From assembly GCF_001618145.1 (NCBI RefSeq), contig NZ_LQNF01000015.1:1-64000 (forward strand): a stretch of DNA of 64,000 nt. The letters are read 5' to 3'. Position 1 is the first letter of the stretch. Every line of letters starts with the position of its first letter. The stretch comes from Oceanobacillus damuensis (GTDB lineage: Bacteria > Bacillota > Bacilli > Bacillales > Amphibacillaceae). Positions 1-64,000 of this stretch are shown in pieces. Below the pieces are notes generated by a model. The model was not told the DNA's origin. It was given only the letters and a program-made list of their open reading frames with translations, and did not search any database. Made by a program: the position numbers and the translations under genes.

Positions 1-60
1 CCAAGGGGACTTTTTTTATTCAATCCTCATTTTGCTTTGTTACAGGAATGCTTTCTTTTC

Positions 61-100
61 TTTTAAAAAAGTGAGGGAGCCGGCATATAGCTAGCTCCCT
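61..100 (-). terminator. Terminator of the HD-GYP gene
   Basis: Reading the minus strand, GGGAGC and GCTCCC (94-99 and 75-80) form a stem just past the stop codon, and a T-run follows at 61-70. Positions 1-60 show no gene or other recognisable signal. Confidence 0.6.
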
Positions 101-1197
101 GAAACTTCTTCAATATACAGTTCGGGCATCTGCTCCAGAGCAATAATTTCGTCACTTCCCTCGAGGCGAATCATAGGCCTTGTAGGTTTATCCGGTTTAA
201 CAAATACTATTTCCCCGCTTTTTTTATTTGTTAGGGTGACCCTGGTACCTATTGATATATTAGAAAGGCTCTCTAGAAAACATGTAACTACTTGGGAATC
301 AAATTTTAGATACTGCTCTTTCTGAATTTCCTCTATCACTTTAAATGGTGATTGTTTTCCAATATAAATTCTGTCGCTTGTCATCGCATGATACATATCT
401 GCTACAGCTATCACTTTAGCGAATTTGTGGATTTTATCGTTTTTAATACCAAGCGGATAACCATTTCCATCAACCCGCTCGTGATGCTGCAAAACTGCCA
501 ATTTCACACCTAAAGTGATGGTAGGAAGGTTTTCTACCATACGATAGGAGTATGTTGGATGATTTTTGATTTCATCATATTCTCTTGCTGTTAATGGGCC
601 AGCTTTAAAAATAATATCTGACGTTACCCGTGCCATGCCACAATCACACAAAAGTCCAGCCAAACCGATTTGCAGCCATTCTCCTTTAGAAAATCCCATT
701 TTTCTGCCCAAAAATGCGGAGATAACAGAAACAGCTACACTATGATAATAGGTATAGTCATTCTTTTCGACATACTTATGCAGAGAAAAAATTTCTTCCG
801 GAGTCACTGCCTCTGATTGTTCCAATAAAGGAATAATAATTTTCCGCACTGTGGGAATATCGATCGGCATACTATTTTTCCATTTTTGATACTGTTCCTT
901 GTATTCTGAAACAGCTTTCCGGTAATGATCTTTAAAAGCTATTTTTTCCAGTCCGGCTTGTATATCTGGTTTAACATCCTGGTTTTTCTCTTTTTTATGT
1001 ACCTGTTTCGGTTGAAATTCTTCTCCACCCGAAAGTTTTGTTGATACTTCAACAGATTCGACGAGAAATTTTGTTAGTATGGTAATATGGTTTTCTGTCA
1101 AAATCGTGTCCTTTGAAACGATCGGACGATTGGATTTCCCCTTGACTTCATTCAGCAGTATACAGCCTGGAACCAATTGTGATGGCTCTACTCGCAT
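91..1197 (-). CDS. HD-GYP domain protein with an altered HD dyad
   Basis: The protein is 368 aa. An N-terminal region of about 130 residues precedes an HD-GYP domain, a fold that in active members hydrolyses cyclic di-GMP. H152, H213, H238, H239, the HHERVDGNGYP block around 238-248 and D267 are present. The segment normally reading HDxGK is C184-D185-C186-G187-M188, so the histidine of the HD pair and the lysine are both replaced. The start ATG has a GGGGGAA ribosome site and a TATAAT-like box upstream. It lies downstream of gyrA on the same strand with a hairpin between, so it is probably its own transcript. Family is clear; phosphodiesterase activity is doubtful because of the altered ligands, and the protein could be a sensor or adaptor. 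Confidence 0.85.
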   Translation of the reverse strand: MRVEPSQLVPGCILLNEVKGKSNRPIVSKDTILTENHITILTKFLVESVEVSTKLSGGEEFQPKQVHKKEKNQDVKPDIQAGLEKIAFKDHYRKAVSEYKEQYQKWKNSMPIDIPTVRKIIIPLLEQSEAVTPEEIFSLHKYVEKNDYTYYHSVAVSVISAFLGRKMGFSKGEWLQIGLAGLLCDCGMARVTSDIIFKAGPLTAREYDEIKNHPTYSYRMVENLPTITLGVKLAVLQHHERVDGNGYPLGIKNDKIHKFAKVIAVADMYHAMTSDRIYIGKQSPFKVIEEIQKEQYLKFDSQVVTCFLESLSNISIGTRVTLTNKKSGEIVFVKPDKPTRPMIRLEGSDEIIALEQMPELYIEEVSGS

Positions 1198-1235
1198 ATA
1201 ATTTCCCCCATTATTATATAATAAGATGAAGTAGA

Positions 1236-1270
1236 TGACTCAGGGGAAGGGTACTATCCATCCTGAGTCA
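1236..1270 (-). terminator. Hairpin after gyrA
   Basis: TGACTCAGG (1236-1244) and CCTGAGTCA (1262-1270) form a 9-bp stem between gyrA and the HD-GYP gene. The flank on the minus strand is only weakly T-rich, so termination is plausible but not certain. Confidence 0.4.
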
Positions 1271-1323
1271 CTTGATTTTATCCCGTCATTTGTTGATATG
1301 AAGATCTTGCTTAATCTGATATC

Positions 1324-3864
1324 TTACTCTTCTTCTGTTGCAGTATCTTCCGGATTGTCCAGCTCTGCATCCGTGTTTTCAACGACCTCTTCCGTTTCTG
1401 CTTTTACTTCGGATTGATCTGAAATTTCCTCTTCTTCATCCTTATCTACCTTAGCGACGGTTGCCACTTCCTCACCATCCTGCAGACGGATTAGATGGAC
1501 ACCTTTTGTATTACGTCCGGTAACAGAGATTTCCGATACCTGGATGCGAATTAACACACCTGCAATCGTAATCAGCATGAGATCTTCATCACCTGTAACT
1601 GCTTTAACTGCAACAACGTCACCGGTTTTCTCGTCAAGCTTACAGGTGAATACACCTTTTCCTCCACGATTGATCCGGCGATACTCCGCTTCATGTGTCT
1701 GTTTACCGAAACCTCTATTTGTAACATGGAGAATTTTGGACTCTGGCTCAATAATTTCCATGGAAACAACGATATCGTCGCCTCTTAAAGAAATGCCCTT
1801 CACACCAGCGGCAGTTCTGCCCATTGCGCGAATTTGTGTTTCTTCAAACCGGATCAGATAACCATTTTTCGTTGCAATCATCATGTCCTTTGTTCCATCG
1901 TTTAGTCTGACGGAAATAAGTTCGTCATCTTCGCGAAGGCCGACTGCAATTAACCCACCTTTGCGGATATTTGCGAATTTATCAAGTGATGTACGTTTTG
2001 CAATCCCGTGTTTGGTTGTGAAGAACAGGAATGACTCTTCGTCATACTCACTTACAGATATAACTGCATTGACCCACTCACCTTTTTCCACCTGAAGCAG
2101 ATTTATGATTGGGATCCCTTTTGCTGTCCGACTAAACTCAGGAACCTCATATCCTTTTGCTTTATATACTTTCCCCTTATTCGTAAAGAAAAGTACGGTA
2201 TCATGCGTCGAAGTGGATACGAGATGTTCGACGAAATCATCTTCGTTTGTGCCCATCCCTTGGATTCCGCGACCTCCGCGTTTTTGTGTACGGTACGTTG
2301 AAGCCGGAAGACGTTTTATATATCCTTGATGTGTAAGTGTAATGACGATATTTTCTTCAGGAATCAAATCTTCATCCTCAAAGAAACCTGCACCGCCAGC
2401 GACAATTTCCGTCCGGCGATCGTCATCAAATCGTTCTTTGATTTCAGTAAGCTCTTCACGAATGATTTCCAATACCTTTTCATCATTGGCTAGAATGGCT
2501 TTCAATTCGCCAATAAGCTGCATGAGTTCTTTATATTCATTTTCAATCTTTTCACGTTCTAAGCCTGTTAATCGTTGTAATCGCATATCCAAAATAGCTT
2601 GTGCTTGCTTTTCTGACAGATTAAAACGTTCGATCAAACCATTGCGTGCAATATCCGTTGTTTTCGAATTACGAATTAACGAGATTACTTCATCTAAATG
2701 ATCCAAGGCTACACGCAGGCCTTCTAAAATATGTGCACGTGCTTCTGCCTTCTTGAGATCAAAGGCAGTACGTCGTCTGATGACTACCTTTTGATGGTCC
2801 AAGTAATGCTCTAAACATTGCTTGATCGTCAATACCTTTGGCTCACCACCTACAAGTGCCAGCATATTAACACCAAAAGTAGTTTGCAGCGAGGTAAATT
2901 TATACAAGTTATTTAATATGACATTGGCGTTCGCATCACGGCGAATTTCCATGACAATACGCATACCATTACGGGACGATTCATCACGTAAATCTGTGAT
3001 TCCCTCAATTTTTTTATCCCGAACCAGCTCAGCTATTTTTTCAACAAGTCTTGCTTTGTTTACCTGGTAAGGCAATTCTGTAACAAGAATGGTTGACTTT
3101 CCATTTGCATGCTCTTCAATATCCACCTTCGCACGCATCGTAATGGAACCTTTTCCGGTTTCATAGGCTTTACGTATACCGCTTCTGCCGATTATTATTC
3201 CAGCTGTTGGAAAGTCAGGCCCGTGAATATGGTCTTCCATCAGTTCATCAATTGTTATTTCCGGGTCTTTACTGATAGCTAAAACAGCGTTAATTGTCTC
3301 CCCTAAATTGTGCGGTGGTATATTGGTTGCCATTCCAACTGCAATCCCGGAAGTCCCGTTAACCAGCAAGTTAGGAAACCTGGCAGGAAATACGACTGGT
3401 TCCCGTTCTGATCCATCATAGTTATCCCTGTAATCAACTGTGTCTTTATTAAGGTCCCGGACGATTTCCATTGCAATTTTAGACATTCTGGCTTCTGTAT
3501 AACGCATCGCGGCAGCCTGATCCCCATCGACGGATCCAAAGTTACCGTGACCATCTACAAGCATTTTACGATAGCTGAAATCCTGTGCCATCCGAACCAT
3601 CGTTTCATAAACAGCCGTATCACCATGTGGATGGTACTTACCGATAACTTCCCCAACAATACGTGCTGATTTTTTATGGGCCTTATCTGAATGCATTCCT
3701 AAATCATTCATTGCATACAGAATTCTGCGATGTACTGGTTTCATGCCGTCACGTACATCAGGCAATGCCCTTGAAACAATAACACTCATTGAGTAATCCA
3801 GAAAAGATGTACGCATTTCATTACTTATATTTACTTCTTGAACGTTTTGACGTTCCTCCGCCAT
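1324..3864 (-). CDS. gyrA: DNA gyrase subunit A
   Basis: This is the 846-aa breakage-reunion subunit of gyrase, the A2B2 enzyme that introduces negative supercoils and is needed for replication fork progress. The catalytic tyrosine is Y122 in [10 protein letters not shown]. The quinolone-determining segment [14 protein letters not shown] has T83 and E87. The C-terminal beta-pinwheel contains a GyrA-box, [18 protein letters not shown], near residue 560, and the protein ends in a long acidic tail rich in Glu and Asp. It starts 83 nt after gyrB on the same strand, the usual order. Length is slightly above the typical 820-840 of bacilli because of the acidic tail. Identification is certain. Confidence 0.98.
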
Positions 3865-3947
3865 TTAATTACCTCCCAATAGAAAAACAATTCATATGCT
3901 TTTCCAGAAGTAAGACAAATCAAAAAGATCTCTTACCTCTTTCACTC

Positions 3948-5903
<1,956 letters not shown>

Positions 5904-5977
5904 TTAGCTTCCATCGGGAGGAAGGTTGGTAATTTATTACTATATTTCTTTTGTTGCAGCATCCACTCGATCTATTG

Positions 5978-6259
5978 TTACAGAGGAATTTCCTCAGAAT
6001 AATCATCCAATTTATTGATTGTTGAAACCATGCTCGATCTCTTCTTTAACGTGGAAACCGATAATGTGCTGAAATAAATCATTTCTTTAGTGATCATAAC
6101 AGCTTTGGCTCCTTTTTTTGGACCGGCAACCTTTTTCTTCCGCTTCGATGCTGTCATCATTTCGTCAATGATGGTGGAAGAGGATATTAAGTTGTAATCG
6201 ATTATTGCGATAATATCTTCCGAATTAATCACATTTCCATTTCCTATATGAATAAACAT
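5978..6259 (-). CDS. remB: Extracellular matrix regulator RemB (YaaB, DUF370)
   Basis: The 93-aa product starts MFIHIGNGNVINSEDI, typical of the DUF370 family to which RemA and RemB belong. In B. subtilis RemB is a DNA-associated regulator of biofilm matrix genes. The frame is open 14 codons further upstream, but the ATG at 6259 is preceded by AGGAGTG at good spacing, so it was chosen. A lysine-rich segment (SKRKKKVAGPKKGAK) sits in the middle. Its place between recF and gyrB is the standard yaaB position. Confidence 0.88.
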   Translation of the reverse strand: MFIHIGNGNVINSEDIIAIIDYNLISSSTIIDEMMTASKRKKKVAGPKKGAKAVMITKEMIYFSTLSVSTLKKRSSMVSTINKLDDYSEEIPL

Positions 6260-6281
6260 TATGTCCACTCCTAGCCAGGGG

Positions 6282-7394
6282 TTACCTGTCAACTTTTCCA
6301 CCTGTTATCCGAAACAATTCTGCTTGTTTTAATGTTTCATGATTAATTCCATCGACACTTGTAGTGGAAACGAATGTCTGAACGCGCCCCTGGATGGTGT
6401 TTAATAAATGGGATTGTCTGAAATCATCAAGCTCACTTAAAACATCATCCAAAAGCAATATAGGATATTCTCCCACTTCCTGGTATATCAGTTCGATTTC
6501 TGCCATTTTAACCGATAGTGCTGTTGTGCGTTGCTGTCCCTGTGAGCCGAAGGTTTGCACATCCTTACCATTTACAAGGAATAGAAGGTCATCTCTGTGT
6601 GGACCTAACAATGTAGTTCCGCGTTCTATTTCTTTCTCTTTGATTATCTGGAATTTTTCCCTATATATATTTCCTATTTTTTCCTTATTTTCCTCTTCTG
6701 ATACTTCAATTGTTGGAATATAGCGAATATCAAGCTCTTCCAGCTCTCTGCTGATACCGTGATGGATTGGTTTTGCCCATTTGCGCAGCAATTTCAAAAA
6801 GACAAACCGTCTTTCCAGTAAAGTTGCTGCATGTTCTGTCAATTGCTCGGTAAGTACATCCAGCATGGTGAGGTCCGGCTTATCTTTTCGCTGCATTTGC
6901 TTTAATAAATGATTACGCTGTTTAAGTATTTTTTGGTACTGACCTAAGTGATAGATATACCGTGGCTGAATTTGACCGAGCTCCATGTCAATAAATCTTC
7001 TTCTTATTTGGGGTGGTCCTTTAACGAGAGTTAGATCCTCAGGGGCAAACATGACAACATTAATCGAACCGATATAATCGCTTAGTCGCCTTTGCTCAAG
7101 TCTGTTTAGTTTGGCTTTCTTGCCTTTTGAAGAAACGATGATCTCCAGTGGAATCGATTGGTTTCGTTTTGTTATTCTACCTTCTATTTTAGCATATTCC
7201 TTTTCCCATTGGATAAGCTCTTTTTCTCTTGGTGTGCGATGTGACTTTGTAAAGGCCAATACATAAATGGCCTCCATCAGGTTTGTTTTTCCTTGCGCAT
7301 TTTCACCAATGATTACATTGACCTTATCATCAAAGGAAATATCCAATTTGTCATAATTACGGTAATTTTTTAATTGGAGCTGTTCTATGTGCAT
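6282..7394 (-). CDS. recF: DNA replication/repair protein RecF
   Basis: This 370-aa SMC-like ATPase loads RecA at gaps with RecOR and acts at stalled forks. Walker A is [15 protein letters not shown] near residue 30, the ABC-type signature is [19 protein letters not shown], and Walker B with the D-loop is [12 protein letters not shown]. Length matches Bacillus RecF (370). The ATG has an AGGATTAGG ribosome site. It begins 5 nt after yaaA and ends 22 nt before remB, so the three are one transcription unit. Confidence 0.97.
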
Positions 7395-7399
7395 GCAAC

Positions 7400-7621
7400 C
7401 TAATCCTTTTTAATTACAATATACGAACCCGCACCTTCTACTTCAACCACATCTTTCGGATAAAGCTTTCGGCCCCGTCTATGTTCCAATTCTCCGTTTA
7501 CCAATACCCCTACATCCGCCAGAAATGCCTTAACCATTCCGCCGGACTCCAATATGTTCAGCAATTTTATAAATTGTCCCAGAGTAATATACTCTGTATT
7601 TATCTCAATTTGCTCATGCAA
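7400..7621 (-). CDS. yaaA: S4-domain RNA-binding protein YaaA
   Basis: This 73-aa protein is essentially a single S4-like RNA-binding domain: [20 protein letters not shown], then [26 protein letters not shown]. subtilis YaaA (RlbA) is linked to 50S ribosome assembly. The frame is open to a TTG at 7633, but the TTG at 7621 lies five bases after GGTGA and gives exactly the same distance to the ITLGQF motif as in B. subtilis YaaA, so it was preferred. It is followed immediately by recF. Confidence 0.85.
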
Positions 7622-8044
7622 TATGATCACCAAATTCCGTTTTATTTTATAGCATCGTATCTTTAAGAGTCTTATATACCTATTTTACTAAAGTTTTCGG
7701 TGAAAGGGAAGGTAAGACCCTCAAATCGTGCAAAAACGCGTAAAAAGCCCCTTATTTGAACTCCTGAGAATAAAAGTCTCAGCAACTCCGAACAAAAACG
7801 CATGGTTTTCGCGTTCGGAATGTTCATTGCTTGTTCATGAATTTCCAGGAATCGGGGCTGAATGCGGCTGTTTATATGTAAACGTTAATTGCTGCCAAAA
7901 TTTTTTACATTCCTTCTGTTAGAAAACTTGGTTGTCATCAGTCCTTCGGTAACAGCCTTAGTGCAGGCAGGAAAGTTTAAATTTTCCTATCTGGCCAAAA
8001 AAAAGCCCTTGAAAAAGAGCTTCTTAAAGATACTTGTATACATG
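7622..8044. other. Spacer between dnaN and yaaA, no gene
   Basis: About 420 bases with no convincing ORF. It includes an inverted repeat TCCGAAC (7787-7793) / GTTCGGA (7813-7819) and presumably the promoter for yaaA-recF. Nothing else was recognised. Confidence 0.5.
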
Positions 8045-8088
8045 AAACAAAGGCATTTGCCCAAAGGATTAGACAAATGCCTTTGTTT
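8045..8088 (-). terminator. dnaN terminator hairpin
   Basis: AAACAAAGGCATTTG (8045-8059) pairs perfectly over 15 bp with its complement at 8074-8088, starting 20 nt beyond the dnaN stop. The loop is 14 nt. Confidence 0.7.
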
Positions 8089-8108
8089 TCTCATGTTAAA
8101 TTTCAAAA

Positions 8109-9245
8109 TTAGTATGTTCTTACAGGAAGAATCAATTGTAAAATGGAATCTTCATTAAGCGGCTGAATAATAAATGGTCGCATCGCTCCAGTGAATTCGA
8201 TTGTTACTTCGTCAAATTCAATTGCTTTAAGAGCATCAATCATATATTTGGAGCTGAAGGAAATTTTTAAATCTTCCCCTTCAATCGCCTCAACGATAAT
8301 TTCCTCCACTACATTTCCCACTTCAGGGGAATTACTGGAAATCTCGATTACCGAATTACCTTGTGTGGACAATCTTACAACATTATTACGTTCCTCTTTT
8401 GCCAAAAGAGAGGCACGATCAATCGTACTCAGAAGCTCTTTTGTTTTGACCTGGATTTTTGTTTTACTTTGCTCAGGTATCAGACGAGATGTTTCAGGGT
8501 AATTTCCGTCAAGCAAACGGGAAAGGAAATTCAGATGTTTCGTCCGAAATAAGATTTGATTGTTCGTGACACTGATTTCTACCGTTTCCTCGGAATCATC
8601 CAATATTTTATAAAGTTCATTTAAACTTTTTCCAGGAACAACTACTTGCTGGAATTCTATGTTTGCGTCTGTAACAGGTATTTCCCTTCTTGCCAAACGG
8701 TGACTGTCTGTAGCAGTAAAAGATAAGACATTATCAGCCAATTTTAAATTAACCCCTGTAAGGATTGGTCGTGTTTCCATTGTGGAAACGGCAAATACCG
8801 TTTGTTTGATCATGCTTTTAAATAAATCAATCGGCATTTCAAAACTATTATCCGTTTGGAGTTTTGGAAGATGCGGATATTCTTCAGCATCCTGTCCATT
8901 CAGGTTGAATTCAGCTTTGCCGGATTTTATCGTTACTTTCAGATTGGAATCCACTTCAATTTCAACTGTTTTTTCAGGTAATTTCCGGACAATGTCAGGG
9001 AAATATTTTGCCTGTAAAATAATTGTACCTTCTTCTATTTGCTCTACATGTACGACTCCATCTTCTTCCGCTGGTATGTATGATTCGATGGAAATATCAG
9101 AATCGCTTCCTGTTAAAGTGACTCCATGTTGTTTTGCTTCAATTTTCATTCCTGTAAGAATCGGGATTACGGTTCTGGACGATATTGCTTTCATTACATC
9201 TTGTACTCCTGCAATTAATCGGTCACGTTGAATAATAAATTTCAT
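8109..9245 (-). CDS. dnaN: DNA polymerase III beta subunit (sliding clamp)
   Basis: The 378-aa product is the ring-shaped clamp that tethers PolC and DnaE and is the docking site for YabA, MutS and ligase. It starts MKFIIQRDRLIAGVQDVMKA and ends LQLILPVRTY, the conserved C-terminus of the clamp. The three repeated clamp domains fit the length (378 in B. subtilis). A strong GGAGG site lies upstream of the ATG. The strong hairpin after the stop suggests that much dnaN transcription ends here rather than running into yaaA. Confidence 0.98.
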   Translation of the reverse strand: MKFIIQRDRLIAGVQDVMKAISSRTVIPILTGMKIEAKQHGVTLTGSDSDISIESYIPAEEDGVVHVEQIEEGTIILQAKYFPDIVRKLPEKTVEIEVDSNLKVTIKSGKAEFNLNGQDAEEYPHLPKLQTDNSFEMPIDLFKSMIKQTVFAVSTMETRPILTGVNLKLADNVLSFTATDSHRLARREIPVTDANIEFQQVVVPGKSLNELYKILDDSEETVEISVTNNQILFRTKHLNFLSRLLDGNYPETSRLIPEQSKTKIQVKTKELLSTIDRASLLAKEERNNVVRLSTQGNSVIEISSNSPEVGNVVEEIIVEAIEGEDLKISFSSKYMIDALKAIEFDEVTIEFTGAMRPFIIQPLNEDSILQLILPVRTY

Positions 9246-9264
9246 GAAAATATCCTCCTAGTGG

Positions 9265-9336
9265 AAGTTCTTTTATTTATATTTTTTTATAAAAAAACAG
9301 TAGTAATAGTAATAGGGCCTGTGACTATGTGGATAA
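9265..9336. other. oriC basal unwinding element (DnaA box, DnaA-trio, AT-rich DUE)
   Basis: Reading the minus strand (dnaA sense): DnaA box TTATCCACA (9328-9336), a short GC cluster (9315-9319), then TATTACTATTACTACTG (9298-9314), which fits the repeated DnaA-trio, then a nearly pure A/T stretch (9268-9297) before the dnaN ribosome site. This order equals the strand-opening system described for the B. subtilis origin. The rest of 9246-9484 has further boxes, TTTTCCACA (9364-9372) and TTATGCACA (reverse, 9373-9381). Confidence 0.8.
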
Positions 9337-9484
9337 GTGTATATTTCAGCTTGTTTTATATCGTTTTCCACATGTGCATAACCTGTTCATATGCTTGAAC
9401 AGTTATAAACAGTATTCACATGTGGAGAGTTTTATAAATATGCCAACGAATCAAAGAAGATTTGATAATAACTGGAAAAAGCCA

Positions 9485-10828
9485 TCAAATTGACTTTAAC
9501 TTTTCCTTAATATCCTCAATATCGTGATTTAAATTGGAGTCCTTCTCCAGCAGCCTGGAAATTTTCTCATGTGCATGTATGACTGTTGTATGATCTCGTC
9601 CACCGAATTCTTCACCTATTTTAGGCAAGGAGAAATCGGTCAGCTCCCGGGATAGATACATGGCAATCTGCCGTGGGAATGCAATTGATTTTGTCCGTTT
9701 CTTTGCAGTAAAATCCTCAAGTCGTATATTGTATCTTTCACCAACTATTTCCTGTATTCCCTGAATGGTGATTACCTTAGGCTTACTGCTGGGTATAATG
9801 TCTTTAAGTGCATCTGCTGCGAGGGATGCATCAATGTCCCGGTTAACAAGTGAGGAGTAAGCAACTACACGGATCAGGGCACCTTCGAGCTCTCTGATAT
9901 TGGTATTAATCTGGTTTGCTATATAAAGCATAACCTCATTGGGAATATCGAGCCCTTCTGCTTTTGCCTTTTTATTTAAAATAGCAATTCTTGTTTCCAG
10001 ATCCGGAGGGGTAATATCAGTGATCAAACCCCATTCGAAACGCGATCGCAGACGATCCTCCAATGTTGGGATTTCCTTTGGCGGACGGTCACTAGAGATG
10101 ATAATTTGCTTGCTTTCCTCATGCAGTGCATTAAACGTATGAAAAAATTCTTCCTGGGTTGATTCTTTTCCAGCAATAAATTGAATATCATCTATTAATA
10201 GGACATCTATATTTCGGTATTTATTCCTGAAATTATTTGATTTATTTTCCATAATGGCATTAATGAATTCATTCGTGAATTTTTCGGAAGTTATATAAAC
10301 CACTTTTGCATTTGGATTATGTTCACGTACATAATGCCCGATTGCATGCATTAAATGCGTTTTTCCAAGCCCGACACCACCATAGATAAACAGCGGGTTG
10401 TATGCCTTGGCAGGTGCTTCGGCTACAGCCAAGGAAGCAGCATGGGCAAATCGATTTCCTGCACCTATTACGAATGTGTCAAAAGTATATTTCGAATTTA
10501 ACATTGATTTTGGTGAGTCGGTCCCGTCCATATTTGGCTTTGGCTTAGGCATCGGTTTCAGATCTTCTACTTCTATAGTGGAATCAGGAATAATGAATTT
10601 GGTATTTAACTTTGTACCAGTTACTTCATCAAGGATCTCCGAAATTAGTTCAGTATACTGATTTTCGAGCCAGTCTCTGGCAAATTCATTTGGAGCAGAA
10701 ATAATCAATGTATTTTTCTCAAGGGCTTCTGCCTTCGTATTTTTTAACCAAGTATCAAAGCTGGGTTTGCTGATTCTTTCTTCGATTTTCTCTAATGTAG
10801 CAACCCATAGTTCCTCGATGTTTTCCAA
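9485..10828 (-). CDS. dnaA: Chromosomal replication initiator DnaA
   Basis: DnaA is the AAA+ initiator that binds DnaA boxes and opens oriC. From the chosen TTG (10828) it is 447 aa, against 446 in B. subtilis. Domain I starts [19 protein letters not shown]. Domain III has Walker [16 protein letters not shown] and Walker [14 protein letters not shown]. Domain IV carries the DnaA signature [15 protein letters not shown] for box recognition. The frame is open upstream to an ATG at 10888, but the TTG matches the family N-terminus and has AAAGGAG before it. It is transcribed away from the upstream box cluster, with dnaN following after 239 nt. Confidence 0.97.
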
Positions 10829-10978
10829 AATCGATTTCACTCCTTTCAAAAAGTGTTTTGTGCTCATGACAGAAAAAGCCTCTCTCAATCTCTAAAGATG
10901 GAAAGGCATATACTCCTATATATATTCCTAAATAATAGGGAAAAATAAAAAAATAATGCTTATTTGCTAAAAAGCGAT

Positions 10979-11317
10979 GTGGATAGTCGAAAGTAATCGA
11001 AAAAAGGATTATAAGGGCTTATAAACGTTATTCACACTCCTGTTGAAAAAGTTATTAGGGGGAATGTGAACAAGTATCCACACCTTATCCACAGATTGTG
11101 AATAAGTATAAAGGGTGTTTTTGATTTCCACAGGTGAAAACATAAATATAATATCAAATAAACACTAATTAAGCAATGGTTTTTGCAAGGTTATCCACAC
11201 TTCCCACCGCTTGTGTATTTAATCTATCCACACTACCATATTTTGTGATTAACATGTAATTAATGATTGTGGATAGCAAAAATGGAGGGAAATGTTATTA
11301 ACTTACTCTGTGGATAA
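10979..11317. other. oriC upstream DnaA-box cluster
   Basis: The spacer between divergent dnaA and rpmH is full of 9-mers related to TTATCCACA: 10979 (reverse, one mismatch), 11028 (TTATTCACA), 11074, 11085 (perfect), 11097 (reverse), 11191 (perfect), 11224, 11268 (reverse) and 11309 (reverse, perfect). This corresponds to the incA/incB half of the Bacillus bipartite origin and probably also autoregulates dnaA. The remainder of 10829-11446 holds promoters only. Confidence 0.9.
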
Positions 11318-11336
11318 GGTAAATTAAAAGACGAGG

Positions 11337-11366
11337 TTGACAGATGGCAGTAATTTTTCGTATAAT
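11337..11366 (+). promoter_or_regulatory. rpmH promoter
   Basis: TTGACA (11337-11342) and TATAAT (11361-11366) are separated by 18 bp, a near-consensus vegetative promoter about 80 nt before rpmH and immediately beyond the last DnaA box. Confidence 0.85.
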
Positions 11367-11446
11367 ATCAAGGACTGTCTACTGGATTAGTTATTACTTT
11401 AAATTTAGATATCGAAAAAGGGTTCCCTTAGGGAGGTGCAAGATAC

Positions 11447-11581
11447 ATGAAAAGAACTTATCAACCAAATAACCGTAAACGCAAAAAAGTGCATGGCTTT
11501 CGCGCGCGTATGAGTACTAAAAACGGACGCAACGTTTTGGCACGCCGTCGTCGTAAAGGAAGAAAAGTATTATCTGCATAG
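11447..11581 (+). CDS. rpmH: 50S ribosomal protein L34
   Basis: The 44-codon ORF encodes [18 protein letters not shown] and continues as a very basic peptide ending GRKVLSA, the standard L34 sequence. GGGAGG lies at good spacing before the ATG. It is the first gene of the right replichore and has its own promoter and terminator, with rnpA following. Confidence 0.97.
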
Positions 11582-11582
11582 G

Positions 11583-11607
11583 CCACTGAAATATCAGTGG
11601 TTTTTTT
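11583..11607 (+). terminator. rpmH terminator
   Basis: CCACTGA (11583-11589) and TCAGTGG (11594-11600) form a 7-bp stem followed by seven T residues. Some read-through into rnpA is expected. Confidence 0.85.
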
Positions 11608-11719
11608 CTGCTTTTTAGCAGAGAATGAATATAACAGAAAAGCAGTGATCCGAGCTGCTTTTTTACATAAATAAATTTACAGGCTTGCAGGTGTCAGAGC
11701 AGTAATAAAGGTGATAAAG

Positions 11720-12061
11720 ATGAAGAAACAATATCGTATAAAAAAGAATGAAGAATTTCAGTCTGCATTTAAACATGGGAAATCTTTTGCCAACCGACAG
11801 CTTGTTATCTATTATTTGAAGAAAAACGATCAGAAGCATTTTCGCGTAGGCCTGTCCGTAGGGAAAAAAATTGGTAACGCTGTGACGAGAAACAGAATTA
11901 AGCGGTACTTGCGCCAGGCTTTTCAGGAACTGGAAGAGCGTATCCGGCATCCTTATGATATTGTCATTATAGCCAGAAACCCTACTAGGGAAATGAGCTA
12001 TGATGAAGTCAAAAAAAGTTTGACTCACTTGCTGTATAAAGAAAAATTATTCAAGAAATAA
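11720..12061 (+). CDS. rnpA: Ribonuclease P protein component
   Basis: The 113-aa basic protein assists the catalytic RNA of RNase P in cutting the 5' leader of pre-tRNA. It shows the signature [15 protein letters not shown] (the RNR motif) and the N-terminal [21 protein letters not shown]-type region that binds the leader. The ATG at 11720 is preceded by AAAGGTGAT; a GTG three codons earlier overlaps that ribosome site and is less likely. Position after rpmH is universal. Confidence 0.95.
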
Positions 12062-12151
12062 AGAAAATGGCAGTTTAAGATAGAATCTTATATACAATTA
12101 GGATAAAATAGCAAATAGAGTAGTTGCAGGTTATGTTAAGGAGGAAATAAA

Positions 12152-12916
12152 TTGCGTAAAAAGTATCTATTGCTTATGACCTTCGTTGGTTTACTAGCAA
12201 TCCTTTCCGGTTGTATGGAAGTTGATCAGCCGATTACTGCGGAAAGTGAAGGAATCTGGAATACAATATTTGTTTATCCATTATCATGGGTAATTATAAA
12301 TATAGCTGAATTCTTTAATAACAGTTACGGTCTTTCCATAATTATTGTTACAATATTAATCCGTCTGCTGTTAATGCCGTTGAATATTAAACAACTTAAA
12401 AGTTCCAAAGCAATGCAGGAAATCCAACCGAAGCTTCAGGAAATACAAAAAAAGTACAGCTCTAAAGATGCAAATACACAGCAAAAACTTCAGCAGGAGA
12501 CAATGGAATTATTCCAGAAAAATGGTGTAAACCCACTTGCAGGTTGTTTGCCGATATTTATACAGATGCCAATATTGATTGCGATGTACCATGCGATCAT
12601 GCGTACAGATGAAATTAATTCGTACAGTTTTTTATGGTTTGAGCTTGGATCACCGGATCCATACTTCATTTTACCGTTATTGACTGGTGTATTTACGTAT
12701 ATGCAGCAAAAGCTTATGATGTCAACGAATACATCGATGAAAAGTAATCCGCAAATGGCAATCCAGATGCAGGTTATGCTTTATGTTATGCCGATTATGA
12801 TAGGTGTGTTTGCGATATTCTTCCCTGCTGCACTGGCATTATATTGGGTAACTGGTAACATCTTTATGGTAGTTCAAGTACTTCTCATTAATAAACCAAT
12901 GATGACGAACAAGTAA
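12152..12916 (+). CDS. yidC: Membrane protein insertase YidC1 (SpoIIIJ), lipoprotein
   Basis: This 254-aa Oxa1/YidC-family insertase places proteins in the membrane with or without SecYEG. In B. subtilis SpoIIIJ is also needed for forespore sigma-G activity. A signal peptide ends in lipobox LSGC with acylated C21. R71 in [15 protein letters not shown] is the conserved groove arginine. Later hydrophobic segments are near residues 130-150, 165-185 and 210-245. The TTG start has AAGGAGGAAA upstream. Its 3' end meets jag, the usual pair. Confidence 0.95.
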
Positions 12917-12930
12917 TGGAGGAGACCATA

Positions 12931-13545
12931 GTGAGAGAAATAACTGCTAGCGGACAGACAGTTGAAGAAGCGGTTCAATCAGCACTAGAGCAGTTAAACA
13001 CCACGAAGGACCAAGTGGAAATTGATGTGATTGACGAAGGAAAAAGAGGCGTCTTCGGCATATTTGGCTCGAAACGCGCCATCGTCAAGGTCACAATGAA
13101 GAAAGATCCGGTCAAAGAAACGGAAAAATTCATCAAAGAAGTCACCAGTAACATGAACCTTTCCGTTGAACTCACTACTACTGTGGAGGGAAAGCACGTT
13201 ACCTATGAAATGGATGGCGAAAATATTGCTATTATCATAGGGAAACGTGGACAAACCCTGAATGCCTTACAATACTTGGTTCATTTGGCTATTAATAAGG
13301 ATAGTGAAGATTATTACACTGTCACTTTAGATGCAGAAGGCTATCGTGCAAGAAGAAAAGAGACGCTTGAGTCATTGGCACATAAAATGGCCGATAAAGC
13401 GAAACGGATGAATAAAAAAGTAGCGCTTGAACCAATGCCGGCATTTGAGCGTAAAATCATCCATAGTGAACTACAGAAAAAAGGTGATGTTTCCACCTAT
13501 TCAGATGGCTTGGAACCACATCGTCATATTGTGATAAAACCTTAA
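12931..13545 (+). CDS. jag: RNA-binding protein Jag/KhpB (SpoIIIJ-associated)
   Basis: The 204-aa protein has a Jag-N domain (MREITASGQTVEEAV), a KH domain with the loop GKRGQT, and a C-terminal R3H domain (ERKIIHSEL to the end). It binds RNA and, in related bacteria, KhpA, influencing cell elongation and division. The frame is open from an ATG at 12916 that overlaps the yidC stop, but the GTG at 12931 has GGAGGAG at ideal spacing and matches the family N-terminus. Confidence 0.92.
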   Translation: MREITASGQTVEEAVQSALEQLNTTKDQVEIDVIDEGKRGVFGIFGSKRAIVKVTMKKDPVKETEKFIKEVTSNMNLSVELTTTVEGKHVTYEMDGENIAIIIGKRGQTLNALQYLVHLAINKDSEDYYTVTLDAEGYRARRKETLESLAHKMADKAKRMNKKVALEPMPAFERKIIHSELQKKGDVSTYSDGLEPHRHIVIKP

Positions 13546-13559
13546 AAATAAAGATTATT

Positions 13560-13590
13560 GGACCCCGGAGGTAAAATCCGGGGTCTATTT
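13560..13590 (+). terminator. Terminator after jag
   Basis: GACCCCGGA (13561-13569) pairs with TCCGGGGTC (13577-13585), a GC-rich 9-bp stem with a T-rich tail. Confidence 0.8.
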
Positions 13591-13703
13591 GTGTTTAAAA
13601 AAAGCCGATATGGCACATATTAATACTAATATCATTACGAATTATTAGCTGGTTCGTAACGCATGCTATTGATATTCATGACACGTTATGAGGAGATACA
13701 AAG

Positions 13704-13967
13704 GTGCAAAATTTCTCTGGTATGATTTTCAGTGGAGATCTCGATCGGATGCAGGAGTCGTTCTATCTTACACAGGTCAAAAACCTGGAAACAGCCTCTA
13801 TTTTATCGGAAAAAAAGCTGACAGAGCTTAATCATTATTTAAGCAGCCAGGACGACACATGCATGATTACTATCAATGATCAAATCCCGATTCTTTTGAA
13901 GGAGCAGGAAGTTTCAGAGTTGGTGACTGATCTTACAAAAATTATCGATGCCTTGAAAGCACCGTAA
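13704..13967 (+). CDS. Hypothetical small protein, 87 aa
   Basis: The function was not recognised. The product is 87 aa, soluble, with no signal or membrane segment, and reads as mostly helical with a central segment ending in ITINDQIPILLKEQ. A GTG start has AGGAGATA eight bases upstream. An inverted repeat TTACGAA/TTCGTAA lies 45-69 nt before it. It is 18 nt before the next small gene and probably cotranscribed. The good ribosome site and coding-like composition support a real gene. Confidence 0.6.
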   Translation: MQNFSGMIFSGDLDRMQESFYLTQVKNLETASILSEKKLTELNHYLSSQDDTCMITINDQIPILLKEQEVSELVTDLTKIIDALKAP

Positions 13968-13985
13968 CGGAAGGGAGTATGCAAA

Positions 13986-14198
13986 GTGAGAAAGAAAGTA
14001 AATGAAAAAGCAAAAACGGTTGCAGATAAGACTTATCAGTATTCCGATTATTACAGTAACGATCAACTTTCTAGAGGGATGGCTGAGTCCCATGAACAGG
14101 TATCAGACACGTATATGGAAGGTACGATCGATCGAATGGAAGGCAAAAACAAACGTGATGACCATGAAGAAGGCGAAAAACTTCCGAGAAAACTTTAA
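13986..14198 (+). CDS. YozQ-like (DUF4025) small protein
   Basis: This 70-aa, very hydrophilic protein contains GMAESHEQVSDTYMEG, which resembles the HEQVSDTYMEG core of the YozQ/DUF4025 family of small Bacillus proteins without known function. The GTG start has GGGAG eight bases upstream. It is followed directly by a strong terminator. The family assignment is from memory of the motif and is moderate. Confidence 0.65.
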   Translation: MRKKVNEKAKTVADKTYQYSDYYSNDQLSRGMAESHEQVSDTYMEGTIDRMEGKNKRDDHEEGEKLPRKL

Positions 14199-14220
14199 GT
14201 AAGCTATATAGAAGACTAAA

Positions 14221-14246
14221 GGCGTGGATAATCCACGTCTTTTTTT
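14221..14246 (+). terminator. Terminator after the YozQ-like gene
   Basis: GGCGTGG (14221-14227) and CCACGTC (14233-14239) form a stem with loop ATAAT, followed by seven T. Confidence 0.85.
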
Positions 14247-14333
14247 GCACGAGTCTTGCCGAAAAATTTTCTTTGCCGCAAAATAAGTAAACTACCGACA
14301 TAACTTATAATTAATATTTGTGCATCTGCTGTC

Positions 14334-14475
14334 GTCCGAGATCGCTCTGGGCGGATGCGCATCCTTAGGGCACGGCCTCAGCCCCGAAGAGAAAACCACT
14401 CTTCTGGTCTTCGGACACGTGCTTTTCCCGCAGGAGTCACCGCCCGCCGCTCACCGGGACTGGTATAGCTGTGTA
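14334..14475 (-). repeat. GC-rich foldable intergenic repeat, copy A
   Basis: Read on the minus strand, this copy shares ACTCCTGCGGGAAAAG, GGGGCTGAG, CCTAAGGATGCGC and GAGCGATC with copy B, in the same order. GGGCGG (14349-14354) can pair with CCGCCC (14440-14445), and an inner CCGAAGA/TCTTCGG hairpin can form. It is far more GC-rich than its surroundings and has no plausible ORF. Confidence 0.65.
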
Positions 14476-14514
14476 TTGCTAGTTTAGCTATCGCACAGGT
14501 TATAATTGGCAGCA

Positions 14515-14660
14515 TGCGCTAATCAGCTCGGGGAAATACACGGAGACTCCTACGGGAAGAGAGGCATAGGTGAGACACTGAAATGCGATAGCATGAAGGG
14601 GCTCACCAGCCGCCTTAGGATGCGCGCAGTGTATTTCCCCGAGCGATCGCCGAAGTATCT
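14515..14660 (+). repeat. GC-rich foldable intergenic repeat, copy B
   Basis: A perfect 16-bp inverted repeat, GCTCGGGGAAATACAC (14526-14541) and its complement (14629-14644), encloses ACTCCTACGGGAAGAG, an inner GGTGAG/CTCACC hairpin (14569-14574 with 14602-14607) and CTTAGGATGCGC. It lies inverted to copy A, about 40 nt away. The remainder of 14661-14939 is AT-rich and holds two DnaA boxes and presumably the mnmE promoter. Confidence 0.65.
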
Positions 14661-14776
14661 CGCTTCAATTATTCGAGCCAAAGTTCTAACACAAATAGTT
14701 GTTACGTCGCATTCTATATCCACTGCGAAGTCTGTAAGCAACAAATCACAAGTAGAAAACTAATTTAAAAATCAAA

Positions 14777-14833
14777 TTATCCACATGTTGATAATTTAGT
14801 AGAGAAATCAGAAAAATATTTTTTTGTGGATAA
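14777..14833. promoter_or_regulatory. Two perfect DnaA boxes upstream of mnmE
   Basis: TTATCCACA at 14777-14785 and its reverse complement at 14825-14833 face each other 39 bp apart in the AT-rich stretch before mnmE. Confidence 0.6.
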
Positions 14834-14939
14834 CTTTATTTTTGCCTAAATGTATGTTATTCTATTTTGTTAGTGACATTAAAAAAAATAATAATGTTAA
14901 TTAATATAGATTCAGAAAAAAATGTTGGAGGTGACGGAG

Positions 14940-16316
14940 ATGGAGACAGATACAATTACTGCGATTTCAACCCCGATTGGTGAGGGTGCAATAGCCATCG
15001 TAAGGTTGAGTGGACCTGAGGCAATTTCGATAACAGCTAAGATCTTTAAAGGTAAGAACTTAACGGAAGTTGATTCACATACGATTCATTACGGAAAGAT
15101 TATAGAACCACAGACGAAGGAAATTGCTGAGGAAGTAATGGTTTCCGTAATGCGTGCACCGAAAACATTTACCCGCGAAGATGTGGTTGAAATAAATTGT
15201 CACGGTGGAATGGTTGCAGTAAACAGAGTGCTAGAAATCATTCTATCTAAAGGAGCACGATTGGCTGAACCAGGAGAATTTACAAAGCGTGCATTTCTGC
15301 ATGGCCGAATTGATCTGTCACAGGCTGAAGCTGTAATGGATTTGATTCGGGCAAAAACAGATAAAGCCATGTCTGTTGCCTTGAAGCAGATGGATGGTCG
15401 TCTATCTGGTTTAATTCAGCGGCTAAGGCAGGATTTATTGGAAACCGTCGCACATGTGGAAGTGAATATCGATTATCCGGAATATGATGATGTCGAAGAA
15501 ATGTCCCATGATATGATGCGTGGGAAAACGAAGGAAGTTCATGCGGAAATCGAACAGCTGCTGGATGTTGCCAAACAAGGGAAAATCTTACGGGAAGGTC
15601 TTGCTACCGCAATTATTGGCAGACCGAATGTAGGGAAATCGTCATTAATGAATACTCTTGTACAGGAAAATAAAGCAATTGTCACTGAAATTCCGGGTAC
15701 AACCCGTGATATTATAGAAGAATACGTGAACGTAAGAGGTGTACCACTGCGATTGGTTGATACTGCGGGAATCCGTGAAACAGAGGATATCGTGGAAAGA
15801 ATCGGAGTAGAGCGCTCAAGAAAAGTATTGAAGGAATCGGATCTGATTTTGTTTGTGTTAAACTATAACGACGAACTTACAGATGAAGACGTAAAGCTTT
15901 TTGAGGCAGTCGGTGGTCTGGAATATATCGTCATCATTAACAAGACCGATTTGGATCAAAAGCTTAATATGGATAGAGTAAAGGAACTTGCAGGAAACAG
16001 ACCGATCGTTACCACTTCTTTAATAGAAGAAGAAGGTGTAGACGAGCTGGAAAAAGCAATTGCAGACACATTTTTTGCAGGAGAAATTGATAGTGGAGAC
16101 ATGACATATGTTTCCAATATCAGGCATATTCAGCTGCTGAAACAGGCAAAACAAGCACTTGAAGATGCAATGGAAGGCATTGAACTGGGAATGCCAATGG
16201 ATATCGTTCAAATAGATGTAACCCGAACATGGGAATTTTTAGGTGAAATTATTGGTGATACTGCGAGTGACAGTCTGATTGACCAGTTATTCTCACAGTT
16301 CTGTTTAGGTAAATAA
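14940..16316 (+). CDS. mnmE: tRNA modification GTPase MnmE (TrmE/ThdF)
   Basis: This 458-aa GTPase with MnmG installs the 5-carboxymethylaminomethyl group on wobble U34 of tRNAs. The N-terminal tetrahydrofolate-binding domain begins [21 protein letters not shown]. The G domain has GRPNVGKSS near residue 227, DTAG and NKTD. The C-terminus is FCLGK, containing the catalytic cysteine of the C(I/L)GK tail. The frame extends six codons upstream, but the ATG at 14940 has GGAGGTGA before it. mnmG follows after 30 nt. Confidence 0.97.
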
Positions 16317-16346
16317 ATATAATATAATAAGAAAGGATGAAAAAAG

Positions 16347-18233
16347 ATGACATACGATGCAGGTAAATATGATGTAATCGTTATTGGAGCTGGTCATGCT
16401 GGTGTAGAGGCTGGTTTTGCAGCTGCACGAATGGGTGCCAAAACATTAATGCTTACGTTGAATCTGGATATGATTGCCTTTATGCCATGTAACCCATCCA
16501 TTGGTGGGCCGGCAAAAGGTATTGTTGTACGTGAAATCGATGCCCTTGGTGGAATAATGGGCAAAGTGATCGATAAAAGCTATATTCAAATGAGAATGTT
16601 GAATACAGGAAAAGGCCCCGCTGTACAGGCATTGCGTGCACAGGCCGATAAACCTGTCTATATGAAAGAAATGAAAAAATGGATGGAGAATGAAGAAAAT
16701 CTCACCGTTCGTCAAGGAATGGTAAATTCGCTTATCGTGGAAGATGGTATTTGCAAAGGAGTTATTACCGAAACAAATGCTGCCTATCATGCTGAGTCAG
16801 TAATTATCACAACGGGTACATTTATGAGAGGAAAAGTATTAATGGGAGATTTGGAGTATGAGAGTGGTCCAAATAACCAACGCGTATCCATTAAACTTTC
16901 TGAACATCTGGAAGAGCTTGGCTTTGAGCTGACTCGTTTTAAAACGGGAACTCCTCCAAGAGTAAACAGTCATACAGTTGATTACTCACAAACGGAGATT
17001 CAACCAGGGGATGATAACCCACAAGCGTTTTCCTATGAAACAACCGAACAAATTACGGATCAAATTCCTTGCTGGTTGACGTATACAAATGAATTTACCC
17101 ACAACGTAATCAATGACAATTTGGGACTTTCTGCAATGTACTCTGGAATGAAACGTGGTACTGGTCCTCGTTACTGTCCGTCCATTGAGGATAAAATCGT
17201 TCGTTTTAATGATAAACCGCGTCATCAAATTTTCCTTGAACCAGAAGGAAGAGATACCGAAGAGGTTTATGTACAGGGCTTGTCAACATCATTGCCTGAA
17301 TCTGTTCAGCATGAAATTATTAAAACAATTCCAGGCCTTGAAAAAGCACAAATTATGCGTCCTGGTTATGCGATAGAGTATGACGCAATGGTGCCGACAC
17401 AACTTTGGCCGACACTGGAAACAAAGAAAATCTCTGGATTATATACAGCTGGCCAAATTAACGGTACATCCGGTTATGAGGAAGCTGCAGGTCAAGGACT
17501 TATGGCTGGCATCAATGCTGCTGCCAAAGCATTGGGCAAAGAACCTGTCATTTTGGACCGTTCACAAGCCTACATTGGTGTTATGATTGATGACCTTGTA
17601 ACGAAAGGGACAAATGAACCGTATCGCTTGTTGACATCTCGTGCAGAATACAGATTGCTTCTTCGCCATGATAATGCTGATATGCGTTTGACTGATGTTG
17701 GTCATGAAATCGGCTTAATTTCTGAGGAACGCTATAAAAAATTCCTTGAGAAAAAACGATTGGTGGAGGAAGAGAAAAAACGTCTGCGTAAAATAGTCAT
17801 CAAGCCATCTGAAGAGATCAATGAATTGATGGATGAAGCCGGTGCAACACGTCTAAAAGAGGCAGTGAAAGCATACGACTTGTTAAAACGACCGGAGATT
17901 AACTACGAAATAATTGACCGAATGATTGAAAGTAATCACGAAATCACACCTGAAGTAAGTGAACAAGTTGGAATTCAAATTAAGTATGAAGGTTATATTA
18001 AAAAGGCAAATGAACAAGTGGAGCGCATGCTGAAAATGGAAGAGAAAAAGGTTCCTGTTGATATTGATTATGATGATATTCATGGACTTGCTACAGAAGC
18101 AGTGGAAAAACTGAAAAAAGTTCGTCCATTGTCAGTAGGGCAGGCATCCAGAATATCAGGTGTCAATCCGGCAGATGTGTCCATATTGCTTGTTTATATC
18201 CAACAAGGGAATATCGCTCGTATTGCCAACTAA
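16347..18233 (+). CDS. mnmG: tRNA uridine modification enzyme MnmG (GidA)
   Basis: The 628-aa FAD enzyme is the partner of MnmE in wobble-uridine modification. The dinucleotide-binding motif is [12 protein letters not shown] near residues 11-22, followed by [10 protein letters not shown] and the second GidA signature [12 protein letters not shown] near 270. The C-terminal helical domain that binds MnmE and tRNA is complete. AAAGGATG precedes the ATG. Length agrees with B. subtilis (628). Confidence 0.98.
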
Positions 18234-18255
18234 GCATTCATTGGATAAAATTTGA

Positions 18256-18291
18256 GATAGCGGCGTATGAAGGAGATACGCCGCTATCTTT
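18256..18291 (+). terminator. Hairpin between mnmG and rsmG
   Basis: A perfect 13-bp stem, GATAGCGGCGTAT (18256-18268) with its complement at 18276-18288, is followed by a short T stretch. It may partially terminate the mnm transcript before rsmG. Confidence 0.7.
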
Positions 18292-18319
18292 CAATTACTA
18301 TAAAGGAGACATCCTAATC

Positions 18320-19036
18320 ATGAACCCAGAACAGTTTGTAAACGCATTAAAAGAACATGGAATTGAACTTAGTACATATCAACAGGAACAATTTTCCAAG
18401 TATTTTAAGCTGTTGGTGGAATGGAATGAAAAAATAAACCTGACAGCAATCACCGAGAAGGAAGAAGTTTATCTGAAGCATTTTTATGATTGTATCACTG
18501 CGGCATTTTATTTTGACTTGGATAAGGAGCTGCAGATTTGTGATGTAGGTGCAGGTGCAGGATTTCCAAGTATTCCGCTTAAAATCTGTTTTCCCCAACT
18601 AAACGTAACAATTGTTGATTCACTGAAAAAAAGAATTGGTTTTCTAAATCACTTAGCCTCACAGCTTGAACTTACTAATGTGGCCTTTTATCATGATCGG
18701 GCAGAGAATTTCGGGAAAAACAGCGAGTTTCGTGAAACATTTGATGTCGTAACAGCAAGAGCTGTAGCACGTATGTCTGTTCTAAGCGAATTATGCTTGC
18801 CTCTTGTAAAGAAAAATGGTGTTTTTATAGCCATGAAAGGATCCCAGGCTGAGGAAGAACTCAATAATGGGAAACATGCAATCGAATTGCTGGGAGGAGA
18901 AACAAATGCCGTCCATACATTCAAACTACCGCAGGAAGATAGTGAACGTTCGATTGTAATTATAGATAAAAAAAGGAAGACACCAAAAAAATATCCGAGG
19001 AAAGCTGGACTGCCAAATAAGGAGCCGATTGAATAA
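18320..19036 (+). CDS. rsmG: 16S rRNA m7G527 methyltransferase RsmG (GidB)
   Basis: The 238-aa Rossmann-fold enzyme methylates N7 of G527 in 16S rRNA using S-adenosylmethionine. The SAM motif is [15 protein letters not shown] near residue 75, with [11 protein letters not shown] following and the later [14 protein letters not shown] block. A basic C-terminal tail ([18 protein letters not shown]) is typical. AAAGGAGA lies before the ATG. Loss of this gene gives low-level streptomycin resistance in many bacteria. Confidence 0.97.
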
Positions 19037-19224
19037 TATTCCACTTTGAAGTATGAAACATGGAATTGAAAAGTCATAAACTATTCTTTACTTTTTCGTA
19101 TTCAAATATGGTAGAATAGGTATAATTAATGATGGTTTTTAGCGCGCAGTATTTATACTGTAGCGTTTTTATTAATCAATATATTTTATACTGTCAGTCT
19201 GTTAAAATTATAAACAAACAAAAT

Positions 19225-19240
19225 TGTTTCACGTGAAACA
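19225..19240. promoter_or_regulatory. parS site 1
   Basis: TGTTTCACGTGAAACA is an exact match to the ParB-binding consensus TGTTNCACGTGAAACA. The palindrome extends four bases on each side (19221-19244). It lies about 50 nt before noc. Confidence 0.95.
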
Positions 19241-19290
19241 ATTTTATACATACATAGAAACTAGTTTATTTATGAAGGTGGTGTCAGGTA

Positions 19291-20145
19291 GTGGTACATC
19301 CTTTTAATCGGATATTTGGTATGGGAGAGAAGGCGAACACTGAACAAGAGGAACCTGGTTATTCTACAGATGAGGTTTTTCAGCTTGAAGTAGGAAAAAT
19401 CGAGCCTAATCGTTTTCAGCCAAGAACTATCTTTAATGAAGAGAAAATAAAGGAATTAGCGCAAACAATCAATACACATGGGATGATTCAGCCTATAGTC
19501 GTTCGACAACTGGACGAAGAAAATTTTGAGCTGATTGCCGGTGAACGTCGCTGGAGGGCTGTTCAGTCCTTAGGCTGGGAAAAGGTGCCGGCAATCATCC
19601 GTGAAATGTCCGATACGGAGACAGCATCGGTTGCATTAATTGAAAATTTGCAGCGTGAGGAATTGACAGTTATCGAAGAGGCATTGGCCTATGCGAAACT
19701 TCTTGAGTTACATTCTTTAACACAGGAAGCATTAGCACAAAGATTAGGGAAAAATCAATCAACAATCGCTAATAAGCTGCGTCTGTTGAAGCTTCCTGAA
19801 GAAGTGCAGACAGCATTATTAAATAAGTCAATAACAGAACGACATGCCAGAGCTTTAATAAAATTAAAAGATGTCGAAAAGCAAATATTAATTTTACAGG
19901 CAATTATCGAAAATGATTTAAATGTGAAGCAGACAGAAGAACGCATAGCAAAAATTAATGAACCAAAAGAAGAAAAAAGAAAACGCCCTAAGCTAAAAGG
20001 GGTTAATAAAGATATTCGGATAGCTATGAATACAATTCGCCAATCATTGAATATGGTATCTGATACTGGGGTTGAAGTTGAATCCGATGAGAAAGAAATG
20101 GACGATTATTATCAAATCACAATAAAAATACCAAAGAAGAAATAA
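19291..20145 (+). CDS. noc: Nucleoid occlusion protein Noc
   Basis: The 284-aa ParB-family CTP-binding protein binds NBS palindromes and prevents Z-ring assembly over the chromosome. It has the ParB N-domain ([21 protein letters not shown]), the helix-turn-helix [22 protein letters not shown], and the C-terminal [14 protein letters not shown] segment that distinguishes Noc from Spo0J. The N-terminus [14 protein letters not shown] aligns with B. subtilis Noc and its membrane-targeting helix, which supports the GTG start. Two candidate binding sites are present at 29327 and 53272. Confidence 0.95.
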
Positions 20146-20173
20146 TATCTTTTATTTACTTATACATGATTTC

Positions 20174-20201
20174 ACCCATCTTTTCTGCAAGATGGGTATT
20201 T
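20174..20201 (+). terminator. noc terminator
   Basis: ACCCATCTT (20174-20182) pairs with AAGATGGGT (20189-20197), then a T-rich tail. Confidence 0.75.
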
Positions 20202-20334
20202 CTACGTGCTTGATTTTGCAAAAGCATATCATCGTGGGGAATTAAATTACAAATTTACAAAAATGGTGAAATTTATAGTCGTTTTAATGTAATTAATGAT
20301 AATATAGTATTTATATAGTTAGGTAGGTGTCAAC

Positions 20335-21108
20335 ATGGGAAAAATAATATCCATCGCAAATCAAAAAGGTGGTGTAGGGAAGACAACTTCATCTGTAAAC
20401 CTTAGTGCATGCCTGTCATCTTTAGGTAATAAAGTGTTACTTGTTGATACAGATCCCCAAGGGAATGCTACCAGTGGTGTTGGAGTCAACAAAGCAGATG
20501 TGAACCATTGTATTTATAATGTACTTGTTGAAGATTTACCAGCAGAAGAGGTTGTTATTCCGACAAATGTAAACAACTTAGATATTATACCTGCAACCAT
20601 TCAGCTTGCTGGTGCGGAAATAGAGCTTGTACCGATTATTTCAAGAGAGATACGGCTGAAAAAAGCACTTGAAAGCTTAAAAGAACAATACGATTATATA
20701 CTTATAGATTGTCCGCCATCATTGGGATTACTGACTATCAATGCACTTACAGCTTCTGATACGGTAATGATCCCTGTTCAATGCGAATACTATGCACTCG
20801 AAGGGCTCAGTCAGTTATTGAATACAATCAGACTTGTTCAAAAACATCTGAATAAACACCTGATGATAGAGGGTGTCCTGTTAACGATGCTTGATGCAAG
20901 AACCAATTTGGGAATACAAGTAATTGAAGAAGTGAAAAAATATTTTCAGGATAAAGTCTATCAAACAATCATACCTAGAAATGTAAGGTTGGGCGAAGCG
21001 CCTAGTCATGGGTTACCGATCATTATCTATGATCCGAAATCCAGGGGTGCGGAAGTTTATCTTGAATTAGCGAAGGAAGTGATGGCTAATGGCGAAAGGG
21101 TTGGGTAA
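20335..21108 (+). CDS. soj: Chromosome segregation ATPase Soj/ParA
   Basis: The 257-aa deviant-Walker ATPase works with Spo0J at parS in origin segregation and regulates DnaA. The P-loop is KGGVGKTTSS near residues 10-19, with the LLVDTDPQGNATSG switch and the ILIDCPPSLGLLT motif. AGGTAGGTGT precedes the ATG. Its 3' end overlaps spo0J by 20 nt, implying translational coupling. Confidence 0.97.
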   Translation: MGKIISIANQKGGVGKTTSSVNLSACLSSLGNKVLLVDTDPQGNATSGVGVNKADVNHCIYNVLVEDLPAEEVVIPTNVNNLDIIPATIQLAGAEIELVPIISREIRLKKALESLKEQYDYILIDCPPSLGLLTINALTASDTVMIPVQCEYYALEGLSQLLNTIRLVQKHLNKHLMIEGVLLTMLDARTNLGIQVIEEVKKYFQDKVYQTIIPRNVRLGEAPSHGLPIIIYDPKSRGAEVYLELAKEVMANGERVG

Positions 21109-21925
21109 AGGGCTAAATGCTTTTTTTCCTGATATGGAAAAGCAGGATGAAGCTTCCGTTCAAGAGATTGCTATCACTCAGTGCAGACCAAATCCTTATC
21201 AACCGAGAAAAACATTTCATGCAGATGCAATTGAGGAACTCAAGGAATCCATTTTGGAATACGGCATTATTCAACCGTTGATTGCGAGAAAGAGTATTAA
21301 AGGTTATGAGATAGTGGTTGGTGAACGGAGATTTCGCGCTGCAAAGGAAGCAGGCCTTAAAACGATTCCTGTTGTAGTTAAAGAGTTATCTGATGAAAAA
21401 ATGATGGAAATTGCTTTATTGGAGAATCTGCAACGTGAAGATCTGACACCAATAGAGGAAGCCCATGCTTATGCAAATTTAATATCGGAATTAAAAATCA
21501 CACAGGAAGAATTATCAAAACGTTTAGGGAAAAGCCGATCACACATAGCAAACATTGTTCGTCTGCTTTCCTTGCCAGAACAGGCTGTTGCCTATATTAA
21601 TAATGGGGAATTGTCGATGGGCCATGGACGAGCTTTATTGGGCTTAAAAGACAAGAACAATCTAATTCCTTTAGTTAATAAAATTCGTCAGGAAAAATTG
21701 AATGTACGTCAAGTAGAAAAAATGATTATGGAATTGAACCAAAAACCTGTCCGGAAGAAGGAGAGACCTAAAAAAGATGTGTTTCTTCAGGAGAGGGAAA
21801 CCGTATTACGGGAACGTTTGGGTACTGCCGTTAATATTCATAAAGGTAAGCGCAAAGGGAAAATAGAAATAGAATTTTACACCGATGATGATTTGAACCG
21901 TATCATTGAGTTTCTCGAAAAATAA
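21089..21925 (+). CDS. spo0J: Chromosome partitioning protein Spo0J/ParB
   Basis: The 278-aa CTPase clamp loads at parS, spreads and recruits SMC. The N-terminus MAKGLGKGLNAFF binds and activates Soj. The CTP-binding/ParB domain includes QCRPNPYQPRKTF, GERRFRAAKEAG and ENLQREDLTPIEEA, followed by the helix-turn-helix ITQEELSKRLGKSRSHIANIVRL and a C-terminal dimerisation domain. It overlaps soj. The second parS lies about 60 nt after its stop. Confidence 0.97.
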   Translation: MAKGLGKGLNAFFPDMEKQDEASVQEIAITQCRPNPYQPRKTFHADAIEELKESILEYGIIQPLIARKSIKGYEIVVGERRFRAAKEAGLKTIPVVVKELSDEKMMEIALLENLQREDLTPIEEAHAYANLISELKITQEELSKRLGKSRSHIANIVRLLSLPEQAVAYINNGELSMGHGRALLGLKDKNNLIPLVNKIRQEKLNVRQVEKMIMELNQKPVRKKERPKKDVFLQERETVLRERLGTAVNIHKGKRKGKIEIEFYTDDDLNRIIEFLEK

Positions 21926-21947
21926 AATAGGAATAAACTTTAACAGG

Positions 21948-21974
21948 GACTGACGAAATACTGGTCAGTCTTTA
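21948..21974 (+). terminator. spo0J terminator
   Basis: GACTGAC (21948-21954) and GTCAGTC (21964-21970) form a stem followed by TTTA. Confidence 0.7.
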
Positions 21975-21987
21975 TCATTCACATCAA

Positions 21988-22003
21988 TGTTCCACGTGAA
22001 ACA
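21988..22003. promoter_or_regulatory. parS site 2
   Basis: TGTTCCACGTGAAACA matches the parS consensus exactly. It is embedded in a longer imperfect palindrome (21978-22013), 2.7 kb from site 1. Confidence 0.95.
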
Positions 22004-22074
22004 TTGGTGTGAATTTAAATTTATACATAGTAATGGATAAGGTATAGGATGAAAAAATAGATGGAGAGATAACA

Positions 22075-22779
22075 ATGATATTATTTGGAACGTTGGTTAA
22101 TGGAGCATTCATCATAATTGGAAGCGTTCTTGGGTTGTTTTTCACAAAAATACCAGAAAGATATAAAGAGACAGTCATGCAAGGGATTGGGCTTGCTGTA
22201 CTATTAATCGGATTACAAATGGCAATGGTCACAGATCAAATTATTATCATTCTATTGAGTTTGCTTTCGGGAGCGGTAATTGGCGAATTTATTCATTTGG
22301 AAGAGGGATTGAATAAATTCGGCAATTGGATAGGAAGCAAATTCACATCAACGGGAAGTGATTTTAGTGTCGCTCAAGGCTTTGTCACAGCCACATTAAT
22401 TTTCTGTATTGGAGCGATGGCAATTATCGGTGCATTGGATAGCGGCATTCGCGGGGATCATGAAATTCTTATCACAAAAGGAGTTATTGATGGATTTGCT
22501 GCATTGGTACTGACAACAACGTTAGGATTTGGAGTGATTTTCTCGGTTGTGCCGGTAGTTGTCTACCAGGGTACGATTGCTTTGTTGGCTACACAGATTG
22601 AAAAGTGGATTCCGGAATCACTTCTAAATGGAATGATCGTAGAAGTGACTGCAGTAGGGGGACTGCTCATTGTAGCAATCGGTTTGAACATATTAAAGAT
22701 AACTAATATTAGAATAGGTAATCTATTACCGGCAATATTGACAGTAGGATTCATTTTTTATATCTACCAGCTTTTATAG
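22075..22779 (+). CDS. DUF554 family membrane protein
   Basis: This 234-aa protein has about six hydrophobic segments and the DUF554 features: N-terminal LFGTLVNGAFIIIGSVLGL, GLAVLLIGLQMA, and the central FCIGAMAIIGALDSGIRGDH loop. Members (for example B. subtilis YdfK) have unknown function; a transporter role is often guessed. The ATG has GGAGAGATAAC upstream. It is likely monocistronic, with a terminator after it. Confidence 0.85.
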   Translation: MILFGTLVNGAFIIIGSVLGLFFTKIPERYKETVMQGIGLAVLLIGLQMAMVTDQIIIILLSLLSGAVIGEFIHLEEGLNKFGNWIGSKFTSTGSDFSVAQGFVTATLIFCIGAMAIIGALDSGIRGDHEILITKGVIDGFAALVLTTTLGFGVIFSVVPVVVYQGTIALLATQIEKWIPESLLNGMIVEVTAVGGLLIVAIGLNILKITNIRIGNLLPAILTVGFIFYIYQLL

Positions 22780-22863
22780 AGAAAGAAAAGTCACGGTACA
22801 TGATTTAGTGAACGTTTACTGTGTTACATATCTATTACATAGGATTATATTCTTCTTTCTATT

Positions 22864-22910
22864 AGAACCGTCCGGAAACCTGCTTTGGAGTCTAGGACGG
22901 TTCTTTAATT
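22864..22910 (+). terminator. Terminator after the DUF554 gene
   Basis: AGAACCGTCC (22864-22873) and GGACGGTTCT (22895-22904) form a 10-bp stem followed by TTTAATTT. Confidence 0.7.
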
Positions 22911-23009
22911 TGGAAAATGACAATATAAAAATATGTTATATTTAATAGATACTTCCCTCAGCTCATGACAAGCTGAGTCAACATTTTCCAAGACAATTAT
23001 GACGGACCA

Positions 23010-23633
23010 TTAAACCGTCCATTTTTTAACTTGCTGCTCTTTAGGAATAACTACTGAAGGAGAAGGATTATAGGTTAAACGCTGATCGATTCTGTTTAAT
23101 ATGGAAGAAATTTGTCTTGCCATATCCATAACAATCGATAGTCTGGTGCTTTGCAAAATAGAATGCTCCATAAAACCGCTAATGTTAACGACACCTGTAA
23201 CATTGATATCACCTATGGGCGGTAATGCTTTATTTAAGGCTGAGCCTGGCTGTAATGGACCTTTTTCCGTAATGATATGCCCAATGGAGGAATTCCGTCC
23301 GAGGCAGGCATCAATTGCGATAATAAAAGGGTTCCTATGATTCGACTTTATTGTATCAATTGATTCCTGTAAATTTACCGCATGAACCGGTCTGTGAAGT
23401 GTACCATAAATATTCATGTGTTTCGGTTTTGACTCTTGCAGAAATGTACCTGCCAATGGACCAAGTGCATCTCCCGTTGAACGGTCTGTCCCAATACAAA
23501 GTATTACATATTCACGCGGGATTTCCGGAAACCAGGAAATGATCCTTTCACTCATTAATGATAAAATGTCTGAATCGTTATGGGGCATACGGAAATGTTC
23601 AGCTGAATGATCAAATCGACTTTTTAGACTCAT
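23010..23633 (-). CDS. yyaC: Spore protease-like protein YyaC (DUF1256)
   Basis: The 207-aa protein belongs to the DUF1256/YyaC family, which is structurally related to the germination protease GPR and restricted to spore formers. Conserved blocks are LCIGTDRSTGDALGPLAG, AIDACLGRNSSIGHI and NVTGVVNISGFMEHSILQ. Its substrate is unknown. It is transcribed against the flanking genes, close to spo0J as in B. subtilis. Expression is probably under a sporulation sigma factor, but no such promoter was assigned. Confidence 0.92.
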   Translation of the reverse strand: MSLKSRFDHSAEHFRMPHNDSDILSLMSERIISWFPEIPREYVILCIGTDRSTGDALGPLAGTFLQESKPKHMNIYGTLHRPVHAVNLQESIDTIKSNHRNPFIIAIDACLGRNSSIGHIITEKGPLQPGSALNKALPPIGDINVTGVVNISGFMEHSILQSTRLSIVMDMARQISSILNRIDQRLTYNPSPSVVIPKEQQVKKWTV

Positions 23634-23722
23634 AGCTTATCCTCCACAAACATATTGGTATAGTATACGGATTTTTTGATTGAACTATACATACGAATAT
23701 TGAAATAATTGGAGGAAGCAAA

Positions 23723-24745
23723 ATGTGGGGAGCCGGATTAAAATGGATGTTTTTAATTATAGGGACGACAATTGGTGCAGGTTATGCTTCGGGGAGGGAA
23801 CTATGGCAATTTTTTGGACATGAAAGCGGACTTGCCATATTATTATTTGCTCTAATATTTTCCCTGTGCTGTATGGTAATCATGGATATCAGCTACAGAT
23901 TACAGACTTCTCATTATTTACCGGTACTTGAGGAGATTGTTGGCAGTAGATTGACCGGTGTATTTGATGTTATGATTCTATTGTATTTATTTACGACCAC
24001 AATCATAATGATTGCCGGTAGTGGAGCTACAGGACAAGCGTTTAATTTTTCCTATTGGTGGGGAATAGTCGTTATTGCCGTCGCATTGGTTTTGTTGTTC
24101 AGTAAAGGTGTAAATGGACTGATAAATATCAACCGACTCATCCTTCCTATATTGCTCGGTGGCATGCTGTATATTTTGGTTATGTTTACGATAGATCAGG
24201 AACTGAAGTTGTTTTCCCATTGGCATGAACAAAGGAATTGGATGGCTGCCTTTCCGTTTACAGCATTAAATATCCTGCCCCTGATTGCTGTACTTGGTGC
24301 GATTGGAAATAAGGTTTATTCCAGGAAGGAAATTTTGATTGCCTGCCTTGGAAGCGGCATTTCTCTCGGTGTCATCTCCTATATCTATAATAATAGTCTT
24401 ATTCAAATTGCAGATGAAATTCTTCTATACGAAATCCCCTTATTTGCCATTTTAAAGCATTATCCGTTTGAGATTCTCGTGCTTATGTCAATTCTTTTAT
24501 GGTTCGCTATTTTTACCACGGCAGCTTCAGGAATGCTAGGAATTGCTTCGAGAATGCAGGAATATTTCAGAAAACCACTATACTTGATTGTAATCGGAGC
24601 ATTGTTCATAATGATTCCTTTAACTACTTTTGGTTTCTCCACCTTAATCGGCATTATCTATCCGATTTATGGCATGCTGAATTTATATGTTTTGGCCAGA
24701 CTATTACTATATCCAATCTGGAATAAATTGGACAACCGTAAATAA
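23723..24745 (+). CDS. YkvI-family membrane protein
   Basis: A 340-aa integral membrane protein with about ten transmembrane segments, beginning LKWMFLIIGTTIGAGYASGRE. The GTTIGAGYASG loop is the discontinuous first helix typical of APC-superfamily transporters and matches the YkvI family. The substrate is unknown. AATTGGAGGAAG precedes the ATG. It reads in the same direction as mscS, 18 nt away. Confidence 0.8.
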   Translation: MWGAGLKWMFLIIGTTIGAGYASGRELWQFFGHESGLAILLFALIFSLCCMVIMDISYRLQTSHYLPVLEEIVGSRLTGVFDVMILLYLFTTTIIMIAGSGATGQAFNFSYWWGIVVIAVALVLLFSKGVNGLININRLILPILLGGMLYILVMFTIDQELKLFSHWHEQRNWMAAFPFTALNILPLIAVLGAIGNKVYSRKEILIACLGSGISLGVISYIYNNSLIQIADEILLYEIPLFAILKHYPFEILVLMSILLWFAIFTTAASGMLGIASRMQEYFRKPLYLIVIGALFIMIPLTTFGFSTLIGIIYPIYGMLNLYVLARLLLYPIWNKLDNRK

Positions 24746-24763
24746 TTGAAGTGAGGTTTTAGC

Positions 24764-25663
24764 ATGGAAAAAATAAATGAACAATTAATGGATTTATGGA
24801 TATATATTACTGGTCCTGATTTATGGACCACATTACTTTACGTATTATTTAGGATTGTCGCTATTGTTTTGCTCGCGGTGGCAATCGTGAAGGTTACAAG
24901 ATCATTGGTCGATAACGTTTTTAAAAATCGCAAAACCGGACCTCTCCGAATTTCACCAAGACGTGAAAATACATTAAAAAAACTGATTAAAAATGTTGTT
25001 GCCTATATCGTCTATTTCATGGCAATCGTAATGATATTAGGTGTACTTAACTTTGAAATTGGCCCGTTGCTCGCTGGTGCAGGGGTTGTTGGACTGGCAA
25101 TAGGTTTTGGTGCACAGAATCTGGTCAGGGATATCATCTCCGGATTCTTTATCATATTTGAAGATCAATTTTCCGTAGGGGATTATGTAGCAGTTTCCGG
25201 TATTGAGGGAACGGTGGAAGAAATCGGACTGCGCACAACAAAAGTACTTAGCTGGACTGGCGAAATGCATATTCTTCCAAATGGCAATGTTACACAGGTG
25301 ACGAATTATTCCTTACACAATGGACTTGCCGTGGTTGACATCAACATTCCTTATGAAAGCAATGTAGACGATGCAGAAAAAATCATTAATCAGGTAGCCG
25401 CTACACTGCCTGAGAAATATGAATATATTGTAGGTGTTCCAGAAACGATCGGAGTACAGAACTTGGAAGCTTCCTATTTTGTTCTGCGTGTCATAGCGGA
25501 CACATTGCCAGGCTTCCAGTGGGCAGGGGAAAGGAATATCCGAAAAGAAATGCAGGACAAGCTTTATAAATCCGGCATCGAAATACCTGCGCCTCGTCTT
25601 ATGATGTATTCCACTGAAGAGAAGCAAAAATTCATCAGGGAAAATAGAGAGCGCGGCCTCTAA
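24764..25663 (+). CDS. Small-conductance mechanosensitive channel (MscS family)
   Basis: The 299-aa protein has N-terminal transmembrane helices and the MscS pore helix and beta domain: LAGAGVVGLAIGFGAQNLV, then DIISGFFIIFEDQFSVGDYV. MscS channels release solutes on hypo-osmotic shock. B. subtilis YkuT is similar. AAGTGAGGT lies upstream of the ATG. A salt-tolerant host with OpuA would need such a valve, but that link is inference. Confidence 0.92.
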   Translation: MEKINEQLMDLWIYITGPDLWTTLLYVLFRIVAIVLLAVAIVKVTRSLVDNVFKNRKTGPLRISPRRENTLKKLIKNVVAYIVYFMAIVMILGVLNFEIGPLLAGAGVVGLAIGFGAQNLVRDIISGFFIIFEDQFSVGDYVAVSGIEGTVEEIGLRTTKVLSWTGEMHILPNGNVTQVTNYSLHNGLAVVDINIPYESNVDDAEKIINQVAATLPEKYEYIVGVPETIGVQNLEASYFVLRVIADTLPGFQWAGERNIRKEMQDKLYKSGIEIPAPRLMMYSTEEKQKFIRENRERGL

Positions 25664-25703
25664 ATATCCGTTATAATAATAGGAAAAAAAGGAGAGCCCG
25701 AAA

Positions 25704-25898
25704 ATGGAGAAAGAATTTGGACTGAATGATGTTGTACAAATGAAAAAACCTCATCCATGCGGAGAAAACAGCTGGAAGGTTATTCGAATGGGGATGGATA
25801 TTCGTATTAAGTGCCTTGGCTGTGGACATAGTGTGATGATCCCGCGGAGGGAATTTACGAAGAAGATGAAAAAGGTTATTGCAAAAGCAGAGGAATAA
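25704..25898 (+). CDS. yyzM: DUF951 protein YyzM
   Basis: The 64-aa protein reads EFGLNDVVQMKKPHPCGENS, then DIRIKCLGCGHSVMIPRREF. The conserved cysteines (PHPCG, CLGCGH) suggest a small zinc-binding fold. DUF951 proteins are conserved next to mscS and ychF in Firmicutes and their role is unknown. AAAGGAGAGCC precedes the ATG. It is the last gene of the ykvI-mscS-yyzM run. Confidence 0.9.
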   Translation: MEKEFGLNDVVQMKKPHPCGENSWKVIRMGMDIRIKCLGCGHSVMIPRREFTKKMKKVIAKAEE

Positions 25899-26057
25899 AA
25901 ACAGCAAAATATTATCTAAGCATAAATGGATCCCCGCGCAAATGAAGTTGAAGGAATCCGAAATAATTTAAAAAATAGTTAAAATTGACTATAACCCTCC
26001 TATAATAGTATTATAGAAGCATAAAGAGATTAAAAAATTTAAAAGTAATAGGGTTTC

Positions 26058-26099
26058 AAGCAAAAATAGGCATCCATCATATGCCTATTTTTGCTTTTT
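26058..26099 (+). terminator. Terminator after yyzM
   Basis: A perfect 16-bp stem, AAGCAAAAATAGGCAT (26058-26073) with its complement at 26081-26096, is followed by a T run. Both arms are A/T-flanked, so it could act in both directions. Confidence 0.85.
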
Positions 26100-26186
26100 A
26101 CGCGCTTGTCTTTTTACATACTAATATCTATAATTGGAATAACGAACGCGTTCATATGAATGGTATCCTTAAGGAGTGAAAGTTTA

Positions 26187-27287
26187 ATGGCATTAACAGC
26201 AGGAATCGTCGGACTTCCGAATGTGGGGAAATCCACGCTTTTTAACGCAATTACACAGGCTGGAGCAGAAGCAGCAAACTACCCGTTTGCCACGATCGAT
26301 CCAAATGTGGGAATTGTGGAAGTGCCTGACGAGCGCTTAAATAAATTAACAGAATTAGTAAAACCGAAAAAAACCGTACCAACAGCTTTTGAGTTTACTG
26401 ATATTGCCGGTATTGTTAAAGGTGCAAGTAAAGGTGAAGGACTGGGGAACCAATTCCTGTCCCATATTCGCCAGGTCGATGCAATCTGTCAGGTTGTCCG
26501 TTGTTTCGTGGATGAGAACATTACCCATGTCTCCGGCAAGGTGGATCCAATTGATGATATTGAAATCATTAATCTGGAGTTGATATTGGCGGATCTGGAA
26601 ACGGTCAATAAACGTTTTACCCGAGTTGAAAAGCTTGCAAGACAAAAGGATAAAGACGCCGTGGCAGAGCAGGATGTACTTGCAAAAATTAAAGCTGGAC
26701 TGGAAGAAGAGAAACCTGTAAGGGCAATTGAATTTTCCGAAGAACAGGAAAAAGTTGTTAAAGGACTTCATTTGTTAACGAGCAAACCGACATTATATGT
26801 TGCTAATGTGAGTGAAGAAGAAGTTGCTGACCCTGATTCGAATGAAAATGTACAGAAAGTAAAGGAATATGCTGAAAAAGAAAATGCCGAAGTGATTGTA
26901 GTCTGTGCAAAGATTGAAGAGGAAATTTCTGAACTTGATGCAGAAGAAAAAGAGATGTTCCTTGATGATTTAGGGATTGCAGAATCAGGCTTGGATAAGC
27001 TTATCAAAGCATCCTACCAACTTCTGGGACTGGCAACATACTTTACTGCCGGTGAACAGGAAGTGCGGGCATGGACTTTCCGTAAGGGGATCAAAGCACC
27101 CCAGGCAGCAGGAATTATCCATACCGACTTTGAAAAGGGGTTTATCCGAGCCGAGACAGTATCCTATACAGACCTCATGGAAGCTGGATCGATGGGGCAT
27201 GCAAGGGAAAAAGGAAAAGTAAGACTGGAAGGTAAAGAGTACATCGTTCAGGATGGAGATGTCATCCATTTCCGTTTTAATGTTTAA
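26187..27287 (+). CDS. ychF: Ribosome-associated ATPase YchF (OLA1 family)
   Basis: The 366-aa Obg-family P-loop protein prefers ATP to GTP and associates with the ribosome. G1 is GLPNVGKSTLFNA, and G3 is DIAGIVKGASKGEGLGNQFL. A coiled-coil insertion lies near residues 130-200, and the TGS domain occupies the C-terminus. The frame is open nine codons upstream, but the ATG at 26187 has AAGGAGTGAAAG before it. Length equals B. subtilis YyaF (366). Confidence 0.97.
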   Translation: MALTAGIVGLPNVGKSTLFNAITQAGAEAANYPFATIDPNVGIVEVPDERLNKLTELVKPKKTVPTAFEFTDIAGIVKGASKGEGLGNQFLSHIRQVDAICQVVRCFVDENITHVSGKVDPIDDIEIINLELILADLETVNKRFTRVEKLARQKDKDAVAEQDVLAKIKAGLEEEKPVRAIEFSEEQEKVVKGLHLLTSKPTLYVANVSEEEVADPDSNENVQKVKEYAEKENAEVIVVCAKIEEEISELDAEEKEMFLDDLGIAESGLDKLIKASYQLLGLATYFTAGEQEVRAWTFRKGIKAPQAAGIIHTDFEKGFIRAETVSYTDLMEAGSMGHAREKGKVRLEGKEYIVQDGDVIHFRFNV

Positions 27288-27398
27288 TAAATAAAACGGC
27301 AGTAAGGTATCGACTTATTTTCACTGAATGTCTTTGTATGGCACAGGCACAGAACGGATAAAATTGGTGATAACGTATAATTTGGATCTCTCGAAGGC

Positions 27399-27427
27399 TT
27401 GTTATTCTGTAAAAAATTTGGTATAAT
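27399..27427 (+). promoter_or_regulatory. rpsF operon promoter
   Basis: TTGTTA (27399-27404) and TATAAT (27422-27427) with 17 bp between, about 110 nt before rpsF, leaving room for the leader. Confidence 0.85.
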
Positions 27428-27467
27428 ATATCATTGTGAGTAATTAGATTTTTGATTATTCCTTGCT

Positions 27468-27515
27468 CTTATCGAAGGACGGTAAAAAAACTGCCAGCAG
27501 ATAGGGGCCGCTAAG
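27468..27515 (+). promoter_or_regulatory. S6:S18 ribosomal leader of rpsF
   Basis: CTTATC (27468-27473) can pair with GATA (27500-27503) and TAAG (27512-27515), leaving the bulge GGGGCCGC with CCG at 27508-27510. An inner stem GGACGGT/ACTGCC caps it. This is the architecture of the known rpsF leader, in which the S6:S18 dimer binds the CCG bulge and represses the operon. Confidence 0.8.
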
Positions 27516-27535
27516 ACCAAAAGGAGGTGTAACGG

Positions 27536-27823
27536 ATGAGAAAATACGAAATCATGTATATCATCCGCCCAGACATTGAAGAGGAAGCTCAAACAGCTTT
27601 GATTGAGCGTTTCAACAAGATCTTAACTGATAATGGGGCGGAGATCGCAAAAGTAGATGAAAAAGGCAAGAAACGTCTTGCTTATGAAATCAATGACTAC
27701 CGTGATGGATATTATGTTCTGATTAACTTCAGCAGTGGTGAAGAAGCAGTAAACGAATTTGATCGCCTTGCTAAGTTCTCTGATGACATTATTCGTCATA
27801 TTACAATTCGAGATGAACAATAA
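27536..27823 (+). CDS. rpsF: 30S ribosomal protein S6
   Basis: The 95-aa protein begins [19 protein letters not shown] and ends [11 protein letters not shown], the complete S6 sequence. It pairs with S18 on the 30S platform. AAAGGAGGTG precedes the ATG. It is first in rpsF-ssb-rpsR, and the leader allows feedback by S6:S18. Confidence 0.98.
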
Positions 27824-27838
27824 TAAGGAGTGGTTCTG

Positions 27839-28327
27839 ATGTTAAATCGTGTCGTATTAGTAGGCAGGTTAACGAAGGATCCTGATTTACGTTATACACC
27901 GAATGGCGTTGCTGTAGCTAACTTTACGATTGCAGTAAACAGACCTTTTTCTAATCAACAGGGAAACCGTGAAGCAGACTTCATTAACTGTGTTGTTTGG
28001 CGCAAACCGGCTGAAAACCTTGCTAACTACATGAAAAAAGGTAGTATGATAGGTGTGGATGGTCGTATTCAAACACGTACATTCGAAGGCCAGGATGGTA
28101 AAACTGTTTTTGTGACGGAAGTAGTTGCAGACAGTGTACAATTCTTAGAGTCAAAGGGTTCCTCTTCTCAAGGAAACCAAAACTCATCAGGATTCCAGCA
28201 AAACAGAAATCAGAACCAATTTCAAAACCAAAATCAATCCCAGCAAAACCAGAATCAAACTCAAGAGGATCCATTTAAGAATAATGGAGAGCCTATCGAT
28301 ATATCAGACGATGATTTACCATTCTAG
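27839..28327 (+). CDS. ssb: Single-stranded DNA-binding protein SsbA
   Basis: The 162-aa protein has an OB fold ([19 protein letters not shown] to about residue 105), a linker very rich in Gln and Asn (about 110-145), and the acidic tip DISDDDLPF that binds partners such as PriA, RecO and RecG. The frame opens three codons earlier, but the ATG at 27839 has AAGGAGTGG. It lies 15 nt after rpsF. Confidence 0.97.
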
Positions 28328-28348
28328 AATCTAAAAGGAGGGGTATCA

Positions 28349-28579
28349 ATGGCAGCTCGTCGCGGACGCGCTAAGCGTCGTAAAGTGTGTTACTTCACAG
28401 CCAACGGAATTACACACATCGATTATAAAGATGTTGATTTGCTAAGACGTTTCATTTCTGAACGCGGAAAAATTCTTCCACGTCGTGTAACTGGAACTTC
28501 TGCAAAATACCAACGTAAACTTACAATTGCAATCAAACGTGCTCGTACTATGGCATTACTTCCATATGTATCAGAGTAA
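28349..28579 (+). CDS. rpsR: 30S ribosomal protein S18
   Basis: The 76-aa basic protein contains [19 protein letters not shown] and [20 protein letters not shown], which are diagnostic for S18. It is the last gene of the operon, with AAAAGGAGGGG before the ATG and a strong terminator after the stop. A cysteine (C14) remains at the N-terminal end. Confidence 0.98.
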
Positions 28580-28585
28580 TAAAAG

Positions 28586-28624
28586 AAAACCTCAAAATCT
28601 AATTTGGATTTTGAGGTTTTTCAT
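28586..28624. terminator. Bidirectional terminator between rpsR and the DUF1189-like gene
   Basis: A 14-bp stem AAAACCTCAAAATC (28586-28599) / complement (28607-28620) with T on the plus side and A on the other serves two convergent genes. Confidence 0.85.
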
Positions 28625-28626
28625 TT

Positions 28627-29124
28627 TTAAGTACGCTCTCTTCGTTTCGGATAATGCAAAATCATCCTTACTAATAGTCCGGTGGTATAAATAAAAGCAA
28701 AGACCAGATAGATGTCGCTGACTTGGAAAATAAAGGTGATGACAGCATAAAACAGGAACGGAATGGTTGTTGTAAATGCACACATTTTCCAAAGTACAGG
28801 GTAACGCAGCTTGCGTCTCATCAGATAGGTGAGTCCTCTTCCCGCATATGCAATTAAGGATAGGCACATAATGACGATAATCGTAAGCGGGAGATAATAA
28901 AACATGAAAAAATAGATGAGTTTCAAAATAAAATTAAGATCGGCTCCAAAGCCGGTTGTGGCTGATAATCTTTCAATCAATTCAGGGACGGAGACAATTG
29001 CCAACAGAATAAACATATATATGACAGCGGCATCCATTCCGATTCGGTTCAATTGAAACATAGCATCTTTTCTCGGCAGTCTGATGCTATGAAGAAACAC
29101 TTGCAAATAGATCATTAATTTCAT
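28627..29124 (-). CDS. DUF1189-like membrane protein
   Basis: A 165-aa protein with four hydrophobic segments (about residues 30-48, 70-95, 110-128 and 132-152). The start, HSIRLPRKDAMFQLNRIGMD followed by a hydrophobic stretch and VP, resembles the opening of DUF1189 proteins, but at 165 aa it is shorter than the usual 250 or so. Function is unknown. It is convergent with rpsR. Confidence 0.55.
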   Translation of the reverse strand: MKLMIYLQVFLHSIRLPRKDAMFQLNRIGMDAAVIYMFILLAIVSVPELIERLSATTGFGADLNFILKLIYFFMFYYLPLTIIVIMCLSLIAYAGRGLTYLMRRKLRYPVLWKMCAFTTTIPFLFYAVITFIFQVSDIYLVFAFIYTTGLLVRMILHYPKRRERT

Positions 29125-29326
29125 CCTTCATGATTGGTTATTTCATAACGGGAAGAATAGGAATACGCAAATGGCCTCGAAGCCTCCCGTCGTTGTTACT
29201 TCTATTATAATGGAAATGAAACAATAAAGCGTCTGTAATGCAATACAAAAAATGAATTAATAGTGACAAAATATGACAAAAAAAAGAGAGTTTTATTGAA
29301 ATATACCGTCCCACAGGCGGGTTTTT

Positions 29327-29340
29327 ATTCCCCGGGAAAT
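29327..29340. promoter_or_regulatory. Probable Noc-binding site 1
   Basis: ATTCCCCGGGAAAT differs by one base from the NBS consensus ATTTCCCGGGAAAT. It sits in the 322-nt gene-free spacer 29125-29446, which otherwise holds only AT-rich promoter-like sequence for yybS. Confidence 0.7.
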
Positions 29341-29446
29341 AATAGTATCTACATTTTCCGACAAGCCTTTCTGTACGAATCGTGTTATCATATTATAATA
29401 CGTAATAATTACTATATTTTTAACTAGCATAGATGAGGTGCAATGA

Positions 29447-30391
29447 ATGAATCAATCAAGAAAAATGACTGACGGGGCATTACTGCTGGCAATTTTCATG
29501 GTAATATTGCTGGTTACCATTTTCGTCCCAGTGTTATCGGTATTCAGTATGTTCTTTTTGCCGGTTCCTTTTGTTTTATTCGCTTCAAGACACGGCTTTA
29601 AGCCTTCCTTAGTGATGTTTGCTGTTTCTTTAGTGTTGGCAACAATGTTCGCAACCTTCTTCTCCTTACCGCTTGCTTTATTAATGGGATTAGGTGGCAT
29701 AACTGTAGGGAGCGCAATTTATAAAGAGTATTCACCATATGAAACATGGGCAAGAGGAACATTTGGGTTTGTAATCGGTCTATTGTTTGTTTTTGTTTCC
29801 AGTCAAATGATATTTTCTGTGAACTGGGTGGATGAATTAGAGGTTATGGTAACAGACTCCTTGGAAATGAGCTCCTCCCTTATGGAATCTTTTGGAGTAG
29901 CTGAACAATCGGAGGAATTTGAAGCGTTAATCCAGCTGCAGGTACAGACTATGATTGATTTGCTGCCTGTAGGCTTAGCGTTATCTGCTCTAGTACTTGC
30001 TTTTCTTTCGCAATGGATCAGCTATAAATTTATAAATAGACTTGAAAAGAAAGAACTTCGGTTTTCTCCTTTTCGCAATCTGAGATTCCCACCATCCATA
30101 TTATGGATTTACTTTTTTGCGTTGATCTTTTCGTTTATCAGCCGTGATCCATCAAGCTTTTTCTTTACGGCAGTACAGAATGTCCTCGTGCTTACAGGTC
30201 TAATAATGACAATGCAGGGATTTTCCTTTATATTCTATTATGCCTATCATAAGAAAATTTCAAAGTCTATACCGATCTTTATTGTAATCCTTACGATACT
30301 TTTTCCTACATTTCTGCTTTATTTCATTAGAATCTTAGGTATAATTGATATAGGCTTTAGGTTAAGAGATCACCTGGAAAACAAAAAATAG
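29447..30391 (+). CDS. yybS: YybS family membrane protein (DUF2232)
   Basis: A 314-aa protein with about eight hydrophobic segments, starting NQSRKMTDGALLLAIFMVIL. It matches YybS/DUF2232 (309 aa in B. subtilis), which always precedes gdpP. A role as an S component of an ECF-type importer has been suggested for related folds; it is not established here. GATGAGGTG precedes the ATG. gdpP follows after 43 nt. Confidence 0.88.
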   Translation: MNQSRKMTDGALLLAIFMVILLVTIFVPVLSVFSMFFLPVPFVLFASRHGFKPSLVMFAVSLVLATMFATFFSLPLALLMGLGGITVGSAIYKEYSPYETWARGTFGFVIGLLFVFVSSQMIFSVNWVDELEVMVTDSLEMSSSLMESFGVAEQSEEFEALIQLQVQTMIDLLPVGLALSALVLAFLSQWISYKFINRLEKKELRFSPFRNLRFPPSILWIYFFALIFSFISRDPSSFFFTAVQNVLVLTGLIMTMQGFSFIFYYAYHKKISKSIPIFIVILTILFPTFLLYFIRILGIIDIGFRLRDHLENKK

Positions 30392-30434
30392 CACAGTAAT
30401 AATCACAGGTGATATGAAATAGGAGCTGAATGCG

Positions 30435-32411
30435 ATGCCGGACTTACAAAAAAAACCAACATTAAGCAGCCATTTATGGGTAATTTATTTATTATCCGTA
30501 ATTTTGCTTGGTGTCATTTGGTATTTCCAATGGATGTTAGGTCTCATTATGACTGTCGTTTTGGCTGCTTCCTTTTACTACAGTATCAGGACAGAAAGGG
30601 CACTTCTTCAAGAAGCAGAACAATATATTTCCACGATCTCCCATCGAATAAAGAAAGTTGGGGAAGAAGCATTACTGGAAATGCCATTTGGAATTATCCT
30701 ATATAATGAAGATTACAACATAGAATGGGCTAATCCCTATATGAATCAATTCAGTGAGGAAAGTGATTCACTTGTTGGTGATTCGCTGAATAAACTGTCC
30801 GAAAATCTTATTCCAATGATTAAAGAGAATAAAGATAGTGTCTGGATTGAGATAGATGAATATAAGTTTATGACAATCATCAGAAAAGAAGAACGGCTGC
30901 TTTATTTGCTTGATCGGACAGATCAGGAAGAATTGGAGCAAATGTATCATAACGAACAAACAATACTTGCCATTATCTTTCTTGATAATTATGAAGAAAT
31001 TACCCAGAACATGGATGATACAGCCAAAAGCCAGTTGAACTCTCAAGTGACCACAGTTTTGAATAATTGGTCAAGTCATTATGGGCTGTATTTAAAACGT
31101 ACTTCACAGGAAAGGTTTTTGGCAGTTGGAACGAAAGAAATTCTCCAGCAGCTCGAGAAAGTTAAATTTGATATACTGGATGACGTTCGTGAAATGAATG
31201 GTGCCGAGAGTAACCCAGTAACATTGAGCATTGGCGTCGGAGTGGGAAATATAAGTCTTCCTGAACTGGGAGAACTGGCACAGTCCAGTCTTGACCTTGC
31301 CCTCGGTCGCGGCGGTGACCAGGTTGCGATTAAAGAGGATCAAGGGAAGGTACGTTTCTATGGAGGGAAAACAAACCCGATGGAAAAACGTACCCGTGTA
31401 AGAGCCCGAGTAATATCACATGCCCTGAAAGAATTGGTCAAGGCAAGTGATAATGTCATCATCATGGGCCACAAGTCACCGGACATGGATTCACTTGGTG
31501 CCGCAATAGGTGTGTTAAACATCGCCAAAACAAATAATATTGATGGACATATTGTTTTCGATCCAAATGATCTGGATACAGGTGTATACCGTTTCGTCGA
31601 TGCAATAAAATCCGACGAAGAATTATGGAACTATTTCATTGATCCTGAGGAAGCAGAAGAAATTGCAACAAACCGAAGTCTATTGGTTATTGTGGATACA
31701 CATAAACCATCCATGGTAGCTGTTGAAAGTCTGCTTCATAAATCGGAGTACAAGGTAGTTATTGACCATCACCGCAGAGGGGAAGAATTTATTGATAATC
31801 CAACCCTGGTATATATGGAACCATATGCATCATCGACTGCAGAGCTCGTAACAGAGTTGCTGGAATACCAGCCAAAAGGAACGAAACTCAAAATGCTTGA
31901 GGCTACAGCACTGCTGGCAGGTATTATTGTAGATACAAAAAGCTTTACATTACGGACTGGTTCCAGAACGTTCGACGCTGCATCCTATTTGCGTTCAAAG
32001 GGTGCAGATACGGTATTGGTACAGCAGTTTATGAAGGAAGATTTAGATCTTTATATAAAACGAAGTAAAATTATCGAACGCGCTAAAATCTATCGGGAGC
32101 ATATTGCGATTGCCAAGGCGGAAACAGGAACAGCCTACAGCCCTGTTCTGATTGCCCAGACTGCCGATACACTTCTGACAATGACTGGCATTACAGCTTC
32201 ATTTGTCATCTCGGAAAGGGAAGACGGCAGAATAGGTATCAGCGCCCGATCACTCGGTGAGGTCAATGTACAGGTAATTATGGAAAAAATGAATGGTGGC
32301 GGTCATTTGACAAATGCTGCTACTCAAATAGAGGATACAACGATAGAGGATACGGAAGCATTCCTCATCGATATTTTGAATGAGTATTACGAAGGGAGAG
32401 AATCGGAATGA
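30435..32411 (+). CDS. gdpP: Cyclic di-AMP phosphodiesterase GdpP
   Basis: The 658-aa membrane enzyme hydrolyses c-di-AMP, which controls potassium and osmolyte transport and wall homeostasis. Two transmembrane helices (about 13-50) are followed by a degenerate PAS domain, a degenerate GGDEF domain (about 170-300), and DHH/DHHA1 domains: [13 protein letters not shown] near 343, [15 protein letters not shown] near 441, and [11 protein letters not shown] near 620. All DHH metal ligands appear present. Its stop overlaps the rplI start (ATGA). Length equals B. subtilis YybT within one residue. Confidence 0.97.
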
Positions 32412-32854
32412 AGGTAATTTTTCTAAAAGATGTAAAAGGGAAAGCTAAAAAAGGTGAGGTAAAAAACGTACCTGATGGATATGCCCGTAACTACCTATTG
32501 AAAAATAAATTGGCAGAGGAAGCAACAGCAGGCAGTCTGAAGGCTTTGGAAGCACAAAAAAGAAAAAGCAGCCAGCTTGAACAACAGGAAAAGGAAGAAG
32601 CTATGAATCTTAAAGATACATTGGCAGAATTGACAATTGAACTGAAAGCAAAATCCGGTGAAGGTGGTCGCCTGTTCGGTTCCATTACAAGCAAGCAGAT
32701 TGCAGACGCTTTGCAGAAACAGCATGGCCATAAAGTCGACAAACGGAAAATCGAGCTTGATCAGCCTATCCGTGCATTGGGATATACAACCGTTCCAGTT
32801 AAGCTCCATCCCGAGGTTTCCGGATCCGTTAAAGTCCATGTAAGTGAACAATAA
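32408..32854 (+). CDS. rplI: 50S ribosomal protein L9
   Basis: The 148-aa protein has the L9 signature N-domain ([35 protein letters not shown]), the long connecting helix (about 40-75) and the C-domain ([16 protein letters not shown]). It overlaps gdpP by 4 nt and is translationally coupled to it. Confidence 0.98.
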
Positions 32855-32891
32855 GCATCATAAACTGTGAAAATACTGAAATAATATCAGG

Positions 32892-32920
32892 GAAATCGGC
32901 TTAATTGCCGATTTCTTCTG
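32892..32920 (+). terminator. rplI terminator
   Basis: GAAATCGGC (32892-32900) and GCCGATTTC (32907-32915) form a 9-bp stem followed by TTCT. Confidence 0.7.
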
Positions 32921-33005
32921 TATTTGGCAGTATACTTGTATATATTGGTAATCAGAAATATAAAGAGGGATCAAATTCGCCTCTTTAACAAAGGGGGAAA
33001 GAACG

Positions 33006-34382
33006 ATGAGTCAATCGTGGAATGACAGAACACCACCACATAATATAGAAGCGGAACAATCTGTAATTGGAGCTATATTTCTGGAGCCCCAGGCATTTTC
33101 GACAGCATCTGAATTACTCGTTCCGGAAGACTTTTATCGTGCAAGTCATCAGCGTATTTTCGCTGCAATGATGAGTCTTTCCGATAAGGGAGAGCCAATT
33201 GATGTAGTCACAATCACGACCTATTTGAATAATAAAAAGCAGCTGGAAGAAGCGGGAGGCGTAACCTATCTTTCACAAGTGGCGGAAAGTGTCCCGACAG
33301 CTGCCAATATTGAATATTACAGCAAAATTGTTGAAGAGAAAGCAATTTTGAGGCGACTGATCCGTACAGCAACAGATATTGTTACCTCTACATTTGAAAA
33401 GGAAGACGAAGTTGAAGATGTACTCAATGATGCGGAGAAAAATATCCTTGAAGTGTCTGGACGGAAAAACACCGGAGCATTTAAAAACATTAAAGACGTA
33501 TTGATTGATGTCTATGATAATATTGAACAGCTTCATCAGCAACAAGGTGATGTTACGGGAGTTCCGACAGGCTTCCATGATTTAGATCGGATTACTTCCG
33601 GTTTTCAGCCAAATGATCTGATTATCATTGCAGCCCGGCCATCCGTTGGTAAAACAGCTTTTGCCCTTAACGTGGCACAAAACGTAGCAGTAAAAACAGA
33701 TCAGAATGTCGCCATTTTCAGTCTGGAAATGGGTGCTGATCAGCTTGTACAGCGTATGCTTTGTGCAGAAGGAAATATTGATGCACAGCGTTTGCGTAAT
33801 GGTCAATTGCAGGCAGATGACTGGGGTAAATTAACGATGGCTATGGGCTCCTTGTCCAATGCAGGAATTTATATTGATGATTCCCCAGGAGTGCGTGTCA
33901 GTGAAATCCGCTCGAAATGCAGGCGTTTAAAGCAAGAGCATGGCCTTGGCATGATATTAATAGATTACTTGCAGCTTATACAAGGAAGCGGAAGTTCCCG
34001 TGAAAACCGTCAGCAGGAAGTATCGGAAATATCCCGTGCGTTAAAAGCACTTGCACGTGAACTAAAAGTTCCATTAATTGCCCTGTCACAGCTTTCCCGT
34101 GGAGTGGAGTCCCGCCAGGATAAGCGGCCAATGATGTCCGATATCCGTGAATCAGGAAGTATTGAGCAGGATGCTGATATCGTAGGGTTTCTATATCGCG
34201 ATGATTATTATGATAAAGAAACAGAGAAACAGAATATTATCGAAATCATAATTGCAAAGCAACGTAACGGCCCGACTGGCACGGTTGAGCTTGCTTTTGT
34301 AAAAGAATACAATAAATTCGTCGATCTCGACCATCGTTATCAACAGGGTGATGTCCCGCCAGCAATGATGCAGCAAGCATAG
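33006..34382 (+). CDS. dnaC: Replicative DNA helicase (DnaB family; DnaC in B. subtilis)
   Basis: The 458-aa hexameric helicase unwinds DNA at the fork and activates primase. The N-terminal domain starts TPPHNIEAEQSVIGAIFL. The RecA-like domain has Walker A ARPSVGKTAFALN near 215, Walker B MILIDYLQLI and the arginine-finger region around ESGSIEQDADIVGFLYR. AAAGGGGGAAAG precedes the ATG. No intein or insertion is present. It is followed by a terminator. Confidence 0.98.
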   Translation: MSQSWNDRTPPHNIEAEQSVIGAIFLEPQAFSTASELLVPEDFYRASHQRIFAAMMSLSDKGEPIDVVTITTYLNNKKQLEEAGGVTYLSQVAESVPTAANIEYYSKIVEEKAILRRLIRTATDIVTSTFEKEDEVEDVLNDAEKNILEVSGRKNTGAFKNIKDVLIDVYDNIEQLHQQQGDVTGVPTGFHDLDRITSGFQPNDLIIIAARPSVGKTAFALNVAQNVAVKTDQNVAIFSLEMGADQLVQRMLCAEGNIDAQRLRNGQLQADDWGKLTMAMGSLSNAGIYIDDSPGVRVSEIRSKCRRLKQEHGLGMILIDYLQLIQGSGSSRENRQQEVSEISRALKALARELKVPLIALSQLSRGVESRQDKRPMMSDIRESGSIEQDADIVGFLYRDDYYDKETEKQNIIEIIIAKQRNGPTGTVELAFVKEYNKFVDLDHRYQQGDVPPAMMQQA

Positions 34383-34396
34383 TTATAAAACAAAGA

Positions 34397-34424
34397 AACA
34401 GTCTTTTAACAGGCTGTTTTTTTG
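34397..34424 (+). terminator. Helicase gene terminator
   Basis: AACAGTC (34397-34403) pairs with GGCTGTT (34412-34418) with one wobble, followed by seven T (34418-34424). Confidence 0.8.
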
Positions 34425-34812
34425 TGTGACTTTTGAACATCTGCTGATGCTTTCGTCTGTCCGGGATTGCTCGGAACAGATAAACGTACACAGCTATCCA
34501 GGCATAGCAAAAAAAACGATACACAGTTCAATCTTCGGGAAGAAAACCTTATAAAAAAGGACTTCATATTGAACTATGCGAAAGTAGAGTTGCTGGAAGT
34601 ATGTTGGAGGATAAAAGAGAAATTGTATGGAATTGCGGCTTCAAACTCCCTCATTCTAATATGCAAGCAAAATATTTAACGAAACAATCAAATTTGAGGT
34701 TTGAATCTGACAATTATAAGGTTTACAGTTGAGTAATGGGTAAAATGCCGATCGGATATAAGTGGGTTTTGGAAATGAATCCTTTATAGGCTTCATTATA
34801 TTCCTGTGTATT
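34425..34812. other. Long spacer before opuA, decayed repeat
   Basis: No convincing gene. GTCCGGGATTGCTCGG (34459-34474) resembles the edge of repeat copy A at 14334-14350, and ACACAGCTAT (34489-34498) resembles the complement of its other edge, so a decayed copy is suspected. Confidence 0.35.
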
Positions 34813-34842
34813 CATGCTGATAGAATAGTAGCATGTCTTTTT
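34813..34842 (+). terminator. Hairpin upstream of opuAA
   Basis: CATGCT (34813-34818) and AGCATG (34830-34835) flank a 11-nt loop and are followed by TCTTTTT. It may stop upstream transcription or act as an attenuator for opuA. Confidence 0.4.
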
Positions 34843-34890
34843 ACGTGTTTATAACAAAATATGTCAACAACGAATCAAGAGGTGAAAGAT

Positions 34891-36081
34891 ATGGCAGTAA
34901 TTGAAGCTAAAAATTTATCAAAAGTTTTTGGTAAAAATACTAAACAAACGTTAAAGCTTATGGATAAAGGTTTAACCAAAGATGAAATTTTAAAGCAAAC
35001 CGGTAATACAGTTGGGGTAAATCGTGCCAATTTCTCCGTGGAAGAAGGAGAAATCTTTGTCATCATGGGCCTCTCCGGCAGTGGGAAGTCGACTTTGGTC
35101 AGATTGTTGAACCGGCTGATCGAACCGACAGAGGGAAGCATCTTGATAGAGGGCCAGGACTTGGCGCAAATGGATAAAAAAGCATTGCGCAAAGTACGTA
35201 GAGAAAAATTAAGTATGGTATTCCAGCAATTTGCTTTATTTCCACACCGAACTATATTGGAAAATGCCGAGTTTGGTCTGGAGGTTCAAAATGTACCGAA
35301 AGAAGAACGTGAGAAAAAGGCAAAAGAAGCTTTACAAATGGTCGGTTTAGGTGAGTATATCCATCAGAAGCCTGGACAATTATCGGGCGGTATGCAGCAG
35401 CGGGTTGGTTTAGCCCGAGCTTTGGCCAACGACCCAAAAGTACTATTGATGGATGAAGCTTTCTCTGCATTGGATCCTCTTATCCGCAAAGAAATGCAGG
35501 ATGAGCTGATTGATCTACAGTCCTCAATGAAGAAGACAATTATTTTTATTACACATGATCTGGATGAAGCATTACGATTAGGAGATCATATTGCGCTTAT
35601 GAAAGATGGTGTTGTCGTACAAATCGGAACACCTGAGGAGATTTTAGTAAACCCTGCAAATGACTATGTTGAAAAATTTGTGGAGGATGTAGACAGATCC
35701 AAAATATTAACTGCTGAGCATATTATGAAACGTCCTGAAACAGTTAATATTGAAAAACATGGCCCGAGGGTCGCTCTTGAACGAATGCGTGAAGAAGGGA
35801 TATCCAGTATTTTGGTTATCGACGGAAAGCGTAATTTAAAAGGGTACATTACTGCAGAAGATGCTTCACATGCCCGGAAAAATGAGAGCACTAACTTAAT
35901 AGATATTTTACAAACCGATATACCTAAAGTGAAAAAAGAAACAACCATGCATGATATTTTCACAATTATCCACGATTCACCAACCCCGGTCGCTGTTGTT
36001 GAGGACGATAAGTTAGTTGGAATTGTCGTACGTGGGGCAGTAATCGCCGCATTGGCTGGAGATGGAGAGGTGAATTTATAA
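34891..36081 (+). CDS. opuAA: Glycine betaine ABC transporter ATPase OpuAA
   Basis: The 396-aa ATPase powers uptake of glycine betaine/proline betaine for osmoprotection. Walker A is [11 protein letters not shown], the Q-loop [11 protein letters not shown], the signature [15 protein letters not shown], and Walker [14 protein letters not shown]. Two C-terminal CBS domains (about 270-390), known to sense ionic strength and c-di-AMP in relatives, are complete. The frame begins ten codons earlier, but the ATG at 34891 has AGAGGTGAAA. opuAB starts right after the stop. Confidence 0.95.
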
Positions 36082-36082
36082 A

Positions 36083-36940
36083 ATGCTTAACAATACGTTG
36101 GATTTCATACCGGAAATACCGATAGCAGAAGCAACCGAGGCTGCATCAGATTGGCTGAAAAGTACATTCTCGTTTGTGTTCAATCCGATTAAAGAACATT
36201 TTGGTAACTTAATGGAGTTTGTAGCGGAAGATATATTGATGAATATTCCACCTGTTATTTTTATTATCCTTGTTGCCTTACTGGCATTTTTCGTAACTGG
36301 TAAGAAACTGGGATTGGCTGCCTTTTCCATCGTTGGGCTCGTACTGATTTATAATCAGGGACATTGGGATGACTTGATGAATACAGTCACCTTAGTCTTG
36401 CTGGCAAGTTTATTGTCTGTAATTATAGGTGTTCCAGTTGGGATATTGATGTCGAAGAGCAAAATCGCCAACATGATATTTACTCCCGTCCTGGACTTTA
36501 TGCAAACAATGCCGGCATTTGTCTACTTGATTCCTGCCGTGGCATTTTTCGGGATTGGTATGGTTCCTGGTGTATTCGCATCATTGATTTTCGCAACGCC
36601 ACCTACTGTTCGGTTTACTAATTTAGGCATTCGACAAGTTTCCAAAGATTTAGTGGAAGCATCTGATGCATTTGGAAGTACTGGTGCACAGAAACTTTTC
36701 AAAGTAGAACTTCCAATGGCAAAAGCGACGATCATGGCTGGTATCAACCAAACGGTCATGCTTGCATTATCCATGGTCGTTATCGCATCCATGATTGGTG
36801 CACCTGGTCTCGGCAGCCAAGTTCTATCATCCTTGCAGCGTGCCCAAGTAGGAACAGGATTCGTTGCCGGATTAGGAATCGTTATCTTGGCTATCATTAT
36901 TGATCGGATTACACAGAATATGAATAGGAAGAAAGACTAA
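36083..36940 (+). CDS. opuAB: Glycine betaine ABC transporter permease OpuAB
   Basis: The 285-aa permease has about seven transmembrane segments. The EAA-loop region VSKDLVEASDAFGSTGAQKL contacts OpuAA, and PVGILMSKS and FMQTMPAFVYLIP are characteristic of the ProW/OpuAB family. AGATGGAGAGGTG precedes the ATG inside the 3' end of opuAA, so the two are translationally coupled. Confidence 0.95.
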   Translation: MLNNTLDFIPEIPIAEATEAASDWLKSTFSFVFNPIKEHFGNLMEFVAEDILMNIPPVIFIILVALLAFFVTGKKLGLAAFSIVGLVLIYNQGHWDDLMNTVTLVLLASLLSVIIGVPVGILMSKSKIANMIFTPVLDFMQTMPAFVYLIPAVAFFGIGMVPGVFASLIFATPPTVRFTNLGIRQVSKDLVEASDAFGSTGAQKLFKVELPMAKATIMAGINQTVMLALSMVVIASMIGAPGLGSQVLSSLQRAQVGTGFVAGLGIVILAIIIDRITQNMNRKKD

Positions 36941-37009
36941 AATTGCTGGTTACCTTTTCCTTTGGGAAAAGTTCCATATATTAAAATACGAAAGAAAGAG
37001 GAGATAATT

Positions 37010-37930
37010 ATGGGTATATTTAATTGGAAGCGTCTTGGAATCGTATCTGGACTTTCATTGGCATTATTCGCTGCCGGTTGTGGAGCAGACGAGGAAGAAG
37101 CAGATAACGGATCCACGACAACAGATGAAGGTACAGAAGAAGCAGCAACAATCGAAGGTCAGGAAATTGAATTGGCTTATGTCGAATGGGATACAGAGAT
37201 TGCTTCTACCCATGTGGTAGGTAAAGTGCTGGAGGATCTTGGATATGACGTGAAGCTGACTCCGCTTGATAATGCAATTATGTGGGAAGCTGTGGCAAAT
37301 GGCGAGGCTGATGGTATGGTAGCGGCTTGGTTGCCAGGAACACATGCAGCTCAGTATGATGCATATGGTGATCAAGTAGTGGATTTAGGGGAAAACCTTG
37401 AAGGTGCTACAATCGGTTTAGTTGTACCAGAGTATATGGATGTTGATTCCATTGCTGACTTGGATGAGCAAGCAGATCAAACCATTACAGGTATTGAGCC
37501 TGGAGCAGGTGTTGTAGCTGCTGCAGAACAAACGCTTGAAGATTACGAAAATCTTGAGGATTGGACCGTACAGACTTCTTCAAGTGGAGCAATGGCAACA
37601 GCATTAGGAGAAGCATTTGAGAATGAAGAAGAAATTATTGTCACTGGCTGGTCACCACACTGGAAGTTCCAGGCTTATGATTTAAAATATCTGGAAGACC
37701 CAGAAGGAACGTTTGGCGAAGCTGAAATTATCGCAACAATGGTCCGTGAAGGTCTGGAAGAAGACATGCCTCAAGCATATCAGGTTTTGGATAACTTCCA
37801 TTGGACTTCTGAAGACCTTGAAGCTGTAATGCTCGATATTTATGAAGGTACAGACGCGGAAGATGCTGCAGCTGCATGGGTAGAAGAAAATGCAGATTTA
37901 GTAGCTGAATGGACAGAAGGAATTGAATAA
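37010..37930 (+). CDS. opuAC: Glycine betaine-binding lipoprotein OpuAC
   Basis: The 306-aa extracellular substrate-binding protein starts with a lipoprotein signal ending AAGC (lipobox cysteine near residue 24) and an acidic, Thr-rich linker. The betaine-binding aromatic residues are expected among MWEAVANGEADGMVAAWLPG and TGWSPHWKFQAYDLKYL. The very acidic composition suits an extracellular protein of a salt-tolerant cell. The open frame extends 16 codons upstream, but the ATG at 37010 has AAGAGGAGATAA. It completes the opuA operon before a terminator. Confidence 0.95.
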   Translation: MGIFNWKRLGIVSGLSLALFAAGCGADEEEADNGSTTTDEGTEEAATIEGQEIELAYVEWDTEIASTHVVGKVLEDLGYDVKLTPLDNAIMWEAVANGEADGMVAAWLPGTHAAQYDAYGDQVVDLGENLEGATIGLVVPEYMDVDSIADLDEQADQTITGIEPGAGVVAAAEQTLEDYENLEDWTVQTSSSGAMATALGEAFENEEEIIVTGWSPHWKFQAYDLKYLEDPEGTFGEAEIIATMVREGLEEDMPQAYQVLDNFHWTSEDLEAVMLDIYEGTDAEDAAAAWVEENADLVAEWTEGIE

Positions 37931-37946
37931 GTAATTATCCACTTAG

Positions 37947-37983
37947 AACAGGCTGTTAAAAACTAGCAGCCTGTTTTTTTTCT
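37947..37983 (+). terminator. opuA operon terminator
   Basis: AACAGGCTG (37947-37955) and CAGCCTGTT (37967-37975) form a 9-bp stem followed by a long T run. Confidence 0.9.
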
Positions 37984-38119
37984 TTGCTTTATTTTGCAAT
38001 TTAAAGAATGTATATAGAAGAGCAATTTAACCATATTATAACTAATATGCCAGCCACCGTTTAAAATAATCTATAGATACATATTATTTTACCGTACAAT
38101 ATCAAAATTACATCTTGTT

Positions 38120-38133
38120 AACGTTCGTATTTT
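38120..38133. promoter_or_regulatory. Candidate PurR box
   Basis: AACGTTCGTATTTT is the complement of a sequence of the PurBox type (AWWWNCGAACRTT) and lies just before the purA -35 element. Only one arm was found. Confidence 0.45.
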
Positions 38134-38136
38134 GAT

Positions 38137-38165
38137 TTGACTTCATTCTTTATTATTGATAAAAT
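38137..38165 (+). promoter_or_regulatory. purA promoter
   Basis: TTGACT (38137-38142) and TAAAAT (38160-38165) with 17-bp spacing, about 55 nt before purA. Confidence 0.8.
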
Positions 38166-38208
38166 TACATTTAGTAATATTAAAAACATATAATCTACAT
38201 AAAATTAG

Positions 38209-39510
<1,302 letters not shown>

Positions 39511-39524
39511 TGCAACTAAAACAT

Positions 39525-39566
39525 AAAAAGCTTGAGGGGATGTTTCCAACCTCAAGCTTTTTGGCT
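39525..39566. terminator. purA terminator
   Basis: AAAAAGCTTGAGG (39525-39537) pairs with CCTCAAGCTTTTT (39550-39562), a 13-bp stem with T tail; it may also serve the convergent gene. Confidence 0.85.
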
Positions 39567-39694
39567 TTCATATAGTGTGTTGCTTCTTGTAATTAAATGT
39601 CCTTTAGCTGAAAAGCATTGGGTAAGGGAAATGAAAAATATTACTTGATGAAATGAACATTTTTATAATTAGTTTAGAAAATAATTCCCTATCT

Positions 39695-40525
39695 TTAAGT
39701 ATTTCCTATTGGACTCCTGCAAATCTCCATCGGAATACTCTTTTCACTAATGACCTTTTTCACATTCACAATAGCATTTCCTTGATAGACTTGTTCCATA
39801 ATATATCTTATTTTTTCGCTTTCTTGCATACTTACTTTTTGTTTCATAAGCATTTTTTGAAACCATTGACTAATTTCCATCGGGGAAACATTCCCAGCTA
39901 TGGAGGAGAGACGATCGTATCCATAGGAGACCTTTTCTTCTAATCCTACTTCTCCGCCAGCATAAAAATATAAAAAATCGTTTTTATGGATACCGTTTTT
40001 TATTCTTTCAACTTTTTCTTTATTGCCAGCATCTTTTATTCCAACCACTAAGTCTATCTCACTTAACTGAATAATACTTTCTACTGATAAATCAAATCCG
40101 GTTCTTTTTGGGTTGTTATATAGGATAGTTGGCTTGTTACTAAGATGTATTATTCTTTTCGAGTAAACGATCGCTTCTTCTTGTGTCGGTATAACATAAG
40201 GTGGATACCCAAGCATAATACCAGATAATCTTGTATTGCGAATCTTTTTAGCCAGTTCCTCCGCTTCTTTCTGTCTAATGGAAGACAGACCAAAGATTAT
40301 TTCCATGTTACGAATGAGTTCTTCTTCCAGTTCTAAACCGTTTATTATTTCAATTTTCTCCTGAAGATTTAGACTGTGCTGTTCTCCAGTAGTTCCAGAG
40401 ACAAGAACAGATTTTACACCTTGCCTATACAGGTTTCTTATATGGCTTATCGTCCCTTGAATATTAAGAGATTCATCCTCAAAAAAAGCTGTTGGTACGG
40501 CAATATGGACTTTTTCTGCCAGCAT
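39695..40525 (-). CDS. Dihydrodipicolinate synthase/N-acetylneuraminate lyase family protein
   Basis: The 276-aa class I aldolase-fold protein has GTTGEQHSLNLQEK (the DHDPS GTTGE motif), YNNP with Y136, and the Schiff-base lysine K164 in VVGIKDAGN. The lysine-pathway dapA normally lies elsewhere in bacilli, so this is probably a paralogue acting on another 2-keto-acid aldol; substrate is unknown. It is transcribed against purA as a single gene, unusual for this locus, and is a likely insertion into the core order. Confidence 0.75.
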   Translation of the reverse strand: MLAEKVHIAVPTAFFEDESLNIQGTISHIRNLYRQGVKSVLVSGTTGEQHSLNLQEKIEIINGLELEEELIRNMEIIFGLSSIRQKEAEELAKKIRNTRLSGIMLGYPPYVIPTQEEAIVYSKRIIHLSNKPTILYNNPKRTGFDLSVESIIQLSEIDLVVGIKDAGNKEKVERIKNGIHKNDFLYFYAGGEVGLEEKVSYGYDRLSSIAGNVSPMEISQWFQKMLMKQKVSMQESEKIRYIMEQVYQGNAIVNVKKVISEKSIPMEICRSPIGNT

Positions 40526-41044
40526 TATATTATCCCCTTTTCCTGTTTATGTACTGAGACCAAACTGTCCGATAGTCAAATAACTTCATCATAATAATAC
40601 CAAAATACTCAAAAAGGTGCTTTGATGACCGCCTTGTTGAACTATCTTCAATAAACGTTTTTTCACTATCGTCTAACACCTAAAATACGGCTCACTTTGC
40701 TCATTTGTATGTACTCGCATTGCTTCTATTAAAACCCATTTTTCCGGGACCGCCTCACACCCATCTTTTCCACTCCATTTGAGTCACCTCCAGAATATAA
40801 GATTATACTATCATGTATAGTAGAGATGTAGTTCACACTGATTTTAACAAAGGGAAAGCACAATTTTTCCATCGAATTTTTATAGCAATTGTAAAATACT
40901 GGGTCTTATTATACAGTTTCTTTACATTGTTCGACAATCTCTGTTTAATCCTTTTGGCCTATGGTAAATTTATAAGTGACGAAAAGTCTTACACTAGTTA
41001 ATAAAGAGATACATGAATCAAAGGATGCCGGAGGAAATACGAGA
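40526..41044. other. Gene-poor spacer before the M23 peptidase
   Basis: About 520 bases without a convincing ORF. On the minus strand around 40620-40800 a GGAGGTGACT ribosome-like site is followed only by frames of 7-16 codons broken by stops, which looks like gene debris. The promoter of the M23 gene should lie at the right end. Confidence 0.4.
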
Positions 41045-42526
41045 ATGTCTAATAGAATAACAGAGATAAAAACGAGAAATAATAAAGGTTTTTTAAAAAA
41101 ACTCGCCACAGCTGTATGCTTTGGTCTGATCTTTACATCTACAACTGCTTTTGCAGATGACACGCTAGGGACAGTTTACCATGTATACGTGGATAGTGAG
41201 CATGTCGGAAAGATAGATAACAAAGAAGTGGTTGAAAATTTGATAGATAGCAAGGTTCAAGAAGAGAAAAAGGAGTTTGAAAATCTTTCTTTAACCGTGG
41301 GAGAAGAGATTTCGTATATTTCGGAAAAGGTATTTAACCCATCCTACAACAACGAAAAAGTAGCAGATCGGTTAAATGAAGAGCTTTCTATCAAAGCAAA
41401 CGCAATAGAACTTAAAATTGCAGATGAGACAGTAGGATATTTTAATGACGAGAAAACGGCGAATGACGTATTGGAGCAATATATAAGCGAATATGTAGAT
41501 GAGAAAAATCTCTTAAATCTTACGTTTGCAAAACTGCATGAGGATAGCAGCGATGAAGTAGTAGTAGCGGAAATATCACCGGAAGAGAAAAAAGAGCTTT
41601 CGGAAGAGGAAAGCATTGTAACAGTTATCATGTTATCGGACGATGTAACAATGGTGAATGAAAAAGTATCGCCGACAGATATATTGACCGTCGAGCAGGG
41701 TATTACAATGCTGCAAAAAGGCACCCTTGAAGAGAAAGTTCATACCGTTAAAGAAGGAGAAGTATTAGGTAAGATAGCGGGGGAATATGACTTAACCATA
41801 AACAAATTGCTCGAATTAAATGGATCATTAAAGGAAGATTCCATCCTTAAACCCGACCAGGAAATCAACGTAATGGAATATGAACCGTTTGTGGACGTTA
41901 TTATAAAGGAAGAAAAAATGGTTGAAGAAACGGTCGAATACGAAACAGAAGTAATTGAATCCGAAGATATGTATAAAGGTGAAGAGGAAGTTAAGCAGGA
42001 AGGCAGTGACGGTACAAAGGAAGTTCTTTACAGCATTGAAAAAACGAATGGAAAACAGACTGGAAAAGAAGTTCTTGACGAAAAGGTAACGAAAGAACCA
42101 ATTAAACAAATTGTCAAGAAGGGGACAAAAGTAATATCTTCTAAGGGTACCGGCGACATGGTTTGGCCGGCGGTTGGCGGATATATTTCAAGTCATGTCG
42201 GCGAACGATGGGGAAAAGCACATAATGGAATCGATATTGCCCGTCCATCCAATAAAAATATACTTGCTGCAGATAACGGAGTGATCGAATCTGCAGGCTA
42301 TGACAGCGGCGGCTACGGCAATAAAATCGTTATCAATCATAATAACGGGATGAAGACAATTTACGCACATCTTGCCTCCATTGATGTAAAATCCGGACAG
42401 GTTGTCGAAAAGGGAAGCAAAATAGGGATAATGGGATCAACGGGAAATTCAACGGGAATTCACCTCCACTTTGAAGTTTACAAAAATGGATCTCTTCAAA
42501 ATCCAACAGAATATGTAAGTAAATAA
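41045..42526 (+). CDS. Secreted M23 peptidase with LysM and G5 domains
   Basis: This 493-aa secreted protein probably cuts peptide bridges of peptidoglycan. A signal peptide (LKKLATAVCFGLIFTSTTAFA) is followed by a helical/acidic region, a LysM domain (HTVKEGEVLGKIAGEY to about 290), a G5-type domain (about 300-375), and the C-terminal M23/LytM domain with HNGIDIA and HLHFEVY carrying zinc-site histidines. The frame opens 23 codons earlier, but the ATG at 41045 follows GGAGGAAATACG. It lies directly before walRK, the system that controls wall hydrolases, so regulation by WalR is a reasonable inference. Confidence 0.9.
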   Translation: MSNRITEIKTRNNKGFLKKLATAVCFGLIFTSTTAFADDTLGTVYHVYVDSEHVGKIDNKEVVENLIDSKVQEEKKEFENLSLTVGEEISYISEKVFNPSYNNEKVADRLNEELSIKANAIELKIADETVGYFNDEKTANDVLEQYISEYVDEKNLLNLTFAKLHEDSSDEVVVAEISPEEKKELSEEESIVTVIMLSDDVTMVNEKVSPTDILTVEQGITMLQKGTLEEKVHTVKEGEVLGKIAGEYDLTINKLLELNGSLKEDSILKPDQEINVMEYEPFVDVIIKEEKMVEETVEYETEVIESEDMYKGEEEVKQEGSDGTKEVLYSIEKTNGKQTGKEVLDEKVTKEPIKQIVKKGTKVISSKGTGDMVWPAVGGYISSHVGERWGKAHNGIDIARPSNKNILAADNGVIESAGYDSGGYGNKIVINHNNGMKTIYAHLASIDVKSGQVVEKGSKIGIMGSTGNSTGIHLHFEVYKNGSLQNPTEYVSK

Positions 42527-42528
42527 CC

Positions 42529-42562
42529 AAAAGGCTGACTCCTTAAAAGTCAGCCTTTTAGC
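42529..42562 (+). terminator. Terminator after the M23 gene
   Basis: AAAAGGCTGACT (42529-42540) and AGTCAGCCTTTT (42548-42559) form a 12-bp stem. Confidence 0.85.
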
Positions 42563-42702
42563 ATTTGAATAAAATTTTCGGATTTCTTAAGATAGATAGT
42601 GACAGGCACTCTAATCCGGATGGAAATTTTTCAGGGAAAGACATATTTGTGAAATTGAGTTAGAATAGAGAATAGTAATGGATGAAAAGGATGTGGCTAA
42701 AA

Positions 42703-43404
42703 ATGAATCACAAAATATTAGTAGTAGATGATGAGCAGCCAATTGCAGATATATTAAAATTCAATTTAGAGAAAGATGGATATGAGGTAGTCGTAGCCAA
42801 TGATGGCGATACAGCTGTCGAACTGGCAGAAAGTGAAAAGCCTGATCTGATCCTCTTGGATATTATGTTGCCTGGCAAGGATGGGAATGAAGTTTTGCGT
42901 GAAGTAAGAAAAACGCAAACCATACCTGTAATCATGCTTACAGCGAAGGATTCAGAGATTGATAAAGTACTTGGTCTTGAGCTTGGAGCGGATGACTATG
43001 TAACAAAGCCTTTCAGTAATCGTGAGCTGATCGCGCGCGTAAAAGCTAATCTTCGCAGACAGCAGGTTCCTGAGGATACGGTGAAAACGACAAAAGATAT
43101 CGTCATTGGAGACTTAACGGTGCACCCTGATGCATATGTTGTATCAAGAAAAGGGGAACAAATCGAATTGACACATCGTGAATTTGAATTATTGCATTAC
43201 CTTGCCCGTCACATTGGACAGGTTATGACAAGAGAACATTTACTTGAGACCGTATGGGGCTATGATTACTTTGGGGATGTCCGTACTGTCGATGTTACCG
43301 TTCGAAGACTTCGTGAAAAAATTGAGGAGAGTCCAAGCAATCCGATGTGGATCGTGACAAGACGGGGTGTTGGATATTATTTACGTAATCCTGAGCAGGA
43401 GTAG
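42703..43404 (+). CDS. walR: Response regulator WalR (YycF)
   Basis: The 233-aa OmpR-family regulator is the essential controller of peptidoglycan hydrolase genes. The receiver domain reads [15 protein letters not shown], with phosphoacceptor D53 in [13 protein letters not shown] and K in [10 protein letters not shown]. The winged-helix domain ends [17 protein letters not shown]. The frame opens seven codons earlier; [10 protein letters not shown] fits the family. It starts the walRKHIJ-htrC operon. Confidence 0.97.
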
Positions 43405-43409
43405 TTGTT

Positions 43410-45245
43410 ATGAATAAAGTTGGTTTTTTTCGTTCGATTCAATTAAAGTTTATTATCATTTATATCCTTTTACTGCTTCTTGCTGTTCAGGTTATTGGGT
43501 CTTTCTTTACACAAAGGTTGGAGGAGGATCTGCTCGACAGCTTCAAATCTTCCATCAGTGAACGTGTGGAACTGCTAAGCTATAACCTGGAGCAGGCCTT
43601 TGATAGAGAGCGCAGCGAAGAGGATGAAGGACCAACTTTACAGGATGAAATTCAGCAAATCGTACAGGATATCAATACGGATAATATCGCTACGACCGTA
43701 AATGTTATTGATAATCAGCGCAGAATTATCGGGACGAATAAACTCAATCAAGAGGAAGAACTCGGTAAAAGAACTTCAATGCCTATAGTCCAGCAGGCAT
43801 TGTTTTTTGAAACATCACAAAAAGAGGACTTTTGGGAAGCAGAATCCGAAAGCCGTGTATATGTCCATGTAGAACCCTTAATAGATTCGGATGGCATTAC
43901 GGTCGGTGTCATTTATTTCCAATCCTCCCTGGATGAGGTATATGGGCAAGTGGAAGACATCAACAGCATCTTCCTGCAGGGTTCGCTATTGGCAATCAGC
44001 ATTTCGGCAATTGTCGGTATATTGGTCGCACGTACGATTACGAAGCCAATCATGGAGATGAGAGAACAAGCCCTGATTATGGCAAATGGAGATTTTACGC
44101 AGAAAGTAAATGTTTATGGAAAAGATGAAATCGGCCAATTGGCGGAAACCTTTAATGATCTGAACAGTCGTCTAAAGCACTCCTATGCTACCATCGAGGA
44201 GGAGCGGAGGAAGCTTAGCTCCGTTCTGTCCAATATGTCGGATGGGGTTATCGCCACCGATAATAATGGTTCTATAACGTTAATGAATGAAGCGGCAGGG
44301 AGATTAATCGGGGAGAATCCGGAAGAAGTTATAGGAGACTACTTGCTTGATATATTGCAGCTGGAAGGAAAAGTAATAGATTTGACTGAATTGCAGGATA
44401 GTGGTTCCATGATTATTGATTTCAGTGATGATGATACGCCATTTCTTATAAGGTCCAATTTTTCCACGGTATCCGATGATGAAGATGAAATAACCGGATT
44501 TATCACCGTTATCAGTGATGTAACAGAGCAGGAAAAAGTGGAACAGGAGCGTCGTGATTTCGTGTCCAATGTTTCACATGAATTGCGTACGCCATTAACG
44601 ACAATGAAAAGCTATATTGAAGCATTGACGGACGGGGCGTGGGAAGATAAGGAAATCGCGCCAAAATTCCTTCATGTTGCCCAGAATGAAACGGACAGAA
44701 TGATTCGCATGGTCAACGATTTGCTGCAGCTCTCCAAAATGGATTCCGATGAATTGCCATTGCACAAGGAACGTACGGATTTTGTAGAATACTTCCATCA
44801 GGTGATTGACCGATTTGAAATGAATACACCGGAAGAGATAACCTTAATCAGAGAAATTCCAAAAGGGCAATCCCTTGTCTGGATGGATAAGGATAAGATG
44901 ACCCAAGTACTGGATAATATTATTTCCAATGCAATAAAGTATTCTCCAGAAGGCGGAGAAATCCGCATGAAGCTTGATATTAAAAGGCATTATTTACTCG
45001 TAAGCATCGAGGATCAGGGAATGGGAATTCCATATGATAAACTGGAAAAGGTCTTTGAACGTTTTTACAGAGCAGATAAAGCGAGAACAAGGAAGCTTGG
45101 AGGAACGGGTCTGGGACTTGCGATTACGAAAGAATTAGTGGAAGCCCATCATGGTAAAATATGGGCCAAAAGTAAAGAAGGTAAAGGGACAACGATTCTC
45201 TTTACACTACCGCTGATGAGTAAGAAGCGGAGGGATATGAGATGA
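43410..45245 (+). CDS. walK: Sensor histidine kinase WalK (YycG)
   Basis: The 611-aa membrane kinase has transmembrane helices near 13-33 and 187-207 enclosing an extracellular PAS-like domain, then HAMP (about 208-260), a cytoplasmic PAS (about 265-370), HisKA with H390 in SNVSHELRTPL, and the ATPase domain with DNIISNAIKYSPEGG and GTGLGLAI. It phosphorylates WalR. It lies 5 nt after walR and overlaps walH. Length equals B. subtilis (611). Confidence 0.98.
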   Translation: MNKVGFFRSIQLKFIIIYILLLLLAVQVIGSFFTQRLEEDLLDSFKSSISERVELLSYNLEQAFDRERSEEDEGPTLQDEIQQIVQDINTDNIATTVNVIDNQRRIIGTNKLNQEEELGKRTSMPIVQQALFFETSQKEDFWEAESESRVYVHVEPLIDSDGITVGVIYFQSSLDEVYGQVEDINSIFLQGSLLAISISAIVGILVARTITKPIMEMREQALIMANGDFTQKVNVYGKDEIGQLAETFNDLNSRLKHSYATIEEERRKLSSVLSNMSDGVIATDNNGSITLMNEAAGRLIGENPEEVIGDYLLDILQLEGKVIDLTELQDSGSMIIDFSDDDTPFLIRSNFSTVSDDEDEITGFITVISDVTEQEKVEQERRDFVSNVSHELRTPLTTMKSYIEALTDGAWEDKEIAPKFLHVAQNETDRMIRMVNDLLQLSKMDSDELPLHKERTDFVEYFHQVIDRFEMNTPEEITLIREIPKGQSLVWMDKDKMTQVLDNIISNAIKYSPEGGEIRMKLDIKRHYLLVSIEDQGMGIPYDKLEKVFERFYRADKARTRKLGGTGLGLAITKELVEAHHGKIWAKSKEGKGTTILFTLPLMSKKRRDMR

Positions 45246-46561
45246 AACTGGAAACGGCCAAAACACTTATATTGATTATCCTTATAGGTACGAGCTTAAT
45301 TCTTACTTTCGGAGTTTGGAATTACAGAGCAGAGGTAGGAACGCTAAGTGAAGATTCATATGAAGAAGTCAGTTTAGGCGGAACAGATGATGAGACAAAA
45401 AGAAGTCTTATCCAGCCTAGCGAAATTATATTTAAAGACCAAGGGGAATTCTATGGTTTTTCCGAGCATGAAAGCCGGGAGCAGCTGTATCTGCAAATGC
45501 AAAACTGGACATTGACGGATTTCAGGACCCAGGTTGCAAGTGAAAGGACTGCCAATGAACATGAAGTGGAAGTTATATTCCCAGACCCTCTTCCAATGGA
45601 GTTAATCAGCAGGATCCTTTCCTTTAGCCAAGACGATATAATAATGCCTGGCTGGACGTTTGATCGGATGTATATCACTTTTCAATCTGACAATAATTCA
45701 TTGGAAGTGGAATTTTTATCGAATGACAGTGATAGAATTGCGCTGGCCACTGTAACTGATTCGACTGTCCATGAACAGCTATGGTCCTATATAACAAATA
45801 TAGAATCGGATATGTTCCGTAAATATACTGTATTTAATAATGGGGAAAAGGATATTTACATTCCTGAAGGTGAAGTAGTATTGCATGAAGAGTCACTACG
45901 ATACACAACGATTTCACCATCTTCCATGAGAGACATCTTATTCCCTAATCCAGGTGTGGTGATGGAGTCAACCACACCGCAAATGGGGCTGACTTATTTT
46001 ACGGACAGCCGGCAGATGCGGGTTGGAACCGATCGTTATGCGATGGAGTATGTCAATCCATTTACGGAGAATACGAATCCATTACTTTCCCCTGTCGAAA
46101 TTTTGGACAAAAGCATCGATCATATTAATAATCATTCGGGCTGGACCGGTGATTACACATTAGCTGAGCTGGATGTTTATCAAAGCCGTGTGAAGTACCG
46201 CATGAATTATGAGGGCTATCCGGTATTCAGCAGATCAGATCCTTCCAACCCGGAATTATCAACCATTGAACAGAAGTGGAACAGTCAGCAACTGGAAGAA
46301 TATCAACGTCCACTTGTCAATTTAGATGATTCTCTTAACCAGAGTGAAGTGGAATTGTCCTCCGGTGAGAGTTTTATAGCTAATTTATTGACGCTTGCTG
46401 ATTATAACAGAGATAGTATAGAAGACATAAAAATCGGCTATCGATTAAGGGTTCTCGAAAATAACCTTATTGAACTGGAACCTAATTGGTATGTAAAATA
46501 CAATGGAACATGGAGATTGCCTGTATTTAATGAAATGACAAGTCAAAAAGGAGGGGATTGA
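45242..46561 (+). CDS. walH: WalRK regulator WalH (YycH)
   Basis: The 439-aa protein has a single N-terminal membrane anchor (about 8-25) and a large extracellular part. With WalI it forms a complex that inhibits WalK in B. subtilis and activates it in staphylococci. It overlaps walK by 4 nt (ATGA), with CGGAGGGATATGAG upstream. Sequence similarity is low in this family, but length and position are diagnostic. Confidence 0.93.
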   Translation: MKLETAKTLILIILIGTSLILTFGVWNYRAEVGTLSEDSYEEVSLGGTDDETKRSLIQPSEIIFKDQGEFYGFSEHESREQLYLQMQNWTLTDFRTQVASERTANEHEVEVIFPDPLPMELISRILSFSQDDIIMPGWTFDRMYITFQSDNNSLEVEFLSNDSDRIALATVTDSTVHEQLWSYITNIESDMFRKYTVFNNGEKDIYIPEGEVVLHEESLRYTTISPSSMRDILFPNPGVVMESTTPQMGLTYFTDSRQMRVGTDRYAMEYVNPFTENTNPLLSPVEILDKSIDHINNHSGWTGDYTLAELDVYQSRVKYRMNYEGYPVFSRSDPSNPELSTIEQKWNSQQLEEYQRPLVNLDDSLNQSEVELSSGESFIANLLTLADYNRDSIEDIKIGYRLRVLENNLIELEPNWYVKYNGTWRLPVFNEMTSQKGGD

Positions 46562-46563
46562 GG

Positions 46564-47481
46564 ATGCAATGGGGTCATATAAAAACACTATTTATTCTCA
46601 GTTTCCTCATTTTGAATATTTACCTGCTTATTCAATTTGTGGACAGGCAAAAGGATTCCGATCTGGGAGTGCTGGATAGTGAGGAACAAAGCTATGAAGA
46701 GCTTTTGGCCTCAGAGAATATTTCAATTCCTGATTTGAATCAGGATGTGACGGAAGCAAGTTATATAAATGTATCCGATAAAAAATTCACCAGTGAGGAA
46801 ATGGATCAGCTGAACAGCATGGAAGATCTTGACGCAGCTTTAGTTGAAGATAATTTTATACTTGCTCAATTTGAAGATCCCTTACTTGTACCGGCAAATG
46901 CAAACGCCGCTCGCATAACGGACATTGTAGAGCCATATTTGCTCTATCCTTCAGAATACCAGTATTGGGCTTGGAATGAAGAGGCAAATATTCTCCTTTT
47001 TTTCCAGGTGAAGGATGGCAGCAGGCCAATATATTCCAACCAAAATGCATTACTGCTTTTTTATCTGAATGATAAAGATGAAATTACCCACTATACCCAG
47101 ACAATGCTAGGAGAAGCTGAGCAACAGGGAAATGCAGAAACACTTCTTCCCCCGCTGAATGCAATTGGATCGCTTTATGATCGTGGTACCCTTACACAGG
47201 ACGAAAAAGTGACCGAGTTGGAGCTTGGCTATCTTTCCCGTATTGAATCACAGGTGTTTGCACCAACATGGAGGATTACAATCAATCACGAAGAGAATTA
47301 CTTTATCAATGCAATCGAAAACCTCACCTATCCGGGTGATGATATGGAATTTTTGGAATCTACCATAACAAATTATATGGAAAAGATTGAGGCTTTACCA
47401 GAGGAAGAGGAGCTTAAAGAGCCTTTTGAAGCAGTTATAGATCAAAAGTTTGAAGAAGAAAATCGGAGTGAAACAGAATGA
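46564..47481 (+). CDS. walI: WalRK regulator WalI (YycI)
   Basis: The 305-aa partner of WalH has an N-terminal transmembrane anchor ([21 protein letters not shown]) and an extracellular YycI domain. A TTG at 46558 is in frame, but the ATG at 46564 has AAAGGAGGGGA at better distance and gives the MxW start seen in B. subtilis YycI. It overlaps walJ by 4 nt. Confidence 0.93.
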
Positions 47482-48263
47482 CATTGCGTTTTAGTGTATT
47501 GGCATCAGGAAGCACTGGAAATGCCTTTTATATCGAATCAAATGAACAGAAGTTTCTTGTGGATGCAGGACTGAGCGGAAAGCAGATGGATCACCTGTTC
47601 AGTAAAGTAAATGTCGACCCAGCCCAATTAACCGGCATTTTGGTCACACATGAGCATAGTGACCATATTAAAGGTTTGGGGATCATTGCCAGAAAATATA
47701 ATCTCCCTATCTATGCAAATGAAAAGACTTGGAATGCCATGGAGAAATCCCTGGGAAAACTCTCCCTGGACCAAAAATTTATTTTTGGGATGGAAGAGGT
47801 AAAAACATTTGGCGACATGGATATTGAATCATTTGGTGTATCCCATGACGCCGCAGAGCCGATGTTTTATACATTCCGCCATGATGGAAAGAAAGTGGCT
47901 CTTGTAACAGATCTTGGCTATGTATCCGAGCGCATCAAGAAGACCGTGGAAGATGCGGATGCATATATCTTCGAGGCGAACCATGATGTGGGAATGCTGC
48001 GAATGGGGAGATATCCTTGGAGTGTCAAGCGCAGAATACTAGGCGATTCCGGACATGTATCCAATGAAGACGCAGGCCTTGCCCTGACAGATATTATAAG
48101 TAACCGTACGAAGCGAATTTATCTTGCACATTTGAGCCTGGATAACAATATGAAGGACCTTGCACGCATGTCTGTACAAAATGTCCTTCATGAGAGAGGT
48201 ATTGAGATAGATTTACAGGATACGGATCCAAAAAACCCTACCGCATTATATGAAGTGGGTTAA
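47478..48263 (+). CDS. walJ: Metallo-beta-lactamase-fold nuclease WalJ (YycJ)
   Basis: The 261-aa protein is a beta-lactamase-fold hydrolase with metal ligands H58, H60, D62 and H63 in THEHSDH, plus later histidines (SHDAAEP, EANHD, HLSLDN). YycJ has been shown to be a 5' exonuclease linked to mismatch repair in related bacilli. It overlaps walI, and htrC follows after 94 nt. Confidence 0.95.
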
Positions 48264-48357
48264 TTCAACCAGATTTTTCTTCCTTGCTTCCGGTGTTTAA
48301 TATTTTTCGGTTTAAGGTAATACTAATATATATCATATAGCAAGGAGACCTTTAACT

Positions 48358-49554
48358 ATGGGATATTATAGTGATGATTACAGGAAGACGCGTAAACAGA
48401 GAAGACCTTGGTTAATTCCTCTTATTACGGGCGTCGTGCTTGGAGCATTATTAGTACTTATCGTTTTACCGGAATTATTTAATATGGGTGGGGATACAGC
48501 GACACAGGAAGAAAATACGGAAGTGCAAAGCAATACAGATGACCGGTCCATCAATCAAACAATGCAGGTCGATGTGTCAACCCAGATCACTGAAGTTGTC
48601 GAAGAGGTCACCCCTAGCGTTGTTGGTATAACAAATATCCAGCGGCGTAGTGACTTTTGGCAGCAGCAGGAAGGGATTGAGGCTGGAACGGGTTCAGGTG
48701 TCATTTATAAGGTTGAGGAAGGAACAGCTTTTGTTGTCACGAACCATCACGTAATCGAGGGTGCCGATGTATTGGAGGTAGTTTTATCTGATGATACACA
48801 TTTGGAAGCAGAAATCATTGGAAGTGATTTATTCTCGGACCTTGCAGTATTGAAAATGGACGGATCAAACATACCAAAGGTCATTGAAGTAGGTTCGTCA
48901 GCGGATATAAAAGTAGGCGAACCTGCCATTGCCATCGGAAACCCCCTCGGACTTTACCTTTCAAGTACTGTTACCCAGGGAGTAATCAGTGGAACAGAGC
49001 GTACGATTCCACAGGATTTTAACCAGGATGGCCGTGCGGACTGGCAGGCGGAAGTCATACAGACAGATGCAGCCATTAATCCCGGTAATAGTGGCGGTGC
49101 GCTGATTAATCTTTATGGACAGTTAATTGGTATTAATTCGATGAAAATCAACCAGGAAGCGGTAGAAGGCATCGGTTTTGCAATTCCGATAGACTCCGCC
49201 ATACCGATTATTGAAGAACTGGAGAAAACTGGGGAGGTTGTACGTCCATACTTAGGTGTTGAAATTTATTCCCTTGATGAAATTCCCCATACGGAGTGGA
49301 GCAATACATTAAATCTCCCTGCAGAAGTCGAAGGTGGCGTGTATGTTTGGAATGTCGATCCATTATCACCTGCAGACAGGGCTGATTTAAAGCGATTGGA
49401 TGTTATTACCGAATTGGATGGAAATCAGGTTAAGAACATGATTGACCTGCGTAAAATTCTCTATCAGGAAAAGGAAATCGGTGATGAGGTGGAAATAACG
49501 TTTTATAGAGACGGAGAACGAAATGTTACGACGATAACACTCGGAACACAATAA
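48358..49554 (+). CDS. htrC: HtrA-type serine protease HtrC (YyxA/YycK)
   Basis: The 398-aa membrane-anchored quality-control protease has one transmembrane helix (about 19-40), a trypsin-like domain with the triad H131 (TNHHVIEG), D161 (SDLAVLKM) and S245 (GNSGGALI), and one PDZ domain (about 290-395). AAGGAGACC precedes the ATG. It is the last gene of the wal operon, as in B. subtilis. Confidence 0.95.
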   Translation: MGYYSDDYRKTRKQRRPWLIPLITGVVLGALLVLIVLPELFNMGGDTATQEENTEVQSNTDDRSINQTMQVDVSTQITEVVEEVTPSVVGITNIQRRSDFWQQQEGIEAGTGSGVIYKVEEGTAFVVTNHHVIEGADVLEVVLSDDTHLEAEIIGSDLFSDLAVLKMDGSNIPKVIEVGSSADIKVGEPAIAIGNPLGLYLSSTVTQGVISGTERTIPQDFNQDGRADWQAEVIQTDAAINPGNSGGALINLYGQLIGINSMKINQEAVEGIGFAIPIDSAIPIIEELEKTGEVVRPYLGVEIYSLDEIPHTEWSNTLNLPAEVEGGVYVWNVDPLSPADRADLKRLDVITELDGNQVKNMIDLRKILYQEKEIGDEVEITFYRDGERNVTTITLGTQ

Positions 49555-49593
49555 GAAGTAAACTCCCTTACAATATGGGAGTTTACTTCTTTT
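49554..49593 (+). terminator. wal operon terminator
   Basis: AGAAGTAAACTCCC (49554-49567) pairs with GGGAGTTTACTTCT (49577-49590), then TTT. Confidence 0.9.
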
Positions 49594-49611
49594 GTGTGTA
49601 CAACGAGAAAT

Positions 49612-49794
49612 TTATCCACAGTTTTTAAAAGTTATGCACAAACCGTGGATAAATATTAAAGGCAAATCCATATATGGTATAGAAAATATGTTCTGCAACC
49701 AAATAACTGCGAACACTTGTGCATATGTGTACAACTTTGTGGATAAACAAGAGTTATTCAATGAAAAATGCCCCTTATACACCCTTTATCCACA
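49612..49794. promoter_or_regulatory. DnaA-box cluster outside oriC
   Basis: Three perfect 9-mers TTATCCACA (49612-49620; reverse 49738-49746; 49786-49794) and two single-mismatch ones (49632-49640; reverse 49644-49652) lie in 183 bp of non-coding sequence between htrC and the DoxX gene, about 38 kb from oriC. Confidence 0.75.
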
Positions 49795-49828
49795 GAAAAT
49801 ATATAAAGCATGTTGATTCTTGTCTATT

Positions 49829-50206
49829 TTAGGCGAGATGATAGCTTCTGACATGCTGCCAAAGGAGAATCAGTAAAATGATCATTACAATATCCAAACG
49901 AGCATTAAAAGCAAAGGAGAGAAAGCCTTCCGTCCACAGCACCGGAATTTTGGTAAAATAAAGTGCTCCCAGCATAATCAGAATGAGCGGAGGTACAGCA
50001 AGCCTCATATACATCCTCCCTGCAATCAGCATTCCACAGGCAAGCTCAACAATTGCGACTAAAAACAAGGTAAGCTCTGGAAAAGGCAATCCGATGCTTG
50101 CGAAAGTCCCCTTAAAATCACCGTCAACCAACTTCAATATACCGGAAATAATAAATACATAGCCTACCGCATAGCAAACCCATTTTGTAACATGCATTCC
50201 CTTCAA
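49829..50206 (-). CDS. DoxX-family membrane protein
   Basis: A 125-aa protein with four transmembrane helices. The first reads CYAVGYVFIISGILKLVDGD and the later VAIVELACGMLIAGRM matches the DoxX/MauE family pattern (helix, SG-xK, G-xP, E-x-x-x-G). Members are linked to redox stress or quinone chemistry, but no function can be assigned here. AGGGAGGTAATCG precedes the ATG region. It is a single minus-strand gene. Confidence 0.75.
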   Translation of the reverse strand: MKGMHVTKWVCYAVGYVFIISGILKLVDGDFKGTFASIGLPFPELTLFLVAIVELACGMLIAGRMYMRLAVPPLILIMLGALYFTKIPVLWTEGFLSFAFNARLDIVMIILLILLWQHVRSYHLA

Positions 50207-50481
50207 TCGATTACCTCCCTAATTTTGCTATTGTTATAACCTATGCGAAAAGAGGGACAATCTTTCTAGAGATAAAATAAAATATAAAATCCGACAGCTT
50301 CAGAGGAAAAGTGTCTCATCAAAACAAATAAATCGGTCATCCCCATATAGCGAACGCTACAACATCAAAATGTACTTCTCATACCCCGGCCACCCGAGCA
50401 GCTTATTTACCTCACAATTTATATCTTCCCAAACTTCACAAGGCAATAAAAAAATGCCCCTTCTAATAAAAGCTTCTCTCA

Positions 50482-50510
50482 TTGCCAACTTAACTAATTA
50501 ACACTATAAT
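50482..50510 (+). promoter_or_regulatory. Promoter of the ABC exporter gene
   Basis: TTGCCA (50482-50487), 17 bp, TATAAT (50505-50510), 31 nt before the start codon. The rest of the 335-nt spacer 50207-50541 shows nothing else recognisable. Confidence 0.75.
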
Positions 50511-50541
50511 TTCCTTAGACTACAAAAGGGAGTGCAATAAG

Positions 50542-52257
50542 TTGATTCGACGATTTTTTTCCTATTATAAGCCGCATAAGCGGTTATTTATTATTGACTT
50601 TACTGCTGCTGTAATCGTTGCAATCCTTGAGCTTGCATTTCCGTTAGCGGTACAATGGTTTATTGATGACCTCTTGCCGGGGAATGACTGGAATATTATT
50701 ATGACGGTAGCTGTATTGCTTCTATTCGTTTATATTCTCAGTACCTATCTGCAATATGTCGTGACCTATATCGGGCACAAGCTTGGGGTGAATATTGAAA
50801 CCGATATGCGTAAAGACTTGTTCAATCATGTCCAAAAGCAATCATTCCGATTTTTTGATAATACAAAAACAGGACATGTTATGAGTCGTATAACAAATGA
50901 TTTGTTTGATCTGGGAGAGCTTGCACATCATGGACCTGAAGACTTTTTCATTTCCATTATGACGTTTACCGGGGCATTTTTCATTATGTTCACCATCAAT
51001 CCGACATTGGCATCAGTCATTTTAGTTGCGGTTCCTATCCTCATTTTCCTCATAACATTCGGGAATATAAGGATGAACAAATCATGGAAGAAAATGTACG
51101 AGAACATCGCCGGGGTAAATGCCAGAATTGAGGACGCCGTCTCTGGAGTACGAGTTGTCCAATCATTTACGAATGAGAAATTTGAAATGGAACGCTTTTC
51201 AACCGATAATAAGCGCTTTCGAAAAGCAAAAATAGGTGCTTATAAAGTAATGGCGATTGTCCATTCCAATATCTATTTGCTGATGCGTCTCATTACACTG
51301 ATTGTACTGGTTGCAGGGGCATGGTTAACCTTTAATGAAAGAATGTCATATGGGGAGCTTGTCAGCTTTATCCTGTTTGTAAATGTCCTTACCAATCCAA
51401 TAAACAAAATTACCGCTTTGCTGGAAATGTATCCAAAAGGTATGGCAGGATTTAAGCGGTTTACGGAACTGATGGATGTAGAGCCGGATGTCCAGGATCG
51501 CAAGGACGCCATCGATATGCAACACGTTGTCGGTGATATATCCTTCAAGGATGTTACTTTCAGCTATGAATCGTCCCATGCTCCTGTTCTGAAATCGATC
51601 AGTTTCGATATCTATAAAGGTGAAACCGTGGCTTTCGTCGGCCCATCTGGAGCAGGAAAGACAACCATCTCTTCACTTATACCACGTTTTTATGATGTAG
51701 ATGACGGCAGTATTGCAATTGATGGAATAGATATCCGCGATATGAAAAAAGAATCGCTGCGCAGCCAGATCGGTGTTGTTCAGCAGGACGTATTTCTGTT
51801 TACAGGGACATTGCGGGAAAATATAGCGTATGGCAAATTAGACGCGACCAATGAAGAAATTGAATTGGCTGCACGTCGCGCACATATGGAAGAATTTATT
51901 AGAGAGTTACCGGATGGTTATGAAACGCAGGTTGGTGAGCGGGGCCTGAAACTGTCAGGTGGTCAAAAGCAACGGATTGCAATTGCCCGTATGTTCTTGA
52001 AAAATCCTCCAATTCTAATTTTGGACGAAGCAACTTCAGCACTTGATACAGAAACAGAAATGATTATCCAGCAGGCACTGAATGAGCTGGCAAAAAACCG
52101 GACTACACTCGTCATTGCCCACCGTCTTGCAACAATTAAAAATGCGGATCGGATCATGGTCGTTACCAAAAATGGTATTGAAGAAGAAGGCAGCCATGAG
52201 GAACTGCTTCAACGTGACGGTATATTTGCCCAATTGCATAACATACAGATGAGTTAG
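50542..52257 (+). CDS. ABC exporter, fused permease and ATPase (YwjA-like)
   Basis: The 571-aa half-transporter has six transmembrane helices (about 15-310) and one ATPase domain: Walker A GPSGAGKTTISS, signature LSGGQKQRIAIARM, Walker B ILILDEATSALD, H-loop IAHRL. It resembles MsbA-type exporters such as B. subtilis YwjA and would work as a homodimer; the substrate is unknown. The TTG start has AAAGGGAGTG upstream. A small ORF and aroD follow. Confidence 0.88.
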   Translation: MIRRFFSYYKPHKRLFIIDFTAAVIVAILELAFPLAVQWFIDDLLPGNDWNIIMTVAVLLLFVYILSTYLQYVVTYIGHKLGVNIETDMRKDLFNHVQKQSFRFFDNTKTGHVMSRITNDLFDLGELAHHGPEDFFISIMTFTGAFFIMFTINPTLASVILVAVPILIFLITFGNIRMNKSWKKMYENIAGVNARIEDAVSGVRVVQSFTNEKFEMERFSTDNKRFRKAKIGAYKVMAIVHSNIYLLMRLITLIVLVAGAWLTFNERMSYGELVSFILFVNVLTNPINKITALLEMYPKGMAGFKRFTELMDVEPDVQDRKDAIDMQHVVGDISFKDVTFSYESSHAPVLKSISFDIYKGETVAFVGPSGAGKTTISSLIPRFYDVDDGSIAIDGIDIRDMKKESLRSQIGVVQQDVFLFTGTLRENIAYGKLDATNEEIELAARRAHMEEFIRELPDGYETQVGERGLKLSGGQKQRIAIARMFLKNPPILILDEATSALDTETEMIIQQALNELAKNRTTLVIAHRLATIKNADRIMVVTKNGIEEEGSHEELLQRDGIFAQLHNIQMS

Positions 52258-52276
52258 CTGGCGTGAGGAGGAATAT

Positions 52277-52360
52277 TTGTTTATCCCTTCTTTGCAGGCA
52301 GAGCAGCTTGGCAACCGCCTTAAGGGTGAGGCAAATGAAGCACAGACAAATATCATGTGA
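52277..52360 (+). CDS. Possible 27-codon ORF in the aroD leader
   Basis: A TTG five bases after a perfect GAGGAGG opens 27 codons, starting MFIPSLQAEQLGNRLKGEA, between the ABC exporter and aroD. It could be a leader peptide or a small protein. The same stretch can fold (8-bp outer stem ATATTTGT 52273-52280 / ACAAATAT 52346-52353), so the apparent ORF may be chance. Confidence 0.3.
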   Translation: MFIPSLQAEQLGNRLKGEANEAQTNIM

Positions 52361-52377
52361 AAGCCAGGAGGGAAGCA

Positions 52378-53145
52378 ATGATGAACCGTACAGTAAAAGT
52401 AAAAGATGTAGTAATTGGGGAAGGAATACCAAAAATCTGTGTACCAATCGTCGGAAAAACGATTGAACAATTAAAGGACGAAGCAGAGTTCCTCAAATCA
52501 ATTGAATTTGATGTGCTCGAATGGCGTGTCGATTTTTTTGAACAGGTAGAAGAGCTCGAAAGCGTAAAAAAAGCGCTTTTCGAAATTCGCCAACGATTGC
52601 CTGAGACACCGATCATCTTCACCTTTCGCAGTGCCAAGGAAGGTGGGGAAAAGGAAGTCAGCGCCTCCTATTATATCGAATTAAACCGTAATATTGTCCA
52701 AACAGGCGACGTTGATATGATTGATGTGGAACTATTTAATGATGAAACAGACATAAAAACATTAGTGGAAGCTGCCCATGCAAATAATGTGTTTGTTATT
52801 ATTTCCAATCATGATTTTCAAAAGACACCTGCAAAAAACGAAATCGTTTCAAGGCTGCAAAAGGCACAGGAACTCGGCGGAGACCTGCCAAAAATTGCTG
52901 TGATGCCAACAAATGCAGCTGATGTCCTGGCTTTATTGGATGCAACCCGAATTATGAAAGAAGAACATGCGGACCGGCCAATCATTACGATGTCCATGTC
53001 CGGAAAAGGTGTCATCAGTCGTTTAGCCGGAGAGGTCTTCGGCTCTGCCTTAACCTTTGGAGCTGCCAAAAAAGCCTCTGCACCAGGTCAGGTAGGTGTG
53101 GAGGAACTACGAAACACACTTGAATTATTACACAAAAGCCTATAG
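52378..53145 (+). CDS. aroD: Type I 3-dehydroquinate dehydratase
   Basis: The 255-aa enzyme dehydrates 3-dehydroquinate to 3-dehydroshikimate in the shikimate pathway by a Schiff-base mechanism. EWRVDFFE carries the substrate-binding Glu/Arg, the catalytic histidine is in ISNHDFQKTP, the Schiff-base lysine in LPKIAVMPTN, and MSMSGKGVISR and FGAAKKASAPGQ close the site. The frame opens seven codons earlier, but GGAGGGAAG positions the start at 52378 (or the adjacent ATG). Confidence 0.93.
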   Translation: MMNRTVKVKDVVIGEGIPKICVPIVGKTIEQLKDEAEFLKSIEFDVLEWRVDFFEQVEELESVKKALFEIRQRLPETPIIFTFRSAKEGGEKEVSASYYIELNRNIVQTGDVDMIDVELFNDETDIKTLVEAAHANNVFVIISNHDFQKTPAKNEIVSRLQKAQELGGDLPKIAVMPTNAADVLALLDATRIMKEEHADRPIITMSMSGKGVISRLAGEVFGSALTFGAAKKASAPGQVGVEELRNTLELLHKSL

Positions 53146-53271
53146 CTTTCGAAAGTTATCCACGGATTGTTAATAACTTGTTGATATGTTTAGAAAATTA
53201 AAACAAGAAATTCAATTTAAAAATCAAAAGCCTAACTATAATCACCTTGGAACTTATCATATTTTGTCGAT

Positions 53272-53285
53272 ATTTCCCGGGAAAT
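53272..53285. promoter_or_regulatory. Noc-binding site 2 (exact consensus)
   Basis: ATTTCCCGGGAAAT matches the Noc consensus perfectly. It lies in the 306-nt spacer 53146-53451 just before the terminator. A one-mismatch DnaA box (TTATCCACG, 53156-53164) is in the same spacer. Confidence 0.85.
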
Positions 53286-53290
53286 GGCAG

Positions 53291-53319
53291 CCCTCCTCTG
53301 GTTTACAGGGGAGGGTTTT
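53291..53319 (+). terminator. Terminator after aroD
   Basis: CCCTCCTCTG (53291-53300) pairs with CAGGGGAGGG (53306-53315) apart from one mismatch, followed by TTTTG. Confidence 0.85.
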
Positions 53320-53451
53320 GTGCTTCAGCCTTTATTAGATTGGGTCTGTAAAGGGTTTAAGCATTGCTTACGATTGTGCAAAAAATCTTGAATCAAAATT
53401 TATAATAAAAAATGTTAATTTACGAATCCTATGAAAAAGGAGGAATGACTA

Positions 53452-53793
53452 ATGCGAAATTTACTTCTTGTTATAGTTACGATCTTAATAATAATGGCCC
53501 CTTATACTGGACCCATACATCTTCACGAAAATGCAAGCGCACAGGAGGAAGGAATTCCCTCCTATGCAAAATGGGGGCGGCTTGCAGTAATGGAAACCGA
53601 GAAAAGATACCCCGGTGCAAATATAGTTGATTATTTGCATATTGGCAAAGAAGAATTGGAAGAAAGCACAGTAGAAAAATTTAAGTTGTGGCTTAATGCG
53701 GGTGAAAAAGAGTTTGGAGTTCTTATTAATATCGAATTCAAAACGGAAACTGATGAAGTAATTAGAATTACATTTGAGGAAACGGATCGATAG
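53452..53793 (+). CDS. DUF3889 secreted protein (YqzG/YhdC-like)
   Basis: The 113-aa product has a signal peptide (RNLLLVIVTILIIMAPYTGP, cleavage near NASAQ) and a mature domain with YAKWGRLAVMETEKRYPGAN, IVDYLHIGKEEL and EKFKLWL, which match the DUF3889 family of small secreted Bacillus proteins. The function is unknown. AAAGGAGGAATGACT precedes the ATG. Confidence 0.85.
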   Translation: MRNLLLVIVTILIIMAPYTGPIHLHENASAQEEGIPSYAKWGRLAVMETEKRYPGANIVDYLHIGKEELEESTVEKFKLWLNAGEKEFGVLINIEFKTETDEVIRITFEETDR

Positions 53794-53854
53794 GGATGGG
53801 ATGTTTATAAATGTGCTATGTACCTGTAAACTTGGGGTAGGGTCAAGTTGTGCG

Positions 53855-54223
53855 GTTGGGAGAGAAGGAGTTTTAGTCGGTAGAGGCTGCGGGTAACTCG
53901 GGAGGGACCAAGTTGGTAGAGCCAGCACGTAACTCGGGCGATAACATGTTCAAGTCGGTAGAGCGACCGCACACTCGGGAGAGAGCGAGCTCAAGCCGGT
54001 AGAGTCAGCACGTAACTCGGGAGAGAACGAGTCCAAGCCGGTAGAGTCAGCACATAACTCGGGAGAGAGCGATCCCAAGCCGGTAGAGCCACCGCCTAAC
54101 TCGGGAGAGAGCGATCCCAATCCGGTAGAACCACCGCACCACTCGGGAGAGAACAAGTCCCAGTCGGTAGAACCAGCACATAACCTGGGAGATACCAAGC
54201 TCCGTTCGGTACAGCAAAAATCA
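53855..54223. repeat. 42-bp tandem repeat array
   Basis: Units start at about 53855, 53895, 53931, 53972, 54014, 54056, 54098, 54140 and 54182; from 53972 on the spacing is exactly 42 bp. The core is AACTCGGGAGAGA followed by CCGGTAGAGYC. The array is GC-rich against its surroundings. From about 53972 both strands are open over several units because 42 is a multiple of 3, but neither has a start with a ribosome site. Confidence 0.85.
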
Positions 54224-54353
54224 GTCCGAATGAGCCGCTGCAACCCAACAGAGCCCCCACAGAAAATCCCGACTTCCATCTAGGATCCAGACACCAATGA
54301 ACAACTAATCAGAGCTTAATAAAACCATCCTCTTTAAACAGCCACTCACTAGA

Positions 54354-54899
54354 CTAAAACCTATACCACTCACTGGCCAACATGCCGTAGATGACGTGGT
54401 CCACATAATGGTCATAGAGCCATTCGGCATGCCTGATTTTCCCTTCCTCTGTGAATCCTAATCTTTCGGCAATTGCACGGCTCTTTTTGTTTTCATATGC
54501 AGCTCGTATATCAACTCGGTTAAGTTCCAGGGTACTGAAGGCATAGTCTGTCAATGCCCGGGCTGCACTTGTCACGATGCCGTGCCCTTGATAATCGGGA
54601 GAAAGCCAGTATCCGATATAGCCGATCCTGTTAGCCCAGTCTATACTGTTAAAGCTGATAAGTCCGACCAGTTTTCCTTTGAAATAAATCCCTGCAGTAA
54701 GTGCTCTCTTGGATTCAGCGCTTTTTAACGTTTGATCAATAAAAGCCAGGGTGTCTTCAGGCTTTCGAGTTGAATCTACCCATGGAAGCCATTCGCGAAG
54801 GTATTCCCTTGCATAATCCGTTAATTGAAATAAATCATTTGCATCCTGTAATTTCAGCTGCCTCAATACAATATTTTCATCAACTTCAAAAATAAACAT
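54354..54899 (-). CDS. GNAT N-acetyltransferase (RimJ/RimL type)
   Basis: A 181-aa acetyltransferase, beginning MFIFEVDENIVLRQLKLQDAN, with the acetyl-CoA-binding segment YWLSPDYQGHGIVTSAARAL and the C-terminal AIAERLGFTEEGKIR typical of ribosomal-protein-serine acetyltransferases. Resembles B. subtilis YdaF/YoaA-type proteins. The substrate is unknown. Single minus-strand gene with GCGGGTGAGGA upstream of the ATG. Confidence 0.9.
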   Translation of the reverse strand: MFIFEVDENIVLRQLKLQDANDLFQLTDYAREYLREWLPWVDSTRKPEDTLAFIDQTLKSAESKRALTAGIYFKGKLVGLISFNSIDWANRIGYIGYWLSPDYQGHGIVTSAARALTDYAFSTLELNRVDIRAAYENKKSRAIAERLGFTEEGKIRHAEWLYDHYVDHVIYGMLASEWYRF

Positions 54900-55191
54900 A
54901 TCCTCACCCGCTTCAAGGTCATTTTATATTCTAAAAGTAATCATATCACATAAACATAAAAATATTTTGTCTTTATTTCACCTTTATTGACAGCTGTTTT
55001 CGACGGTATGTGAGAAGGGAATAATAGAATACGCTTCTATAAACGCGGGAAGTAAATTTTAGGTCGCAGCATTTTTTGGAAAATTAATATCAATTTTGCA
55101 CCATAATGGTTTATTATGGAGTTATGTTTGTATTAAAATGTAACTATTAAATTGATTGCAGTAGTTGAATGCATAAAAGGAAGGTTCATAT

Positions 55192-56364
55192 ATGACCGAA
55201 GAGAATATTACCAGATTACATATAAATGATAAGGAATATATCCTTATTGGAACAGCCCATGTTTCGAAGGACAGTGCAGAACAGGTGAAAGCGGTAATCG
55301 AAGCAGAAAAGCCTGATTCTGTTTGTATTGAGCTTGATGAGCAAAGGTATCAATCCGTAACGGAAGGCAATAAATGGAAGGATACGGATATCTTTGAGGT
55401 GATTAAAAATAAAAAAGCATCCCTTTTATTAATGAACCTGGCAATATCATCCTTTCAAAAAAGAATGGCCAAACAGTTCGGCATCAGCCCTGGCCAGGAA
55501 ATGATCCAGGGAATCGAGTCGGCAAAGGAGCATGGTGCAGAGCTTGTACTGGCTGACAGGGATATTCAAATTACTTTCTCACGTATTTGGGGAAATATTG
55601 GCCTAAAGGGTAAGGCACTGCTTCTCATGCAAGTAGTTGGCAGTATTTTCAGCAATGAGAAGATTTCTGAAGAAGAACTGGAGAAAATGAAACAGCAGGA
55701 TACAATCAATGCGATGCTGCAGGAATTTACGGAGCATTTTCCCAAGTTGAAGACTCCGCTGATTGATGAAAGGGATCAGTATTTATCGCAGAAAATAAAA
55801 GATGCTCCAGGAGAGAAGGTTGTGGCTGTACTGGGAGCGGCCCATGTCCCTGGAATAACGAAGGAAATCCATAAGGAACATGATTTAAAGCGCCTTTCAA
55901 AACGACCTGCGAAATCGAAGAAACCGAAAATAATTGGCTGGGCGATTCCTTTAGTTATTGTGGCGATCATTGCCTATACATTTTATATGAACCCCTCTGC
56001 AGGTCTTCAACAGACAATCAGCTGGGTAATCTGGAATGGGTCGCTCGCTGCGATCGGGGCAATAATCGCGCTCGCACATCCACTTGCGATCCTGACAGCT
56101 TTTGTCGTAGCACCAATTACGTCGTTGAACCCATTACTTGCTGCAGGCTGGTTTGCGGGTTTTGTCCAGGCATATGTGAAAAAACCAAATGTTGGTGACT
56201 TTGAAAGCTTATCCGGTGACGTGCATACGGTAAAAGGTTTTTGGAAAAACAAGGTCACGCAGATATTGCTCGTCGTCGTTTTTGCCAATTTAGGCAGCTC
56301 AGCGGGAACATTAATCGGTGGTGTTGATGTCATCCGGGTATTTATTGAGAATCTAACATCCTAA
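55192..56364 (+). CDS. TraB/PrgY-family membrane protein
   Basis: The 390-aa protein has the TraB domain: ILIGTAHVSKDSAEQV near residue 20, SVCIELDEQRYQS, ADRDIQITF and VAVLGAAHVPGI near 217, with the GTAHVS and GAAHVPG histidines of this putative metallo-hydrolase. The C-terminal third has about four transmembrane helices. Enterococcal TraB/PrgY shuts down pheromone; the wider family is of unknown role. AAGGAAGG precedes the ATG. Confidence 0.88.
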   Translation: MTEENITRLHINDKEYILIGTAHVSKDSAEQVKAVIEAEKPDSVCIELDEQRYQSVTEGNKWKDTDIFEVIKNKKASLLLMNLAISSFQKRMAKQFGISPGQEMIQGIESAKEHGAELVLADRDIQITFSRIWGNIGLKGKALLLMQVVGSIFSNEKISEEELEKMKQQDTINAMLQEFTEHFPKLKTPLIDERDQYLSQKIKDAPGEKVVAVLGAAHVPGITKEIHKEHDLKRLSKRPAKSKKPKIIGWAIPLVIVAIIAYTFYMNPSAGLQQTISWVIWNGSLAAIGAIIALAHPLAILTAFVVAPITSLNPLLAAGWFAGFVQAYVKKPNVGDFESLSGDVHTVKGFWKNKVTQILLVVVFANLGSSAGTLIGGVDVIRVFIENLTS

Positions 56365-56373
56365 TGAAATAAG

Positions 56374-56405
56374 AAAAACACTTTCATCAGTGAAAGTGTT
56401 TTTCT
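56374..56405. terminator. Bidirectional terminator, TraB and Spo0E-like genes
   Basis: AAAAACACTTTC (56374-56385) pairs with GAAAGTGTTTTT (56392-56403) between two convergent genes. It overlaps the 3' end of the minus-strand gene. Confidence 0.85.
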
Positions 56406-56560
56406 TTTGCCTGCTCGAGATTTTCAAGTTTGTTCTTTGCGGAATCCAATTCACGAGATATTTTGATAATCTTATCGTAATTCAGTTTGCTTTCAGAAGC
56501 GTCATATAATCTGGATTGTAGCTGTTCGACCTGCATCTCGAGTTCTTCCTTTGTGTTCAC
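56387..56560 (-). CDS. Spo0E-like aspartyl-phosphate phosphatase
   Basis: The 57-aa protein has two helices, EELEMQVEQLQSRL and KIIKISRELDSAKNKLENL. The SRELD motif is the signature of Spo0E-family phosphatases, which dephosphorylate Spo0A and restrain sporulation. The frame is open to an ATG at 56638, but the GTG at 56560 has AGGTG upstream and gives the usual small size. Target is inferred from the family. Confidence 0.8.
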   Translation of the reverse strand: MNTKEELEMQVEQLQSRLYDASESKLNYDKIIKISRELDSAKNKLENLEQAKEKHFH

Positions 56561-56764
56561 GTCTAAGCACCTGCTTTCAATGGTACTTGTATATAGCCGC
56601 TTTTTGAGAATGTAAAACATCGTATACAATAGATTCATAATGGGTATAAGGATAAGATAAAAAACAGCTTTTATCGTTGCATAATACTTTTTTCTTTAGA
56701 TGAAATAGGCTATGATTAACCTAATTACCTATTTTTCTTGTCCATATTGAGGAGGAATATACTG

Positions 56765-57985
56765 ATGATCATTGCGATCATTGTATTATTATTTGTTTCA
56801 TTTTTCTTTTCCGGAAGTGAAACAGCATTAACTGCAACAAATAGAGTTCGACTACAGTCAAAGGCAAACAATAATGATGTGAGGGCAGGCAAGATTCTGG
56901 ACCTGGTTTCCAAGCCGGGTGAGTTTATCACTGCAATATTGATTGGAAACAATATTTCAAACATATTGCTGCCAACTCTTGTGACCATGCTGGCAATTGA
57001 CTATGGATGGAATGTAGCCGTTGCTTCAGCAATTTTAACGATTGCAATTATTATCTTTTCGGAGGTAATCCCCAAATCGGTGGCAGCGACGTTCCCTGAC
57101 CGGATTGCCTATATCGTTTACCCGATGATCAAGTTTGTGGTAGTTATATTAAAACCTGTTACCATCTTGCTGAATGGCCTTACAGGATTAATTACGAGAG
57201 CACTCTCCAAGGGACAGCCAAATGATGTATCCATTTCCAAGGAAGAATTGATGGCAATTGTCGATATTGCCGATTCGGAAGGGACATTTAGGGAAGAAGA
57301 ATCCAACCGTATTAAAGGGGTTCTCGATTTTTATAATATGAATGTAAAAGATGTACTGAAAACACCACGGGTTGAGATTGTCTCAATGCCAAGCACAGCG
57401 ACGTATGAAGAAGTAAGAGACACGGTTCTGCAAAACCCGTTTACAAGGTATCCCATTTACGAGGACGATATCGATAATATTGTAGGTGTCTTTCATTCTA
57501 AATATTTGATTGCGTGGACAATTGAAACAGGAAGATCCCTGAAGTACTATAGTGACACAGAGCCGCTGACAGTATATGAATTCCATTCCATTGAATATGT
57601 TTTCCGCAAAATGACGAAAGAGAAAAAACATATGGCAATTGTTTTGGATGAGTATGGCGGCACAGAGGGTATTCTGACCCATGAAGATATAATTGAGGCG
57701 ATGATTGGGCTGGAAATAGAAGATGAGATGGACGTTGAAAGTGATTCCCTCGTCGAAAAGCTGACAGAAACTGAAATTATCTGTGACGGTAAAATAACCT
57801 TGCATCGACTGAACGCCGTCTTTGACACGGATATCCCTGAGGAAGAGGATGTTCTGGCAGGATATCTGCTGAAGGAATTTAATGAGTTCCCTAAAGAGGA
57901 AGATGTTATCGAACGGGAAAACCTTACCTTCAGGATTCTCGAGGTCGATGGCCGGTCGATTAAACAAGTACAAATAATTAAATAA
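56765..57985 (+). CDS. CNNM/CorC-type hemolysin family transporter
   Basis: The 406-aa protein has a DUF21/CNNM membrane domain (four helices, with SFFFSGSETALTATNRVRL and the GNNISNILLPT motif), a CBS pair (about 205-320, including MAIVLDEYGGTEGILTHEDI) and a C-terminal CorC/HlyC domain (about 335-405). Members such as B. subtilis YhdP/MpfA mediate Mg2+ efflux. The frame opens nine codons upstream, but the ATG at 56765 has GAGGAGGAATA. Confidence 0.9.
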   Translation: MIIAIIVLLFVSFFFSGSETALTATNRVRLQSKANNNDVRAGKILDLVSKPGEFITAILIGNNISNILLPTLVTMLAIDYGWNVAVASAILTIAIIIFSEVIPKSVAATFPDRIAYIVYPMIKFVVVILKPVTILLNGLTGLITRALSKGQPNDVSISKEELMAIVDIADSEGTFREEESNRIKGVLDFYNMNVKDVLKTPRVEIVSMPSTATYEEVRDTVLQNPFTRYPIYEDDIDNIVGVFHSKYLIAWTIETGRSLKYYSDTEPLTVYEFHSIEYVFRKMTKEKKHMAIVLDEYGGTEGILTHEDIIEAMIGLEIEDEMDVESDSLVEKLTETEIICDGKITLHRLNAVFDTDIPEEEDVLAGYLLKEFNEFPKEEDVIERENLTFRILEVDGRSIKQVQIIK

Positions 57986-58000
57986 CAATAGAAGATAATA

Positions 58001-58038
58001 AAAATCCCATTTGTCTCCCGATAGATGGGATTTTTGTT
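58001..58038 (+). terminator. Terminator between the CNNM gene and rlmH
   Basis: AAAATCCCAT (58001-58010) and ATGGGATTTT (58025-58034) with T tail. Confidence 0.85.
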
Positions 58039-58058
58039 AAACGGAGGATCGTGAAGAA

Positions 58059-58538
58059 ATGAAAATTACCATTGTGTCAGTTGGGAAACTAAAGGAAAAA
58101 TACTTAAAGCAGGGCATTCAGGAATATATGAAGCGGCTCGGAGCCTATGCAAAGGTCGATATCATTGAGGTAGCAGATGAAAAAGCACCGGAAAATATGA
58201 GTGAAGCGGATATGCAGGAAGTAAAGCGGAAAGAAGGAGACAAGATTCTCTCCCATATCAGTAACGATACATATGTCATCACTCTCGAGATTAATGGCAA
58301 AATGCTGAGCTCCGAGCAGCTCGCCGCTAAGATGGATGAGCTTGCCACTTACGGGAAGAGCAAGCTTGCCTTTGTGATTGGCGGTTCGCTCGGTATTAGT
58401 GAATCAGTGCAAAAACGGAGTGACTTTGCGCTGTCCTTCTCCAAGATGACTTTTCCTCATCAGGTGATGCGATTGATTTTGTTGGAACAGGTTTACCGGG
58501 GGTTTCGGATTAATCGGGGGGAACCGTACCATAAGTAA
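58059..58538 (+). CDS. rlmH: 23S rRNA pseudouridine-1915 N3-methyltransferase RlmH
   Basis: The 159-aa SPOUT-class enzyme methylates N3 of pseudouridine 1915 in 23S rRNA. The SAM-binding knot shows [10 protein letters not shown] and the C-terminus [18 protein letters not shown], complete at 159 aa. ACGGAGGATCG precedes the ATG. It ends the Bacillus origin synteny block. In staphylococci the end of this gene (orfX) is the integration site of SCC elements; the last 18 bases here are 58521-58538. Confidence 0.98.
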
Positions 58539-58551
58539 ATGAGGTTTTTAG

Positions 58552-58581
58552 AAGAGTGGTATTGGGACTGCTCTTTTTTTA
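58552..58581 (+). terminator. rlmH terminator
   Basis: AAGAGTGGT (58552-58560) pairs with ACTGCTCTT (58567-58575) with two wobbles, followed by T7. Confidence 0.65.
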
Positions 58582-58640
58582 TTAGCTAAATTTTCGTCCT
58601 TCAATCATATAGGAACAAATGTTTTTATTTTTATTGACTA

Positions 58641-58668
58641 TTGATAACACTTGTATTAAACTTATAAT
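58641..58668 (+). promoter_or_regulatory. Promoter of the 102-111 aa small gene
   Basis: TTGATA (58641-58646), 16 bp, TATAAT (58663-58668), about 50 nt before the ribosome site AGGAGGGG. Confidence 0.7.
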
Positions 58669-58721
58669 AACATCAATAAAATTTAATGAAAGTTTTAATG
58701 TACTAGTTAGGAGGGGACACT

Positions 58722-59057
58722 ATTTATAAGTACACTGATGCAGAGTTTATGATGGAGGTCAATGATAAGATAGGTAATGTAAGGTTATTTAAGAAACATC
58801 TAAGAAGATTAGGGTTGATTGGAAATAGGCAGCAATTCTCACATGAACACATAGAAATGTTCCAATCAGTTAAAGAATATAAAATAAAAAACCATACTAC
58901 ATGGGATTTAGCTTTTAAAAGAGGTTTGTGCACCGAGGAATTAGAAAATATTGATATTCCATTGAGGACTGTAATCTCTGAAGTTGGACAAAGTAATAAT
59001 GAGGAAATTCTTATTGAAATCTTAAAAACGTTAAAGAGCATTGAAGCAAAACTTTAA
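58722..59057 (+). CDS. Putative small DNA-binding protein, possible ATT start
   Basis: The protein was not recognised with certainty. From the ATT at 58722 it is 111 aa, opening YKYTDAEFMMEVNDKIGNV; from the first ATG (58749) it is 102 aa. The only good ribosome site, AGGAGGGG, lies six bases before the ATT; the ATG has none. NRQQFSHEHIEMFQSVKEYK resembles the helix after the recognition helix of MerR-like domains, and the C-terminus (NNEEILIEILKTLKSIEAKL) is helical. It precedes the methyltransferase by 118 nt and could be a controller of the restriction-modification pair; that role is inference. Confidence 0.6.
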   Translation: MYKYTDAEFMMEVNDKIGNVRLFKKHLRRLGLIGNRQQFSHEHIEMFQSVKEYKIKNHTTWDLAFKRGLCTEELENIDIPLRTVISEVGQSNNEEILIEILKTLKSIEAKL

Positions 59058-59175
59058 ATGCCATTACTATATAGTTATTGGAAACTAATATGCAAAGGGT
59101 AGATAAAGTGTTAGACTATAAGTTTAAAGACATATATAGGAGTAACAATCTAATCCTTTTAACAGGAGGAAAGTA

Positions 59176-61005
59176 ATGACAACAAATATGAAAGAAAAAT
59201 TGGAGAATCGTTATAAAGAACTAAAAAATATAGATAATAAAAGTTGTAACAATTTTAATATAAATGACTTTAATAATTTAAATGACAAAGATAGATTAAG
59301 TAATCCCATATTTAAAGCATACGGCTATCCAAGTAAAATATTTTATCCTAATATACAAAAATTTATTAGAGCATATACAAAAGAAGGGGCTGTTGTATTA
59401 GATTCTTTTTGTGGAAGTGGGACTACAGGAATTGCTGCTTTGATAGAAAACAGAAAAGCAATTTTATTTGATAATAGTCCTAATGCCATTCATATTACAA
59501 AAAATACATTTGCGGAAATTGATTTTAATAAAGTCGAAAAAACTTATAAAGGTCTGAAAAAAGACTTGGAAGAGATAATTAACAGACTCTATTCAACAGA
59601 AACATCTGATGGACTGGATGGTGTTGCAGAATCAATAATAACTAGTAACATTTACTCGTGTCGTAAATGTGATAATGAAATTAAACTTCATAATTCTTCA
59701 ACAGGTAAACGTTCTGAGTACAAGTGTTTAAATTGTGGAGAGGTAATTAATATTAGTAAGGCAGAAGATAAAAATCGTATTCTTGCAAGGAGAGTACCTG
59801 TTGAAGTAAATATAAGGATAATTAATGGTAAAGTAGGGAGAAAAACAGAAAAAAGAGAAGTAACAAAAGAAGATGTTATTAAGTGGAATAAAATACTGGA
59901 AGAGTATAAGCTGAAAAGTGAGCATTTATGGGCACCTACGGAAAAAGTTGTCTACAATAGAAGTTACCCGAGAACTGGAGGTTGGCCTGGTTTTCCAATA
60001 GACTCAAAAGTAAGTGACTTATTTCCAGAGAGAAATTTAATTGCCCTAAAGATATTATACAACTATATAAATGAAAAAATTTCTGATGTTGATACTAGAG
60101 ACTTTTTTATTTTTGTGTTTACCGAGTCTCTTTTTAGGTCTAGTAAGCGATTATTTACAACCTCAGGTATTAAGACAGTATATCATGTACCACCAGTTGG
60201 AAAAGAGCAAAATGTACTTTCAGTGTTTGATAGGAAATATAAAACAATAATTAAGGCTAAGAAATATATATATAGTAATTTAGTGGATGCAGTAAGCGTA
60301 AACCAAAATCTATTAGTTGAGAAACAAAATGCTAAAGATATTCCTCTGGAGGATAATTCAATTGATTATGCTTTTATTGACCCGCCTTATGGTGGAGTAG
60401 TGCCTTATGCTGAATTAAATTTATTCTATAGTGCATGGCTTAAAGAAGAAGAAGACCTTGATAATGAAGTTATTATACCAATGGATTATGATAAGAAATT
60501 AGAATTTGTTCACGATTGGGGAAGACAAATAGAAGCTGCCTTTAGTGAAGTTTATAGAGTATTAAAGCCAGGGGCTTATTTTACAATTGTCTTTCAAAGT
60601 AAGTTTAGTGAAATTTGGAATGAACTAAGGGACTTAATGGTTAATCGAATTGGTTTCCAATTTGAAAAAATTGTATCAAATGAACGTTCTACTACCTTCC
60701 ACACAAATCATTTGAATGACACTAATCCCCAAAGTGCATTTATCACTTATAGAAAACCATTGTTTGAAGAAACCAGTGTTTCAGTAGAAACTACTTCTTC
60801 CACTGAGGTATCTAGTGTATTCCGGCATATATCAAATGAGTATTTCATAGAAAAGCGTTCCTTTAGGGAAGTTCAATCATTTATAATAAATTTAGTACAT
60901 GAATTAGGACTGGAAAGAATACCCTCTGATGCGGAAATTAAACAGTGGTTAAATGAATTTTGCAATGTTAATAACAATTATTATCAGTTGAAAAAAAGCA
61001 AGTAG
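59176..61005 (+). CDS. DNA methyltransferase (N6-adenine/N4-cytosine class)
   Basis: The 609-aa protein carries the SAM motif VVLDSFCGSGTTG (about 73-85, the FxGxG motif I) and the catalytic motif DPPYGG (402-407), with motif I before IV. A zinc ribbon (C162, C165, C184, C187) is inserted between them. PIFKAYGYPSKIFYPNIQKF precedes motif I. DPPY indicates methylation of an exocyclic amino group; the specificity is unknown. It ends on a terminator hairpin shared with the convergent PLD nuclease. Composition is very A/T-rich (many Asn, Lys, Ile codons), unlike the housekeeping genes, which suggests transfer. AGGAGGAAAG precedes the ATG. Confidence 0.85.
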   Translation: MTTNMKEKLENRYKELKNIDNKSCNNFNINDFNNLNDKDRLSNPIFKAYGYPSKIFYPNIQKFIRAYTKEGAVVLDSFCGSGTTGIAALIENRKAILFDNSPNAIHITKNTFAEIDFNKVEKTYKGLKKDLEEIINRLYSTETSDGLDGVAESIITSNIYSCRKCDNEIKLHNSSTGKRSEYKCLNCGEVINISKAEDKNRILARRVPVEVNIRIINGKVGRKTEKREVTKEDVIKWNKILEEYKLKSEHLWAPTEKVVYNRSYPRTGGWPGFPIDSKVSDLFPERNLIALKILYNYINEKISDVDTRDFFIFVFTESLFRSSKRLFTTSGIKTVYHVPPVGKEQNVLSVFDRKYKTIIKAKKYIYSNLVDAVSVNQNLLVEKQNAKDIPLEDNSIDYAFIDPPYGGVVPYAELNLFYSAWLKEEEDLDNEVIIPMDYDKKLEFVHDWGRQIEAAFSEVYRVLKPGAYFTIVFQSKFSEIWNELRDLMVNRIGFQFEKIVSNERSTTFHTNHLNDTNPQSAFITYRKPLFEETSVSVETTSSTEVSSVFRHISNEYFIEKRSFREVQSFIINLVHELGLERIPSDAEIKQWLNEFCNVNNNYYQLKKSK

Positions 61006-61031
61006 ACAATTATCTACTTGTTTTTTTTTAT
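60999..61031. terminator. Terminator between convergent methyltransferase and nuclease
   Basis: CAAGTAGA (60999-61006) and TCTACTTG (61013-61020) form a stem followed by a long T run. It overlaps the methyltransferase stop. Confidence 0.85.
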
Positions 61032-62548
61032 AACCTTGTGAGCGTAGCAGTATTTTCTTGGTTTATATCAACGATTGAAAATCCTCTCAATAGGGATAAT
61101 AAAAATGGAACTCTGTGTTCTAAACTGCTTTGAGAAGGGGTTGTTAATTCTAATAGGTCTAGATATTCTATAACCGGTTCATAGCTCCAGAAATCCTCAT
61201 ACAAAGCTGAAATAGGAATTTCATTTGTGTGATATTGATTAATAAAATCTACGAGAATATTGAAGATAGATAGGTTAGCAAATAAACTATATAGAATTTC
61301 TTTAGCATTATTATCTAACCCCTTAATAAAATCAATATAGTACTCAACACGATTATGTTCCATTTTCCAACTAGTAGGAGAATCAGTTGCAAAATTGTAA
61401 AACGTTTCATCTGTCACAATTTCATTTAGTAAATGATATAAAACGTCCCCATTATCAGTTAACTTAAGTGAAAAAAGTGGATTATTTAGATTCTGAGGAA
61501 GACGATAATCTTCAAGGAACATTAATTCCATACAAGCAGCTACTTTATAATTTGTTTGACGTACGGAAGTTCCGTATTCCCCAGTGGTTGATTGATTATA
61601 TAAACTTAGTCTATAATCTAAGGAACCATCCCCAATAGATTTAATAATATAAAATATATGTCCTAAATGAACACCTTGGGGTATATTATAATAACTTTTG
61701 GTAATCCCATTTATGGTACCAACAAAGTCACTGTATGAGCCATATACGGTTTGATAAGTATCGAGATTAATTGTAAGATTTCCTTCTTCACTAGTTTGTT
61801 GAAATAAACCTGGTACTGCCCCCTCTACATTACCTGATGGAATAACTCTTTCGCCCATTGGGAGCTCTTCAAATGTGTCAGTAGTTTCATTATGCTCTTG
61901 TTCAACAGGAGGTGGTGAAACAGTCATACTACCAAAAATCCTTCTACTGTTCTGTCTATTACTAATCGTACTTCTCAATCCCCTTGTAAGCTCATCTTCT
62001 GATTTTATATATCCTTCAAATTCCAGTGTTTCAATTAATTCTAAATCTACCTTCTTACATAGGTCGTTAGATGTTTCACTATATGATGTAAAGGTTTCTT
62101 GAAGGTATTTATTATTAGCATTATCTTGTTCTAAATTTAAATCTAGCTGGCTGTAGGTGCATATCTCATTATTTGTATATAATCCTCCAGCTGTAAGATT
62201 ATTAGAACCTGTAAATACATGAGTTAAACTTTCTTCATTTAGTATATAAAGCTTTGGATGGTATGTTTGGTCGGCTTTCTCATTATGATATATAAATAAT
62301 TCATCACAAATGTTGTATAACATAATAAGAGCATCTTTTGAAGTGTTTGACTGGTCAATACCGACTACTATATTTATCGTACCGCCACGCGCTTTAAATG
62401 ATTGTAGATTTCCTAATAGTCTAATTACACCACTTTTTTTTGCGTATGCTACTAAAATTGAAAGGTTAGTAATCTCTTCTTTTTGTAATAAAGTTTCTAA
62501 GTGTGCACCCAGTGAGCCGTAATTGGGCTGATTAATAAATGTTAGCAA
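61028..62548 (-). CDS. PLD-family nuclease, likely restriction endonuclease
   Basis: From the TTG at 62548 the protein is 506 aa. It has one phospholipase-D type HxK motif, H97 and K99 in HPKLYILNEE, then GSNNLTAGGL (115-124) and E128 in NNEICTY, as in the BfiI/NgoFVII group of metal-independent restriction enzymes that dimerise to build one active site. The N-terminal region (NQPNYGSLGAHLETLL) precedes a central spacer and a C-terminal part (about 250-506) that may recognise DNA. The frame is open to an ATG at 62650, but GAGGAGGAATAAAAAA favours the TTG. Convergent with a methyltransferase, it is probably its cognate nuclease. Restriction activity is inferred. Confidence 0.75.
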   Translation of the reverse strand: MLTFINQPNYGSLGAHLETLLQKEEITNLSILVAYAKKSGVIRLLGNLQSFKARGGTINIVVGIDQSNTSKDALIMLYNICDELFIYHNEKADQTYHPKLYILNEESLTHVFTGSNNLTAGGLYTNNEICTYSQLDLNLEQDNANNKYLQETFTSYSETSNDLCKKVDLELIETLEFEGYIKSEDELTRGLRSTISNRQNSRRIFGSMTVSPPPVEQEHNETTDTFEELPMGERVIPSGNVEGAVPGLFQQTSEEGNLTINLDTYQTVYGSYSDFVGTINGITKSYYNIPQGVHLGHIFYIIKSIGDGSLDYRLSLYNQSTTGEYGTSVRQTNYKVAACMELMFLEDYRLPQNLNNPLFSLKLTDNGDVLYHLLNEIVTDETFYNFATDSPTSWKMEHNRVEYYIDFIKGLDNNAKEILYSLFANLSIFNILVDFINQYHTNEIPISALYEDFWSYEPVIEYLDLLELTTPSQSSLEHRVPFLLSLLRGFSIVDINQENTATLTRL

Positions 62549-62694
62549 TTTTTTATTCCTCCTCTTCAAAAAGTTAATAGATACTACACTAAACAAATAT
62601 AGCATATTATATAGTTCTTTTGATTTAAATAAAGCTGAATTAAATGCCAATTGGAATATATATTATTATTTTAGAAACATAAGGAGGTAAAAAT

Positions 62695-63144
62695 ATGAAT
62701 AAATCAGCAAAAAGAGTAGACGTTGTATCAGTTAAATTAGTAAAGGAATCTAGCTTGCTTTATAAAGAACGTTCAGTTAAGTCACCAGAAGATGGTTATA
62801 AACTAATGAAGCTATTTCTTGCCGATAAAGACCGTGAGCATTTCATTGTAGCTTCACTTGATATTAAGAACCAACCAGTATCGATTAATGTATGTCACAT
62901 TGGTAGTTTAAACGCTAGTATAGTACATCCTAGAGAGGTGATGAAGTCAGCAATTCTTTCTAATGCCGCATCAATAATAGTAGGACATAATCATCCATCA
63001 GGGTTGCCAGAACCAAGTAAAGAAGATATTGGGGTTACAAGGAGATTAGCAGAAGCAGGAAAAATAATAGGTATAGATGTTCTTGACCACATCATCGTGG
63101 GCGATGAATCATTCATTTCATTGAAAGAAAAAAGCTATATCTGA
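62695..63144 (+). CDS. RadC-like JAB-domain protein
   Basis: The 149-aa protein is a JAB/MPN+ metalloprotease-like domain with E48, H98-x-H100, S102 and D111 in VGHNHPSGLPEPSKED. It lacks the helix-hairpin-helix N-terminus of chromosomal RadC (about 225 aa); such short forms are common on plasmids, phages, ICEs and SCC elements. AAGGAGGTAAAAAT precedes the ATG. It begins a plus-strand run with the DUF1643 gene 14 nt later, and is divergent from the PLD nuclease. Confidence 0.9.
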   Translation: MNKSAKRVDVVSVKLVKESSLLYKERSVKSPEDGYKLMKLFLADKDREHFIVASLDIKNQPVSINVCHIGSLNASIVHPREVMKSAILSNAASIIVGHNHPSGLPEPSKEDIGVTRRLAEAGKIIGIDVLDHIIVGDESFISLKEKSYI

Positions 63145-63158
63145 AAGGAGTAAAAGCA

Positions 63159-63674
63159 GTGAAAACAACAAATAGCATTATAAAAACAGAAGTCACTTAT
63201 GATGACGAAATGAAAAACAAGTATCTTGTTAGAAAAGAGTGGGACAAGAACAAGAAAAAGGCACTTGTTATCATGAAAAATGCAGGTCAAGCGGATGAAA
63301 TCGTGCAAGACCAAACAACGATGTATGTCATTAATAACCTTTCCAAATTGGAATACGGTGTTGTAGATATTGTGAATTTATTTCCATCTATCGAAGGAAA
63401 TGAAACGAGAGAGACTGCTATTGAAAATTTGAAGTGCATTCAAGAAGCTATCACAAGAGTAGATGATGTCATTATAGCGGTCGGAAAAGGAGCAAGAACA
63501 AATAAGAAGGCTGTTGAACGATTAAACATGATTTTAGCCATATTGATAGACAAGAAGGCTAACATTCTTCAAATAGAAACGAATTTTGGTCGGAAAGGTT
63601 TCCATCCTCTCTACCATGCGCTTAAACATCAGTGGAAATTAGTACCGTATGACGATAGCCAAAAGGTGAGCTAA
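63159..63674 (+). CDS. DUF1643 family protein
   Basis: The 171-aa protein contains KKALVIMKNAGQADEIVQDQ, TMYVINNLSKLEYGVVDIVN and the C-terminal FGRKGFHPLYHAL, matching DUF1643. The biochemical role is unknown. DUF1643 genes are regular passengers of SCC elements, conjugative elements and defence islands. The GTG at 63159 has AAAGGAGTAAAAGC upstream. Confidence 0.85.
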   Translation: MKTTNSIIKTEVTYDDEMKNKYLVRKEWDKNKKKALVIMKNAGQADEIVQDQTTMYVINNLSKLEYGVVDIVNLFPSIEGNETRETAIENLKCIQEAITRVDDVIIAVGKGARTNKKAVERLNMILAILIDKKANILQIETNFGRKGFHPLYHALKHQWKLVPYDDSQKVS

Positions 63675-63701
63675 TAATATTTTATATGGAAGGAGAAAGC
63701 T

Positions 63702-64000
63702 ATGTTTGGTATAAAGCAATTGATAGATTTTATGAAAAAGGAATTCGGTGTAGTAGTTGAATTGAATGAGGTGGGAGAGGAAACGGTACTTCTATATCAT
63801 GAGGAACTAGATAAGAAACTTATTTCAGATGATGTATTGAAAATATTACCGAATCCAGTTTCATTTCACACATATATATACAATGAAGAGTCAGAGTGGA
63901 TTATTGGGATTGCCTTAGAAGCAAAAACCAATAATCCACTCTTTTTGGTTTGTCTGAAAGATGGGTTAAGGGTGTATGCAAAATTGCTAAATGAGCTGAG
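63702..64000 (+). CDS. Unknown protein, truncated by the window edge
   Basis: The first 99 codons are present. It starts MFGIKQLIDFMKKEFGVVVE and is soluble, with an acidic N-half and TNNPLFLVCLKDGLRVY near the visible end. No family was recognised. GGAAGGAGAAAGC lies before the ATG, and it is 27 nt after the DUF1643 gene, so it continues the radC operon. Confidence 0.75.
   Translation, partial: MFGIKQLIDFMKKEFGVVVELNEVGEETVLLYHEELDKKLISDDVLKILPNPVSFHTYIYNEESEWIIGIALEAKTNNPLFLVCLKDGLRVYAKLLNEL

What the first reader, a model, noticed from the sequence alone, without database searches (positions are those of the whole stretch)
59176..62548. Convergent methyltransferase and PLD-type nuclease: candidate unusual restriction-modification system
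PLD-fold restriction enzymes (BfiI, NgoFVII type) are rare. Here a DPPY methyltransferase with an internal four-cysteine zinc ribbon faces a 506-aa single-HxK PLD protein, sharing one terminator. The tail-to-tail layout and the zinc ribbon differ from the classical examples I know.
Basis: partly seen in the sequence, partly recalled or inferred. Interest (0 to 1): 0.65.

Follow-up and report, generated by a model that had tools for sequence, protein, structure and literature searches.

The report
Restriction system with swapped nuclease head
A mobile element in a bacterium related to Virgibacillus carries a DNA methyltransferase facing a probable DNA-cutting enzyme whose cutting half seems to have been exchanged while its probable DNA-reading half was kept; relatives of the same methyltransferase sit beside quite different cutters, once EcoRI itself, which gives a testable guess (GAATTC) at what it cuts.

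Summary
Observation confirmed: a 609-aa zinc-ribbon DPPY methyltransferase (59176-61005, +) faces a 506-aa single-HxK PLD protein (61028-62548, -), 22 bases apart. A restriction-modification pair is the best reading, but what is unusual lies elsewhere. The PLD protein is a chimera. Its head has BfiI's active-site spacing. Its C-terminal 250 aa match (34-36%) the C-terminus of 884-908-aa nuclease-SF2-helicase proteins that face 55-68% identical methyltransferases in Virgibacillus indicus, Clostridium CX1, a Ruminococcaceae MAG and an IMG/VR virus contig. In a Lachnospiraceae MAG the same methyltransferase neighbours EcoRI. In 4 of 6 loci a second methyltransferase, of the M.RsrI family, flanks the R gene. 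The MAG's EcoRI is 94% identical to another EcoRI, yet its M.RsrI partner groups with helicase loci (71-74%, against 55.5%): EcoRI alone seems to have entered the slot. So three unrelated nucleases serve one methyltransferase family, and GAATTC is the predicted target (about 0.5; site counts gave no support). The pair sits in an SCC-like element at rlmH, with a ccr-like recombinase and a DRT2-type reverse transcriptase. The C-terminal model is helical/winged-helix-like, not B3-like. New variant of a known kind.

The parts
58059..58538 (+). rlmH (orfX), the SCC attachment gene (role recalled); its 3' end (from 58519) is the left attachment repeat
   Evidence: PF02590 5.7e-60; repeat recurs at contig 74370 and 84743
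58539..64000 (.). left part of an SCC-like element that continues beyond the window to contig position 74389 (first right repeat) or 84762 (second)
   Evidence: repeats; CcrB/CcrC-like serine recombinase at contig 68728-70413; G+C 0.323 to 74389 against 0.396 left of it
59176..61005 (+). zinc-ribbon DPPY DNA methyltransferase, 609 aa, N6-adenine type by motif
   Evidence: PF01555 3.5e-20; PADLOC PglXI 4.2e-58; 5 relatives 54-68% identical
59659..59736 (+). four-cysteine zinc ribbon of the methyltransferase (residues 162-187)
   Evidence: CxxC...CxxC present in 6 of 6 complete family members
60379..60390 (+). DPPY catalytic motif (residues 402-405)
60989..61030 (.). shared hairpin between the convergent genes, possible bidirectional terminator
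   Evidence: minus strand listed; not above shuffle expectation; for the T run on the plus strand
61028..62548 (-). chimeric probable restriction endonuclease, 506 aa (PLD head plus C-terminal domain shared with helicase-type proteins)
61904..62548 (-). PLD nuclease head (residues 1-215)
   Evidence: PF13091 and PF09565, both borderline; 39% over residues 4-223 to the PLD protein of G453; tree
62252..62260 (-). HPK active-site motif (H97, K99; with N117 and E128 the spacing equals BfiI H105, K107, N125, E136)
   Evidence: invariant in 8 of 8 aligned PLD proteins; BfiI residues from PMC4081073 (passages)
61031..61780 (-). C-terminal domain (residues 257-506), probable target-recognition domain
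   Evidence: 35% over 251 aa to the C-terminus of the V. indicus helicase-type protein, 9e-39; also L071, L073, L075 at 34-36%
62695..63144 (+). RadC-like JAB-domain gene of the element
   Evidence: PF04002 2.3e-42
63159..63674 (+). DUF1643 gene of the element
   Evidence: PF07799 1e-20

Best explanation
A two-gene restriction-modification system carried by an SCC-like mobile element. The methyltransferase puts a methyl group (probably on the N6 of an adenine) on its target in the host. The facing enzyme is a chimera: a BfiI-type PLD head, expected to dimerise into one metal-independent active site, fused to the C-terminal domain of a helicase-type protein family that goes with the same methyltransferase. 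That C-terminal domain is inferred to read the unmethylated target and to place the PLD dimer beside it, so incoming phage or plasmid DNA is cut. The catalytic module has been exchanged (nuclease plus SF2 motor against PLD) while the recognition side was kept. Shown by sequence: gene pair, active-site residues, shared C-terminal domain on different heads, conserved methyltransferase, mobile setting. Inferred: that the C-terminal domain recognises DNA, that the pair restricts DNA, and the target, for which GAATTC is the leading prediction (about 0.5; the confidence below is for the rest).
For: Swap: MTase 68% identical to that of V. indicus, whose convergent 895-aa partner (ResIII 4e-38, Helicase_C, HNH_repeat; PDDEXK-type MTES_1575 only 0.0014, under its cut-off) matches the PLD protein only over 251 C-terminal aa, 35%, 9e-39. 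Same pair in Clostridium CX1, UBA5396 and an IMG/VR contig. All 5 copies of the C-terminal domain seen lie next to this MTase; two of the four non-self ones were found by searches not based on the MTase. In samples it was found only in G000 and G151 of 159, G000 of 397, G000 of 388, G932 of 200. PLD head: H/K/N/E spacing 0/+2/+20/+31 as in BfiI; pairs with an MTase-linked PLD protein, 97/88. Target: in RUG12480 the same MTase neighbours EcoRI (PF02963 1e-148; 2.9e-113 to 1ckq); flanking MTases in RUG12480 and V. indicus are M.RsrI relatives (2e-98, 7.6e-115), those of CX1 and UBA5396 are 59-74% identical to them. RUG12480's EcoRI is 94% identical to G707's, but their M.RsrI-type partners are only 55.5% identical, against 71.5% and 74.4% (125 aa) to those of CX1 and UBA5396: EcoRI alone seems to have moved in, viable, if active, only where GAATTC was already methylated. 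No EcoRI match in the V. indicus, CX1, UBA5396 and IMG/VR stretches (E<=0.1). Candidate recognition region of the MTase 51-64% identical to the 5 relatives, against 26% for Halorarius.
Against: The window lacks the M.RsrI-type gene, the one whose family ties the system to GAATTC; the zinc-ribbon MTase's own specificity is inferred only from company. The 35% identity in the C-terminal domain would allow a changed target. GAATTC is not avoided in the host (157 against 161 expected; 4 against 6.6 in the element); the mild depletion in V. indicus and CX1 (0.77, 0.78) is matched by 3 control genomes (0.73-0.77), and the EcoRI-bearing MAG shows none (1.08). Only the IMG/VR contig lacks the site (0 in 19,759 bases; 0 against 4.5 expected in the 16,634 read, lowest of 64 palindromes), which is weak. 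The PLD head scores at or under Pfam cut-offs. No solved structure resembles the C-terminal domain convincingly. One genome carries the PLD version, so the fusion could be a dead end or inactive.
Confidence: 0.75

Rival explanations
1. A restriction-modification system of the same chimeric build, but with a target other than GAATTC: the zinc-ribbon MTase and the C-terminal domain share some other motif, and the M.RsrI-type gene in the relatives is a separate protective methyltransferase or a relic of an ancestral composite locus that held both EcoRI and the helicase protein.
For: The window lacks the M.RsrI-type gene, and so do the 16,634 of 19,759 bases read of the IMG/VR contig; differential loss from a composite locus would give a similar pattern; no GAATTC avoidance in the host.
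Against: M.RsrI-type genes sit beside the helicase protein in 3 of 4 helicase loci, with no EcoRI match at E<=0.1 in the stretches held; EcoRI seems to have entered RUG12480 without its own methyltransferase; no helicase-protein remnant in RUG12480 (best E 6.7).
Confidence: 0.35
2. The C-terminal domain is not a target-reading domain but a docking piece for the methyltransferase or for a separate motor protein; the PLD head then cuts only with partners, as R.CglI needs its N-protein (PMC4267653).
For: The domain co-occurs with the MTase whatever the nuclease; PLD-type enzymes with helicase partners exist (PMC4267653, passages).
Against: Of the 7 element ORFs of 300 aa or more, all scanned with Pfam, none is a DEAD/Z1-type helicase (smaller ORFs were not all scanned); in the helicase relatives the only other candidate for target reading is the HNH_repeat, which gave no Pfam match in the window's C-terminal half; the winged-helix-like end would fit DNA binding, though the match is near noise.
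Confidence: 0.15
3. Not a restriction-modification pair: a remnant or accessory pair of a larger defence system (BREX/DISARM-like: PglX-type MTase plus DrmC-type PLD), or an inactive fusion.
For: PADLOC best matches are PglXI for the MTase (4.2e-58) and weakly DrmC for the PLD protein (2.5e-6).
Against: No ORF over 609 aa in the element, so none of the size recalled for BrxC; the MTase is far closer to the family found here (54-68%) than to the 9 plasmid records it matches over 69-77% of its length (24-34%; of the 5 looked at, one has a BrxA gene annotated nearby and one has no annotation); both genes open with conserved catalytic residues.
Confidence: 0.07

Closest known systems
BfiI / NgoFVII / NgoAVII-type PLD restriction endonucleases
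   Same: N-terminal PLD domain with one HxK and identical H, K, N, E spacing to BfiI; a further C-terminal domain; adjacent methyltransferase
   Different: C-terminal domain unlike those of the 7 PLD proteins aligned, helical in the model instead of a B3 barrel; single MTase with zinc ribbon; convergent layout
Helicase-type proteins (PDDEXK-like head, SF2 motor) facing the same MTase in V. indicus, Clostridium CX1, UBA5396 and an IMG/VR contig; no description seen in the searches
   Same: MTase 55-68% identical, convergent genes, C-terminal domain 34-36% identical
   Different: nuclease head PDDEXK-like (weak Pfam support) instead of PLD, SF2 motor present, an M.RsrI-type second MTase in 3 of 4
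EcoRI / RsrI systems
   Same: same MTase family in the RUG12480 locus; M.RsrI-type partner in 4 of 6 loci; predicted target GAATTC
   Different: EcoRI gave no match in the window's contig, so no sequence relation to the window protein was detected; the window has neither EcoRI nor M.RsrI
SauUSI (type IV, PLD-SF2-TRD; PMC7913695, passages)
   Same: motor of the V. indicus protein is closest to SauUSI among solved structures (7clg, 5.6e-69); PLD head as a concept
   Different: window protein has no motor; its head matched neither 7clg nor PADLOC's type IV models; a methyltransferase accompanies it
SCC elements of staphylococci (features recalled)
   Same: insertion at the 3' end of rlmH, ccr-type recombinase, primase-like gene, RadC and DUF1643 genes
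   Different: host in the family of Virgibacillus; cargo is a PLD restriction pair and DRT2; ccr scores below NCBIfam cut-offs

Membership tests
PLD-type restriction endonuclease (BfiI/NgoFVII group) | single HxK with N and E at BfiI spacing | tested here: met
   H97, K99, N117, E128; invariant in 8 of 8 aligned proteins; BfiI H105, K107, N125, E136
PLD-type restriction endonuclease (BfiI/NgoFVII group) | NgoFVII-type PLD profile | tested here: met
   PF09565 23.8 bits at cut-off 23.8, E 3e-5: only just
PLD-type restriction endonuclease (BfiI/NgoFVII group) | adjacent cognate DNA methyltransferase | tested here: met
   MTase 22 nt away; that it is cognate is inferred
PLD-type restriction endonuclease (BfiI/NgoFVII group) | C-terminal B3-like DNA-binding domain (BfiI, NgoAVII subgroup) | tested here: inconclusive
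   model helical with winged-helix-like end, pLDDT 73.6, no Pfam family at E<=1; leans to not met
PLD-type restriction endonuclease (BfiI/NgoFVII group) | metal-independent sequence-specific cleavage | not testable with these tools
   needs purified protein
CglI/NgoAVII ATP-dependent type | separate SF2/Z1 N-protein gene nearby | tested here: not met
   none among the 7 element ORFs of 300 aa or more; a partner elsewhere in the genome was not searched for
GAATTC-specific (EcoRI/RsrI) group | M.RsrI-family methyltransferase with the system | tested here: not met
   no match in the own genome or contig apart from a cross-match in the zinc-ribbon MTase; present in 4 of 6 loci of the family
GAATTC-specific (EcoRI/RsrI) group | recognition of GAATTC | not testable with these tools
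   indirect only: slot exchange with EcoRI; site counts uninformative
BREX (PglX-type MTase) | PglZ and BrxC in the locus (features recalled) | tested here: not met
   largest element ORFs are 609, 579, 561 and 506 aa; none of the 7 of 300 aa or more has a PglZ or BrxC match in Pfam
SCC element | insertion at rlmH 3' end between direct repeats | tested here: met
   3 forward matches with up to 3 mismatches, 0 reverse, 0 in the reversed-pattern control
SCC element | cassette chromosome recombinase | tested here: inconclusive
   CcrB 413.9 bits, CcrC 362.7 bits, both under the 900-bit cut-off: a relative, not a member by NCBIfam's rule

The most novel reading that the evidence does not exclude
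One methyltransferase family acts as a fixed socket for interchangeable nucleases: EcoRI, a nuclease-helicase motor enzyme and a BfiI-type PLD enzyme all serve it at GAATTC, and the window's protein is a naturally built, motor-free, metal-independent GAATTC endonuclease made by putting a PLD head on the recognition domain of a motor enzyme.
Probability: 0.42. Interest if true: 0.75.

Novelty: new variant of a known kind. Interest (0 to 1): 0.62.

Why it matters
Restriction specificity is usually thought of as evolving by changing recognition domains under a fixed nuclease (general knowledge). Here the opposite seems visible: methyltransferase and probable recognition domain stay, the nuclease changes between unrelated folds. 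If the target is GAATTC, three unrelated nucleases acting at the EcoRI site could be compared directly, and the C-terminal domain would be a portable recognition module that works with or without a motor.

Tried and rejected
B3-like C-terminal domain: not supported by the model or by Pfam. Foldseek gave no match at E<=0.001; VIA-align hits to winged helices (best Z 9.0 YodB; DpnI 7.8) are near the tool's stated noise level of 7-8. The full-length model was poor (mean pLDDT 56), and its Foldseek list means nothing.

Site avoidance as proof of GAATTC: rejected. Control genomes G077, G073 and G148, in which the C-terminal domain was not found (whether they hold another GAATTC system was not tested), show the same mild depletion as V. 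indicus and CX1; the own genome and the EcoRI-bearing MAG show none.

BREX or DISARM membership: rejected as above. Clustering with long PLD proteins: not seen. In the tree of 49 heads, 40 rows of 619-782 aa (lengths within the loci held) are split from the other 9 at 100/99; the 9 are the window, the 7 RM-type or stand-alone proteins and one 429-aa protein (L011) that I had put in the other group, which is why the group test reads 68/51. Several branches are long, and the tool warns that such joins may be false. No Pfam scan was run on the 40, so 'helicase-like' was a label by length only.

One search also gave a weak match, L077 (44% over residues 60-116), not used. One search gave L183 (the same virus contig) and two helicase-only matches of 24-26%, not used. 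No phage record matched the PLD protein. EcoRI in the phylum sample: 1 of 398. Plasmid EcoRI loci: 5 of 19 records looked at; none holds the zinc-ribbon MTase (only short or weak cross-matches).

Papers: passages only of PMC4267653, PMC7913695, PMC4081073, PMC12839542, PMC5896346; all others only as search listings. No paper describing this exchange was seen in the searches; REBASE is not available here. The usual contents of SCC and BREX, and M.RsrI modifying GAATTC, are recalled; the paper passages give GAATTC for the RsrI and EcoRI nucleases.

Limits: the genome-contig scan used two short peptide patterns, so distant relatives are missed; L074 is cut by the contig end and its neighbour is unseen; the M.RsrI-type gene of L073 is cut by the contig end; only 16,634 of 19,759 bases of the virus contig were read.
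Full report
WHAT IS THERE. The window is positions 1-64000 of a 100,272-base contig of a 4.1-Mb genome. The MTase has motif I (FCGSGTT, residue 78), a four-cysteine zinc ribbon (162-187) and DPPY (402). Pfam PF01555 3.5e-20; PADLOC's best model is PglXI, 4.2e-58. The PLD protein matches PF13091 (2.6e-5, under its cut-off) and PF09565, the NgoFVII PLD domain, exactly at its cut-off. Its residues H97, K99, N117 and E128 have the spacing of BfiI's H105, K107, N125 and E136 (BfiI residues from PMC4081073, passages) and are invariant in 8 of 8 aligned PLD proteins.

THE SURROUNDINGS. Just upstream lies rlmH, the classical integration gene of SCC elements (recalled). Its 3' end, a 20-base pattern with up to 3 mismatches, recurs at contig 74370 and 84743 and nowhere else in the genome on either strand; the reversed control pattern gave 0. 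The outer copy shares 27 of 29 bases with the rlmH end. Between rlmH and the first repeat lie the pair, RadC, DUF1643, a D5-type primase (TIGR01613 8.9e-61), a serine recombinase related to CcrB (1e-123) and CcrC (3e-108) but below their cut-offs, and a reverse transcriptase of the DRT2 type (PADLOC 2.8e-149; NCBIfam 387.9 bits against a cut-off of 390). G+C is 0.323 in this stretch, 0.310 in the pair, 0.396 left of it and 0.455 in the second stretch between the repeats. In 4 of 23 other genomes of the genus, sequence like this element's recombinase gene lies within the 1.5 kb read downstream of rlmH. So the pair is probably cargo of an SCC-like element with a second defence gene.

THE SWAP. 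There a 68% identical MTase faces, convergently, an 895-aa protein with an SF2 motor (ResIII 4e-38), an HNH_repeat and a PDDEXK-like head (MTES_1575 0.0014, under the cut-off; 0.0056 to 0.034 in the three relatives), whose residues 584-831 match residues 262-506 of the window's PLD protein at 35% (9e-39), the only aligned stretch. A pattern scan of the genome collection with the alignment of both MTases found 5 relatives; viral contigs gave one more over most of its length. Complete loci, the window included: 6. Partner of the MTase: helicase-type protein with this C-terminal domain in 4 (V. indicus, Clostridium CX1, UBA5396, IMG/VR contig), EcoRI in 1 (RUG12480), PLD protein with this C-terminal domain in 1 (the window). 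A seventh MTase, L074, is cut off by its contig end. All 5 copies of the C-terminal domain seen lie beside this MTase. It is rare: in samples of 397, 388 and 200 genomes it was found only in the own genome (the first two) and in G932, itself the source of a query row (the third).

WHERE THE HEAD CAME FROM. In a tree of 49 PLD heads the window pairs with the PLD protein of G453 (97/88), which lies in tandem with two methyltransferase genes. It falls with 6 plasmid PLD proteins and one 429-aa protein on one side of a 100/99 split, with 40 longer PLD proteins on the other; branches are long. Methyltransferases are annotated within a few genes of four of the six plasmid proteins (L054, L055, L056, L058) and not near the other two (L053, L057).

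THE EcoRI LINK. RUG12480's neighbour gene is EcoRI (2.9e-113 to 1ckq), between the zinc-ribbon MTase and an MTase of the M.RsrI family (2e-98). The V. indicus locus has an M.RsrI relative beyond its R gene (7.6e-115), and CX1 and UBA5396 have one too; none of these three stretches, nor the IMG/VR one, has an EcoRI match at E<=0.1. The RsrI and EcoRI nucleases both recognise GAATTC (PMC5896346, passages). G707, found in a sample of 398 genomes, has EcoRI plus an M.RsrI relative and no zinc-ribbon MTase in the 16 kb read. RUG12480's EcoRI is 94% identical to G707's (81.6% in DNA), yet their M.RsrI-type enzymes are only 55.5% identical, while RUG12480's is 71.5% identical to CX1's and 74.4% (over 125 aa) to UBA5396's, both from helicase loci; tree support for {CX1, RUG, UBA} is 100/98, with V. 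indicus on the other side together with two EcoRI-linked enzymes. The zinc-ribbon MTases of RUG12480 and UBA5396 are 71.5% identical. The simplest reading is that EcoRI alone entered a helicase-type locus and was tolerated because that locus already methylated GAATTC. A composite ancestor with losses remains possible. By extension the window's enzyme, sharing MTase (candidate recognition region 51-64% identical to the 5 relatives) and C-terminal domain, may also read GAATTC; but it lacks the M.RsrI gene, so this rests on the zinc-ribbon MTase having the same target. I put it at about one in two.

TEST OF GAATTC BY SITE COUNTS. It did not help. Observed/expected in sampled stretches: own 0.98, V. 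indicus 0.77, CX1 0.78, RUG12480 1.08, controls in which the C-terminal domain was not found 0.74, 0.73, 0.77. UBA5396 was not sampled this way. The virus contig has no GAATTC (0 against 4.5 expected in 16.6 kb, lowest of 64 palindromes), suggestive only.

HOW IT WOULD WORK. Methylated host sites are spared. At unmethylated sites the C-terminal domain (helical, winged-helix-like end, pLDDT 73.6) would bind, and the PLD heads of a dimer would form one active site that cuts the strands in turn without metal, as in BfiI (PMC4081073, passages). The helicase relatives, whose motor is closest to SauUSI (7clg, 5.6e-69 for V. indicus), may do the same with ATP-driven translocation. That one recognition domain could serve both a motor enzyme and a motor-free enzyme is the most notable inference; none of it has been tested at the bench.

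VERDICT. Observation confirmed; interpretation right in kind, wrong in what is unusual. A new variant of a known kind: a PLD restriction enzyme whose C-terminal half is shared with a helicase-type family, in a slot where EcoRI is also found.

Noticed in passing
contig 71693-73024 (L003:14693-16024): A DRT2-type antiviral reverse transcriptase in the same SCC-like element (PADLOC 2.8e-149; NCBIfam 387.9 bits, cut-off 390), followed by a 359-aa protein without a Pfam match at E<=0.01.
   Followed up: partly
contig 74390-84762 (L003/L004): A second stretch between attachment repeats, G+C 0.455, with a LacI-type regulator, PTS and sucrose/levan or glycoside hydrolase-like genes (names by eye from the translations) and no ccr-like gene seen: a possible second, non-autonomous cassette.
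   Followed up: no
L190, L195, L199, L202: In 4 of 23 other genomes of the genus, sequence like the recombinase gene of this element lies within 1.5 kb downstream of rlmH: SCC-like elements may be common in this genus.
   Followed up: partly
L210:7263-9064 (G707): An EcoRI 94% identical to that of RUG12480 with an M.RsrI-type partner, near a 611-aa serine-recombinase-like ORF.
   Followed up: partly
L072:6134-8449: Upstream of the RUG12480 locus a 771-aa protein matching PADLOC candidate PDC-S06 (4e-198).
   Followed up: no
L060:5398-8740 (G453): Tandem locus of two SPPY-type methyltransferases and a 377-aa PLD protein, a more classical-looking PLD restriction system.
   Followed up: partly
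Clostridium sp. CX1 (G930, 400 kb sampled): GATATC (95 against 147.9) and GGATCC (9 against 30.8) are more depleted than GAATTC, pointing to other pressures.
   Followed up: no
window 58749-59057 (+): Small 102-aa ORF between rlmH and the MTase without a convincing Pfam match; possible regulator or element gene.
   Followed up: no
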